Positions 1 to 64,000 of a stretch of 64,000 nt of DNA are shown in pieces. The notes beneath the pieces are model-generated. The model was given only the letters and a program-made list of their open reading frames with translations, was not told the DNA's origin and searched no databases. Location: the NCBI GenBank assembly GCA_029891345.1, contig CM057000.1:138182663-138246662 (forward strand), written 5' to 3'. This DNA is from Dryococelus australis. Taxonomy: Eukaryota > Arthropoda > Insecta > Phasmatodea > Phasmatidae. The position numbers and the translations under genes are program-made. Within the stretch, counting starts at the first letter, position 1, and each line of letters opens with the position of its first letter.

Positions 1-109
1 CTGAGGCCTATGGCAATGTAATTTTACGTGTCGTGGAAGAATACACATAGTGCATACAAGTAGATCCGAAGCAAGGCTTTCAAAAGTGCTCAGTTTATAG
101 TGAAGACCT
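1..109 (-). mobile_element. Family 1 TIR element, fragment cut by window start
   Basis: This is the terminal part of the commonest short repeat in the window, in reverse orientation and truncated by the window edge. The text 'aagtagatccgaagcaagg' followed by 'tttcaaaagtgctca' matches the 5' end of complete copies such as 1171-1591. No coding capacity. Confidence 0.75.
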
Positions 110-1070
110 CTAGCAGTAATGATTTATGAAGGAAAGAAAGTGCATGGCTGGTTGTAGCCTTGTGATGCTCGTATAAACATGTAAACTCGTCGAAGGGACA
201 GATGATAGAAAACCGTTGACGGGCGGATCCTGCGCCGATGAAAGTTAGAGAATTTTCTTTCTAGATTCCGACGAGCAAATAATTAGGCGGCTAAATATGA
301 AAGTGAAATTTTGACAGTCGTTACCCCGTGTGCCTTAATTAGTTATTGATGTTATTTGGTCTTACATTTCAATATTTCTTTAGCACGTCATTTCTTAGAA
401 ACAATTTCGTAACAACAGAGTGCGGTCAAGAGTTGAACTGAATACATAACTTATTTCATTCAAAAAAATTAATTTGGTGATTGCTTGGAGGATCTAGCTG
501 TAAAAGTGGAAAATTCGTTGCCTGTGAAGTATCCTATTAATACAAACTGGAATAATCTAAACCGTAATACACTGCAAATTTTCTTTCTAAAAAATTTCTA
601 ATTTGTGATCATATTTGACTGAGTGTCACCTAATATTATGTTTAGGGTGAATTGAATTATTTTTATCGTACGTTATTCCTTTTTCAATTTTATATAACGA
701 TTTGAAAATTAATATTCTTAACTATTTTGATAAAATATTATATTTAAACAAAAACACGAAAAACCAAGAAAAAAATTTTACACAGAAAAACGCCTTCTTT
801 GATGCGACACATATTATGTTGCTGCAAAAAAAAAACTTGTTGAAATATGAACCACAGCGAAGTATCCTTGCCACAAATAAAACTATTGTTTGATACTTAT
901 ACTAATGGCCATGATAACCTTGCGTTTTCGTTACAGTATTTCAGCAGACGCTTTTGTAATACTGTCAGTTACACTGTAAAGAAAAGTTTTGCTCTGGCAA
1001 ACAAACGTATTTTCTAAATAAGCGAGAAGTTACAAGAATTGCAAAATAATGCTCACGAAAGAAACTTAAA
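110..1070. other. AT-rich intergenic DNA
   Basis: No recognisable gene or repeat. The one small frame here (702-893) is lysine- and asparagine-rich, as expected from AT-rich noise. Confidence 0.6.
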
Positions 1071-1141
1071 CGGCTCCGAGATTCGAACCCACACACCTGG
1101 GGTTTCTTACCTAACGCCCTGCACCACACGACCACTTTGAT
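1071..1141 (-). repeat. tRNA-like sequence (SINE head or tRNA pseudogene)
   Basis: On the reverse strand there is a good Pol III B box, GGTTCGAATCTCGG, with an A-box-like stretch (GTGGTCGTGTGGTGCAGG) about 40 bases upstream. Spacing fits a tRNA or tRNA-derived SINE. The T stem pairs imperfectly and no clean anticodon stem can be drawn, so a functional tRNA is unlikely. Confidence 0.5.
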
Positions 1142-1170
1142 TTTTCTGCACTCTGGTTACTTTTGATAAC

Positions 1171-1591
1171 GGCTGTTCGCGGTAAAACGATCACTTTTGA
1201 AAGCACCGCTTAAGATCTACTTGCACACACATTGTGCGTTCTTCCGCCTTATGTAAAATTAACATTGCCATAGGCCTCATCACTTTATTCATGCGTCGGT
1301 CAAGAGAAACTGTGAAATCATTAGAAAAGTAAACATTTTTTATCAATCTGATCAGTTTTACACACTGATGCATTTAAAAAAAACAGAAAGCGACATAAAT
1401 AATTTAAATTTTCACAAATGATTACCTAACACTTTTTATTCGACTTTAAGATAGGGAACTACCTTCTATCTATCATTACCAACTTTACCGGGCGCACGTC
1501 ACTTAGTGTGCCAGTCGAAGTATACGCAGGCATGGGCAGTGACTTTTTTCTAAGGTTGATTTCAAAAGTGCTCACTTTACCGCGAACAGCC
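1171..1591 (+). mobile_element. Family 1 TIR element (MITE), full length, long subfamily
   Basis: A complete 421-bp copy. It starts ggctgttcgcggtaaaacga and ends with the inverted counterpart (tgctcactttaccgcgaacagcc), so the inverted ends are about 30 bp. The interior has no coding frame and carries the family landmarks: 'aagatctacttg', 'attcttccgcctta', 'gcgtcggtcaag' and a poly-A stretch. Non-autonomous DNA transposon; the partner transposase is not in the window. Confidence 0.88.
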
Positions 1592-2204
1592 TTTAGCTAT
1601 GTGAGTGATGTAGTAACATGGGCCGGAATACAACGCCGCCTCTTGGAAAGAATTGATATAAATGGTGTGGAGAATCACTGCACTTCAGAATGACATCAAA
1701 CGTTTGCAGCAGGACTATAGATTTGCTCATCTGCAGTTTCGTAACTGCAGAATATACTTTTTGCTTTGGGACAACAAATGCAATGTACGACAGAAAACAT
1801 TAAAACCTTTACCTTTGGTACAAAGTGATATTTATCTACTGTGAACAATATCAGCTCAAATAATGTTTGTTTTTTTTTGCTCCAGAGAACGGTAATATTG
1901 CCATAAAACCAAAACGTACAAAGAAAACATTTATTTGCGGCAAACTTAGGTTTCTGTAACCTTCTCTTTGAATTAAAGCTACATTGTGTTGCTGTTAACA
2001 AAACAGCCTTAAAGATATGGTTTTCATTGTCGTACAGGAAACTATGCATGGATTTTTATAGTGTACTTTTAAAAATTTACAATATAATAAATTGTAAGAG
2101 TAAACAATTTAGATACGATTGATGGACGTGTGTTTTTCTCATTGATTGCAGGTTGGTTAAACTTGGCAAACCATATTCGAATAATTTGAAGTCCTAAAAA
2201 GTTC

Positions 2205-2206
<2 letters not shown>
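1592..2206. other. Unassigned AT-rich DNA
   Basis: No recognised feature. A 117-codon reverse frame (1696-2049) is Cys/Phe/Lys-rich, resembles no family I know and is treated as chance. Confidence 0.5.

Positions 2207-2264
<58 letters not shown>
2207..2264. repeat. (TA)n microsatellite
   Basis: About 28 uninterrupted TA dinucleotides. Confidence 0.97.
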
Positions 2265-2964
2265 CTTTATTAATTATTCCTCTTTTCAAGAAATTATTTC
2301 TGTTGTGCTGAACTTTACAAAACTGAACGGGGTTTAAGGTATGTGAAGTTCGAGTACCAGTAATTTCTTTGCATTATTTCAAACACTACATGAGAATTTA
2401 TAGACAATGGAGACCGGGGACTATTCAGCAAAATCGCAAAGTATTACTTTCTATTTTAAAATTTTATTATTTAAAATACCATCATAATATTCGCGTCGTT
2501 TCACTTCGCAAGATAAATATCTTTGCTTTCAATACCTTTCGTTGCTTTATTTTTATGCCATGTCATCCGTCTTTGTGATACTACAAATACTCAGAATTTT
2601 TGCACAAACTGTTTAATGTAAAATAATTGTATAAAGAATAATGACGTTACGTTAAGGTCAGATATTAATTTTTTTTAGGACTTTTGATACGCATATCACG
2701 TACCACACACGACAATTTATGGCCTAAATTATTTTTAAAAAAATATTGCCACAATCTGACATGATAGGTGGTGGCTTTATGCGGCCAGATATTTTACATA
2801 TACAAGTACGAGGGGCGTAAGCCTGACAAATGGCACAGATTTTTTTTACCCATATCATCCTCTCCATAACTTATGGGATTTGCTTCTATAATGTGGAAGT
2901 ATTTCCTATCTTTAGGGTATTTCTCTATATGAATTAATATACTCATTTGAAGGAATACCACCTC
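2265..2964. other. AT-rich DNA without recognised features
   Basis: Short chance frames only. Confidence 0.5.
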
Positions 2965-3098
2965 AATACCGATTTGCTGTCTAAAATAATGTAAGCATTT
3001 CATTTTTGAAAACAAAAATCATCAGTATCTGAATACCGCTTTGCGGGCTAAAATAATGTAAGTATTTTATTTTTAATTACAAAAATCACCAATATTTA
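2965..3098. repeat. Two-copy tandem duplication, 67-bp unit
   Basis: The block starting aataccgatttgctgtc is followed immediately by a diverged second copy starting aataccgctttgcgggc; both continue with 'taaaataatgtaag'. A small local duplication of otherwise unremarkable DNA. Confidence 0.75.
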
Positions 3099-4634
3099 TG
3101 TTACAGTGAATAGTAATTTTATCTCACAATTTCGTTTATATTATGGTAAAAAAAATATATATATATGTGTATAGAATTGAATTTCTAGAAATTGTTCAAA
3201 AAGTGGAATGTAATTAAAAAAAATCATAACGCTCATTAATTTGAGCCTTGCAAGAATAACCAAAATGCTAAAATGAGTATTAATTGATATATGTGTTTGT
3301 TTTATCATGTTTTTAAGGATATGCATATTAAGTTTAGTTATCTATCTCTTAAAATCAAACAAGTATACAACTCTTCTTTGGAGTGAATAATGCCTGAAAA
3401 ATTCGTTCCTTATATGGCTGGAAAATGAAAATGAACTACATTTACACAGTTATTTAGAGGAACTTGGTTTTCATGGTTTCAGGTATTTGCTCGTTTAAAA
3501 TCTGTAAAAGAAAGCTCTACATATTCTATGCGAGATACATGATAACTTGTTTCCAAAAATTAACTCGTAAATCCTATTCCCTTTCTCAATGATATCCCTA
3601 GTTTGTTAGATAATTTCGTCTAAATTTACTGCAGTGTATTTCGTAACTTTCTATAGAAGTGTATTTCAATAGTTATGAAAATATACGTAACTTAGAAAAT
3701 TGTGAACACATCGTGCAATAACTCCCTGAATAAGATGTGTTTAATTTCTCATACTTACATAATGCAGGCGACTAAGTAATAAACAAGAGCTTCGCAGTTT
3801 TGCAAGCCGAACAGTCAGCTGCGGCACGTGCCAAGTGTCATGCGTCAGTAGTGTATGTAATACAGTTTTAGAACATCGATATTCAACTAGGTGTTTAGTC
3901 TTCTTTCCCGAACGATAAACCTCTTCTCTACGTCACGTAATAAAAGTTTCGATAGAGTAAGTGTTGTGAAACAAAATGTTAACACTATCTCGTTTTCTTT
4001 CACCTCGTCGCTGTCCCCAATCTTGGGAAAGGAAAACCGAAGGAGATACGTTTTTTGGAAGACTTTTTATATCTTAGCCACCAAAATTCAATAAAATCGG
4101 AGGCCAATGCATGTTAATTCGGCGTATGCTTAAATTTCTGAAGAATTTCACACTTTTCAACAAAGAAATATTTGTAAATTTTTATTTAATTTTGCTAGAT
4201 AGTACCAAAAACTGCTAGACCCACAATTTTCCTTGAAAACTCTTTTGCAAGTTTCACAGGGGTCCTTTAACTCCAAATGGTTGGCTTGGCGGCTTTTCTC
4301 TGGATTTTCGCCTTATGCTTCCGCTTTATTTTCACTTTTCAAGTTATAGAAAGACAGCCATCAACAACATTTTTCCCAATGACTTAAAACACCACGAACA
4401 TGTATTTGATAGAGAAAAATTAATCCATCGGGCCCCTTGTCATCAATTCGTTTCAACTCACTTAAGGCCAATTATTAAAACTATATTTTTCGTATCCGAG
4501 CAAGCAATCGCTCTGTCAGGTTGTGCATGGTTGGGCCGATTGAAGCGAGAATTGGTGTCTGGGTTTCCTTTGAAGTCCTTTCGATGTCCAGTAAAGGATT
4601 TTCGAAAATATTTTAATGTGTTGTATGGTGGAAT
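3099..4634. other. Unassigned DNA
   Basis: Nothing recognisable as gene or repeat. Frame 4315-4638 (107 codons) shows no known domain. Confidence 0.5.
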
Positions 4635-4655
4635 GTAGAGTCGTTGCGACTCTAC
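4635..4655. repeat. Perfect short hairpin
   Basis: GTAGAGTCG, a 3-base loop TTG, then CGACTCTAC: a perfect 9-bp stem. It is followed at 4690-4830 by several near-palindromes built on 'ggtac'. No T-run follows that would suggest a terminator; role unknown. Confidence 0.7.
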
Positions 4656-6408
4656 CCTTATGCTGCGCATGGTATAGAACGTGACGGCTATCCCGTGTAC
4701 CACAATTGTGTACCATAATAGTGGCACGCAGTATATTTGACCTGTTTAAATATGGTACACGTACCATGATTATGGTACATTTATTGCAGTTCCAAGGTTT
4801 CTATACCGTAATGATGGTATGGGTGTCAATGTTTATGTGCAAGAAGTGTCAGAAACGGTCCAGTGAAGGGGAGGGGGGCTAAATGACCACCAAGGTTCTC
4901 CCTGACTCAATGGGACGTTTGTAATGCAGTCTGCGTCACGTATGATCGCATGGATGGAAATACAGTGAAGTTGCCGATCCCAAGTCCGGATAAATGTAGA
5001 GAGGGTGGGCTTGAGGTGTGGGCAGCCTACATCTCAAGCACATCACTAGGTGCCGAGCGTATACAGTCGTGCCTTATAGAGGGTGTGCCTCTGGTAATGG
5101 AGCACGAAGAGAAACGTCTACGGCATGCATTAAGGCCCTGTCACACTGTCAAATATTTCCGTCGGTCGAAAAATTGTCTGACGGCTCTGGTTTCCATCAA
5201 ACATTTTGATAACTGGGCCGGTTATAAAATATGTTTAGTGTCATTGACTCAGCCAGTTAGCATCGCACTGATAATAATGGCGGTATCCGACTCACGAGAC
5301 TTCAAAATCGCGAAAAAAATTTCTGGAAACGAAATAATCTTATGAAGACTATTAATTTATAGAGAAACTCTTTGACAATAAATGGCAATTGAAGTGAATG
5401 TTGCATAGTAATACTAGAAAACCAGAGGCATTAATTTTCGTCGTTAAGAACTGGCGTGCATTTATGTCATCGCAACGAGCCTCGTTTTGACTTTCGGGAT
5501 TGGTATCATTGATAGGAATATGTAAAACTCATTTACAAGTGCTGCACGTCTGTAAAAGCCCAACACCTTTCAATACTGGGTATCTGATTTATCATAAAAA
5601 ATGATTGACAAAACATTATTTTCCCCCATTTGTTGCCTCCAAACTAATATTCACTTACATAACGTTGACGTTTGTTGACAGCAACTTAAAAACAGTTTTC
5701 AGATCAAATTTAATTTTTATTTGGGATTAAAGCTTTGCGCGCCTTTTATCGGACTAGGCAGAAGGTGGTGTATACTTGCATGTTGTCATTACTTGAATTC
5801 ATTTACGAGATTCTGCTAATATTTAATATTACAATTAAAATGTATTATTGTAGACAGAACTGGTTTATAGAATTACTAAAAGCTCAATATATGCACATAC
5901 TTATTTCAATACATTATTATCTCATGTTATACTGGACAAGCATACATGAGTTGTTAATCTTCATTAGGTTAGAGTCGCAACAAAAACAGGATGGGCAAAA
6001 ATACCGTGGACTTAAAAATATATGTTAATATATTCCCTATTCTCTCAGTGCTCGTCTTCAAATGTTTGATCAGAAAAGTAAGTTACAGTGAAAACAAAAA
6101 AACAAATCCAGAATGAAAGGGATGCTACCTTCTTAAGTTAATAATCTTTAAAATTGCGTGAGTGTCCTGTCACACAAACTGGACAGAAATTATTGTAAGG
6201 GTGATTGACTGACATCTGGTATATATGATTCGCACGCCCTGAGATCTGCCCGGATATTTCTATGTCGTAATCCAATCTCTGGTTGGTGGCCAGAGAGTAT
6301 GTGGAAGTGACAACAAATACGACAGTCGTAATCAGAGATAAATTAATTAATTTCGCAAATTCTTAAGGTGACAGGCTTAGACTTTAAGAAAGTATACTTT
6401 AGTTCATA
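4656..6408. other. Unassigned DNA with an unrecognised 131-codon frame
   Basis: Frame 4950-5345 on the forward strand is open for 131 codons, but I recognise no domain in it. At 5142 the text 'aaggccctgtcacactgtc' looks like the tip of a short TIR element, but no matching inverted end was found downstream. The rest is AT-rich. Confidence 0.45.
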
Positions 6409-6634
6409 GGCACATTTTAAGCACTTTTTAAGGCCTTCACAAAAGGCATTAACCCCTAATAAATATATTTTATTGCAGTCTCAGATGTTAACTATTTAGA
6501 GTGATGAAATGAATACAATGTGTTAATTAATCATATTACGTTGTATTACTTTAAAAAGTGGCGGAAATGTATACATTTATTTAAAAAAAGAATTTAGCCG
6601 GGCCTTAGAAAGTGCTCACTTTACCGTCAACAGC
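6409..6634 (+). mobile_element. Family 1 TIR element, short subfamily, eroded 5' end
   Basis: The 3' end 'agtgctcactttaccgtcaac' is clearly family 1. The interior ('aataaatatattttattgcag', 'gtgttaattaat') matches the short subfamily seen at 15650-15884 and 27166-27401. The 5' tip is strongly diverged. Confidence 0.65.
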
Positions 6635-6718
6635 CTATACTATGTATATGCCATTCATAAAATAATACATACTGTTGGAAAATAGATACAACTTTGTGTA
6701 AAATATACGGGTTGGTTA

Positions 6719-7139
6719 GGCTATTCACAGTAAAATGAGCACTTTTGAAAGCCCTCCTTAAGATCTACTTGTATGCACGTTGGGTATTCTTCCGCCTTAC
6801 TTAAGATTAAACTTGCCATGGGCTTCATCACTTTGTTCGTGCGTCGGTCAAGTGAAACTGCGAAATTACTAGAAAGTAAATATTCTACTAACATGCTAAT
6901 TTTTACACTTCAATGCATAAAAAAAAAAACAGAAAACGAAATAAATAATTGAAGTTGTCAGAAATTGTTACCTAACACTTTTTATTCTCTGATCAGACGT
7001 GGAACTACTTTCCGTCCAGCGTTGCCAACTTTACAAGGCGCATGTCACTCAGCGCGCCCGTTAAAATATATGCAGGCAGGGGCAGTGACTTTTTTTTCTA
7101 TGGTTCGGTAATATAGTGCTCAGTTTACCGTGAATGGCC
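6719..7139 (+). mobile_element. Family 1 TIR element, full length, long subfamily
   Basis: A complete 421-bp copy with both inverted ends (ggctattcacagtaaaatga ... ttaccgtgaatggcc) and all interior landmarks. It lies only 84 bp downstream of a short-subfamily copy in the same orientation. Confidence 0.88.
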
Positions 7140-8508
7140 TTTATCAGTGTATCACAAAGATATCGTTCGAGTATTCAGTTCGTGGCACTGCGCATTACGT
7201 GTCTGTGCAGTGTGTCTGTATCGCTAGGATCAAACATGGCGTGTAAAAATTTTTGGCGGGTTCACGTGAATGTGAATAGTAACAGCCGTCGATGAACCCT
7301 TATCTACGCGGTACAGCGGGCTGGGTTCCACCGAAATACCCGAAGATAATTTTTTCCTCTTGTTAAACTTACGAGCACATATCCAACGAAGTCGCAACGC
7401 GAAGGTGCTTCCGGTGCTTCCGTAGGATCCGCACACAGCCAGGGGGTTGTTTTTAGTCACCCAACCCCCCTTGGGCGGGCACGAGGAGGGTGTTTTTTTT
7501 TTTTTTTTTTTTTTTTTATCCGACCCTGTTGTTGCGAGGACTTTGTTGGTAATCGCTGGGAGGTGCGCCATTGTCTCCACGCAGGCTCTTCACCTTTCAC
7601 CCTCGGCATTGTAAGCCGGTGCGTGACAAACATGCAACCTCCGACCACCCCCTCTCCCTTACCCCAGGCACACACAGGATGCACCTCAATCTAAGGAATG
7701 ACAATACACGTAGGGCTCGCTTATTGTGTGCACGCACGAGAGCTCTCCCCCTCCTTTTTTTTTTGTTGAAGTAATTACGGAAATTTTTTTTTTTTTTTTT
7801 TTTACTAAAACGGAAATTTTTTTTCTGTAGTTTTGCATCGCGCAGGCTTGCCAGCGGCGCGTACGCGATACATACCATCACGTAAACTTCTTCTTTCAGG
7901 GAAATATCTCGAGCGGAAATCGGCGATGCTGGAGAATTTTTCAACGACTTCCGTTCCATCCCCCACAAACCCGACCTCATCCCCCCCCCCCCCCTCACCA
8001 AACGACCCTTCTCAACCCTCGCTACCTAGCAAATCGCGTTCGCTGCTCATCTCCTATGGAAATGCTCGAATCTCACGGATTGTTTTATGCCCCCCTCCGC
8101 CCCCCCCCCCCCGGTTCTCTACCAACCTGAAACCGTCTCGCAGCCGTCAAAGGTGTTTTCCGCTCTGCCGCAGGTTACATCCGTGGCCGGGAAATGAACG
8201 GGCAGGTTGATCGCTAGACCATTTCCCCGCCAGTGTAGCAGGCGAACTTCACCCAGGCGATTGTTGCCCCTCCCCCCCCCCCCAACCCCGGCTGAATGCC
8301 TGAGTGGTGGCACGTGTTAAAGCACCTTCGCGGTCCGCTGACAAGGAATTTTGTAACATAACTTTCGCTAAGCTTACCTTGAAATGAAATAAAGCAACAC
8401 TTTTCAGTTACTCTTGATAAATTTTTCAACAAATATATGGGTTTTTTTTATTTGTGCATTACGAAAACAATAAAATTGTAACACTCTATCGACTATGCCC
8501 GAGCGTAG
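7140..8508. other. GC-rich block with C and T homopolymer runs
   Basis: Composition changes sharply from the AT-rich surroundings. It contains a T run of about 26 at 7492-7517, another near 7784-7803, and C runs near 7981, 8101 and 8269. Open frames on both strands are proline-, arginine- and glycine-rich with no recognised domain. It could be unique host DNA such as a CpG-rich regulatory tract, but nothing shows a gene. Confidence 0.5.
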
Positions 8509-8909
8509 CTCAAGCAAAGCTAATTCGAAAAATGTCAGAATAAAACTGGCTAGTGTTTAACATGACCTCACAAGTACACTACAGCGCAGTAACAATGATA
8601 TTGCTAACGATGGGATTTAATTTTTTGTATAGCCACACAAATGGACATTAATGATTATAAATCCTTTTATACAATAAAGGATATTTTATTAGGTCAATAT
8701 CAGCTTGGTTCTCTATTTGTTGATGACCGGCCAATAATGAATGCTGTAAAGTACAGGGTAGTGTCTGGTGTTGTATGGACCAATAGGACGATGGTGAGTT
8801 CTAACACAGACACCAACAGAACCTGTGTTCTTGCAGTAGTGGATATAGGTGACTCACTTCTAATTTGACTTAAGTGCCAGTAAATGTGTGCAGATCTCAA
8901 TGTATTAAC
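8509..8909. repeat. Dispersed repeat D, copy 1
   Basis: Matches 50916-51330 in the same orientation along its length. Shared text includes 'ccggccaataatgaa', 'ggacgatggtgagttctaac' and 'gatataggtgactcacttct'. This copy lacks about 25 bp present in the other. No TIRs, poly-A tail or coding frame found; class unknown. Confidence 0.75.
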
Positions 8910-9472
8910 TTTGACATGTAATTTATGTGAGGGCAAAAGTAGTCCTTGATAAGGCCTACACGTTCTAAAGTGTATGGTAGAAATAAAAAAAATTACAAAT
9001 TTTTAGGTTGCCAATTCCATTTAGACTACCCGCCGACCTCAAGCATTATTTCGTGTTTGAGGTTAAGGAGCGTAGAAGGGATAAGGGCGACACTGCCAGC
9101 ACGCGTAAGTGCTCCATCGCCGCTAAGCGCAAGGCTCTCAACTGGCGTGCAGTGGTCCAGCCTGAGGGAAGGTTCAGTGCAGGGCCGTCGAGTTCTCTTG
9201 CGTGTATCTGACACATAAACTAAACATTAGGTGGACCGATTTCGCTTGCATCGTATTACCATTCTTCGTATCCTAACATAGAACTGCTTCTCTGCCAACA
9301 CGTCTAGCGAAAACGGCATGGTTTGGATTTTAGGTCAAAAAACTTATTTGTAAACAAATGCTTTGATATGCATGCATACTACCTCTAACAAATTTATATT
9401 TGTAATGCAGTTTGTTTAAATTCAAATTGCTAAAAGCATTTGATTTATATAATAGTGCTTATAATTTAAAAA
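8910..9472. repeat. Mixed DNA with a short diverged copy of dispersed repeat R
   Basis: Bases about 9055-9135 ('aaggagcgtagaagggataagg ...' region, with 'gggcgacact' and 'gctccatcgcc') are a diverged relative of the repeat at 62698-63067 and 18180-18550. The remainder has no recognised feature. Confidence 0.5.
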
Positions 9473-10386
9473 TCCTTACTTCTATATAGATGGGAAAGTG
9501 TGTTTGTGTGTTTGTTTGTCCGTCTTTCACGTCAAAACGGAGAGACGGATCGACGTGATTTTTGCACAGATATAGTTGGAGGGTCGGAGAGTGACATAGG
9601 CTACTTTTTATCCCGGAAAAATATATCATTTTCTCAAAAAAAAAATTAATTTTAACTCATTCCTTCATTAAAATTCTTATTGCAATTTTACTGCATGAAA
9701 AAAGCATTGTTAAAACAATAAGTTCCGTCAGTTCTTTCTTTTTTGTCTATGGACTGTCTTTCATTCCTTCCCAAGAGCCGCAGTAGCTCAGTGGGTAGAG
9801 AACCCAATAGTGGGGCCGCATAATCTCAGTGGGTAGAGAACCAAATAGTGGGGCCTCAAGAACTTAGTGGGTAGAGAACCAAACAGTGGGGCCGCAGAAA
9901 CTCAGTGGGTAGAGAACCCAATAGTGGGGCCGCATAATCTCAGTGGGTAGAGAACCAAATAGTGGCGCCTCAAGAACTCAGTGGGTAGAGAACCAAATAG
10001 TGGGGCCGCAGAAACTCAGTGGGTAGAGAACCCAATAGTGGGGCAGCAGAAACTCAGTGGGTAGAGAACCCATGAATGGGGCAGCAGAAACTCAGTGGGT
10101 AGAGAACCCTATAGTGGGTCCGCATAATCTCAGTGGGTAGAGAACCAAATAGTGGCGCCTCAAGAACTCAGTGGGTAGAGAACCAAATAGTGGGGCCGCA
10201 GAAACTCAGTGGGTAGAGAACCCAAGAATGGGGCAGCAGAAACTCAGTGGGTAGAGAACCCAATAGTGGGGCCGCATAATCTCAGTGGGTAGAGAACCAA
10301 ATAGTGGGGCCGCATTGGATAGATATATACCAAGTGGGGCCGCAGTTCTAAATGTCATGCGAACGAAGTCACACGGGTTCTTCTAG
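9473..10386 (+). mobile_element. Helitron-like non-autonomous element
   Basis: The 5' end reads TCCTTACTTC and is preceded by A; the 3' end reads ...gggttcttCTAG followed by T. This fits Helitron insertion between A and T with TC...CTAG ends. The first 200 bp ('tttgtccgtctttcacgtc', 'cggagagacggatcgacgtg', 'gacataggctactttttatc') and the terminal 'gcgaacgaagtcacacggg' resemble small insect Helitrons of the Lep1 type; this is from memory, not a search. No Rep/helicase frame. The interior is almost entirely a 38-bp tandem array. Confidence 0.7.
9787..10318 (+). repeat. 38-bp tandem array, 14 units, with tRNA-like A box
   Basis: Units begin ctcagtgggtagagaacc; the first is preceded by 'gccgcagtag', giving TAGCTCAGTGGGTAGAG, a canonical tRNA A box. 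Unit endings fall into classes (gccgcataat, gcctcaagaa, gccgcagaaa, gcagcagaaa) that recur in the order A-B-C three times, so there is a 114-bp higher-order period. Contained wholly within the Helitron-like element. Confidence 0.93.
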
Positions 10387-10806
10387 TTAAGATATAAACA
10401 AACACTTTCATCAATTTGACCAAGCGACTTTGACAGTTGTATATGATTGGGGCAGGTCAATTTTAGGTAGGCTACATGTACAGAAGACGAATAAGTGATC
10501 TATCTTAGCTTTAGTCTATGATCTAACGCGTATATTTTGAGGAACAGCACTTTCAAAAACCACATTTAGCCATTTTTAAATACCCTGAAATTTGCGTTTA
10601 TAGTGCGCGCGGCATCTTGAAAGCACGCGATAGTTCTCGTCTGAAAGGTGTGTTCTTTTCGCAGACCAGCGTGTTGGACGTAAATTTAATAGTTTCGTGG
10701 GGAAAATGAGTATTTCAAACACTCTGCAATGCAGTTCAATTACCAGGCGAGTGTGAGCCTTAACCAATAGATGGCAGGTAGTCATTGACGTCTCATTGGC
10801 AGCAAT
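10387..10806. other. Unassigned DNA
   Basis: A 95-codon reverse frame (10576-10863) has no recognised domain. Confidence 0.45.
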
Positions 10807-10978
10807 ATCATTAGAGATGACACCAGAAACATGTGAAACAATACAAAGACAATTAAAATACACGAGGGACTTACCCGGGATTTGAATTCAGAAATATTCG
10901 TAAAATGTATTTTACTTTTCTTGATAGTATTTTACATGTTTCTAGTTCCATCTCTAATGATATTGATGTCGATGATAC
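10807..10978. repeat. Head-to-head pair of SINE-like tails (repeat B)
   Basis: Left arm: 'atatcattagagatgacacc' then 'agaaacatgtgaaacaat'. The right arm is its inverted copy ('ttacatgtttctagttcc', 'catctctaatgatat'). The left arm continues to a B-box-like text, CCCGGGATTTGAATTC. A related single copy lies at 54613-54715, where the B box is better kept. Probably two tRNA-derived SINE tails in inverted orientation. Confidence 0.6.
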
Positions 10979-11433
10979 GGCAATGCCTACATACCTTCTA
11001 TACCTTCGAGTACTTCACTAAAACTTATATGCACCCATGTAGAGGAAAGTAGGCTCATTAGTAGAGATTTGAAGAATTCGCGAGTCCAATGATCTGCAGG
11101 CTAGACTCTACAGTCGTATGTATAATTATGCCGATATCAACAGCACATTGGTTGTCTACTGTCACAAAGGAAGGCGACTATTGGGCCAGCGTTCTCCAGG
11201 AGGTGTCAAACACCGTGTGGACCAATGGCTAAAGTAATAGAAACACGCGTGTTTTGAATACTAGCTTGTCCTGAAATGAATCCGTGAATTCTTCAGGTGT
11301 CTACTCTTTAGTTATCAGTAACTTGTTGTTGGCAGTGATATTGGCAGAAAAATAGCCCAGTGCCGAATCACAGTGAGTCGCTACATTGAAGTTCTCGAGC
11401 TCGCTCTAACACATATTCTCTTCTACGCATTCT
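10979..11433. other. Unassigned DNA
   Basis: No gene seen. Bases 11020-11060 resemble 34185-34230, just downstream of the 290-bp satellite ('gtagaggaaagtaggctc' versus 'gtagaagaaagtagactc'). Confidence 0.4.
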
Positions 11434-11692
11434 GGGACCGCGGTGGTGTAGTGGTTAGGCTACTCACCTCCCACCTAGGCGAACCTGGTTCATCCCCGGC
11501 CGGCTTACTCCCGGAGTTTCACAAGTGGGAATCGTGCCTGGCGATGCAGCTGGTCGTCGGGTTTTCTCAGGGATCTCCGTTTCCCCCGCGCTTGCATTTC
11601 GACGTGGATCCATTATCGCCTCGCTTCATCCTCATCAGCTCTCAAGACCTCGTTGTTAAGACCCTTCCAAATCTCTTCACTCACTCTCAAAT
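11434..11692 (+). mobile_element. tRNA-derived SINE (SINE-A), near full length
   Basis: Starts gggaccgcggtggtgtagtg with A box TGGTGTAGTGGTTAGG. The B-box region is decayed (cctggttcatccccgg). A body shared with 16049-16310 and 59694-59946 follows ('gggaatcgtgcc', 'cctcgcttcatcctcatc', 'tcaagacctcgttgttaaga'), then a conserved tail 'aatctcttcactcactct'. About 259 bp, transcribed by Pol III if active. Confidence 0.85.
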
Positions 11693-11923
11693 GAGTAAAA
11701 CCAATATGGCGGTGAATTGGTATTTTGTATATGGTAATTTTTCATCTTCTGATATGACAAAAATCCAAAACGCAAGTTACAATATACGCCATACTTGATT
11801 TTACCGACAAACTCGAGTCACATGACCATTTTGCTAACAAAAAACACCAACTGTAACACGGTACTAGTATAGTATCCAGAAACTTTCTCCTCGGTAAGTA
11901 CATGAAGTTACTTGCTTGTTATA
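11693..11923. other. Unassigned DNA
   Basis: Short spacer between a SINE and a family 1 element; no features. Confidence 0.5.
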
Positions 11924-12342
11924 GGCTATTCAAGGTAAAATGAGCACTTTGTAGGTCCGGCTTAAAATCTACTTTTATGCACGTTGTGTGTTCTTCCGCC
12001 TTATATAAAATTATCGTGGTCATGGGCCTCTTCACTTAATTTATGCGTTGGTCAAGTGAAACTGTAAAATTATTAGAAAAGTAAAATATTTTCAAATCTG
12101 CTCAATTTTACAAATCGATGAATTAAAAAAAAAACATAAGGCTGAAAAAATAATTTAAATTATTATAAATGGTTACGTAGCACTATTTATTCAACGTTAA
12201 TATATGGAACTACTTCCCATCCATCGTTACCAACTTTACTGGGCGCATGCCACTCAGTGCGCCTGTTAAAATAAATGCAGGTAGGTGCAGTGACTTTTTT
12301 CTAACGTTGATTTTTAAAATGCTCACTTTATCGTGAACAGGC
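11924..12342 (+). mobile_element. Family 1 TIR element, full length, long subfamily
   Basis: Complete copy with tips ggctattcaaggtaaaatga and gctcactttatcgtgaacag. All interior landmarks are present, including 'gggcgcatgccactcagtgc'. 419 bp, no coding frame. Confidence 0.88.
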
Positions 12343-13941
12343 TTTAGCTGTTGTTATCGTACTTGGTGCGGTCGTCATATTTGTTCAGTTTGTTGAGATG
12401 TAAACGTTTTGTGAATGTAACGTGGGAAACAATTTAAAATGTTGAAAAGGATTCACGAATGTTGTATGCTCGTTGTTACGTAGTAATGCAATTCAACTGT
12501 AAGAAAACAGTTTTAGATTATCAACTAACCTTCCTCTCCCGTACATATCTTGTGTACACAATTGTGTTTAGAAGGCCTGATATACGTTCCACTTATTTGA
12601 TATTCTGAGTATCTGTTTATGCCTAGGTATTTGTTAATGATGAACACCGCAGAATTAATAGATATTAGAGAGTTATTTTATTTATACGTGATTATCGAAA
12701 CACGAGCGTGCCTCCTTTTAGCACATGTTTCTATTTTGTTTATGCTGTTTTCGCCAGGATATGTGATGAACATAGAACGAAGAGGCGATGACTTGCCAGA
12801 AAATATTGTGAAAATTTAAATACCAGGGCAAGTACGCTATTAGGAAGCTTTTTACAAATGTATTTCAACAGTATTTGTTTACACTTAAGTTCATCTTGTT
12901 CGCTTAAGTAAACTCCACTTACTCCAAAGATCTTCACTCGTTACCTTGGACTAAATAAAGCATTTTAAATAATAATTTGCTTAACTGAGCGTTTATTTTG
13001 TTGTTCCGCCATCATCTACGTACATGTATGTAAGACACGCAGCCATTTTTACAAAATACAAGTTCAATAAACCTGTTTAGCTGCCCTTAGCATTACATAT
13101 ATGATGGTAGAGTGAAATTAATCTTTACTTTGTTAGCATAAACGATCTGACATATCAGCAATACAGAATTATGGGTCCAACAACATCATTTTTTATTTGG
13201 TTTTCTATAGAATAACCGTGTAATTTTTATCGCATTCGTTGTAATTTTCAGCTCGATTAATTGTTTAAAATTCCTGTTACAATCAGGATAGTAACAGTGT
13301 TTGTTAGTGTATATTTTGATGCTTTATAGTGATAAAAACTATCCGAATAAAACAACTATAAAAATAAAATTCAAAGTTATTTAACTTGCAAATAATTTTC
13401 ACGTAAATGTTATGCAATAGATTATATGTGAAGATAAATAAATAAATATATATATATATATATATATATACTGTTGGGAAACATTCACCGTAGTCAGGGT
13501 TGTTAATGTGTATCTATCAGGCACAAGCATGCTGAGTTAGAATCTTAGTCCTACTTCCATTCATCTATCAGTGACTGAAACGATAATATGCCTACAGCTG
13601 TACAAATATTTCGTTGCGCATCCATATATTGCACCTATCAGGCAACCAAATAAGGACAAATAAATAATTTTGCTTCATTAGCAAAGCATTTCATTGGCCT
13701 ACAGAAAAAAATAATTTGGTTTTTCGAAACAATTTTGTTTTATTTAACAAAACCTTTTTCTAAGTGAAGGCATTTGTCAAGTACACACATGTCGACAATT
13801 CGGTTACGGTCTGCGACTTGTCTTGCGGCAGATGACGGTAGAAATAATTAAGAAAATATTCAGAGATAAATTAAGAGATGGTCATTTTCTGTATTTGCTT
13901 ACTTGCGACTAATCCTGATACTCGAACTAGCATTGCCACCC
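12343..13941. other. AT-rich DNA with a small (TA)n tract
   Basis: No gene recognised. A pure TA run lies at about 13446-13470. Confidence 0.55.
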
Positions 13942-14199
13942 TTGTTCAATAACTCTCCGTGGTAACTATAATTTTGTTCAATAACTCCCCGTGGTTACTA
14001 TAATTTTGTTCAATAACTCTCCGTGGTTACTATAATTTTGTTCAATAACTCTCCGTGGTTACTATAATTTTGTTCAATAACTCTCCGTGGTTACTATAAT
14101 TTTGTTCAATAACTCTCCGTGGTTACTATAATTTTGTTCAATAACTCTCCGTGGTTACTATAATTTTGTTCAATAACTCTCCGTGGTTACTATAATTTT
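13942..14199. repeat. 32-bp tandem array, 8 units
   Basis: Unit 'gttcaataactctccgtggt' followed by 'tactataatttt'. Copies start every 32 bp from 13944 and are nearly identical; one has cccc for ctcc and the first has gtaac for gttac. The homogeneity suggests recent expansion. Confidence 0.95.
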
Positions 14200-15649
14200 A
14201 TTGTAGTCAGCGTGAAGTATTTCCAGCTCACGATTCCCTCACCAATTACCTAGAATCTTTGAACTTGCAGGATGTCACCGATGATCAATATAATTTTTTT
14301 TTACTAACACTTAAATAATATGTCTAATACTAATAGTATTCGGTTTACTATTTATTCTACGAAGGGAGAGACCACACAGTAAACCGAATATTTTGCGATC
14401 TTGTTACCTCATTCCAAAACTAGCGCAAAAAAAAAAAAAACATTTCGTGCTCAGTAGCTGTAAAATATAGATGTGTGCGACTTATTTGAAAAGTTCCTCT
14501 AGTTTTCATTAAAAAATAATATAGGATTAGAAATTTTGGGGGGAAGGAATTTATTTGGTGCACTATGCTAATTACCCAATAAAAACGAAATTTTCCCGTA
14601 TGAATATTACATTGTGTTTATCTTATATTGGTGAAGAGGCGTCAGTAAATCACTGAGCTCTCCTACCAACATTCTAGTCTGCATAATGCCAATACAAACG
14701 TTCGCTGCTTTTGACGCTATTAAAAAAATTCTTACTAATATTTTAGTTTACAATCTAACACATAAAACTTTGTAAGTAATGTGTTTTGTACTATAAATAT
14801 ATAATTTTTATTCGTCGTGATTTAATTCAATAATTTAATGCTCAAGTTCTATGGCGAAAAGAGGACTATGTGAAGACGTAGGTATGCGAATTTCAAATCA
14901 TTGTAACCATGGGCAGCTTTCAGACTAAATGAGAACAGTAATACCACAGCAAGTATGCACAGAGCAAACCTGATCGCTTTACCAATCTGCAAGTGGTATG
15001 CGACCAATATTTTCAAGGCAAGTCTGTGGTATGATTCTGCCAATAAAATGCAAATGTGTACAGCACATTCAGCGGCAACACAGTATGTTTGTGGTAAATG
15101 GCACGAAGAAACGGTAGTTAGAAAGTTATTCATCCTTCCGTCTGTTAACGAAGATGCAGAAAAAATGTCTGGCTGTTCGGAAAATTTGTGTATGGCACGT
15201 GGGTTTTGTGGAAAAACATGTCATACTGTTTGAGCCTTTATTTATAAAGGGCATAAAAATCGTTTAGCACCTTGTTAAGCTTTAGTATACATTCTGAATC
15301 CTTGTCGAAGAAGAAAACAAAGCACTAATTAGCAAGAAATGTTAACTTCCTTTGTACTTAATTAGGATTTCTATGTTCCTTCCCCTTATCATTCACTTAA
15401 TCTCCTCGAAATATCGGAAATTATTAAATTCTGAGATAAACGTAATGAGGAGGAGCGACGAAATCTTGTTTCAGCCTTTCCCAATATCGATATATCGCAT
15501 CTTGTTCGATACTGACACGACGATGTAAAACGATTTCGAGGAACACGCACACCGACCAGGCCTACCAACGTGGGAGCCACCTAGCGAGAGATTTCTTATC
15601 ATAGACCAAAAATAAGGTTGACCGAATTTACGTCGCCTGCGCAGGTATA
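14200..15649. other. Unassigned AT-rich DNA with one hairpin
   Basis: Bases 14337-14390 hold a perfect 13-bp inverted repeat (TATTCGGTTTACT / AGTAAACCGAATA) around a 28-base spacer. Opposed frames at 14849-15233 have no recognised domain. Confidence 0.5.
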
Positions 15650-15884
15650 GTCTATTTACGGTAAAGTGAGCACTTTTGAAAGATCTCTCTTTTGGAAGAA
15701 TAGTCAGTAAATATATCTTATTTTAGCCTTGAACATTATCTTTCGAATGCGGTGGAACATACACACTGTGTTTATTACTTACATGGCAATATATATATTT
15801 ACAAAGGTGGTTAAAGGATCAAATATGGCCGAAAGGAAAAAGTAACTAGGGCCTCAAAAGGACTCACTTTTAAGTGAACAGCCT
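15650..15884 (+). mobile_element. Family 1 TIR element, short subfamily
   Basis: About 235 bp with the family tips (tctatttacggtaaagtgag ... aagtgaacagcc). Its interior differs from the long form: 'taaatatatcttattttag', 'cattatctttcgaatgcggt', 'cactgtgtttattac'. It matches 27166-27401 closely. The same ends on a different interior define the second subfamily. Confidence 0.85.
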
Positions 15885-16048
15885 ATACCAAACATTGACC
15901 TACTTCACACCAATTCAGCTCACAAAATCACATGGTCAATAGTGAGAAACCTGTTTGTTTCTATCTTAATGTTTAAAAGACATGTTCTTTTAAATGCATA
16001 AAATACTTTTACAATATTCAACTTAATATAATTGCATAAAAAAATATA
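15885..16048. other. Spacer DNA
   Basis: AT-rich, no feature. Confidence 0.5.
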
Positions 16049-16310
16049 GACCACGATGGTGTGGTGGTTAGACTACTCGCCTACCACCATTGCGAACTGG
16101 GTTCGATTCTCAGTTGGGTCCCCCCCCCCCCCCGAATTCTCACATTTAAAAATCGTGCCGGACGATGCCACTGATCGGTGGGATATCCCATTTCCGCTTG
16201 CCCACCCTTGCATTCCGGTGCCGCTTCATGCTCACCTCGCTTCACCCTCATCGGTTCTCGAGACCTTCGACGTTGAGAGCCCCCCCGAATCTCTTCGCTC
16301 ACTCACGCGT
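16049..16310 (+). mobile_element. tRNA-derived SINE (SINE-A) with poly-C insertion
   Basis: A box in gaccacgatggtgtggtgg..., B box GGGTTCGATTCTC at about 16101-16113, then an unusual run of about 14 C where the body begins. The body ('cacttgcccacccttgcattcc'-like text, 'cctcgcttcaccctcatc') and tail ('aatctcttcgctcactc') follow. The best kept A and B boxes of the SINE-A copies here. Confidence 0.87.
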
Positions 16311-16440
16311 AACAAATTGGTTAGATGGAGTACACAAACATCCCAAAGCACATGCTTGCATAACCGGTGTTGCAACTTCAGATCCTATATACGTCGTTTA
16401 CGTGATCATGTTCACAGAAAGGCTGTCCAATGTTGGTTAA
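16311..16440. other. Spacer DNA
   Basis: No feature seen between the SINE and the family 1 element. Confidence 0.5.
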
Positions 16441-16868
16441 GGCTGTTCACGATAAAGTGAGCGCTTTTGAAATCAACCTTAGAAAAAAGTCACCGCTCCT
16501 ACCTGCATATATTTTAACGGGCGCAATGAGTTGCATGCGCCCAGTAAAGTTGGTAACGATGGAGTGGAAAGTAGTTACATATATTAACGTCGAATAAAAA
16601 GTGCTGGATAAATATTTGTGATAACGTAATTTATCTCAATTTCTCTCTTTTTTTTTTTTTTTTTTTAATGCATCGCAGTGTAAAAACGAGCAGATATGCA
16701 CAATATTTACTTTTCTAATAACATCACCGTTTCACTTGACCGACGCATGAATAAAGTGACGAGGCCCATGGCAATGCTAATTCTACATAAGGCGGAAGGA
16801 GATACAACGTGCGTACAAGTAGATCTTAAGCATGGGTTTTGAAAGTGCTCAGTGTACCGTGAACAGCC
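16441..16868 (-). mobile_element. Family 1 TIR element, full length, long subfamily
   Basis: Complete copy in reverse orientation, 428 bp, tips ggctgttcacgataaagtga and ctcagtgtaccgtgaacagcc. Flanked by TTAA on the left and TTTAAC on the right. A hAT-type MITE starts 6 bp beyond its right tip. Confidence 0.9.
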
Positions 16869-16874
16869 TTTAAC

Positions 16875-17173
16875 TAGGGACACCCGAATTTCGCGAAAAG
16901 ATTTCATTACCAGTTCTATTTCATAACACTTTAGCTCAGATCCGCTTTTGTTGTTGGGTGATCCAGATGTTGCGCGTCATAAGTGTCTTCCCCTCGAATC
17001 AGAGACGTTCAATATTGGCGTAGCTTAATTCTGATTGGCCAGTCAACTAAGATAATGTCTTCTCACAAACACAGGCCGCCAATAAGCAAGAGGGAACTAA
17101 CTGCTGGTACGCTCGCAGGGTATTAAAATCTAACACGTGCGGAAATTTTTTCGCGAAATTCAGGTGTCCCCAA
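16875..17173. mobile_element. hAT-type MITE
   Basis: About 299 bp with inverted ends of about 25 bp: TAGGGACACCCGAATTTCGC on the left, and ttcgcgaaattcaggtgtcc plus ccaa on the right. Flanked by an 8-bp near-duplication, cctttaac (16867-16874) and cctataac (17174-17181). An 8-bp target duplication with TA-G tips fits hAT. No coding frame. Confidence 0.85.
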
Positions 17174-18179
17174 CCTATAACACGGGGTGGGCTTCTGCGT
17201 ACCTCGGGCGATCACTCTACCCTCCATCTTGCATCCATGTTATGTACAGCACACGAGGTACATACACACACACACACTTATAGCGTCGCATCCCGGGATC
17301 CATAATCCCCTTACACCACGCCCTCCGAGCCAACCCCCTTCGGGGTAAAAACGCACTAGCGGGGAATTTAATAAAAGTGTTATTCCTACAGCAGCAGCAG
17401 CAGTTCCGGACGCCGTCCCTGAGTAATCTCATTACCCGGACGTGACGACAACGTTGTTTTATAATCCCGACCGCGTTCTCCACTTCGCCCCCCCCCCCCC
17501 ACGCTTCCGCGCCAGTTAACAAAGTCCCTCGAACGTGCATATTTTTTACACAGTCCTTCCCGGTATCCCGAGCGAGACACAAAAAAAAAAAATATTATAT
17601 AGCGTGAAGCAGCACGGGAGAGCGGCTAACATGATTTGCAGCTGTAAGTTTGATTTGAGGGAATTTAACCGGGACGACGATGGATGGTGAAGGGATGGGA
17701 GGAGGGGATATTTGCTCATCCGTCGTGAATGTGTCCGATATTCCTGCCCCCCACACCCCCCCCCCCCCCTCAGCAACCAGCCACCCGTGGGTTCCACAAG
17801 CACGGAGCCAGCAGCCCCGACGTCATTAACTTCGCTTGTCGAGAGGGTGTCTGACGGGGATCGTCGATTGCCTGCGACGGATCTGGCTCTAGGGCGATGC
17901 ATGCGCCTGCGGGGTGTTGGCGAGGTGTTGCGATAGACCTTTGCGGGGCTCTCCGTACAAACCAGGGATCAGAGCGGAGAGCCGGGAGAAACTGGACGCA
18001 CCGCGGCCACTCACGAGAAAGCGGCGAGGCGCCTGCTGCATGCGCGCTGTGACGTCAATTGCCTGTACTACGTTCAAGTGGTCCTCGTGCTAACTAGCAG
18101 ACGACTAGGTACAGCACTGAGAAAAAGAAACGGCTTACCTTTGCAACAGTTCACCACGCCGCTGTGGGCGCGGCAAATT
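17174..18179. other. GC-rich block with C runs
   Basis: CpG- and C-rich, with a (CAG)n run near 17391-17402, C runs near 17490 and 17757, and an A run near 17581. Frames on both strands are low-complexity Arg/Gly/Pro with no recognised domain. Either unique host DNA or an old GC-rich element; no gene supported. Confidence 0.5.
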
Positions 18180-18550
18180 AAATGTTCTGCTAATACGACT
18201 TTTTGCCAGAAAAGATAAAAACAATTATATATGGCCCTATTGTTTTACTTTTGTCATAATTAGTATATTCTCGGAGAAAAAAATTCGTGAAGATGATCAA
18301 ATATCGCATTTTTAAAGCTTGCATGTGCAGTTTCCTTAAACGGCAAGATATACGGACGTAGTTTAATCGGTGGGCTTTCATCGCGTTTGATAAAACCCCA
18401 CTGTTACATATCTAATTCGCACAGTACAGCGTCACGACGGAAACACTGCACGCCTTGCGTGTAGGAGCGTTGAAACACTAGATGTGCGTGTTAATGTCGC
18501 CCGTATTGCCCCCTCGCTTCTTGACCTTGGACGCGCGGCTCAAACTAACT
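18180..18550 (-). repeat. Dispersed repeat R, copy in reverse orientation
   Basis: Inverted match to 62698-63067. Shared text (this strand) includes 'actttttgccagaaaaga', 'cagtttccttaaacggcaag', 'agtacagcgtcacgacggaa' and 'tcttgaccttggacgc'. No TIR, poly-A tail or coding frame seen; class unknown. Confidence 0.75.
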
Positions 18551-19401
18551 AACTCTTAAGGGGAATAAAATTCAAGTAGATCATGAAGGGAAGTTAGGGT
18601 ACATCAATGTAATACTTTGGTTATATTGTACTTGTTAAAGTTGGGGAGATCTCATGATGATAGGGTACGTGGGGTAAATGAATATAAAGAGATATAGGCT
18701 ACAAATGGCTATATAATTATACATCCGGATATTACATGAAATAGTATGTGGTCGGGGAAGGATTGTTAAGATATTTTCATCAACTACCTTACGGAGAGCC
18801 CCGCTAGTCTATTGCAATTGTCCTACCTTGAGAAGTATATGAAGGCGGATGAAGTATGACGAATTACGGCGGTCGTCATAGCAGGCTTCTTGGGACGTCC
18901 ATCTCGGCCGGCGTCACATGGAGACGGACGCCTTCCGCCACTCTACATTGTCCTCATATCGGCGTCCTTACCAGGGTTACCGGGGTTTGGCAATGCGAGT
19001 CCCGATGGCGGCAACTGGCTGTCCTTATTACAGCCCGTGTGTGATGGAGTGTTCATGCAGGCCGTAGAATTAAGGCCTGTTCACTTCGTAACAATTCGCA
19101 AACCGCACGCATTGACACGATCACGGAGCGTATAAATTCATAGAGGCGGAATCACTTTGATGCGGGCATAACCATCGCCTGACTGTCAGCGTGAAGTTGT
19201 TGAAGAGGGCGTTGAGTCTCATTAGCTACCGCGTACAGCTGAACGTTTCCTATTGACCAGGCTGCCCCGGCTGTCGTGTAAGTTACTAGGCACCGATTGG
19301 CGAACGGTGTTCCAGCATAATGCTGCCCCGTGAGGCCATTTTGCCGGCGAGTGCGAATGAAGCTCGCGACATAAGCGGCCGTTTCATCTTACTTTTATAC
19401 A
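18551..19401. other. Unassigned DNA, possibly LINE-derived at its end
   Basis: Moderately GC-rich from 18780. Bases 19230-19400 sit just upstream of the reverse-transcriptase relic and may be decayed LINE sequence, but no motif is secure. Confidence 0.4.
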
Positions 19402-19465
19402 GGCTGTTCACAGTCAAATTAGCACTTTTAAAAGCCCTATATAAGGACCACTTGTATTCAAGTAG
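19402..19465 (+). mobile_element. Family 1 fragment fused to a LINE relic
   Basis: Only the first ~64 bp of family 1 are present (ggctgttcacagtcaaatta through 'ggaccacttgtatt'). The following base already belongs to the reverse-transcriptase relic. The open frame running through both is a junction artefact. Confidence 0.8.
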
Positions 19466-20165
19466 ACTGCCTATCGTCCGTTTAGACGGACATGTGGTGA
19501 AGTTTGTGGAGTCCCTTAAGTACCTTGGAGTAATTATAGATAACCGTCTCACTTTCCGGCCTCATGTCCGCTATTTGGCAGATAAAACTGTGACTCTTTT
19601 CTACAAGCTGCGGACTGTTGCACAGGCAAATTGGGAGCTGGACTTCCGGACGTTAAGCACGATGTATAAGAGTGTCTTCGTACCCATCATCACGTATGGC
19701 AGTGCAGTTTGGTATCGGACTGAATCACAACTACATGCAAGGAGAGTGCTTATTAAGTGAGCAGCTCTTCTGGTGATCACGAGGGAAGTTCCGCTCTACA
19801 TGTCCTGGCAGGAGTTATCCCTATCGATATCCTCGTATAGGAGCGAGGTAAGATGTTTGAGCTTGCTCATGGTGATAAGATATCGCATGGGACAAGACCA
19901 GATTGCCGAACGAAGACTGTGACTAAGTGGAAAAATCGATAGGATACTTCAATAAAGGGAAGATACACCTATGGTGTCCTGCCAAATGTTACTGACATAG
20001 TTAAATTGAAATAGTTGCATATGTGATACTACTCTGTTCAGTACCCGACAGGACATGGGAACTTGAAGGCGAAGTTGTTCGGTTTCACACTCGTTCACTC
20101 TCCAGATTGTTTGGTTTGCGGAACTCCCGATACTGTTGACCATGTATTTCATGGCTGAGGTAAAG
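19466..20165 (+). mobile_element. R1-like LINE relic, reverse transcriptase C-terminal part
   Basis: Translation gives the typical end of an R1/jockey-group reverse transcriptase: LDGHVVKFVESLKYLGVIID, then ANWELDFRTL, then SVFVPIITYGSAVW. Further on, 'CLVCGTPDTVDHVFHG' matches the Cys-His motif that follows the reverse transcriptase in R1-clade LINEs. The frame is broken several times after 19757 and there is no 5' part, so this is a dead, truncated copy. Confidence 0.85.
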
Positions 20166-20409
20166 TCGAGGATGTGTGATTTGCATATACAGGATGTTGC
20201 ACGTCAATACTTCGGGGAAACTTTTCCTCACATCTAGAGGATGAAAACATTTTGCATGAATATAGGTCCGCAAACGCTTCGTGTCTGTATTGCAGCCCAT
20301 AATACATGACGTACAGCGTATGGCCCTCGGGTTGTATCATGTTACTGTGGAATGCCAGCGTTCGTTAGCATGATACACGAAACCTCACACTACAGTAGGA
20401 ACTGCACAG
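20166..20409 (+). mobile_element. Transposase-derived fragment, forward orientation
   Basis: Bases about 20190-20365 are an inverted, ~75% similar copy of 20700-20880. Shared landmarks are 'ataggtccgcaaacgct', 'cagcccataatac' and 'gttactgtggaatgcca'. This is part of the same DDE transposase family as the next entry, facing the other way. Confidence 0.65.
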
Positions 20410-20890
20410 GAAGTAATTACTCATGTTTGAAAGCTTATCGTCGACACTGAAGGAAATGTTCAAAATGCCCTCCAATTGGACGAACACTTGCATCAACCCG
20501 CCGCTGCATGGACATCCGGATGCGTTGATGAATCTCTGGAAAATTCCGGATTGTTTAGCTACTTGCCACAACAGAGTTACGGAGGGTACCCATATTGTCC
20601 ACTGGAGTTTCATACACAAGTGCCTTTAAATGTCCCCACAAATAAAAGTCTAATGGATTCCAATCATGGCTCCTCGGGGGCTGGTATGGTGCTGCCAATT
20701 ACAGCTTATATGGCATTCCACAGTAACAAGACCCAAACTGCGGGCCATACACTCTACAATATGTATTATGGGCTGTAGCGAAGAAACATAGCGTTTGCGG
20801 ACCTATGTCCATAAAACATTTCTTCATCCTCCCGATGTGAGGAATGTTTCCCCAAAGTATTGACATGCAATACTGCAACATTCTGTGTAA
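20410..20890 (-). mobile_element. DDE transposase relic (Tc1/mariner-like, DUF4817-associated type)
   Basis: On the reverse strand, reading across frames, one sees text like 'PLDFYLWGHLKALVYETP' and then an 'FQRFINAS..' helix and a final 'HFEH'-like end. D-x-P-x-D-F/Y-x-L-W-G-x-L-K is the third catalytic region of an insect transposase group often annotated with DUF4817. The upstream part (20700-20880) contains the stretch before the catalytic Asp. Several frame breaks; non-functional. Boundaries approximate. Confidence 0.65.
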
Positions 20891-21142
20891 GCACGCATGG
20901 AGTGTTTGATGTGACGAGGACGCTCAAAGATAAGAACAGTATTGGAGAACTAACGACGCTGTTCAAGAACCTTAAAACAAGGTTGGAGGAGTTTGATGCC
21001 TGGTTGTCTAGTTTGGATAACCCAGGGTCTTTGGATTTTCACGACACCAAAATGACAGCGAATCATGACGTGATTAATGTGGAGGGATGCACTGCTATGC
21101 ATGTAGAACAGGTAGCTGCTGAGGGGGCTTGTTGGCGTTATA
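20891..21142 (+). other. Unrecognised coding-like stretch
   Basis: Frame 20860-21162 contains a helical, charged segment (LTTLFKNLKTRLEEFDAWLS) that looks more protein-like than its surroundings and may belong to a decayed element's ORF1. It ends in the family 1 tip, which supplies its last residues (RLFTVK) and stop. I do not recognise a family. Confidence 0.35.
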
Positions 21143-21374
21143 GGCTGTTCACGGTAAAATGAGCACTTTTTAAGGACTTTATAAATTTTCCTTTATCCTA
21201 TTTCCATCTTCCTGCTCCTTTTTAATATAAATATTGTAATGTGATCAATAAGCAGAGTGTATACATTTCACCACCATCTAAATTGTATGCCTGAGGCTGC
21301 AATAAGATATATTTATTATCGGTAAATATATGTTGGGAGAGTGTTAAAAAGTGCTCACTTTATCGAGAACAACC
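21143..21374 (-). mobile_element. Family 1 TIR element, short subfamily
   Basis: 232 bp, tips ggctgttcacggtaaaatga and ctttatcgagaacaacc, flanked by TATA on both sides. The interior ('aatataaatattgtaatgtg', 'gcagagtgtatacatttcac') is the reverse of the short subfamily. Confidence 0.85.
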
Positions 21375-23329
21375 TATACCATGGCTGGCTGTGCATGTGG
21401 AATCCTGTTGTCTTCGTGAGGGAAGGTATCTTTGGAGTATTCCTGAGTATGGCTAAAATGATCCGAGATGTCAGGCGGCGTGCAGATCATTGAATAAGAA
21501 CTGGAGAGGTGAAGGATGGGCCTACTCCATGGCCCAGTGTAGTGCAAACTGATCCTCGTACAGCAGAGGTTGAAAAATAAATAAAAATGTGGGATAACAA
21601 ATCGAAGTACAGGCGATTTTTTTGCGCTAGGGATGCAGTGGTTCACATTGCTTAACCAGTTGACAAAAGGATTAACGTGCTGGTGTAGGGGGACCTCAAG
21701 AGCCCAGCAAAGGTCTATGAGGAAACAAAGTTGAGTCATATGCTCTCTCGGCTTGAGGAGCCCGCCATACTGACGGTGGCGTTACCTACGCTTGTTCGGC
21801 GGATGAAAGGTGGCCAAAATTTTCCGAGAATGGACGCAGTGCACAGGATGACACTCACCCAGAACACCCTGTCCACAGAATACCACACGTTATTGTATTA
21901 TCTTCAGTGAAGCTTTAGGAGTAGGGGTTTAGATTTCGACCCGAAGGTAGTATATCGTGACGCAGTGAAGACCTGTGGCTACAGACTTGCAAAATTCACT
22001 TTATTATTTGGCATCAGGCTAAACTCCACAGTATTGTATATATCATGCAGCCGGCGTCGTTTCTCCATTGGCTGCTGCATAGATGTGAAGTAACTCCCTT
22101 TCTGATTGAAATGCATATGTTTGGGCTACACTATTGTGAAGTGTTCATTTATTGGTGCAGAGTTACCCGGGTATTGTCGAATAAAGTACTGTACACTGAC
22201 GAATTTATTGCACAGGTACAAGTGTTTGAAGTTTAAAAAGTCCTGAAATAATAACGCGAATTTTGCATATTTCTAGGTACCTTTGGCCAGTTAAAATTAG
22301 GCTATACTATACGCTTCACGGAGTACAGTTTGGTCCGCTATTAGGCTCATTCTAGACTCATGTCCATCATGACATGGAGTGTTTTCTAGCTGCAGGTGTG
22401 TCCAGAGTGCACTCATGGCTGAACGGTGTATAGGTTTGTGTGTGTGTGTGTGTAGTACCATCTAAGCCAAGACAGGATCCGTGACCAGGCCGGGGCACGC
22501 TGCACTTGGCGCTACAGCTGTGTATGCCCTAGGAAACTCCCCCATATCGTCACGATGGAAAACTCTAACAGATTAGCTACTCTTGATCGTAGCCTACCTA
22601 CACGGATTAAACAAAGGCAAATTGCACGAGGGTACGCGATTAAGGTAAACGGCTTAGGGTTGGCTCATAGGGTGAAATTAGTGTCACAGTTTTATCATAT
22701 GGCAATATTTTAATTTAGAGACAGGCCTGATTGACGGTGGTATGGTGTGTGAGCCTCCTTGTGAGGGTGTTTACAGGTGACAATACAGGAGTGCGGTTAC
22801 CGCACCTGTGTTCTCCCTTTGGATCATGCAGACCTGGAATCATGCAGTCTAGATCTTCATCATCTGAGAATGTGGCAAAGCCACCTGTATCAAACGTACC
22901 CAAAGTACCAGTTATGGACGCAGTTCGTGCAAGTAATCCAATATCAGATGTGGTCGCAGATAACAGCGATAGTCGTAATGAAACTCCTAGTGGTGTTGAT
23001 CCAGTAGACATTTCTGTGAAGAATAATTCAGATGCCCGATGGCGGCGACGAAAGAGTTAATTGAAGTACAACCTTGAAAAATTTTTAACGTGACGGAAGG
23101 AATGGCATGGTTTGCGATATGATTTCAGTTTAGAATTGGTCTTCAGTATAAAGGCAATTTTTATAGGTCAATAAGGGAAAATGATTCTGGCAGCACCAAT
23201 AAGAACTGATGGGCCTTTTTAATGTTGATATATTACCGCAACGTGTGGATACCGCAGTAATGCCCCTTTAAGGACAATACACTGTGAAATCAAGATGGTG
23301 TAACTGCCCGGTTCCAAACGGAGTCATCT
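21375..23329. mobile_element. Mosaic of decayed element sequence, family uncertain
   Basis: Several coding-like stretches without an intact frame. Near 22150-22230 the forward translation 'VLYTDEFI' resembles the second catalytic region (VLFTDE) of the transposase type at 20410-20890. Frame 22731-23060 is Ser/Val/Pro-rich and could be from a gag-like ORF1. A (GT)n tract lies at 22437-22453. No family firmly assigned. Confidence 0.4.
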
Positions 23330-23662
23330 CGGTGTATTCTTCCACCATATGCACAAATAACGTTCCCATGGCCCTGATCAATTTATTCGTGCGTCGGTCA
23401 AGGATAACTGTAAAATTTTTAGGAAAGTAAATATTTTACAAATGTTTTATTCTCAAGCATAAGAAAAAATACAATATTTTAGTATCCAAAAATATTTACC
23501 TAACACTTGTAATTTAACAGTTACACATGGAACTATCTTCTCTCCGTCGTCGCCAATTTTACTGGGCGCGTGACACTCAGTGTACCCGCTAAAATATATG
23601 CAGGTAGGGGCAGTAGCATTTTTCAAAGGTCGATTTCAAAAGTGCTCACTTTACTGTGTACA
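23330..23662 (+). mobile_element. Family 1 TIR element, 5'-truncated
   Basis: Retains 'gtgtattcttccaccat', 'cgtgcgtcggtcaagg', 'actgggcgcgtgacactc' and the 3' tip 'aagtgctcactttactgtg'. The 5' end is missing or diverged beyond recognition. Confidence 0.8.
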
Positions 23663-23689
23663 TCAATTACCTGTTTTTCTCGACATTAT

Positions 23690-23910
23690 TTCATGACTAC
23701 TTCTACTCCAAAGCACTAGAGCTCAGATCCACTATCGTGATTGGATTATTTTAACTGTAGCCCATTCCAGGTGTCTGCCAGCGAATAAAAAATTCTCAGT
23801 GACGGATTTACCTATTTTTGACTGGCCCTCTCAGGTAAGGAAGTGTCTTCCGACAAAGACACGTGGCCGATGACCCAAAGGAAATTGAGCGTATGCCGTA
23901 GAACATTGGA
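23690..23910. mobile_element. Relic of the 16875-17173 hAT-type MITE
   Basis: Shares 'agctcagatccactatcgt' and 'agtgtcttccgacaaagac' with the interior of 16875-17173 (agctcagatccgcttttgt; atgtcttctcacaaacac), but no TIRs remain. Confidence 0.5.
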
Positions 23911-24407
23911 GTATGGCCTTTTTTTGGAACGTGCAAATAAAACATACTAAATGATTGGAAGAAAACTTAACATTGGTGACTGGAAGGCCGTGTCACAATT
24001 CATGTTGTGTATTGCTTAGCAAAAATGATTTTGCAATATTTTAAATACTAGTACAAATAAAAAAAATTAAAAGACCTTCGTTTTTTTAACAAATATTTGT
24101 AAATTGAAAAACGATTAGTAGTGATATGAAGTAACATATTGTAATTTTTTTTCAATGTGAATAATCTTATTTCAGTGACTTAGTTTTTATTATTTACTCG
24201 TACCAAGAACACAGAAATTGTGTTTATTTAATATCATTACGCAATAATTGGGTGGTCTGAAATGTTATGTGTGGGAAAAATAGAACTTATAAGTAATGTC
24301 TGTAAATTGAAAAGTATTTCGTACGAATATAAAATAATTACATTTTTTTTTTTTTTTTTCCCCAGTGAATAGCAACGTTCCAATTTTGACTTTGCCCACT
24401 AGCTACA
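23911..24407. other. AT-rich DNA
   Basis: No feature apart from a T run near 24342-24360. Confidence 0.5.
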
Positions 24408-24641
24408 AGCTTTTCACGGTAAAGTGAGCACTTTGTGGCCCTAGTTAGTTTTCCCTTAGAGCCATTTTGTTATCCTTTAACCACCTTTTTAAATAAATAT
24501 TCCCATGTAAGTAATAAACACAGTGTGCATATTTCACTGCACCCGGAAGTTAACGTCTATGGCAAAAATAAAATAAAAAATTTTTGAATATTATTCCAAA
24601 TGAGAGCGCTTTCAAAAGTTCTCACTTTACAGTAAGTAGCC
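24408..24641 (-). mobile_element. Family 1 TIR element, short subfamily
   Basis: 234 bp with tips ttttcacggtaaagtgagca and ctcactttacagtaagtag. The interior ('aaccacctttttaaataaat', 'aataaacacagtgtgcat') is the reverse of 15650-15884. Confidence 0.83.
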
Positions 24642-24783
24642 TGTAACTGTGATTGTCAGCCAACAAATATGTACAGATGTTCAGACGATAGGCCCAAAGG
24701 TTCTGTTATATGGTAATAAACTGTGAGTTATGGCTGCACGGCTCATTCTTTAGTGTGTTACTGAAGCAGTATTCGACTGTAAA
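24642..24783. other. Spacer between two family 1 copies
   Basis: No feature. Confidence 0.5.
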
Positions 24784-25151
24784 CGCTATTCACGATAAAG
24801 TGAGCACTTTCGAAAGCCCTGCTTCAGATCTACTTGTATTCGGGTTGCGTATTCTTCCGCCTTACATAAAATTAGCGTTGCCTTGGGCCTCATCACTTTA
24901 TTCACGCGTCGGTCAAGTGAAACTGTAAAATTGTTGGAAAAGGAAAATTTCGCAGATCTGCTAATTTTTACACTTCGGTGCATTAGGAAAAATAAGAAGC
25001 GAAAGAAATAATCTGAATCAATATAAATAGTTACCTAACACTTTTTATTAACTGTCAAGACATGGAACTACTTTTCCTCCATCGTTACCAACTTTACTGG
25101 GCGCATTTTCTCAGGTTGATTTCAAAAGTTCTCACTTTATCGTGAACAGCC
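24784..25151 (+). mobile_element. Family 1 TIR element, long subfamily with internal deletion
   Basis: About 368 bp with both ends (cgctattcacgataaagtga ... ctttatcgtgaacagcc). Compared with 421-bp copies it lacks the 'gcaggtaggggcagtgac' stretch near the 3' end. Confidence 0.86.
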
Positions 25152-25254
25152 TTTATGCATTAGAAACGCACTTATTTTCTCTCTGTTTTGTTCATATTAA
25201 TTATGTATGAATTATTAAAATTCATTAATAAAAATTTGCAAAAGTTAAAGTTAA

Positions 25255-25400
25255 CAAAAAATTATATACTTTTATGTGAACACAAGTATGAAAAGGTTGT
25301 GATACATCATATATTTAGGAAAAAATCAAACATGTCTCACCCACGGGGTGTTTTTCAAATGTTTGATTCTAAAAGTGAGGAGCTACAGCGAATAGCCTAT
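25255..25400 (+). repeat. Family 3 repeat, partial
   Basis: Contains 'acttttatgtgaacacaagt', 'caaatgtttgattctaaaag' and a terminal 'agcgaatagcctata'. The same order of words occurs at 55690-55850 and 60075-60202; a reverse copy lies at 50172-50310. Probably a short DNA transposon; only one end is clear. Confidence 0.6.
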
Positions 25401-25487
25401 ATCCGTAAATGCTTAACTGTTGACAACATTGTGCATTTATACTTTATTCACCGCTGCTCGATTGAAAACCGGTTAATGTATCTTGGA

Positions 25488-25600
25488 TAAATAAGGGAAA
25501 TATTCGGACGGGTCTTATCAGCGAGATTTTGTAATCAAATGAGGGTGAAACAAGGTGGAAATGGAGTACCACCAGAACACAAGGATGGGGGGGGGAGAGG
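25488..25600 (-). mobile_element. SINE-A body fragment, head missing
   Basis: Reverse-strand text matches the SINE-A body: 'tccatttccaccttgtttca' then 'ccctcatttg', then a 'gacccgtccgaat' tail. Contains a G run of about 9-10. It is a second SINE body placed directly beside the expanded SINE that follows. Confidence 0.65.
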
Positions 25601-26935
25601 ATTAGAGTGGAGACATTTGGGCGACTTTTAAAAACGGGGTGTTGAGGGCCGATGAGGGCGAAACGAGGTGAGAATGGAGCAGCGCCGGAATGAAAGAGCG
25701 GGGGGAACGGGAGATCCTCGGGAAAACCCGTCGGTCTACACCACTGCGGTCGCCTTGGTGGGGAGCAACCACTAGAGCTACACCACTGCGGTCGCCTTGG
25801 TGGGCAGCAACCACTAAAGCTACACCACTGCGGTCGCCTTGGTGGGGAGCAACCACTAAATCTACACCACTGCGGTCGCCTTGGTGGGGAGCAACCGCTA
25901 AATCTACACCACTGCGGTCGCCTTGGTGGGGAGCAACCACTAAATCTACACCACTGCGGTCGCCTTGGTGGGGAGCAACCACTGAGCTACACCACTGCGG
26001 TCGCCTTGGTGGGCAGCAACCACTAAAGCTACACCACTGCGGTCGCCTTGGTGGGGAGCAACCACTGAGCTACACCACTGCGGTCGCCTTGGTGGGCAGC
26101 AACCACTAAAGCTACACCACTGCGGTCGCCTTGGTGGGGAGCAACCACTAAATCTACACCACTGCGGTCGCCTTGGTGGGAGCAACCACTAAATCTACAC
26201 CACTGCGGTCGCCTTGGTGGGGAGCAACCACTAAATCTACACCACTGCGGTCGCCTTGGTGGGGAGCAACCACTGAGCTACACCACTGCGGTCGCCTTGG
26301 TGGGCAGCAACCACTAAAGCTACACCACTGCGGTCGCCTTGGTGGGGAGCAACCACTAAATCTACACCACTGCGGTCGCCTTGGTGGGGAGCAACCACTA
26401 AATCTACACCACTGCGGTCGCCTTGGTGGGGAGCAACCACTATAGCTACACCACTGCGGTCGCCTTGGTGGGGAGCAACCACTAAATCTACACCACTGCG
26501 GTCGCCTTGGTGGGGAGCAACCACTAAATCTACACCACTGCGGTCGCCTTGGTGGGGAGCAACCACTAGAGCTACACCACTGCGGTCGCCTTGGTGGGGA
26601 GCAACCACTATAGCTACACCACTGCGGTCGCCTTGGTGGGGAGCAACCACTAAATCTACACCACTGCGGTCGCCTTGGTGGGGAGCAGCCACTATAGCTA
26701 CACCACTGCGGTCGCCTTGGTGGGGAGCAACCACTATAGCTACACCACTGCGGTCGCCTTGGTGGGGAGCAACCACTATAGCTACACCACTGCGGTCGCC
26801 TTGGTGGGGAGCAACCACTATAGCTACACCACTGCGGTCGCCTTGGTGGGGAGCAGCCACTATAGCTACACCACTGCGGTCGCCTTGGTGGGGAGCAACC
26901 ACTAAATCTACACCACTGCGGGCCCCAATCCATCT
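25601..26935 (-). mobile_element. SINE-A copy with massively expanded tRNA-like head
   Basis: On the reverse strand the element starts near 26930 (ggcccgcagtggtgtag), passes through a 42-bp tandem array, and continues at about 25731 into the normal SINE-A body: 'gttttcccgaggatctcccg', 'cattctcacctcgtttcgcc', 'ctcatcggccctcaa', ending near 'aaatgtctccactc'. Head, array and body are collinear with SINE-A, so the array is an internal expansion and not an unrelated satellite. Confidence 0.8.
25732..26927 (-). repeat. 42-bp tandem array, about 28 units, from SINE A-box region
   Basis: Forward unit: ctacaccactgcggtcgcct followed by tggtggggagcaaccactaaat. Its reverse reads gaccgcagtggtgtag...agtggttgctccccaccaaggc, clearly the SINE-A head (gaccgcggtggtgtagtgg...cacctaggcgaacc). 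Variants lie in the linker (taaat, tagag, taaag, tatag, and a 41-bp form with tgag). Because 42 is divisible by 3, long frames of a 14-residue repeat appear on both strands; they are not genes. Confidence 0.96.
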
Positions 26936-27165
26936 TGGAGAAAAGAATATAATATTTCTGATTTAGTTCTCGCTCTCACTCATAGATAAGTGTGAATTGT
27001 AGAAAGCGAGTGTGTATGTCAGTGTACAGAGACAGATAGAGAAAAAAAGAGAGAGAGAGAGAGAATACTCCTGTAGGCCTGGACACATCTACTGGCATTC
27101 AAGATAAGTTAGAAGTGAACAGTATATGCCTCTGCAAGCGCGTCAACACTGTTGGTCTGTATTTA
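26936..27165. repeat. Spacer with (GA)n microsatellite
   Basis: A GA run at about 27045-27064; otherwise no feature. Confidence 0.7.
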
Positions 27166-27401
27166 GGCTATTCACGGTAAAGTGTGAACTTTTGAAAGCC
27201 CTCTCCTTTGAGATAATAGTTAATAAATATATTTTATTTCTGTCTTAGACTTATCTTTAGAGTGCGGTGGAGCCTGCACACTGTGTTTATTAATTTAATG
27301 ACAACATTTCTTTGAAAAGGTGGTTAAAAGATAAAAATGGCTGAAATAAAAAAAAAAAAGCAACTACGGCCTCGAAAGCGCACACTTTATTGTGAACAGC
27401 C
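27166..27401 (+). mobile_element. Family 1 TIR element, short subfamily
   Basis: 236 bp, tips ggctattcacggtaaagtgt and cactttattgtgaacagcc. Interior as at 15650-15884 ('aataaatatattttatttct', 'cactgtgtttatta', 'aaaggtggttaaaag'). Confidence 0.87.
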
Positions 27402-27550
27402 TTTACCTTCTTCAACAGGTCCATTAATCCTGAAACACTTTCTCCACTGCACATCGTTCATTATCGGCTAGTCATCAGCCATTGCGCCGCCGAGTGTCCT
27501 TTGCTATGTAAAAGGATTTACAATCAGTGGGGTTATTTGGATGGACGTAC
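27402..27550. other. Spacer DNA
   Basis: No feature. Confidence 0.5.
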
Positions 27551-27768
27551 TAAAGGACCTGCTAAATTCTCGTTTATATTTGGGGGTGCGTTCGGCTTTA
27601 CGATCGTAAGCCTACTTGAGAACAGTTCGTGAATTCATTGGCAGAACGCAATCATTTGAGAGGACTCGTTAAAGGTGATTGGTAGCTCTGCGGTTGAACT
27701 TTTATTACTGGCTCAAGAATGCGTTGGGCGCGCTACGCAGAAAATACCGCGAATTCTGCATGTCCCTA
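27551..27768. mobile_element. hAT-type MITE, eroded
   Basis: Left end taaaggacctgctaaattct, right end gaattctgcatgtcccta. Both match the TIR type of 28508-28799 and 34369-34652 (TAG-GACCTGC-AAATTC-CG). The flanking 8-mers do not match, so the duplication is lost or the ends are off by a few bases. Confidence 0.6.
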
Positions 27769-28507
27769 GTCATAATAAATTAACATTTTACTAATAAAAT
27801 TTTTTTTTTCTGTGGTAGTCTGTTTTCTTTTTCAGATGCACGAACTTCAAAACAAAATAAAGACATTAACTTGTAGACAATCTACGACTGGGGAAAATTC
27901 CTTTACACACAGAATCGATTTCCTTATTGTCGCAAATGACATAATAAAAAAATCTCTCTCTGAGAATGCGTTTCGCATCGACAATTGATTTCATTTAACT
28001 TCGAAATACGATATTAATAACTACATGCACAGATTTACTACAACACTGAAAGCATATCTATGCGTGTTTTGTTTTCAAGATCGAATCAATTTAAAAGTAT
28101 AAGGTTGATCGATTTACGATCGAGCATAGAATCCAAAGTATTAAAAACTACTATTTGCAGATACAATTTTTCAGTCCAGTGGCGCCGAGGCTTTCCGCAC
28201 AAAGCTGCGGATAGCAACCGCTGCCTTAAAGCATTCGAAAATTTCGGGCCCGCACAAGAGCATAGTTTGTTTCATGATGAGGACCAATTAAATAACGTTT
28301 TCGTGCATCGGGGTAACCAAGACTCTGTACCACAGGAGATACTTATTACATTGTAGCGTAGCTGTGTTTGTTGCCTTGCGCAGTTGAACCACAGAGGCTC
28401 TTTCTGATTAATAAGCGTGTATTGTAAGTTAAAAATATGTTTTCGTTTTTATTGTTTTTTTTTCAGGTGTTTCGAAAGAGAAATTAAAAAGTTGCTCTAT
28501 TAATTGC
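27769..28507. other. Unassigned DNA with an unrecognised 98-codon frame
   Basis: Frame 28060-28356 has a more protein-like second half (QWRRGFPHKAADSNRCLKAF) preceded by a pyrimidine-rich 'tttttcag', as at a splice acceptor, but no family is recognised and no donor is evident. Not called as an exon. Confidence 0.4.
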
Positions 28508-28799
28508 TAGAGACCTGTAAAATGCTATTATTTAAGGACAAACTGAACTCCAAGTTAATGTGCGTTCTACCAAATCCGGCCATTTGTCAAAAAATACGCC
28601 TGACAAGCCTAGGAGGACTCTTGAGCCAATAATAAAAGTTCAGCGGTTAAGTGACCAGTCTCTTTTGAGAAGATCAAGCAGATAAGTGTCGTAGGTCACA
28701 GTGGAGCGGCCAATGAAACCACGAAATGTGGTCGCTTGCTTATAAAGCAGTGAAGTCTATCACGTCACCGAAAGATAACACGAATTTTGCAGGTCTCTA
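28508..28799. mobile_element. hAT-type MITE with target duplication
   Basis: 292 bp. Ends TAGAGACCTGTAAAATGC and gaattttgcaggtctcta are inverted repeats. The flanking 8-mers ttaattgc and ttatttgc match at 7 of 8, the duplication size of hAT elements. No coding frame. Confidence 0.88.
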
Positions 28800-28807
28800 T
28801 TATTTGC

Positions 28808-30889
28808 TTATTGCGGAAATCATATGAACTTCTGGGTTCACGTTCGTTTATCTCGAAGAATGTGGAGTTATATCTTTTAAATGTGAAATTAATAAATGCG
28901 CGAGGTGTACAACTAGGGACAGGTGTTTTTCGTGAAGAAATTTACTGCCGTTCTAGACTTCTATATCCTGCGTCCTGTACCACAGCTTCCTTTGGAGTTG
29001 TTGGCCGCATGTCCAGGTGAGAAGACGTGTTCTTATTTGACTTGGCCAAGCGTAATAAAGTATTCCGATACTGAACGCCCATGATTCGCGGACAGACGCT
29101 TGAGGCACGTGTCATTAAAAATCATCCAACCACGAAAATGAATATGATAAAAAGGCCTTGAGTACAACTGGTTTTGAAATCTTTTCGTGGAAAACATATG
29201 TCCATGTGCATAACTGTACGTAAAGTTTTCGAAATTTTTGGTGGATAGTACAAAATAAAAATACTACGGCGTTCAGGACAGTTGCATTTCTTAAGTTCGG
29301 GATAAAAAGCATATTATTATGCTACGCAATAAATTATTCGTTCTCGAAGAGACTTCTACTTTGATTTGAAGCATATCCAGATATAAATTTCGCATTATCT
29401 ATTAAGCTTAAATTCAGTGCGACTTAGTGATAAATTTCATACAAAATTATTCTTGTTTACTTTAAAAAATTAATTGACCAGTAACTCAATATAAATATAT
29501 GTAAAAGTATAAGTATAATTTCTTCCAATGGAGTACTTAACCCTACTGTAAAACATGCGGAACTCATAAGAAAAAGTAGTGCCCACGCTAATAAATTCGT
29601 CAGGAATATATGATATACATCTCATACGAAAGAAGAATGAATGTATTCTGTAACACTGCAAAATATTTTTCAAATATTTACTTGTTAATATTTAAAAAAA
29701 AAATCGATATATATATCATTAAAATTTGAGAGCATCTGATTTCTGTATTCTTCAGGAAGCACATCTTGCAAAAATAAAATCTTTTCTCAAGAAAAGTTAA
29801 TATAATATTCACTCTGGTTTTTGTGTAAAACAGGTAATAATGTTGGCAATTGTTTTAAAATAATTAGTTTTATACACATTTATTTTAACCGCGAAGGTGG
29901 TAATTTTGATATCTGAAACGGATACGCATAAAATAAATTATTGGTAAATAAAATATTTTAAAGTTAGTACTGATATTTTCTTTCATATAACAAAATTAAT
30001 TTGTATAACTACTCTAAATTACGAAGGTTAATTTGCAAAATGTACTTTGTAAATCATCCGGGTTTGAAATAAGCTTAAGTTTTCATTAGAAGAGACTTTC
30101 AATAAATGATCTTTTAAGCTTATAATTAATCTAAATTCAATTAATAATTGATATATATAAGGAGTAGTAAGAAACCAATTTACACAAAATTAAAATCTCT
30201 ACAAATAATTATAAAAAACAATTATAATAACTAAATAAACATATTAAATGTTATAGTTTTAATTATAATTTTCTACATTAAATTAAAAACATATACATTA
30301 ATAAATTGAAGAACTTTATTTAATAATTCAGATCTAAAATATTATAATTTAAAAAATATATTAAATTTTGAAACTAACTTCTAAAAATTGCATTTTATAA
30401 TGTAATTTTTGTAAATGAGTTAAAAATTTAGGTTGAATTTCAAACGAAAAATTCTAAAAATTAGAGTTCGATATTTAATTTAAAAATTAAATTACGAATG
30501 TGAATTATAAATATTAATGACAAATTTTTTGTTTGAAATGTTTAGTTAGATTACTGAATTTTAAATAAATGGTATTTTATTTTTAATTATCGTATAATGA
30601 TTTTAATTTTAAAAATGAAATTATTAAATAAAAAATGTTTTATTTTAAATTTTTTTAATAATAATTAATAATATGTAAAGATGTCCTCACTACTTACTAT
30701 ATTTTACTCTATTACAATGTTTTACAGTAATACAAAATATGTGTACTCTTCTATCACAGGCAACTTAAAGCGTACTTTCCTTACAATTTTTGAGTGTGTG
30801 CTATTTTTAATGAGTTCTGCATTTTTACAGTCGGATGCTGTGGTACATTGTAAGCCACACTCATTCTGCCTTACTTCAGCGGTGCAGGA
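28808..30889. other. Very AT-rich DNA
   Basis: Becomes extremely AT-rich from about 29300 to 30670, almost only A and T with runs of 'aaatt' and 'tttaaa'. No repeats, genes or ORFs of interest. Confidence 0.6.
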
Positions 30890-31436
30890 TGGCTAATGTG
30901 CGTTCGCCAATTGTCGGGCAAGTTGGGGGGAACTGCAGATGAAATAGCCGGGGAGTTTCTGTGCCCCATTGATGTACTCTCGGAGGGTACAAAGTCGAGT
31001 GTGGGATGCGCGCGGGTGTGGGTTCGTTCATGATGTACGATCCTACCTCTCTCCATTTTTACGAATTCTCCCCCCCCCCCCCCGGTGGGGGGTGGGGTGG
31101 GGAGGAGACATGTTCCAATTCAGGCGGCGAGTTTAATTGAAAGGGCGTGTCGGCTTAATGCTGTCGAAACTCCAGTGCAGGTTTTCATGTTTCATCGCCG
31201 AACCGCGGGGTTCGGGTAACCCACAGGCAGCCCGCGGCCGCTGTAATGAAAAATGTCTTCTGAAATTAGAGCTCAACTCCACCATTCGCCTCCCTCTTCC
31301 CCTGCACCCCCTTAACATGTACCCTGCCCCGCCGGCACCTTGATCGCAAGCCAAATTCGCGCTTCACGCATACAATATGCTTTATTTACATGGCCGAGGA
31401 GGAAGAATTGATTCGCCGTGAGTATTCAGTGAAACA
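30890..31436. other. GC-rich block with C run
   Basis: A sharp switch from AT-rich DNA to CpG/G-rich DNA. A C run of about 14 near 31070 is followed by G-rich text (ccggtggggggtggggtgg). No recognised protein. Confidence 0.5.
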
Positions 31437-31585
31437 GCCCATTCGCGGTTGCTTCCAACTTTTCTGAAGCCCTACTAAAGCTCTACTTCCAGTATATTCC
31501 TCCGCTTCATGCAAACAAAGCTTAGCCGATCTAGAGAATTAAACCAAAGGGACAACACACTGCATTCGTGTGCCCTAAGTATTAT
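31437..31585 (+). repeat. Family 2 repeat (relative of family 1)
   Basis: Starts gcccattcgcggttgcttcc, then 'ttctgaagccctactaaagc', 'tattcctccgcttcatgcaa' and 'acacactgcattcgtg'. The order of blocks parallels family 1 (tip, 'aaagccctgcttaag', 'attcttccgcctta'). Other copies: 54460-54612 and 59259-59392. No 3' inverted end found. Confidence 0.6.
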
Positions 31586-31889
31586 GGGTAGCGTGTATGT
31601 TTGAGCATGCTAGGGAGTTATTAGTGGTACGAGAGATATGGATACTAATTGTAGACTCCCCTTTAACCTGGGAAACAGATCACCCCTCCCCCCTTCACGC
31701 CAATCTGGGAGGTGTGTTGTGGTTGTCTGATGGGTTCTCCCACCCCTTCTGAGTTGTACTGTGATTGGCCGTCTCTCGTGGGGCTATCCTTTCGATGGAC
31801 AAAGCGCCCAAGCGACATTTTTCGAGGAAGGCAGGAAGACGAGAGGCTAGCGGCGGAGCAAGGGGGTGTAGGGTTGTACCAGGAGGGTT
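31586..31889. other. Unassigned DNA, partly GC-rich
   Basis: No gene recognised. Confidence 0.45.
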
Positions 31890-32660
31890 TAAGAGTCGGT
31901 CAGTCCTTGGTTCGAGGTCGGTAGAGGGCAATTAAAGTATAATTAGACATAATTACATAATGAGTCATTGCATAACGAGTAATTGTGTAATGAACGATTG
32001 CAAATACCGAGAGTAAGCACATGTGCCACGAGTAAGTACATATACCGATACTAAGTATACGTGTCGATATAGTAATTACACACAAAGTACACATGTTCAC
32101 CCATCGGCTGCCGAAACACAATTGACGAAGTTGGTGAGGTGCTCCTCGGTTCGAGTTCCATCAAAGGTAAGTAATTGCATAATGAACAATTGCATGAGTA
32201 ATTGCATGAGTAATTGCGTAATAAACAATTACGAGTACCGAGTGAAAGGAAAAGGACCGAGAGTAATAAGATGTACAAAGAATAATTTTGTACCGAGAGT
32301 AATTACATGGTAATTGCCCAGTAAGTGCATGTGGTCCCCAACAACTGCTCAAACACAATTCAGCTGTGAGTCGCTAGTATGTTTGTGTAATACGTCCGCC
32401 ATCTTGGTTGGTTTAGATTCCAGCCATGGTTAAGCGATGCATAATTACAATTATACCACTCTACTACCCGATTCGATTCTCGTCGGGGAAAATTTAACCA
32501 TAAATACGTTCATACTGGACCAGTCCTCGGTTCTAATCCCATCGAGGGTAATGAACACGTAAATATAGGTACGCTCACCGAAACCTTGCTTCGATACCTG
32601 TCGAACATACATCTATACTGGACCAGTACTCAGTTCGAACCACTCCAGGGTAAGGAAAAC
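31890..32660 (+). repeat. Cluster of diverged modules carrying B-box-like motifs
   Basis: A tRNA B-box-like core recurs: ccttggttcgaggtcgg (about 31905), cctcggttcgagttccat (about 32143), cccgattcgattctcg (about 32467), cctcggttctaatcccat (about 32526) and ctcagttcgaaccactcc (about 32630). Most are followed by 'g-agggtaa'. Between them are runs of 'gtaattgcataatgaacaat' type words. 'Actggaccagt' precedes the last two. An irregular tandem array derived from a tRNA-like or SINE 3' half. Confidence 0.65.
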
Positions 32661-32689
32661 ATATTTAGAAAAAAAAAATCGAGCACATT

Positions 32690-32752
32690 AAACATAGGTT
32701 GAATTTTCAAAGGTTTGATTCAAAAAGTGTGCATAAACCGCGAATAGACTAT
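32690..32752 (+). repeat. Family 3 repeat, end fragment
   Basis: 'caaaggtttgattcaaaaag' and a terminal 'gcgaatagactata', as in the copy ending at 60202. Confidence 0.6.
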
Positions 32753-33093
32753 ACATATATGCTCCAGTACACACTTGTATTCAGACGCCCAGTTTGCCAC
32801 GAATTAAGGAAATTAGTTCCAACCATCGCAAGTGTAAGGTTTAAATTTATGGCAAATGAAATTGACGATATTTTTAGTTTGTCACACATTACAGTCTAAC
32901 TGCTATATAAGTAACGAGTTTAGGTTCCTCACAATTTTAAGTTTTCTCTTATCTGGCGTATGAATAAAGTCAATAAATCTTAAGCACTGTAGATTTTTCA
33001 GGTGGCAGAATTATAAAAATGAGGAGAAAGGTAGATTTTAAGCTAGGGTTTAAAAAAGCGCTTTGTTAAACGCAGTAGAATACTCATGTTTCG
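32753..33093. other. Unassigned DNA
   Basis: No feature; leads into the satellite. Confidence 0.45.
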
Positions 33094-34190
33094 AAATGGT
33101 GGCCATATAAATATTTTAGTCTTATTGGGTATAACTACCATACCGTTTGACCAATTTAAACATAATTTTTCACGCTGACAGAGACTATTAGAACTATGAT
33201 ACAAGCAAAAAACAAACACCTTTGTCTGTAATTTTGTAAGATAGCGCTAAATGAATTCCTAAAGTTTTTGTGTATTATCTAGGGCAACAACTGACATATT
33301 GCTACCAAATTTGGCAAACAAGTAGTGCAGAAGCAGTTGAAGTGTAAAAATATGTTTCAAGTATGTCAGACACTTAGTTTAAAAATGGTGGCCATTTAGC
33401 TATTTTAGAATTGTACGCTATATATTTGAAACCATGTAATCAATTCTAAGATAACTTTATATGCTGAGAGTATATATAACAAACATAAAACGCGTCTACA
33501 TGGAGCATCTTTTGTTCTCCATTTTGTAAGATAGTGCCTAACGAATAAACAATTTTTATGTCATATCTCAGCAAATAATTGACCGATTCCTACCGCATAT
33601 GGCAAACAAGTAATACTTCTGTAGGTGATGTTAACTGATATGCTTTAGGTATGTCAGTAAGTTATTTTCAAAACAGCGGCCATAGAGCTATTTTAATTCT
33701 TTGTGCTATTTCGTCGAAACCGCGTAATTAATTGTAATTAAATTTTGTATGCCGGTTGTATATTTTACAACCATCAATTGTGTCCAGCAAAAAATTTCTT
33801 TCGGACGCCATTTTGCAAAATAGTATGGGTTATATCTCTGAAAAAAAAACCACCGATTCCTACCAAATTTGGCAGTCAAGTAACACTATGGCAGGCCATG
33901 TAAACTTATTGATTTGAGGAGTTCAGACACACATATTTTTTTAATGGCAGCCATATAAACATCTTAGATCAAAATTTTTTTTCTACTAAACTACAAAACA
34001 AATTTCAACTTAACTTTTCACGCTGACAGACTCAATTATAGCCATCAAAACCGTCTACGTAAAGCCTCATTACTCCGCCATTTTGTAAGATAGCCCTACA
34101 CGAAATAATACAGTTTATATGCCATATCTCGGGAAACTACAAACCTATTTCTTTCAAATTCTGAGAAAAAATTTCACTTAAATTGATTTG
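33094..34190 (+). repeat. Diverged tandem satellite, unit about 290 bp, nearly 4 copies
   Basis: Unit starts at about 33094, 33383, 33671 and 33943, each marked by 'aaatggtggccatata' or a variant. Each unit then contains 'ccattttgtaagatagcg' and 'accgattcctaccaaatttg' followed by 'gcaaacaagta'. Copies are clearly diverged, and the last is shorter. Old tandem duplication; no frame is conserved across units. Confidence 0.85.
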
Positions 34191-34368
34191 CACACACGTA
34201 GAAGAAAGTAGACTCTTTAGTTAGCATCAAGTTCTTCTTTTTTATGTATATAAATAGATTTAGTCTGGTTTTATTCGTTATTCAGCAGCGTCCTTAAACA
34301 TAAACGATTTTTACGCTAATTCACTTCTCAATAATTTATTTTTAAAGGTCATCTTAACAAGCCATTAA

Positions 34369-34652
34369 TAGAGACATGCGAAATTCGCGTTATCATTTGA
34401 GGACATTTTAAACTTTAAACACTTGTACCTTTGCAATAAGTTTGTCATTGGGCCATACTTTATTCGACACGCCCCGGGAAACACCGTGCCAATAAATGAA
34501 CACTTTACAATTGTGTAGTCCAATCACGTGCACCTCAGAGTGACTACGTATCTATGCAGCAGTCAATGTAGTAACTACGCCGGTTCTAGTATATACAGTA
34601 CGGTGAATTTTAGCCTGATGCCAAATAATAACGCGGATTTGGCAGGTCTCTA
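34369..34652. mobile_element. hAT-type MITE
   Basis: 284 bp, ends TAGAGACATGCGAAATTCGC and gatttggcaggtctcta, with subterminal 'gttatcatttg' and 'aaataataacgcg'. Flanking 8-mers gccattaa and gatattca match at 5 of 8. Same family as 28508-28799. Confidence 0.8.
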
Positions 34653-35520
34653 GATATTCATTATTGTTCATCAAATTCTGCGATTAGAACTAGCGTTTTT
34701 GATCATTATATCCAAACGTTTCAGCAAAGAAGACATGTTTTAAATGATATAACTGCACTTATAATTTATTGTGTACCGAAATTTTTCTCCAGTATATGTA
34801 ACCAACCTCAAACCAATTATTGTGGTATACTTATACATAAACACTTTTAACTGCACAATTTTTTTATTTGTACTATTTTGAAATTGTGTTAGTAAATATA
34901 CTTATATGAATTTACATTTTCAGAGTTCTTCATAAAAGTAAAGAATTATATTGAAACAAGTTTTTGCGTCGGAAATATACACAAAGCATTAAACATTGTC
35001 GATAAATTGTGTGTTAATTTGTAGGAATAATAAAGATTTGTAAGGTAATTTTTATTAATTTGAAATTATTAAACCGCATCCTTATCGTTATAAAGATGAA
35101 AAATTTAAAGTAATGTGCACAATTTTGTTGAACATTAAGGATTTTATGACTCGCATTATTTTTGGATAGATAAAATGTTTTAATTTGAAATCTTAAATAT
35201 ATTTTTGAATTTGATTATTTTATGTAATAAGTAGTTTCTTCTATTATTAGTTTGGTATTATTTAAACTATTTAAAAAAAAAAAATTTAATTTTTTTATAG
35301 TTGGACCTAAACTAATGTAACAATTATAATATCAAATTTTAAGGTTTGTTCATAATGTTCATACTTATTACGAGCTAGAAAGTTTTAACTACTTTTAGAG
35401 AGTTGAGCACGTGTTCGATGGCCTGGATGGTAAGCTGCGATACAATATTCTTAGAATTTAATAATAGACTTGTACACAACAGTGGGAATGATAATTCTTC
35501 GTGCTAAATCTGACCTTTTA
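34653..35520. other. AT-rich DNA
   Basis: No features seen. Confidence 0.55.
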
Positions 35521-37130
35521 TTTTAATTGATACTGAGACGCCCTACTACCCCCTAGGGGTGTCAGGTGTGTCCACCTCTACCTGACTGCACGACACACTA
35601 ATATTACCTAAACCACCCCAAACGGGGCAGAAAGCGATCTCGACTTCAAAAACCCAAATGCCGCGGCCCAAGCTATTTCCCTTATAAATATCTAGAATCG
35701 AAATTTGATTATTCACGTTACAGTAATACAGGTCTTTCGTAAATCGGGGGGGGGGGGGGGGGGAGGGGGAATTTGCAAATAAATTCTCTCTACTCTTATG
35801 TTCCAAGGTCTTTGATTCACTATTTATTTAGCGCCAAAACGACTGTTTACAGGCACTGATTATAATCTTAAATGGACACAAAAAATATTAAAATGTTTCG
35901 CACTCAATTTACATATTGCGTGGGCAGAGCCCGTAATTAAGTTCAACGTCTTTTGCCCTACGCGGTAACTTTCAATAACTGGTGCTCATAAAATTAAATA
36001 TTAAAGTCACGAACGAGAATCGTTTTCTGCGGCGCTTGACGTGCTTCAGAAGTGTTTCAATAGAGGGACGACGGACTCCGCAGTCACCAGCTTACGACGG
36101 CGTTGATGCATTACTCATGCCTTAAGTTTGGCATTCGTTCAGAATACCGCGCACAGCTGATCGCCAGGCCATGCCGGGAACGTTCTTGCTGCCCATCGCC
36201 AGCGCTCGCTGTAGACTCCGGCCCGCTCGACGTCGTCAAAAGGAGAGCGGCTGACGGGTCGTCCACCTCGGGGCCTCCACGCAAGCACGGGCGGATACCT
36301 TGCACTCGCTAGCATGTAGAATCGCGCTGACGCACTCGGGAATATTCTGCGTGTTTAGTCGTTGCGCGAAAGTACGGCCGTGCTTCCAGGATTCGAACCA
36401 AATGAAACGCCGTTCGCAATAAAGCCTGCGTAAGACAAGTTGCAGAGAAATGTTTAAGGTTACTTTTCTAGGCTCCAAGGATATATTGCGAAAAACACGG
36501 GCCGCTGACGTACGCCACTGTTATTCCGCGCACACTTTAATATGCTCGTCCTCGAGCCTCGCAAAACGGGCAGTTTAACCAACGTGGCAAAATTCAATTT
36601 CACGAGCCATCAGTCACAAGTCGCGGTCTCGCAGTTATTTCCGCGATTTTCAAGGCGCTTGTATTCAAGTGAATATTACTCAATCACGCAGATTTTTCAC
36701 ACATAGTACGTCCGCATCAAGTTTACGTCCCTGCGATACTTGGCCCATATTTCACGAGCACGAGCTGCGCGCTACAAGCAAACATAGCAACATCGTTTCT
36801 ACGTTCACGTCAGGCATGTTCTTATAATATTCTTTAAACAGTTAATTTGTTTGCTCCCGAGAATGTTACGTCGACGTTCACATGCTCGCGTAAAATATGT
36901 CACATCACAACCGGGGAGAAATTACGTGGCAGTCCCATACTGCTAAACGTCCGCCCGACTTCCTGGCACTGTCCAGCTCCGCGGTCGAGCACACACTTTG
37001 CGGCCGTCCACACACCGCGACCGACTCTCACACACTGGCTAGGGCGCGCTGTCATAGCCAGGTGACATCGCGGGATCCTGCCACCACAAGCACCACGGTC
37101 CCGACTCTTTACAAATCGATTAGCCAATTA
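35521..37130. other. CpG-rich block with G run
   Basis: Begins with mixed DNA and a G run of about 17 near 35747-35763, then from 36000 to 37100 is rich in CG dinucleotides without long repeats. A B-box-like GGTTCGAATCCTGG lies on the reverse strand near 36388-36401, but no tRNA fold fits. Could be an unmethylated regulatory tract or the leader of an old element. No coding domain found. Confidence 0.45.
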
Positions 37131-39864
37131 ATATAGATTACAAGTATCGTACACAACAACCATATAAAATATGTGCCAAAATTCATAAGAGATTAACACT
37201 AAGCAATAACAATAATTTTACCGTAAAAACGATGTGCAATAAAATACATACTGGATTAATAAATGTACCGCCTGGTATATAACCAAATATAAATACATAT
37301 AAAAACATTAAATACTCAGTGTTACCAACTGTGGTGCAAAATTACTAAAACCCATACATTTTACTAGGTGACGATCTTTGAATCGTCACAATACCTACAA
37401 AATTTAGGACATAAAAACAGCGAATTTTTTAGGTTAACATATGTCTAGCAGTAGGACTCTGGATCAGGTTACAATGTGGGGATATTAGGCTGTGGGCTCG
37501 GGGCATTCAGTTCTTTTTTGACTAAGTGTCTCTTTACTGTGCATGCCAGGGTTAGCTCGAAACATCACTCAATCGGCCTTCTTGTAACACGAGCGAGATG
37601 TTTTCAACGGCAAAATCCACCGGAGACCATGAAATAACATTTTTACTAGCTAGCAACAGATGCAAGGATATTCAGTTTCCTCAGAATACTTGATCTTAGC
37701 GAACTTTTTATTAGACAAAGTACCTTTTGGAACACGACGAATGATATTAGCACTACAACTTACACCTTTATTCTGTTGGCGATGGAAGCATTTTATCGAA
37801 ACTTAATTAGGATTTTGACAACTCTCTCGGCAAACTAATGCCAATGGCCCTCCATTATATATTTTAGACCAGAAGTAGTACAAAGTCTTTTATATGCAGT
37901 CCTGGATTCATTAATGAGGAAACCCATTTACACGAGAATTCGCTTCCGTCAATAGAAACGAGTTTCTTACGTTTGGTTTAGTTAATAAATGCCACAAAAA
38001 TTACCAAATACAGATAAATTTATCAGGCGACTGAACGCTGGAGTTGTTTTGGTCAAAACTTTGAAATGCTCCGCATTTTAAATCACTTCATCATCCTGTA
38101 ATAGAACCGCAGGTACCAACTTGGGAGAGTAAAAGTTCTAAGTCTGTCACGTAAGCGAAGTCTTGTAATATCCGTATAACTCAAAAATAAAAACAATTCA
38201 CGTAAAAAAAATGAGTGTTACTGAAAGCAGTGGTGATGGACGTACGTGATATTTGTCAGTCGTTAAAGTATATGAACTTACACTAACTAATAGAAATTGC
38301 TGTCAGCTACTGGGTTAACAAAATTGTCTGATTCAACCATTCATTTTACAAGATGGAGATTTTCAGACATTCGCCATTACGATTCAGATATCTATCATGG
38401 AAATACAAGACTGAACGCGAAAAAAAAAGAAAAAACTAAAAAAAAAAACAAGTAACCTATAAACGAGAAAATAAATATGTATACAACACTGGAAAATTAT
38501 AAGAGGGAATAGAGTCATAAAACAGGACAGCAACTAGTTACAATATGTATATATGTGTGTGTACACGAACAACATATAACACATATAAACATGCTTGAAA
38601 AATAGTACAACACTTGTTGGAACCAAATGGGGCAACACAACAAAGAAACGCACTCGAACACAGCAGTTTACCAGACACGACAGAATGTAGTCTATGAATT
38701 CTGCAGTAAAGAATGTATATGTGCAAAACCAGAAATTTCCGCGAAGGAATCGTGTCAAAAAAAACAGGGCATTAATGTAAACATTTATTTTCTCGTCCAT
38801 AGTTTACTGGTCTTTTTAAAAGTATTATTTTAGTGTTCAGTCTTGTTTTTTTTTTATTACAGATATCTGGACCGCAACCGTAGATGTCCAAAAAATTCCA
38901 TCTTGTAATTCACCCCCATTGTAATATTCATCCAAATATCTTCATTTTGCAATGAACAGTTATGTTATTTAAGGTCGTTTGTACATACCGTTTCAATGAA
39001 CCACAGAACCGAAGTTCACAAAGCTAATTTCATAGCAAATGAATTATTCAGCTTCAACATTGACATTAAACCTAATTATGCTGTTGCAGTCAGCGTGGCT
39101 AATGAGGGCGATACGTTTCGAATTGTGTTTGTTGATCACTCTCCCAGCAGCAATATGCGTCGGGCCAATGTCTGGTATTTGATTGGAGTGGCTGTAAAAA
39201 ATCTTTTTCGAGAGTGTCAGTATCAGTTTACATTGACAAAAAAAATACATAATGGTGTACATTCGGTTTCAAATATGACTGATGCCGTAATTAATTCGAA
39301 TAATATTTATAAAATAAAACTTTTTGAAATACAATAACACGGGAAGGAAAACTAAAAAGTACAAAAACATTAACATGAAAGGCAACACGAACAAAGTTTA
39401 TAATTTCAAGAATTAGTTAAAATTATTTAATGTGCTAATAGCCGACATTGGCTTCAGTTTTATTTAAAAAAAAATTATTATTAAGTTATTTGTTTCGTTT
39501 GCATCGAACACACATTTCTTAAGTGCTTAAATGCTAGTTTATTGAAAGACGTCAAGAAGCGAGAGGTGGTGACTCAAATATCATAATTAGTGACAAAACA
39601 TAAAATGTACAACTTCCGAAATTATAAAAGAAGTTTCCTTACATTATTAAAGTTGAATTATATAAAACAATAACTAATGCATTTTACAACTATGTAGCTT
39701 TTGTGTCATGTTGCTAATGGATTCTATTAAGCATCTCACTAAAAATTAAAAATTAAAAACTTTATCCGTAAAAACAAAAATGTTCTAATTTTGGAATATG
39801 TTAAACTTTTGCATAGATATTTAGTTGTAAATAAAAGCACAGGTTGTTTAAAGCCATAAAAAAA
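37131..39864. other. Unassigned AT-rich DNA
   Basis: No gene or repeat recognised. The 113-codon frame at 38996-39337 (start MNHRTEVHKANFIANELF) is the most even-looking one, but I recognise no domain and it has no supporting context. Confidence 0.45.
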
Positions 39865-39944
39865 CGCCCATTTCTTTTTGATACTACTATATTTACTAAA
39901 GACACGCCCATTTCTTTTTGATACTGCTATATTTACTAAAGACT
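39865..39944. repeat. 40-bp tandem duplication abutting a family 1 tip
   Basis: Two copies of 'cgcccatttctttttgatac' plus 'tactatatttactaaagaca', differing at one interior base. The second copy runs into the family 1 tip at 39941, so the duplication edge coincides with the element tip. Confidence 0.85.
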
Positions 39945-40346
39945 GTTCACGATCAAGTGAGCACTTTCGAAGCCAACCTTAGGAAAAAGTCACTGCTCCT
40001 ACATGCATATATTTTAATGGGCACCTTGAGTGACATGCGCCCTAACGATGAATGGGAAATTAGTTCCGTATCTTAACGTCGAATAAAAAGTGTCAGGTAA
40101 CCATTTATGCTAACTTAAATTATTTCTTTCGCTTTCTGTTTTCTTATGCAACGAAGTTTTAAAGTGTGCATATTTGTAAAATATTTACTTTTCTAGAAAT
40201 TTAAGAGTTTCACTTGACCGACACATGAATAAAGTGATGACGCCCATTACAATGTTAATCTTACATAAGGTGGAATAATACACAACGTGGGCACAAATAG
40301 ATCTTAAGCAGGGCTTTCAAAAGTGCTCTTTTTATCGTGAATAGCC
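39941..40346 (-). mobile_element. Family 1 TIR element, long subfamily
   Basis: 406 bp with tips gactgttcacgatcaagtga and ctctttttatcgtgaatagcc and all reverse-orientation landmarks ('gggcaccttgagtgacatgc', 'cttgaccgacacatgaataa'). Confidence 0.87.
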
Positions 40347-40860
40347 TATACCCAAATGTTAGCAACTACCAGTATAATTAAAATGCAAGTGACGAGATTG
40401 AAGGATGAAAATAATGAACAATTCGTCATATTTATTAATACTTCAGGAGTTGTAAATATGGGATATTGGCGCAGGATTCAGGAGTTTGGGTCCAAAGCCA
40501 CTAGATAACTTGGTTGACGTCACAGTTGGAGGTCACGCCCGACGACCTGGGGCGGTCATGTTATCAACTAAATAACCTGTTTAATCCGAAAGTCTCTTTA
40601 GAGTTTAATAATTTTGCTTACAAATAATTTTATGTTTTCAAATATATAGAAAATGATTTGACCGACTTCTCAAAAAATGAGCGAATCGTATTCGAGGCTC
40701 GTCGATGCGAGAGTAAAAATGTCCTCGGAAAATCAAGCGGATTCGAGGCACCTGGCGGAATGAGCCGCGTAGTCGTCAGATCATTAAGGCCGATCCGAAG
40801 CTCCGAGCCAGGTCCAGTGGGTCAGGCGGATGAGCAGGCATAGTCCCTTACCCAATCACC
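40347..40860. other. Unassigned DNA
   Basis: No gene recognised; becomes GC-richer after 40680. Confidence 0.45.
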
Positions 40861-42405
40861 ATTCAGCACACCCGATACAACCCCCCCCCCTCTCCTGACA
40901 CTCAGCCCCTCCCGCTCACTCCCGCCCCACAAATCACTACCAACACCCTCAATAACAAAAACACAAGGAAAAATCCGAAAATTTAGAAAAAATCTCTAAA
41001 ATCCGTTATACGGCAGTTTTATGACCTTGATCTTGACCCCAATGACTTTGAACTTGACTTAAGCCACCCAAGACTGATCCCACTGGAGGCTGACTTCGCC
41101 CAACACTGACTCCACCCATCACTGACTTGATCCAACACTGACTCCACCCAATACTGACTCCACCCAAGCCTAACTTGACTCAAGACTGGTTCCTGTCAAG
41201 AGTAACTCCATACAAGCATGGCTCCGGCCGAGACCAGTTTCTGCAAAACTGGTTAGAACAAATGACAAGACCAACCTGCAAAACAAACCGACCACTCGAT
41301 CCACGTATACAAATAGACGATGACAACCAATCTCGAAAAAAGTCGCCTTATACGAATCTCGTTGCTTACCTCTTTGCACAAAAGTTTCGCAAAACTCTGG
41401 AAAATCTTTGAAAATTCTCGCTAAACTTTGTAAATCTTCGCAAAATCTTTTCAAATCCTCTCAAAAAATCTCACATACAGCTAACTTGACCAAAGGACCA
41501 GGAACATACCAGTTTACCAGACCAACCACCATTACGAGACCAACCAACCATCCATTCGTACGAATCATACATACAGACCATATGAACCAACCATACCATA
41601 CGAACCGAACATACGAATCATCCATACCAAACAGCCATTCCACTCAATCAGACAAATAGTCCAACCAGACCGACTGGGGATACCACTGGGCAAGACCGAC
41701 CATACGAACCAACCACATCCAAACTTAGGAAAGCCTTACAAACGAACCATACAAACCGACCATGCCAGCTAGCCATATGATCCAACTATGCCACCTAGCC
41801 GTACGAACCATCCGTACACACCATCCATATCAGCCGACCAATTGAAACCGTCATTCCAAACAACCACATGAACCACTCATTTAAGCTGTCCATACAAACC
41901 AACCTTACCAAGCAACCAGGCTAATCAACCATACAAGCCAACCATAAAATCGAACAATAACCACTTAAAACACAAACGGCCAATGCTAGTCCACCCCACC
42001 CCCAATCCATACGAACTGCCCATACCAAACGACCATTCTAGCAGACAAGTCTAACGACTTCCGAGAACAGCCAACCATAACAATCGCTAATGCCGACCAG
42101 CCATACTTACTTACCACGTATAGCAGGCCATAACTAAGGTCCACACCAAATAACCACACCAGCCGACCAGACCAAACAGCCAGATCAGTCAACCATACCG
42201 ATCATCCATACTAGCCAACGACAGACTGCACCCAAGAATAATTCCATTTAAGACTTACTCCTGTTGATACCAATTCCTGCCAAACGGACTATAAAAATTG
42301 ACAAGACCATGCATCTGTACCCACAGGCAACGACAGCCAATCTCTAAGAAAAGGTGATTGGTAAGAATCTCGTAGTTAACCTGTTCGTCAAAAACTTTTC
42401 CCTAA
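40861..42405. repeat. A/C-rich degenerate repeat field with flanking long repeat
   Basis: Strong strand asymmetry: A and C dominate, G is scarce. 41080-41170 repeats 'caacactgactccaccca'. 41510-42230 is built from diverged 'accatacgaaccaaccatac' words. Blocks 41200-41390 and about 42225-42405 are homologous in direct orientation ('gaccagtttctgcaaaact ... aaatgacaagaccaacc' versus 'taccaattcctgccaaacg ... aattgacaagaccatgc'), so the field has a long period of about 1.03 kb. Confidence 0.7.
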
Positions 42406-42479
42406 TTAAAACAGCTATGCGGCGTAGTATGGACTATAAAAAAAACCGACAGAGGTTGGGAGCTACACTGATCCGTGAC

Positions 42480-43390
42480 TGCGTTACAACCTCCCACAAT
42501 GCACAGAGATCGGTAGGCGCAGAGCCATGACGTGCTCATTCACTCTCGACAGCATCCCAGATGTGTTCTATAGGATTGAGTTCGGATGACCTTGGAGGCC
42601 AAGCGGCAACCGAAAGTCCATGTAGTGTTCGTTAACCACTCCGTCCCGATTCGGTAGTGGCATGCCGGTGTATTTTCCTGCTGTAAGTGTAGGTGTCCTG
42701 CAGGATATTGTCGGCACAGAAATGGGTGTGTATGATTTGCCAGCAGGTCCCTGTATCGTTCGACGGTGATTGACGCATACATACCTAGGGACCCATTCCA
42801 CCTTCGTAAACACACTCCATATGAGGATACCACCACCAGCCTGAACTGCAACCTGTTTGAGCTTGGCGATGCAATCACCATGGGTGTGTACCAAAGTGTA
42901 CCTAGAATCATCCGCCGAGGACTCAATGGTAGTGTTCACGCGTCCACGTTAATCGTTGAGCATTGTGAAGTGCGGTGAGGTGAGATACACTGTTTGGACT
43001 CTGGCTTCTGCGCCCTATAACGAGGAAATGGCTCTGGATGGTAGAGCTGCTCACAGGTGATTGTGGTCCAGCATTGTACTGGCGAATTATTTGCTCTATT
43101 GTGACCTGTCCATCCGCTCTTGCCATCCGAGCAAACCGACAGCGACCAATGCCATTGGTATGTTGATTGCCACTGCAGTTGTCCTTGGCGGTGGTGGTTT
43201 TCTCCAAATCCATGAACTGGCGGTGGTAAATTCTTGACACGGTGGCCTGCGCGATGTCAGAGATGGTATGTCCATTATGTATGGTCCCAAAGATCTGACC
43301 ACAGTCAAATTAAAGCAAGATTGCGTTTCTTCCCTATTATCTGCTCGATTGTACAACGTCTGACGATATCTAAGTCATGCCAGGCTGGGT
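42480..43390 (-). pseudogene. Tc1-like transposase relic
   Basis: The reverse strand encodes recognisable Tc1-type sequence. First come HTH-region text 'GQVTIEQIIRQYNAGPQSPV' and 'SSSTIQSHFLVIGRRSQSP'; then the catalytic-domain region across frames, with 'GGGILIWSVF' and 'SYTPISVPTI'; finally a C-terminal 'YRTHLGCCRE', the decayed form of the PIEHIWD-type end. At least one shift separates the two halves, and stops occur, so it is dead. TIRs were not located. Confidence 0.82.
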
Positions 43391-43934
43391 ACTATTCCTC
43401 TTGACGGAGCGACGGCAGCGCTATGTCACAAACACGACAGGTGCCTCTAATTCAACTGCCCATGAGTGTAGTTTTAATGGTAAAAAATACTTTCTCAATT
43501 AGGTCAAATTATTTTAGTAGCGTAATAGGGCGCGTCTATGTAAGCAAACATGTATAGCAAAGTTAAACACGTGTATTTTAGGGTTGTACTGAAGATGGGC
43601 TAGTCAATGAGATGGACTTACGCGTAAGACGGTTTACTTAGACATAAATCTATGCGGACTGTAGGCAGCATTAGCAGAGCAAGTTCTTATCAGGCCAGAT
43701 GAGTTGTCCGAATGTTGAAATGCACTGCAGGTGGCGCCGTAGATCACCTGCTTGCCTCGTGTTGCCGTACGTTATGGATGCTGGTCACGAAAAATTTATT
43801 ATTTCGTACTTTTCAAAACATTGTTCAACTTTTAGGCTTTGCTCATGATTACTCTTTTTTTCGTAAAGGGCTTTTTAACGTCCCCTGGTTTTATTCTTGA
43901 AAGCTTAGCAGGGGGCAGCTTACAGACTAACTTA
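43391..43934. other. Unassigned DNA
   Basis: No feature recognised. Confidence 0.45.
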
Positions 43935-44035
43935 TAACCTAACTTACATTAATACCCATGCCTTACCCGAGATTCGAACCCAGACCCTTCCTCAACCCAG
44001 TACACTGTCAAAGTCACAGTATAAAATATATAAAC
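43935..44035 (-). repeat. tRNA-like SINE fragment
   Basis: On the reverse strand: a B box GGGTTCGAATCTCGGGTA, then 'aggcatgggtattaatg' and 'ttaggttataagtta'. B box plus 'gggtaaggcatggg' is a familiar insect SINE pattern. The A box is not clear. Confidence 0.6.
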
Positions 44036-45054
44036 AAAATCATTTACAGAAAATTCAACAAGGGTGATTGAAATGCCATGTCAATTACTTGTAAGGTATG
44101 CATGAACCATTTATTTTACAAAAATTATATAGGCCCTACTGCTACAAATAAAAAAATATATATGCACTAATTATCTTATTTTGAGACATTTTTAAAAATT
44201 GTGCAAACATTTCACAACGTGATTTTTAATAGTTCATGAAATGCTCCTTGAAGTAACTCGTGGTATCTTGTTTAAATGTGAATTGTCTCATTTCGGTGAT
44301 TTAAATTTTTATTGTTGCTACATCCCACAAAGACTAAAATTGTGACTTTGACTGGCTTTCATGCCTGAGCCGCGGCGCACGTGTCGGAATGCGAATCATA
44401 TTAACACGTCGGTGGGCTGTTGCATGCATAGCTGGCCGCGTGAAGATACGATGGCTGGTGAGATATGTAGTTGGCGAGTCAGTTTATAACTTGACTTGGG
44501 CTAATCCCGTAAGGAGGAAGAGTGGCCGACAATGGGGCACAATTTATTTAAAAGGAGCACCCACACTATAAAAGTTATCACAAAAGTACGACTTACATTC
44601 TAATCACAGCAATGAAAAATCAATTTAACACAAACGTTTTCGTGACTTCTGGTTATCTAACACTCACAATTTGCATTTCAACACATTTTAGTTAGCATGC
44701 AAATTTATGACACTAGCACACCCACGTTTATTTTGTAAACAAATGTTATGAATGTCATAGGGTTCACATGTAATCTTGTTATATGATAATTTTATTTTCT
44801 TAATTCTACGTAATATTAATGTGTACGCAGCAGCTTAAACTGAAAAAGCTGAAATTTTCCATATGTAAAATTTTGTAATTTTATTTTGTTTTATCAGGTT
44901 TCTAGTAACTTGTTTATTGTGTGCAATTTGGCAACATTTAGGTGCACCCTTTTGAACCGTCACGATATTGGAAAGCACCCTGGGTTAAGCCCTATGTACT
45001 CTGTATTAATTTGAAAAATTAACCCCTGCCGATAATGGATGGTGACGGAATGTC

Positions 45055-45056
<2 letters not shown>
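44036..45056. other. Unassigned DNA
   Basis: No gene recognised. Confidence 0.45.

Positions 45057-45129
<73 letters not shown>
45057..45129. repeat. (TA)n microsatellite
   Basis: About 36 TA dinucleotides. Frames through it read as alternating Ile-Tyr and are artefacts. Confidence 0.97.
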
Positions 45130-45132
<3 letters not shown>

Positions 45133-45980
45133 TTACTTTCAAATACTCTAGTTACTTAATTGGCATTTATAGCAGACATAATGAGAGATATCTTTATAGA
45201 CCTAGTCCAGCTGCTGTGTGCATATCCCTTGCATTTTTAACACTACCCAGGAATGAAACTTTCAGGCGATTTATTTCCATGATATTTTTTCACATTAAAT
45301 TATTGCTTAAAAATTGGAAGCCTTTCATTGCTGCAAATAAATGCATAGTTGGTTCCTATGTCTTCCGGTGTTTTTATGTAGTGTTGTATAGCTATCCAGG
45401 GGGCTGCACGGAACCTGATTGTGAGCAGGGCTATCCAAGTAATTGAAATTCTGTTGGTGTGGGATACCAGCAACTTCGACGATGGTTGGCGGTATGAAAA
45501 ATAACTGCCAGTTGGCTAATGTTTGATGATAATTTTATTGCTATGGATTTCTTCCGGGTCGTTGCACTTTAATTATGCAGTTCTGTCTGTGTATATTACA
45601 TCTGACTAGAAAACCATAGCAGGGTTCTCCCGTTTTCTTGCAGGAGCTAATACTCATACATGGGGCATACGTAAACTACATCTCTCTCCAAATTTCGCCC
45701 CACACAGTATTTCTTACGTTTTATACTCGCGTTTACATAAAAGTATATTATTTTTGTTTCATCAAACTTCTCCCTATACTTCAACTATAAATAATAGTAT
45801 TTTATTTACAATTAACGCGAATTACAACAGGGACAAAATATGCGTGCTGCGGTAGTAACTAGTAAGAAATAGTTCTTATGCAAAATTTCACTACACTGTG
45901 TGAGCACGAATACGGTGCGTTGCCACTTTGGTCTAACTATTCTAGACACAGAGTTTCAATACAGCTATATGTTTAGAAAA
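45130..45980. other. Unassigned DNA
   Basis: Contains 'tagtaagaaatagttcttat' at about 45858, a motif also at 50415 and inverted at 55140, which marks a further dispersed repeat that cannot be bounded. Confidence 0.45.
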
Positions 45981-46520
45981 TACGCCGTTAAAAATTATTC
46001 TCCCTCATTTTACGGAAAAGTGCTATTGAAAAGTTCTCCATAAATATTCGTAATCTCTCCGTAAATTTACGGACACGGACATTCCTTAAAATATCACGGA
46101 ACACTCCGTGAATTTGTTGAACATTTCCGTAAATTATCTCGTTGGTTTTCTGTACTTCCTGTTTTCCGAACAGTTCACCTGCATTCTTCTTGTAAAATTC
46201 CTGGCATAATCATGGTATTTGATGTAACGACTTAAGTAACTATTTGAAGTGTCTATTAAATTTCGTGTAGTTTAAGTGTTGCTAAATGTTGGGGCTCAGA
46301 AACTAACTTTCTGATTACAGAGGCGGTAGAAAGCGTCGTGTAGACTCCACAATGTTCGTTACCGGAACCTGAAGCGAATAGTAAATACGAACACTTTCCA
46401 CATGTTGTATTTGGCAAGTCCATCTCCGTTGTTCATCTTTACGGATTGCGTTTCCGCATACTTACTATAACTTTTCCGTAAAAGTGTTGGGAAATTTTTG
46501 AAATTTTTTTAACAGTGTAT
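45981..46520. mobile_element. Short TIR element, about 540 bp
   Basis: Left end tacgccgttaaaaattattc ... 'tttacggaaaagt'; the right end reversed reads TACACTGTTAAAAAAATTTC ... 'cttttacggaaaagt'. The interior is rich in 'ccgtaaa' and 'tttacgga' words near the left end. Non-coding; superfamily not resolved. Confidence 0.65.
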
Positions 46521-46738
46521 AGAGCATTCTCGCTGTAGTTTAAAATACTGTTTTATTGAAAAATTAATATAGTTTAAATCAAAGGGGAACAGGAGGCGGT
46601 TTTTTTGATAACTTTGGCACTTCCCAACGGCCACATTTATAATCAAATTTTTAAACTAGCAACAAAAATGTGACTCCCTATATTTCCCTGAGAATTAAAA
46701 TAGACGTAATTGCTTCTAATGAAACCCATATGCCAAAC
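46521..46738. other. Spacer DNA
   Basis: No feature. Confidence 0.5.
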
Positions 46739-46951
46739 AGTGAAGCCACTTAAGCACGTACAAGATTTTTTTTTCTAGATGATGAGGATATTTAATGTTT
46801 TAGTGACATGACATTAATGCTAACTTAATAAAAACCATAATTTAAATAAAATAACATTGATCATGTTTTATCGCAAATATGAAAACTTAATTAGGGACTT
46901 GGATACTTACTAATTAATAAAAAATTAAAACAATGGTTGGTTTTAGTTCAA
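46739..46951 (+). repeat. 213-bp direct repeat, copy 1
   Basis: About 97% identical to 47392-47603. It begins a-gtgaagccacttaagc and ends 'ggttggttttagttcaa'. The repeat can be read as TG...CA, like a terminal repeat of a small retroelement, but no primer-binding site or target duplication is evident. Confidence 0.9.
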
Positions 46952-47391
46952 AATATTGCACCTAATTTATTTTACATCGGAATGTTGTTTTAAAGCAAAA
47001 GAAACACAATACAATATTAACACAAGTGTTAGCATTAATTCAACACATAATACGTTTTTTCGCATCATAAATACCACCTTAATTTTAATAGAAAAGTAAG
47101 AAAGTAATAATTTTACTTAAGTAATTCATATAACATTTACACTAAAATAATAACATTACATTACGTTAACATCAATATTAGTTACTGACGATTCACAGAT
47201 AATAAAATATTACTGAACTTATAATATTAATACAACATTAGACTTTTATGTGATATGAAATGCGCAATCGGTGAATTTGTCCATTGTCCGACATTTTTAC
47301 CCACAGCGCGATGTGAGTAATGGTAAATTTCCATAACGAATTCCGCATAATTATTTCAACCACTGAGCATTCGAAAATACCCACTAGCCGT
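46952..47391. other. 440-bp interval between the direct repeats
   Basis: AT-rich, non-coding. Rich in 'ataacatt' and 'taacattac' words. Confidence 0.6.
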
Positions 47392-47603
47392 AGTGAAGCC
47401 ACTTAAGCACGTACAAGATTTTTTTTCTAGATGATGAGGATATTTAATGTTTTAGTGACATGAGATTAATGATAACTTAATAAAAACCATAATTTAAATA
47501 AAATAACATTTATCATGTTTTAGCGCAAATATGAAAACTTAATTAGGGACTTGGATACTTACTAATTAATAAAAAATTAGAACAATGGTTGGTTTTAGTT
47601 CAA
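47392..47603 (+). repeat. 213-bp direct repeat, copy 2
   Basis: Near-identical to 46739-46951. Flanks of the two copies differ, so similarity is confined to the repeat. Either a duplication or the two ends of a tiny terminal-repeat element. Confidence 0.9.
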
Positions 47604-47835
47604 GCGCCTGTTAAAGTTGCGCGAGTGAAATTCTGCAATCTATTTGACACCCGTCGCTTGGTTGACCTGCTGTAAGGGCCTCATCTATTGTAATTTGACT
47701 TTAAAGACAGTGAACACTATGGGAAAATCTGCGAGAAATATTAATACATTTGAGTAACATGAACAACTCTTTCGAATCATATAATAACATAGCGAATTTA
47801 TTAAATATTGAAATTAGAACAAAAAATATATAAAA
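47604..47835. other. Spacer DNA
   Basis: No feature. Confidence 0.5.
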
Positions 47836-48033
47836 ACACACGGAGAAAAATATTTTGTAGAGAGGTCACCCTGAAAAATCATTTTGTAGGTACTACAAAA
47901 TGATTTTGTACAGGCCACAAAAGTTTAGTGAGGACAAGTAAATAATTTAGTGGCCGCTACAAAATTTATTTGGCAAGGTGTATACTAGCAAAATATGTTG
48001 TGGTTGCCATAAAATATTTTTTTCCAGTGCGCA
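47836..48033. mobile_element. Short TIR element with perfect internal hairpin
   Basis: Left end cacacggagaaaaatatttt; the right end reversed reads gcgcactggaaaaaaatatt. Inside, 47876-47889 (AAATCATTTTGTAG) and 47893-47906 are a perfect 14-bp inverted repeat with a 3-base loop. The word 'ttttgtag' or its reverse recurs several times. Non-coding. Confidence 0.65.
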
Positions 48034-48367
48034 TAACTCTTATAACTCGTTAAATTATTTTTCGAAATTCATCCTCTTCAATTGTCAAACTTTTTTTGCA
48101 TTTCACAACGAAAAGGAGTAATAACATGGATAATAATTGACACACAAATAGTTATTTTAAAATAGGATTCATAAAATCTCCAGTAAATTTTATCATCGGA
48201 TATTTATGGCACTATCATGTAACTACACTATTTCTCTTGCACCGGGAAAAACACGACGACGGGAATTTTTATGTTTACACTGAAAAACCATGTTAACAAA
48301 CGTTTAATATGTTGTTAGCCAATCGAAACACGGCCGTGCGTTGATTCGCACGCTACTGCATATCGTC
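48034..48367. other. AT-rich spacer
   Basis: No feature. Confidence 0.5.
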
Positions 48368-48861
48368 TAATGCCCGGTTGCACCAACATTTTCCCCGATC
48401 CGAGATCAAATGATCCTAGTTCCGAACCAGGATCCAGTTTGATCTTGGTTCCAATGTAAAAGTGTTGCACCAACGAAATTTCAAGATTCCAGAACTCCGA
48501 TTCGTCGAGCTCGGTTCCAAAGTGAGACATATTGCTATTGGTGCGTAATATATGACGGCATTAAACTATAGCTAGAAATAGATGTGCGATGTTTTATCGG
48601 TTTTAAGCGAATTATTGATGTACGCATATTATTGAATTAGAGCATAGTTCTATCTGTTGGCGTATTTTCAAACTACTTTTATCGACGATGGTTGCTGATC
48701 TCGGATCGAAATTTCGAACCGCCAATTTCGGCGGCTCGAAATGAACTTCATCTCGATCTCCAGTCCATCTCTGATCTCGAATGGTGCAACAGTTTTTAAG
48801 TGTCGATCTTAGATCCGATCTTGGATCGAGTGTCGAATTGCGGTGGTACAACCGGGTGTTA
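48368..48861. mobile_element. TIR element with two nested inverted pairs
   Basis: Outer ends taatgcccggttgcaccaac and gtggtacaaccgggtgtta are inverted repeats. An inner pair, gtgttgcaccaacg (48462) and atggtgcaacagt (about 48780), repeats the same GTTGCACCA word. Many 'gatc' words (gatccgagatc, gatcttagatccgatcttgg) lie inside both ends. Non-coding, about 494 bp; superfamily not resolved. Confidence 0.75.
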
Positions 48862-49289
48862 GCTGCAGCCTCGAGGTGGCTCTGGTAATCTTAATTAGTT
48901 TCCACCCGCCGCATGGTCGGGCTGGGATACTCCAGTCCCGTCTCTCTCCCCCAGCGATAACTACCGCGGCAAAGCGTCTTTGCCCGAGAATAGCGTTCAG
49001 TAGCTGACGAGGTATAACAGAGCTATTAGTTGGCTCAAAGGCCCCTGTTGTTTGAGGAGTCGGGGAAAAGGGGAGGAAGAACTTGGGGCGAGGTAGTTTA
49101 CACAACTGCACTCTGCCTCCCTTGCTCCTCCCTTACAGTCCCGACGTCTTCGGCGGTAAACAATATCGTCGTCCCTACCGGGAGGGAGAGGATCCCTTGC
49201 GAACCTGTCCCTAGAAGAAAGAACTGCGCGGGACAAACAATATCTCTTCCTTCAAACAATTTAAGTTTAAATAGCGTCAGATAAATATT
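48862..49289. other. GC-rich block
   Basis: Locally GC-rich with purine/pyrimidine tracts; small frames on both strands without recognised domains. Confidence 0.5.
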
Positions 49290-49636
49290 TCAACGGACGC
49301 GCTGGCTGACGTGCGCCCAGTTAAGTCGGTCACTATGGAGGTAAGGCAGTTCCTTATCTTAACGTCTAATACAAAGCGTTAGGTAACCATATGTGATTGC
49401 TTAAATTTTTGCTTCCGCTTTCCGGTTCCTTTTAATGCATCGAAATTTAAAAACAAGCAGATTTGTGAAATATTTACTTTTATAATAATTTGCCCGGTTT
49501 CACTTCACCGACGCATGAATAAAGTAACGAGGTCCACAGCAATCTTAATTTTACATTAGGTGGAAGAATACGCAGCATACGTGCAAGTAGATATTAAGTA
49601 GGGCTTTCAAAAGTGTTCTTTTTACCGTGAACAGCC
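49290..49636 (-). mobile_element. Family 1 TIR element, truncated
   Basis: Reverse-oriented, lacking one tip. It retains 'gacgtgcgcccagttaag', 'cttaacgtctaatacaaag', 'cgacgcatgaataaagtaac' and the other tip 'ttttaccgtgaacagcc'. Confidence 0.82.
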
Positions 49637-49639
49637 TAT

Positions 49640-49650
49640 AGGTGTGTGTC

Positions 49651-49737
<87 letters not shown>
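49640..49737. repeat. (GT)n-(TA)n compound microsatellite
   Basis: A GT run followed by about 35 TA dinucleotides, starting directly after the family 1 tip 'cctata' and ending just before another family 1 fragment. Confidence 0.97.
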
Positions 49738-49743
<6 letters not shown>

Positions 49744-49754
49744 AAGAATTGATA

Positions 49755-49930
49755 TATTTATAAAATATTTACTTCTATAATAATTTTACAGTATCACTTG
49801 ATCGGCGCGTGAATAAAACGATGAAACCCATGGCAATGTTGATTTTACGTGCGGGTTAAAAAATACATAATGTGCATAAAAGTAGATCTTAAGGAAGGTT
49901 ATCCAAAGTGCTTGTTTTCTGTGAACAGAC
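49755..49930 (-). mobile_element. Family 1 fragment
   Basis: Carries 'aaatatttacttctataata', 'ggcgcgtgaataaaacgatg', 'agtagatcttaaggaagg' and the tip 'tgtgaacagac'. Separated from the preceding family 1 copy by the microsatellite; both have the same orientation. Confidence 0.78.
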
Positions 49931-49932
49931 TG

Positions 49933-50218
49933 TAGTATGCCTCACAGACGCAGTTAATAACGTTCCAGCACCTGAAGTAGTTTAATAGGAACCACATGGT
50001 ATAATTCATTTGCTGTTCCTTCACACTTTTTGTAATCAAACATTATAGACTTGCGCGGAGTGTAGAAAAGTCAGTCAACACTAGGAGGAGTACTCACAAA
50101 AACCACATAGTATGCCTCACAGACGCAGCTAATAACGTTCCACCACCTGAAGTAGTTTAATAGGAACCACATGGTATAATTCATTTGCTGTTTCTTCACA
50201 CTTTTTGTAATCAAACAT
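49933..50218. repeat. Tandem duplication, 111-bp repeat at 175-bp offset
   Basis: 49933-50043 and 50108-50218 are near-identical ('agtatgcctcacagacgca', 'cctgaagtagtttaatagga', 'catttgctgttccttcacac'). The 64 bp between them are not repeated after the second copy. The copy ends lie inside a family 3 element. Confidence 0.9.
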
Positions 50219-50310
50219 TTGAAAAATCACCCCGTGTATGATGTGTTTCATTGTTTCCTTAATATGCCATGTTTAACAAGCCTTTTGTACTCATGTTCAT
50301 AACACAACGT
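50172..50310 (-). repeat. Family 3 repeat, reverse orientation
   Basis: 'cttcacactttttgtaatca', 'aaatcaccccgtgtatgatg' and 'tccttaatatgccatg' mirror 60075-60202 and 25255-25400. The first 47 bp are duplicated at 49998-50043. Confidence 0.6.
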
Positions 50311-50915
50311 TATATTTTGTTTAAATTTAAACAGTATTTATATTTATTTAGATATAATATTTCATCCCACAGTTAATACGTATCAAAAACATTGAGAAAA
50401 TATATGTGTTTGTAATGCCTAGTAATAAATAGTTCTTATGCAGCTGAGTGCGCACGAATGCTGTCTCTTTGGGGTAATTTTCCATACTTGCAGGATGCGG
50501 AGGAATATTTGTTTAAGTATAACAGTGGCAGTGCTTCAGAAAAGTGTGGAGGAACCGCGAATGTATGCATGAGGCTGGGTGGACATTTGCATTTGCCTAT
50601 GATGTGGGTGGGGGCCTTTCGACGTAACAGTGGCCCGGCGTTAAAACAAATGTGTACGTGAGGGAACCCACGGATCTCGTGCGAAGTAAGTTGCCAACCA
50701 AGACAATTCACTGCCAGGTTCGGGTAGCCGAAATTGGCTCAGAGCATTGTACATCCCTTCAACATAAGCACCAGTCATCCATCCGTACCTAGTTATTAGA
50801 AACGTCACCAACACCCCTTTTGTCATCCCGCACCATGTCTAGGTGACTAGTACCAGCTAAACTATGAGGTCAACGTCTCATGCGTAGGCCGCCATTAACA
50901 CTTTGTAGACCTACA
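50311..50915. other. Unassigned DNA
   Basis: Contains 'tagtaataaatagttcttat' near 50418, shared with 45858 and (inverted) 55140. No gene recognised. Confidence 0.45.
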
Positions 50916-51330
50916 CTCGAGCAAAGCTAATTTGAACATTTCTTAGTTGCTCAGAATAAAACTCGCATGGATGTGCAGCCTTTATTCGGCTAGTGTTTAA
51001 CATGATCTCACAAGAACGCCACAACGCAGTAACAATAACAAAGCTAACGATAGAATTTATTTTTTTAAGCCACACAAAGGGACATGATTGATTGCAAATC
51101 CTTTTATACGATAAAGGACACTTTATAAGTTTGTCTCTCCGTTGGTTGATGTCCGGCCAATAATGAACTCTGTGAATTACAGGGTAGTGGTCGGTATGGA
51201 CCAATAAGACGATGGTGAGTTCTAACACATACACCGACAGAACCGGAGTTCTTGCAGTACTGGATATAGGTGACTCACTTCTAATTTATCTTAAGTGCCA
51301 GTAAATATGTGCAGACCTCAATGGGTTAAC
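50916..51330. repeat. Dispersed repeat D, copy 2
   Basis: Direct match to 8509-8909, with an extra ~25 bp 'gcatggatgtgcagccttta' segment. Both end in 'caatg-gttaac'. Unknown class. Confidence 0.75.
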
Positions 51331-51521
51331 GCCACATATCACCATCATTCTTTATTTCATTACCTGGAAGAGATTTATATAAGGGCCACACAAATGTCAA
51401 GATTTGTATTTAACTAGTAGTGTTCAAAATATAGTTCTGACAGAATCGATTAATAGCTGAAACTCCCGGTGCAGTCTCTGATTAAAAATGCACTGTTACG
51501 TCCCATAACATATGCTATAGA
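51331..51521. other. Spacer DNA
   Basis: No feature. Confidence 0.5.
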
Positions 51522-51799
51522 TAGAGCCACAAGTATTTCGCGGATTGAGTTGGCAGCAAGGTAGGTTGGACAACTGTATATACACTGGAGACATTTTCTT
51601 TTTCTTATTGGTTGCTGTGATCAAGTGAGGCCTCTCTACAGGGCTGTTAAACACACTACTGCTTCCCGCTTATCACTGGCTCACAGTTAAACGGGGCGTG
51701 TCTGAAGAACTGTCGTCCAATCACCACGGTAGGAGAAAAGAACAAGTGTTTGGAGTCTACCTCGCCTGCGAATTAATTCGCGAAATACTCGTGGCTCTA
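51522..51799. mobile_element. hAT-type MITE next to a family 1 tip
   Basis: 278 bp, ends TAGAGCCACAAGTATTTCGC and cgaaatactcgtggctcta. Flanking 8-mers gctataga and agtataga agree at 6 of 8, consistent with a decayed hAT target duplication. The right duplication runs into the family 1 copy at 51805. Confidence 0.85.
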
Positions 51800-51804
51800 A
51801 GTAT

Positions 51805-52175
51805 AGACTCTTCACGCTAAAGTGAGCACTTTTGAAAGTCCTGCTTAAGATCTAATTGTATGCACGTCGTGTATTCTTCCGCCCTATGTAAGATTAACAC
51901 TGCACTGAGCCTCATCACTTAATTTATGCATTGGTAAAGTGAAACTGAGAAATAATTAGAAAACGTAGGTATACCCATATTTTACAAATCTACTCATTTT
52001 TACTCTTAGACGCATTAGAATTATATAAATCAAAGAAAATAATTTAAGTGGCTACAAATGTTCACCTAACCCTTTTAATTCGACGTTAAGAGATGGAACT
52101 ACCTTCCCCCCACGGTTACCAACTCTCCTGGTTGCATGTCACTCAATGCGCTCGTTTAAGTATATACAGGTATGT
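51805..52175 (+). mobile_element. Family 1 TIR element, 3'-truncated
   Basis: Starts agactcttcacgctaaagtg, followed by 'gcacttttgaaagtcctgct', 'ttcttccgccctatg' and 'caatgcgctcgtttaag'. Homology stops near 'tatacaggtatg'; the 3' tip is absent. Confidence 0.82.
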
Positions 52176-52735
52176 TAAGAGAATAGGTTGTTCAAAAATA
52201 ATTCGTGATTAACTTAGGGGAGTTGTTATACACACGGCTATTCATGTTTATTAGTGTGTTCTCTAAAATTAAAGAATTATATTTGAAGGTTTCCCTTACA
52301 GTAACTGCGAATAATGTAATGTTAACACTGACACCGAATTCAGAACTTTATTTCTATGTATTTAAATAAAGCCTTCTTCTTTTATTGCTAGAGTCTAGTC
52401 ACTTCTATTAGATTGTGCTGTACTCACGTTCAGATCAGGTTGTAACAGAAATAATTACCACAAGTGTATTCTTACCCTAATACTTGCCCTAAAACAGTTC
52501 TGTATTACATTTGACATAATAACAGCTGATGTTTTCGTTAGTCGGACAGAATTTGACTTTCAGGTGTGGAACTTTTTTACAAAAAGATTGTATTTTATGT
52601 GGAGAATGCAAACTCATTTTGGAGCCGTTCGATACATTAATTCTCACAGCTACTTTATTTTAAATAACTGCTAAAGAAATTATTGAAAATTCAAAAGAAA
52701 TCCAGTAACGAAAGTATTTATGTGATTTTCCAGTC
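52176..52735. other. AT-rich DNA
   Basis: No feature recognised. Confidence 0.5.
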
Positions 52736-53515
52736 TGGAAACATATAGTTACGAAGATGGATATGGTGTTGTTAGTAAGTAATTACAGTGGATTCCAGCC
52801 TGGAAATATATAGTTACGAAGATGGATATGGTGTTGTTAGTAAGTAATTACAGTGGATTCCAGCCTGGAAATATATAGTTACGAAGATGGATATGGTGTT
52901 GTTAGTAAGTAATTACAGTGGATTCCAGTCTGGAAATATATAGTTACGAAGATGGATATGGTGTTGTTAGTAAGTAATTACAGTGGATTCCAGCCTGGAA
53001 ATATATAGTTACGAAGATGGATATGGTGTTGTTAGTAAGTAATTACAGTGGATTCCAGTCTGGAAATATATAGTTACGAAGATGGATATAGTGTTGTTAG
53101 TAAGTAATTACAGTGGATTCCAGTCTGGAAATATATAGTTACGAAGATGGATATAGTGTTGTTAGTAAGTAATTACAGTGGATTCCAGTCTGGAAATATA
53201 TAGTTACGAAGATGGATATGGTGTTGTTAGTAAGTAATTACAGTGGATTCCAGTCTGGAAATATATAGTTACGAAGATGGATATGGTGTTGTTAGTAAGT
53301 AATTACAGTGGATTCCAGCCTGGAAATATATAGTTACGAAGATGGATATGGTGTTGTTAGTAAGTAATTACAGTGGATTCCAGTCTGGAAATATATAGTT
53401 ACGAAGATGGATATGGTGTTGTTAGTAAGTAATTACAGTGGATTCCAGTCTGGAAATATATAGTTACGAAGATGGATATGGTGTTGTTAGTAAGAAATTA
53501 CAGTGGATTCCGGTT
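52736..53515 (+). repeat. 65-bp tandem array, 12 units
   Basis: Unit 'tggaaatatatagttacgaa' + 'gatggatatggtgttgttag' + 'taagtaattacagtggattc' + 'cagcc'. Twelve copies at exact 65-bp spacing, with variation almost only at two sites (cagcc/cagtc and atggtg/atagtg). The first unit has aaacata, and the last runs into 'ggttggttgcg'. Very recent expansion. Confidence 0.97.
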
Positions 53516-54459
53516 GGTTGCGTTTAAGTATTTGTGCAAGGAAGTGAAAAATTTGCCATCTTGCTATGCCGCTGTGCGATGGCAATGATTATGAGGATTC
53601 TCATGCGTGATTGTAGCAAACACCGTTGCACAGAAGGTATTCAACTTTTATTGCTATTGTTAAGGCGATGGTTATTTCGACTGCAACACTGCCTTTTTCA
53701 GTAATACTGTGTATTCACATAACAGTAACATGGCTACAATTCTTTCTAAGGTCGGGTTAACACAAAGAGCACAGAATTACTTCTCTTGAAACATGTCCAG
53801 CATTGCACACGAATACACTGGCTCCGACCTTGTTCCAATCGCAGTCAATTCTTGTTCAAAATACACTGCAGGGATGTTGAAAAAATATTGATGTATCGAA
53901 ATTACGATATTATATGGACAATGTATCTATGTAAATCGTCTATATATTCCAACGATATTTTATCGAAATCATCCTCTTCCAGGTAACGGAAATAAATACA
54001 TTTTTCTGCTATTTTAACAAGCTCTGATTTGAATATTAAAATTTAATTACAAAACTTCTATGTTTACCTTGGTAAACATACACACAAGAAATGCACTATA
54101 TCTTTCTCCAATGCCTATTGTCCCCAATATATAATATTCCAACCAATTTCACATTTGGCGAGTTTTTTTATACACAAAATATCGAATTCTTCGATATTTT
54201 ATATTTCGATATATCGTTTCGTAAGACGCTAAATCATCAGATAACTATTATAAATAAAATATTGCTATTTTTCTTTCGATTTCAATATCCGTAGTAAAGA
54301 AGTTATGTAAGTAACGATTTTTCTTGTGTCTTGCACTCACATTGGCTGCTGCGAATTAAATAAACGGTCACATTAAAACAGCTGAAATTGGAGCTAATGT
54401 CTGCATTCGTTGAAATAAATAAAAAGCCGGGTGAAAAAATATATTCGCTTAGCTGTTAT
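53516..54459. other. AT-rich DNA
   Basis: No gene recognised; small frames at 53786 and 54091 look like noise. Confidence 0.5.
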
Positions 54460-54612
54460 AGTCCATTCACGGTTTTTACCTACTTTTCTGAAGCCCTGCT
54501 AAAGTTCTAGCTCCAGGTCGAACCTCTGCCTAACGCAAAAAAAAAAAAAAAACTTATGTATCAAAGAAAATAACAACTAAGGGATCGCGCACCGCATTCG
54601 TGCACACTAAAT
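54460..54612 (+). repeat. Family 2 repeat with A-run
   Basis: 'gtccattcacggtttttacc', 'ttctgaagccctgctaaagt' and 'gcaccgcattcgtgcacact'. Interrupted by an A run of about 17. Joins directly to the SINE-like fragment that follows. Confidence 0.58.
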
Positions 54613-54715
54613 GTATCATTAGAGATGAAACAAGAAACATGTGAAACAGTACCAAGACATTACATATATACACGAGTTGACTTGCCCGGGATTCGAATTC
54701 AGAGAAACACGTAAA
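54613..54715 (-). repeat. SINE-like fragment (repeat B)
   Basis: On the reverse strand: a B box GAATTCGAATCCCGGG, then 'caagtcaactcgtg', then a tail ending 'catctctaatgata'. Same family as both arms of 10807-10978. Confidence 0.6.
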
Positions 54716-55689
54716 AATAAGCTAGCTTGCAAACATCTCCATCGCGGAGGTCGGATTCGGAGCATCAAATACGGATGTAATCAGACTAATGTTTTAAATA
54801 ATAGGGTTCACTAACCTGAAATATTTAGACGGCCATCAATTTGAAAATCTGTGTCCAAGCCACTAAAAACACATACGTTTAGACGGCGTACCGTTACGCT
54901 AATTGTGTGGTAAATGTGGTGAAAATCGGTTGATTGGTGCCCAAGATAAAGCACAAAAACCTTATTATCTTTAACTGGTGCTATCTTACAGAACTGTGAA
55001 GAGTGGGACTTATCTGCGGGACTGTGGACTGGATGCGTGAGTGAAAAGACATTCGGGACGATGGAAATAGACAGTTCTAACTAAACGTGTGGGAATAATT
55101 GGAGCAGTTTAAGGGACATTAGCAAGAACACGACTTGTTTTCCATAAGAACTATTTCTTACTAGACATTACAAATACATATCAAGGATTGTAAACCAATT
55201 ATAGATAACCTAATATTCTCATGTTACTACAAGTACCTGTTAACTGTCTATAAATATAAATTTTATCCCCAGCATTAAATTTCGTTTTATTTTTTGGATA
55301 TATAACAGGGTTTCCAAATGAACTTATAATAGCAGTGCTGCTACTAACACCTTCATTAACTGGGAATGTTTTCCAACAAATTATATCTCAAGAATCTATA
55401 CCACTAATGTCTTTTGGTTTTGTGTCTTCAGACTTTTTTGCCCGTCTGAAGAAACAGAACTCTAAGAAACCAGGCCCGGCTTTTGCAGTAATACCGTGTA
55501 GTGCAAATCTGAATAACAATGACAATAATATATAACTTTCTTCTATGTCCACAACTCGTATAGTCCACTCAGTAACATATTTGTTAACGTACTTTTCAAT
55601 GGCATTCCTATCTTCGTCCTGTTTTTATTCGCGTTAATTATAAATGTAATACTGTAATGTATAGATATAATATAAGCAAAAGTTCAAAT
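54716..55689. other. Unassigned DNA
   Basis: Includes 'cataagaactatttcttact' near 55146, inverted relative to 45858 and 50418. No gene recognised. Confidence 0.45.
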
Positions 55690-55850
55690 CGACTTAAAAT
55701 AAGACACTTTTATGTTAACACGAGTGTAAAACGCTTGTGATACATGCCATAGTTAGGGAACAACCAAATACGACATACATGTTTTTTTTAATGTTTTTTT
55801 TTTCTCAAGGGTTTGATTTAGAAAGTGTGAAGCAACTGTGAATATATTAT
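55690..55850 (+). repeat. Family 3 repeat
   Basis: 'acttttatgttaacacgagt', 'gtgatacatgccatagttag', 'caagggtttgatttagaaag' and a terminal 'ctgtgaatatatta'. Word order as at 60075-60202. Confidence 0.62.
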
Positions 55851-56081
55851 ATAATAAATATAAGATAAATTCTTTTGAAATTAACAAATTATTGAACCTC
55901 TTTGTGTGCTGGAGCGATAGTGAATATTTATACGATTGTGTTTTCTATGTTACGATTTATTTTTGTTTGATTCAGTTACTCAGGTGTAATCACTGAAACG
56001 ATTTACGTTAACCAAAATTGTTCAAACATGGTTGACAAATTAATTTAAAACAAACGCGTTTTAATCACTCGTTTGACCGCA
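55851..56081. other. Spacer DNA
   Basis: No feature. Confidence 0.5.
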
Positions 56082-56283
56082 GCCTGTATTACCACCATCT
56101 GATACACGTGCTGAATAACTATCAGCTGACGAGGCTATCAGTAGTGTGTTGCTAGCTCTTGTATATTACGACCCCCTGATAGCACGCGAATAGCTATCAG
56201 AAAGTTATCAGGAAGTTCGGACGATTCCTGGTATTTTTTTTGTTTGTTGGCAATATAAATCACCATTCTCAACAAACACAACC

Positions 56284-56335
56284 TGTCGGCAAAGTGTCGG
56301 CAAAGTGTCGGCAAAGTGTCGGCAAATTGTCGGCC
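56284..56335. repeat. 11-bp tandem repeat inside the 2.8-kb element
   Basis: 'tgtcggcaaag' repeated about 5 times, then 'tgtcggcc'. The word 'gtcggc' recurs further inside the element. Confidence 0.92.
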
Positions 56336-57030
56336 AGATGCCTGTACTGTCGGCAACAGTCGTTTCAATGCCAGAAGATAGACATCTGACAACGGCGTGA
56401 CGTCCTTTTTGAGACCGTAAGTTTGCCGTTAGAAAAAAGATAACGGCCCACTGTATTTTTTGGATAACAGATGGATATCACCTAAATTATGTCTGCGTGA
56501 TATCTCAGCCAAAATGTCGCCAATAGCAAAAATAATATTCCGGGCCGATTCCGATATAGCGTCTTTATTTTTTCGGTAAGCTGACCGTCATCTTATTTAT
56601 TTCGGCCCACTAACGTTTTCGAGACATGACTCTTTATCACAATAAAGATACAAATATGATGTCTTTTTGCAGACTAACTTTTCGTAAGTGTTTTTTTTTA
56701 ATATGCAAGATATTAACTAGCTGTTAATGGCATGATTTCTTTTTTGATACCATGTGTTAACCGTTAGCATGTTTTTTTTCATGATTATATATGTGTCACG
56801 TGGTAGCCCAATGCCTTTTTTTATTTTGAATTTTTTTTTCCTTTGTACAACCATCCGACATACATATAAAAAACTAAAAAATACTATTTTGTTAGCTAGC
56901 CTTTGAAGAAACGAAGAAACAGTTTTTAAATAATCAGCGTTTTAAATTAATTTATTATATTGTCAAGGTATTTATACATTCACTTATAATAATTTGCATC
57001 ATGATAAATTTGAAGTTACTGGAGAGTATC

Positions 57031-57115
57031 AGCAACTTACCCAGTGGTATATAGGCTACCATGACGGACTGTCAAATCAATGGTCTTAAATTCGAATCCC
57101 GCGCTTGCCAAACAA
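57031..57115 (+). repeat. tRNA-like sequence inside the 2.8-kb element
   Basis: A-box-like 'acccagtggtatataggc' and a B box AATTCGAATCCCGC about 40 bases later. Reads as a tRNA-derived SINE head. Not a foldable tRNA with clean stems. Confidence 0.55.
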
Positions 57116-57240
57116 AATATATTCGTATCATATAATGTGTTGAGATGTAAATAAAATGAATATATGTAAAGAGGAAGTAACAATTACTAAAAATTTTTAT
57201 CGAAAAATTAAGGTTTATTTCTTGTTTAAACTGCTTATTT

Positions 57241-57365
57241 CTTGCCGCCATCCAGCCGTCCCTGGCCCGGCGTCTTGCCGCCATCCAGCCGCCGCAGACC
57301 CGGCGTCTTGCCGCTATGAAGCCGCCGCCACAGGCCCAGCGTCTTGCCGCCATCCATCGGGCCGC
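57241..57365. repeat. GC-rich 33-36-bp tandem repeat
   Basis: 'cttgccgccatccagccg' starts at 57241, 57274, 57307 and 57343 (spacing 33, 33, 36). Ala/Arg-rich frames through it are artefacts of the repeat. GC composition contrasts strongly with its surroundings. Confidence 0.88.
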
Positions 57366-58878
57366 TTCCGGCATAAGACAGCGGGCCGGCATAATCTAGC
57401 CGGAGTTTGTCGGCTATCTTTTACCGGCCAGATTCCGGCCCGTACTTTTCTTGTTTGTTGGGTTGGGACTCGAAATATAGTAAGAGTTGTGTTAGTTGTG
57501 TTGGCGATATTGTCTCTGTTGTAGTCTTCTATGGGCAAAAGTTCTTTACAAGTTAGATTTGTGCTTTTTTGTTGAAACAGTATTGACAAGTTACTGGGCA
57601 AGACACGATGGAAAAGGCCGATTCCCAGCAAAAAAAAAAAAAAAAAACGAGTGGGGTCTGTGAATTAAAGCATTGAAGGCTGTTTGCGTGTTTTAAATAG
57701 GTAATTTTTCCTTAAATTGTTAGAATATTTGAAATGTAATGGTACGTTAAATAAATCTTGTTTTACCCTAATTTATTGTATTGAAAGTCTAACGATTTTT
57801 ACGTGGAATGTTAAATTTGTTGAATATGTTTAATTGTGCATTTCGTACATCGGTTTACCATTGACGTTTTACTGCGTTTCGTTCTTGCGGGAGGTTTTCA
57901 AATGTACGTGGCCCAAATTAACGTCCTTTTAGTGTAGGTCCTTATATAAAAATATGCAATGCTATTCGTGTGTTGAATATTTTTCGCGTCGGTAGGGACT
58001 GCGGCACATTTATCGCATTCAGTTCTTCCGATGAAGTTAAAACTTTTGAGCTATAGTAAAGTGAATTATATTTCCATACGAATAAGCTTTTCCACAGTTT
58101 CATCAAAATAATGTGAGTTGCAATCGCCACTCTCTCATAAGAAGAACAGCAACACAATCACGTCTCACGAAAGACGTTAAACTATAGTTCCCCACCCCAC
58201 AAAATAAAATAAACAGGACCCGAAGTAGTATTTACATTGTGAAGTTTAAATAGCTAAGTGTTATGTCAATTGAATAAGTCAGCACACAACAAACACTTTT
58301 TTCGAATTGGCAGACACGTGTCAATTCATTTCACTGAGGCGACTGTTCTAAAGAGGCACCTACGATGATCTACATTTAATAAAATATGTAAGTACAAAAA
58401 TAATGAACTGCATATGTAATATTCCGATACCACCAGCAACAAATACTCGCATATACATAAATTTTGAAGGAAGAGACCTCAATTACAACGGCATTTCAAC
58501 GAACTAGTTAATTTAATTCGGTCATAAAAGACAGTTGTAGAAAATAAAAACCAACCGATGCTCTTACATGGATGGAAAAGGTAAGTTATTTTTAATATGT
58601 GTCGCCTTTGTATTTATAGCGCAGAGAAACATTCCATCCAATACCTCATCATCGGAATCGCTGTCGAATACAATTCGTCTCCTACCATGTGCTGGTATAT
58701 TGCTCGAGCACACAATTTGACACCCTGATAGGCAGCTATCAGCAGGATGAAGTACCTGATAGCGTTATCAGCTGACAGCCTGCCAAAAAGGCAGTATCAG
58801 CGAGTCATAATATGCATTTTTGGACTATCTGGCTGATAAGTTATATTAAGGACTTTATCAGACGGTGGTAATAGAGGC

Positions 58879-59258
58879 CCTTAAAGCATCAGATAGTACT
58901 TCGTAATTACAATTCTGTATCATTAACAATCTGGAGCAGGTACAGAAAAGTGCAGTAACCAAGGGGTTGTCTGGTCTTTGGATGTGCATGGTAAAATTAT
59001 CAAAATTGTCCGCCAAGTTGTGACACCCAAAACATTGAAAAACCGAACCCTTCAAGATTTATATGAGGCTGTTGTATTAGAAAATGTTGATATTTAACCT
59101 GAAAATCCAGCTCGACCAGTTGTTACTTTTTCAAGAACGTCCACGTTTTACATGCATTATATACAAAAAACAAACCTTCTACAACATTTTCAATGTTTCG
59201 GATGTCGCACTATATGGTAATGGACGAGACGAAGATGCAGCTTCAACGACGTCATATT
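58879..59258. other. Unassigned DNA
   Basis: No feature recognised. Confidence 0.45.
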
Positions 59259-59392
59259 GGCTGTTCGCGGTTACTTCCAACTTCTCTGGAGACCTGCTAA
59301 AGATCTACTTCTAGGATATTCCTCCGCCTCATGCAAACGAAGCTTAGAAATTTACACCACAGGGCCAACACACTGCGTTCGTGCATAGAAAG
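59259..59392 (+). repeat. Family 2 repeat
   Basis: Best-kept start of family 2: ggctgttcgcggttacttcc, then 'ggagacctgctaaagatcta', 'tattcctccgcctcatgcaa' and 'acacactgcgttcgtg'. The tip GGCTGTTCGCGGT is shared with family 1. Confidence 0.65.
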
Positions 59393-59693
59393 TGTAATAA
59401 TATTTGCATAATAACTATTTAGTACTGCACTATAAATCTGAAATACAGAGAATTGAACCAAATCATTGAAAATAGTGAACATTGAGCGGCTAGTAATAAG
59501 TGCATGATAACTAATTGATATGATGGCTGAATTTCACCGACTGATTTGCGATTCCCACTGAATGTTGAGAATTGCACTCCCCTATGTCACTTTTCCTTAG
59601 TTCATTTCCTTGCTTTACCAGTCAGAAGTAGCTTATTGACTGACTTTCAGTGAATGTTATTTCACTGAGTGATATCGCTGATTCGGGCTTAGA
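59393..59693. other. Unassigned DNA
   Basis: Contains several 'cactga/tcagtg' near-palindromes; nothing else. Confidence 0.45.
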
Positions 59694-59946
59694 GTGAGTG
59701 AAGAGATTTGGGGAGGCTCTTAACATCCAGGTCTTGAAATCACATGAGGGTGAAGTGAGGTGGCTATGTAGTAGTGCCGGCAATGAGAAGGTGGGGAAAA
59801 CGGGAGATCCCCTAGAAAGCCCTCCGACCAGCGGAATCGTCCGCCACGATTCCCACTTCTGAAAGTCCGGATTGAACCGGCCGGGGACCGAACCCGTTTC
59901 GGATTGGTGGGAAGAGGGCAGTCTAACAGCTCAACCACCGTGGCCC
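59694..59946 (-). mobile_element. tRNA-derived SINE (SINE-A), full length
   Basis: Reverse strand: starts ggggccacggtggttgagct with the A box, B box ACGGGTTCGGTCCCC, body 'gggaatcgtggcggacgatt', 'cctcacttcaccctcatgtg', tail 'aaatctcttcactcactct'. About 253 bp, the most complete SINE-A in the window. Confidence 0.9.
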
Positions 59947-60074
59947 CTTCGGGTTTAAGAGTGTAGGCTTTACGAACTGCTCTTTTTTGTTCCTGTGTTT
60001 TTTTCATGAAATTTATAAATGAAATAATTGTAATTTATATATGAAATATAAGTAGGTGTTAAATTTAACGGAAA
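59947..60074. other. Spacer DNA
   Basis: AT-rich, no feature. Confidence 0.5.
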
Positions 60075-60202
60075 ATTGGGTACTTTTATGTTAACACATA
60101 TGTGATGTATGACATATTAAGGAAAGAACGAAAAACGTCATACATGGTGTATTTTCTCATAGGTTTGATTCAATAAATGTGAAGAATTTGCGAATAGACT
60201 AT
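60075..60202 (+). repeat. Family 3 repeat
   Basis: 'acttttatgttaacacatat', 'cataggtttgattcaataaa' and terminal 'gcgaatagacta'. Its end is immediately followed by a hAT-type tip. Confidence 0.65.
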
Positions 60203-60485
60203 AGCTGCGGACAGGCGAAATTCACGAAAAGATTTCTTTGCATGTTATATTTCAATACCCTTGGGTATGTAGCAGCAATTTTTATTATACTTTTTCGTCG
60301 CGTGCCTTTGTGAGAAAAGTTTTCTTTCTTGGCCGACCAATCAGATTAAGTTCTCTTCAGTAGTGTGTGTCTGTGATTTGCGAGAAGACGCCTAAGTCGC
60401 GTGACGTGTAAATTATCCAATCGAGAAGGTGAATCTGACCTAAAGTGTTATGAAATACAACAGGTCGCTAAATTTTTTGATGCGG
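60202..60485. mobile_element. hAT-type MITE relic
   Basis: Left end tagctgcggacaggcgaaat then 'tcacgaaaag', like the 16875 copy's gaatttcgcgaaaag. The interior ('ggccgaccaatcagattaag') is the reverse of 16875-17173. The right TIR is not clear; the end is approximate. Confidence 0.55.
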
Positions 60486-61129
60486 ATACGTCTTTAAATT
60501 TGCAAACATAGTGGGAGGCAATCCAGAAAATCCGATGATAACAAAATCGGAGGATGGAGTTTGGCATTGCAGATCCGAATCTATTGTCTATATAGAAAAT
60601 TCAATTACGCCGCTCGATTGCCAGAGGATGAAAGAATATGTTACGTTGAGTGAGAATAGCGAAGCAACACACGCGGAAGGGGAGGGGGGGTCGCAATTTT
60701 GAGTTCGTTTCGCCGCGTCTCATCAATTCCGTGTAGTATAACTTTTGACTAGGAGAAGCTACGATGCTGGTTTAAGTTTCAATCGACAGCTCTCGTCAAG
60801 ATCAATCGATTGCGTGTATAAAACATTTGTGCGGCGTGGTTATGGTGAAGTTGTGTGAGCTTAAAGTAAAAAAAAAACTAAGAAAACTTAACACAATGTC
60901 GGCCTACACTCGTCAAAATTGCGAGTCGAAATACAGCAATAGTATACGGTTAGAAAGAGCATCTCAAAATAAATCCAAGTGATACCCATAAACCTCCATA
61001 TAATCGAGTGAAGCGGTGCCGGGAACGTAAAAAAAAAAAATCATCAAGACGTCCGAGCGCGTCAACGTAGACGTATTTACACATCGACACCCCATTTCTT
61101 TTTCGCGAAAATAGCGTGTGCCTAACTGT
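60486..61129. other. Unassigned DNA
   Basis: 'tgtataaaaca' at about 60815 resembles a TATA box but has no gene downstream, so no promoter is called. Confidence 0.4.
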
Positions 61130-61765
61130 GGCATGGCATCTGCTGTTATTCCTACCTCCGTGGCGGTAACGACCCGTCGCTGGTCTCCAGACGCTCTGGG
61201 TGCAACTGGCCAGTTCACGCGCTCCTCTCCGTAATAAGTTTAGTTTAAAGGGCGGTCTCCCGGCCACGTACGGTGTATGGAATGGAAGGTGGTTTTGGAA
61301 AATGTGTGTGGTCGGAAAAGGGGGGGGGGGGGTGCGGTACTCCGAAAAACTTGGCGTAGTCGCGTCCGAGCGGGGCAGGACTTGAAAGGGCCGGCGGAAT
61401 CCCTTTGAGAAATCTCTCTCATGAAACGAAATGTGGAAATGGGTTTAAGGGCGGGAAAACGAAGAGTGAAAATCCGGTCGGTGGGTTGGGCGACAGGGGA
61501 ATGTAGAGGGGCTTGAAAGAAGAAAGTTACTTTTCCGTCGGCCGTTTCTATCTCTCCCTTCTGCCACCCCTCCCCCCCTGCCCTACCCCTCTTCTTCTCT
61601 TCGCATTACACCCTCGACTCTCTTCTGCTGTATTCCTGCGCTCTCCACATCTGTGCGTGATGGAGAGGGGGGGGGGGGGGAGAAACTTTTCCGCGAATAG
61701 CATTTTGGGTAGAAATATTTATAAACTTCTTATTGAGAAAATCGAATTGCTTTCCGTTCGCTGAG
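61130..61765. other. GC-rich block with two G runs
   Basis: G runs of about 12 near 61320 and about 13 near 61668, with pyrimidine-rich text between ('cacccctccccccctgccct'). Similar in character to blocks at 7.2, 17.2 and 30.9 kb. No recognised protein. Confidence 0.5.
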
Positions 61766-62697
61766 AGAACACAGTGGATGCAGGAGAGCAAACTTATAGA
61801 AGTAGGCAAGAAGCAATACCGTAAAATTTAGAACGTCACTCGAAATTTCGGAAGTCCACTCTCGATGAAATGCGTAATTCCGGAAAATAAAAGGAAAAAT
61901 AACCTTTTGTTTCCGACTGTTTTCTTATTGAATTTCTTTTGACTTCAGTCTGAAGCAACAAAATATCCAGGAATCTTCAATTGATTTAACACTTTAAAAT
62001 ATATTTTACTAAAAGTTTTATTTTTAAACGTGCTTGGTAAGCCGATTCGTTCCGCAATTTGTAATATAGATGCGAAGAGTCGCATAAAATTCAAATATGT
62101 TCCTACACAAATTATAAATATAATAATGCCCCAGCGACTGATAAATAAGTAGAACTGTAAAAGTTTACCCGTGTTTTTGTGTGAGTGAATATCACATCCT
62201 AACTTCCCATGAAATTACCAGGCGAAATACTCATAAGCAATTTATCATTAATTACGGACAATAATAACGAGCTTCTTTTGAAAACTTGCATAATATAATA
62301 TTTAAAATTTTATTTCATGCCGATTGTATGTGTAGATGAAACAGACTGACACGAGCTAAACCATTTTGTTTTTAAGATCCGGTTAGTTCGATTACATGCC
62401 TAACAAAGTTAGAACCGTCAGCTCACCGAATTCTAAACTTTCTCCCCAGGAGATATGTGTTTTGCTGATACGGTGAGACATTATAAAGTTTTCATGAGTC
62501 TTATAATTCCGTGACAGAAACAAACTTATCTTTAGATTAAGTTAAAGAAATCTTATATATTAATATAGTATCGAAGCACATCTTTCTTTCGGGAAGTGTT
62601 TTCATAAAAACCATCGACTACAAGAGTGTAATCCAGTAGCTTCTGTGCTCCTACGCATTAAACATTGCCCAGCGAAGTTAAGGGGACTATGTAGATA
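61766..62697. other. AT-rich DNA
   Basis: No feature recognised. Confidence 0.5.
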
Positions 62698-63067
62698 GGC
62701 GTCCAAGGTCAAGAAGCGAGGGAGCGATACGGGCGACACTAACACACACTCCTAGTGCCTCATCGCTCCTACACACAAGGCGTGTAGTGTTTCCGTCGTG
62801 ACGCTGTACTGTGCAAATTAGATCTGTAACAGTGCAGTTTTATTACACGTGATGAAAGACCACAGATTAAATTACGCTCGTATTTTTGTACTTTTCTATT
62901 GCCGCTTAAGGAAACTGTATACGCAAACTTTAAAAATGCGATATTCGGCCATTTTCACAATTTTTATTTTTCTAAGAATACACTTAATATGACAAAAGTA
63001 CAACAATAGGGGCATATATAATTGTTTTTTGACTTTTCTGGCAAAACGTCTTACATGCAGAACATTT
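62698..63067 (+). repeat. Dispersed repeat R, forward copy
   Basis: Inverted relative to 18180-18550, with a short third relative at about 9055-9135. Shared: 'ccaaggtcaagaagcgag', 'ttccgtcgtgacgctgtact', 'gccgcttaaggaaactg', 'cttttctggcaaaacgtc'. Class unknown. Confidence 0.75.
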
Positions 63068-64000
63068 ATTTACCGAGATACGCGTATTTGCGCAAACAAC
63101 TATTTTACAAAAAACGCAGGGGTCCAGCCCACTCCTAAACAAAAGTTCCTTAAATTGCTTGCAATAAAAGTTAACACGTCTATTGTTTGAGAATGTCAGT
63201 AACTAATGAAGAATATTCAGAGCAAACGTAGTTTTTTTCGAGGCAAAACATCGGGTAACTGAAATTATGGATTCAACAACTGCTTAAAAAACATTCGAGT
63301 CCACATACAACACAGTATTACGGTAATCCAAACGCAACAAAAATCCAAACAGTTATTAGACAGAAAATCGCAAGATGATCATGTATCTGGCAAGGTGCTA
63401 GGACCCGTCCTAATGCAACTTTCTCGAGAGGTGCAGGTGACATTTCTGTCCCACAGCCAATACAATATAAAAAAGGAATTCGGCCTATCTAGAGTAGGCA
63501 CATATTCCGTATTGTCAAAAATTACAAGTTTGCAAATTACCCTCAAAAGCATTAAAAACACGTGACTTTAGAATACATGACAATATAATGTGGTCAAAAC
63601 TGCCAATTAAATGACAAGCTCAACAATCAGTAAGATGCTGCTGTAATCATAAAATGATGCCAAATCGTAGGTGATTTACACCTTCGTAAAACTTCTGGTC
63701 AGAAATGTTTGAAATTATAAGAAAAAAAATGGCGCTTCCTTGCCTCTACTCCATTTTATTTGTGTGAATACACGTGCTGAACAAATCATGAATGTCAACA
63801 GATCCTCGTCCTAAATAAACCACAGCGGCTTCATTAATTTATTTCAGCTGTAAAAATGTAATTCTCAACAGCAAACTGATAAGTGTACTAGAGTGTCAAT
63901 CTTTTTTCCATCTTCTGATTTCCGCTCTCGTAAAATTGTTGATTGGCAGAATTAAATTTGACTTAGTATTGCTACTGTACAGAGCGAAACTGAACTCTAG
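63068..64000. other. Unassigned DNA to window end
   Basis: AT-rich, with only a few short chance frames; no repeats or genes recognised. Confidence 0.5.

Follow-up and report, generated by a model that had tools for sequence, protein, structure and literature searches.

A probable SINE-derived satellite formed from the head of SINE-A in the stick insect Dryococelus australis

In this study, we analyzed a stretch of 64,000 nucleotides from the Dryococelus australis genome (hereafter the window; contig CM057000.1, positions 138,182,663 to 138,246,662 of the forward strand), together with the assembly to which it belongs (3,415,067,245 bases in 646 contigs). Inside one copy of a tRNA-type SINE, termed SINE-A, the window carries a tandem array whose units derive from the A-box part of the SINE head. 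Head, array and body follow one another in this order on the minus strand, and the segment holding the B box has been lost between array and body. We consider that the array is probably a SINE-derived satellite formed in place. It is of minisatellite size, being 1.2 kb long, and the strict satellite criterion refers to long heterochromatic arrays. Satellite origins are for the most part reconstructed long after they took place. In the present case, the array and its parent sequence have stayed joined, so that both the founding unit and its limits are directly readable.

Structure of the array and derivation of its unit

Three full copies of SINE-A, those named in the original prediction, served as the yardstick within the window: c1 (11435-11690, plus strand), c2 (16048-16306, plus strand) and c3 (59690-59946, minus strand). 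A 10-bp duplication, matching at all but one position, borders the last of these, and the flanks of c1 and c2 showed no clear target-site duplication. In addition, a consensus of 252 bp was built from 19 full copies drawn from the assembly, four of which lie downstream of other tandem-head loci; the element that carries the window array was excluded. Perfect A and B boxes, as defined in PMC9191728, occur in the consensus at position 10 (TGGTGTAGTGG) and position 53 (GGTTCGATTCC), respectively. ARAGORN drew a tRNA-Val(CAC)-like cloverleaf on the consensus at the relaxed 50% threshold only; with default settings it found no tRNA in the window, and Rfam found none in the window or in the heads of c1 and c3. 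The term tRNA-like therefore refers mainly to the A and B boxes of SINE-A, since the cloverleaf appeared only at the relaxed threshold. SINE-A is a dispersed element: among the best 40 of 3,795 candidates scored in the assembly, 39 further places were found, and exact words of the head and of the body (GGATCTCCCGTTYC) occur 7,326 and 30,649 times, respectively.

Tandem Repeats Finder, applied to the 64-kb window, placed the array at 25736-26921 with a period of 42, 28.3 copies and 95% matches. All parts of the element lie on the minus strand. Read in that direction, a 13-bp candidate target-site duplication (26927-26939) abuts the SINE start, which reads GGGGCC at 26921-26926, as does the start of c3. 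The array is thus entered from a SINE-A start, as the original prediction had stated. Next come 28 complete head-derived units (25749-26920; repeat finding, unit split and consensus alignment), 24 of them 42 bp and four 41 bp long, which bears out the predicted copy number. A partial 29th unit of 13 bp (25736-25748), recognized from the unit split and the reading of the junction, leads into a SINE-A body that has neither B box nor linker (25605-25735; 123/140 identical to the consensus in a local alignment including the junction). Behind it, and oriented alike, lies another piece of SINE-A body, truncated at its 5' end and more diverged (25488-25604; 78/108 identical), followed by the candidate duplication's 3' copy (25475-25487), which is identical to the 5' copy at 11 of 13 positions. 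The hidden Markov model (HMM) built from c1, c2 and c3 matched the two body pieces as well, at 25835-25605 (E 7e-23, a span that takes in the last units) and at 25590-25500 (E 5e-12). The flanks of the array are ordinary unique-looking DNA with other repeats.

The candidate duplication adjoins the SINE start on one side and the second body piece, at its end, on the other, a placement equalled by 33 of 20,000 random ones. Taken by itself, an exact flank match of 8 bases is weak as a target-site duplication, being reached in 50 of 1,500 random pairs and 11 of 400 shuffles; consequently, only the version tied to the element ends is useful.

The complete units fall into eight types, arranged on the minus strand as AEBBBEABFAABAACDAGACDCDAHACF. 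Their differences lie mostly in the four bases 3' of GGTGTAG (ATTT, CTAT, CTTT, CTCT or CTC-), and the 41-bp type CTCA occurs three times, each directly after the CTTT type. Pairwise identity of the units averages 0.962, with a minimum of 0.905. The order of types displayed no clear higher-order pattern, as only lag 7 of the 13 lags stood out (8/1,000 shuffles).

The derivation of the unit from the head was supported by alignment. Each of three unit types aligned with the first 47 bp of the consensus at a score of 36-37, which none of 10,000 shuffles reached, and no significant alignment with the rest of the consensus was obtained (10,000 shuffles). The unit is thus the A-box part of the head, as originally proposed, and a chance likeness to the SINE-A head can be rejected. 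Comparison with the three named copies one by one gave unequal results. Against the c1 head, unit type A scored 28 (0/2,000 shuffles), with 0/2,000 for type D and 2/2,000 for type B. The c3 head gave marginal values (type A, score 17, 95/2,000; 68 to 100/2,000 across types), and the c2 head gave no significant alignment (type A, score 13, 777/2,000; 673 to 777 across types). The unit therefore exceeds shuffled sequence against c1 and the 19-copy consensus, not against c2; the result that the original prediction had named as refuting, an alignment no better than that of shuffles, did not arise. Matching is concentrated at both ends of the unit, in CCGCrGTGGTGTAG and in an exact 11-bp run, CCCACCAAGGC, from the anticodon-arm part; the interior differs from the consensus head by indels or internal rearrangement of up to about 9-10 bp.

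At its other border, the array joins the body at about SINE position 108, and consensus positions of about 48-107, including the B box and the linker, are absent. Head, array and body had been described as collinear, with an exit into a normal SINE-A body. Their order holds and the continuity does not; likewise, the exit does lead into a SINE-A body, but one that lacks B box and linker and has a second, more diverged piece behind it. No B box was found in the array element. A perfect A box (TRGYNNARNNG) is present in three of the 28 units and a match with one extra base in 13; the best match in the remaining units is 10/11, under a loose criterion with only seven fixed positions. The claim that every unit carries a recognizable A-box core is accordingly weak, and the count of about 28 partial Pol III promoters was generous. 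Furthermore, the variable spot of the units falls within the A-box region. Without a B box, a strong Pol III promoter is unlikely. A scan for bacterial promoters and terminators, which is unsuited to a eukaryote, found nothing. We regard the array as probably functionless in its own right.

Several other repeats were observed in the window. At 9777-10314 (plus strand) lies a 38-bp array of 14 units and 10 types, whose unit contains the tRNA A-box-like word CTCAGTGGGTAGAG; kinship with the SINE-A head was considered and rejected, as its unit does not align (567/10,000 shuffles). This array is dispersed, with 138 matches and 38 separate places among the best 40 of 1,807 candidates scored, and both flanks are common to three of seven loci read (L085, L090 and L093). 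Because it is dispersed with shared flanks, it seems to move within a mobile element while its copy number varies. A motif of about 35 bp, TCTCACTTTATCGTGAACAGCCTTTA (25120-25155), has many copies across the window, in either orientation, and resembles the end of another abundant repeat family. Two homogeneous arrays with 98% matches each, 32 bp x 8.1 at 13942-14199 and 65 bp x 12.1 at 52728-53511, have flanks without a match elsewhere in the window. In addition, positions 4918-5007 (plus strand) gave a sub-threshold match to the type-P1 twister ribozyme (33.9 bits versus a gathering score of 67.2).

Tandem duplications of the SINE-A head elsewhere in the genome

A query of two units against the assembly, in a search that skips very common words, returned 14 matches and one first-look candidate, and all matches lay in the window array. 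The 42-bp unit was thus found at one locus rather than at many, so a mobile 42-bp array was ruled out, and no array without a SINE body beside it, the finding that would have spoken against the original prediction, was matched elsewhere. When exact head words were searched in pairs at a spacing of 20-50 bases, the assembly yielded 50 matches and the reversed control none. Of these, 28 belonged to the window array, 17 to C9, two to C6 and one each to C7, C8:104 Mb and C10.

The largest of these further arrays, at C9:7.75 Mb (L075:2317-7269), comprises 106.9 copies of a 47-bp unit over 4,953 bp and exits into a full SINE-A with its B-box region. Stretches of it are rich in small indels (as many as 47 indel bases in ~500), resembling an unpolished assembly, and a 141-bp spacing pattern was noticed close to its 5' end. 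The C6 (53 bp x 5.0) and C7 (41 bp x 2.0) loci each have a unit that joins 5' flank (22-26 bp) to head (19-27 bp), with a full SINE-A on the 3' side. The unit at C8:104 Mb (59 bp x 2.1) consists of a few flank bases and ~53 bp of head, and a full SINE-A again follows 3'. At C10 (L076, C10:14477716), a 27-bp array of 13 units contains the SINE-A head word and T-runs; no SINE-A match was found beside it, and it may stand outside the SINE-A head series. No two of these six arrays, the window array included, have a unit in common, and the passage from the terminal unit into SINE sequence was seen at the window, C9, C6, C7 and C8:104 Mb arrays. Other SINE-A loci with at least two head units, which the original prediction had suggested looking for, are hence present (2, 5 and 107 copies), and these independent duplications strengthen its view of a satellite born inside a SINE, which is a fair reading of the locus. 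Independent cases with 2, 5, 28 and 107 copies in one genome make first duplication, expansion and homogenisation directly comparable.

Head words 51-81 bases apart gave 174 matches (35 forward and 139 reverse; none in the control). Among these, 27 reverse matches correspond to the window array and 20 forward matches to C9, and 13 forward matches were left unplaced. Among the matches listed, two lie on C4 (14.73 Mb) and all others at C8:7,129,093-7,150,397. The latter (C8:7129093-7150397, minus strand) is an array more than 21 kb long, with a unit of ~77 bp made of SINE-A head and ~35 other bases. No exit into a SINE body was found there by pattern, a search that a mutated exit would escape; this result speaks against simply adding that array to the series. 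In 37 sampled SINE-A matches, tandem repeats overlapped only loci already found by the tandem search.

Head and body of SINE-A were compared as sites of tandem duplication. At a spacing of 20-50, six loci were found with head words (7,326 words) versus one, on C17, with the body word (30,649 words), giving Fisher p = 3.0e-4, or 1.3e-3 minus the window locus and 5.9e-3 minus the window and C10 loci, for post hoc patterns of exact words with words, not elements, as denominators. The counts include array copies and use a single body word, GGATCTCCCGTTYC. The C17 case (L080, C17:299634269-299634400) is a 59-bp tandem repeat in three copies within the SINE-A body, and body words at 51-81 spacing added one more locus. 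We regard the preference for the head as a lead, not as proof. It is conceivable, though doubtful, that the A-box half of the SINE head is a preferred site of tandem duplication that repeatedly founds satellites with independent units, in a series from a dimer to more than 21 kb, and that the body hardly ever does so. If this were true, the cause would lie in the head or the 5' junction, for example in Pol III occupancy or in the 5' end of reverse transcription.

Origin of the array and alternative explanations

Under formation in place, a tRNA-type SINE-A copy would have inserted and then aged. Head positions 1-47, comprising the 5' side up to and including the anticodon-arm-like segment, would have been duplicated, and positions ~48-107 with the B box would have been lost. 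Unequal exchange or replication slippage would then have raised the 42-bp unit to 28 copies and made these homogeneous. Unequal exchange and slippage are the standard account of later array growth, and we infer that an exchange mechanism multiplied the units here. Expansion or homogenisation appears to be younger than the insertion, because the units are 0.96 alike, versus 0.88 between body and consensus. Candidates for the seed of the process were considered as well. Hairpin-driven expansion was rejected, as unit dimers fold no better than shuffles, either as DNA or as RNA (z -0.64 to 1.36). For the loss of positions 48-107, the head start showed no significant similarity to the rest of the consensus (1,371/2,000 shuffles), and a short-homology seed was rejected: c1 has GGCGA at 44 and 106, but the tested stretches share no 5-mer. 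No seed mechanism is thus supported, because neither folding nor internal homology provides one.

The two body pieces and the outer duplication allow other histories. Since the second piece is the more diverged (78/108 versus 123/140) and the duplication is an outer one, abutting the old tail and the first head, a younger SINE-A may have inserted in or next to an older one, the intervening parts being gone. In this variant of formation in place, which is speculative as an account of the first duplication, a deletion between the heads would have produced two tandem heads that subsequently expanded. We hold it to be possible and somewhat doubtful: the old element is gone between its head and about position 140, a target-site duplication of the younger copy was not identified at the locus, and C6, C7 and C8:104 Mb are simple duplications including 5' flank, for which nesting is unneeded. 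The same candidate duplication encloses the whole composite (33/20,000 random placements), as would be expected if the array had already existed in the source SINE and had been retroposed as one long element of array, body and second body piece. Such a history is unlikely, as the two-unit query gave no second locus in the assembly, the units are more alike (0.96) than body and consensus (0.88), and the body pieces are unequally diverged.

Arrays are difficult to assemble, and parts of the C9 array carry many small indels, so an assembly error might have inflated the copy number or perhaps created the array itself. We think this slightly less likely still than an array inherited from the source SINE, given the eight unit types in irregular order, just two kinds of length change and ordinary unique-looking flanks with other repeats. 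An unrelated older satellite, lying beside SINE-A and resembling its head by chance or through common tRNA ancestry, would agree with the non-significant alignment to the c2 head and with the tRNA A-box-like word found again at 9777, in an unrelated array of 38-bp units. It is nevertheless very improbable: no shuffle among 10,000 equalled the alignment with the consensus, the exact run CCCACCAAGGC is common to the unit and the anticodon-arm part, the SINE-A head gave no significant alignment with the 38-bp unit (567/10,000), and the array is a private locus with SINE sequence on either side. Equally improbable is that the array has been kept by virtue of its repeated A boxes, as a binding site for Pol III factors, a decoy or a barrier. 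Every unit does retain CCGCAGTGGTGTAG and three have a perfect A box, but the other 25 of 28 do not, no B box was found, and the units vary at a spot within the A-box region. Formation in place, from the head of the SINE-A copy still attached, thus remains the probable origin.

Comparison with known SINE-derived satellites

SINE-derived satellites (sSats) have been described in 56 squamate genomes (Vassetzky et al., 2023; PMC10702118), and their restriction to squamates is treated there as uncertain. A search of the open-access literature, with most subscription journals outside its scope, found no SINE-derived satellite of an insect. SINE B1 of the mouse is a 7SL-type SINE. The mouse VNTR derived from it (Bois et al., 1998, as tabulated in PMC9659126) is a tandem repeat that started inside a SINE, as here, but with the very short unit (GGCAGA)n, whereas the window unit comes from a tRNA-type head. 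Hy/Pol III of Hydromantes, OAX or satellite 1 of Xenopus, Rana/polIII and PolIII/TAN of Cynops are tandem repeats with a tRNA-like region, like the window array (PMC10702118; PMC9659126). Their units measure ~200-360 nt where a length is given in these sources, compared with 41/42 bp in the window. In addition, their link to SINEs is considered inconclusive (PMC10702118), whereas the window array is still joined to a SINE body.

The closest likeness is to the squamate sSats. In both cases, tandem repeats arose from part of a tRNA-type SINE and the SINE continues from the array end; unit numbers ranging from low to high, alternating subvariants and greater homogeneity of longer arrays are shared as well (PMC10702118). 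One gecko variant matches the tRNA portion, similar to the window unit, and some minor squamate variants are confined to one locus (PMC10702118). In contrast, the main snake unit (positions 42-108) takes in the 3' portion of the head, box B included, and some of the body, whereas the window unit represents the 5' A-box half of the head and its element has lost the B-box segment. Snakes have thousands of loci with one dominant unit (PMC10702118), while each locus found in this genome has its own unit, and the parent of the window array belongs to a SINE family different from the squamate ones. The window array is therefore a SINE-derived satellite built on the A-box half, of a kind known from squamates.
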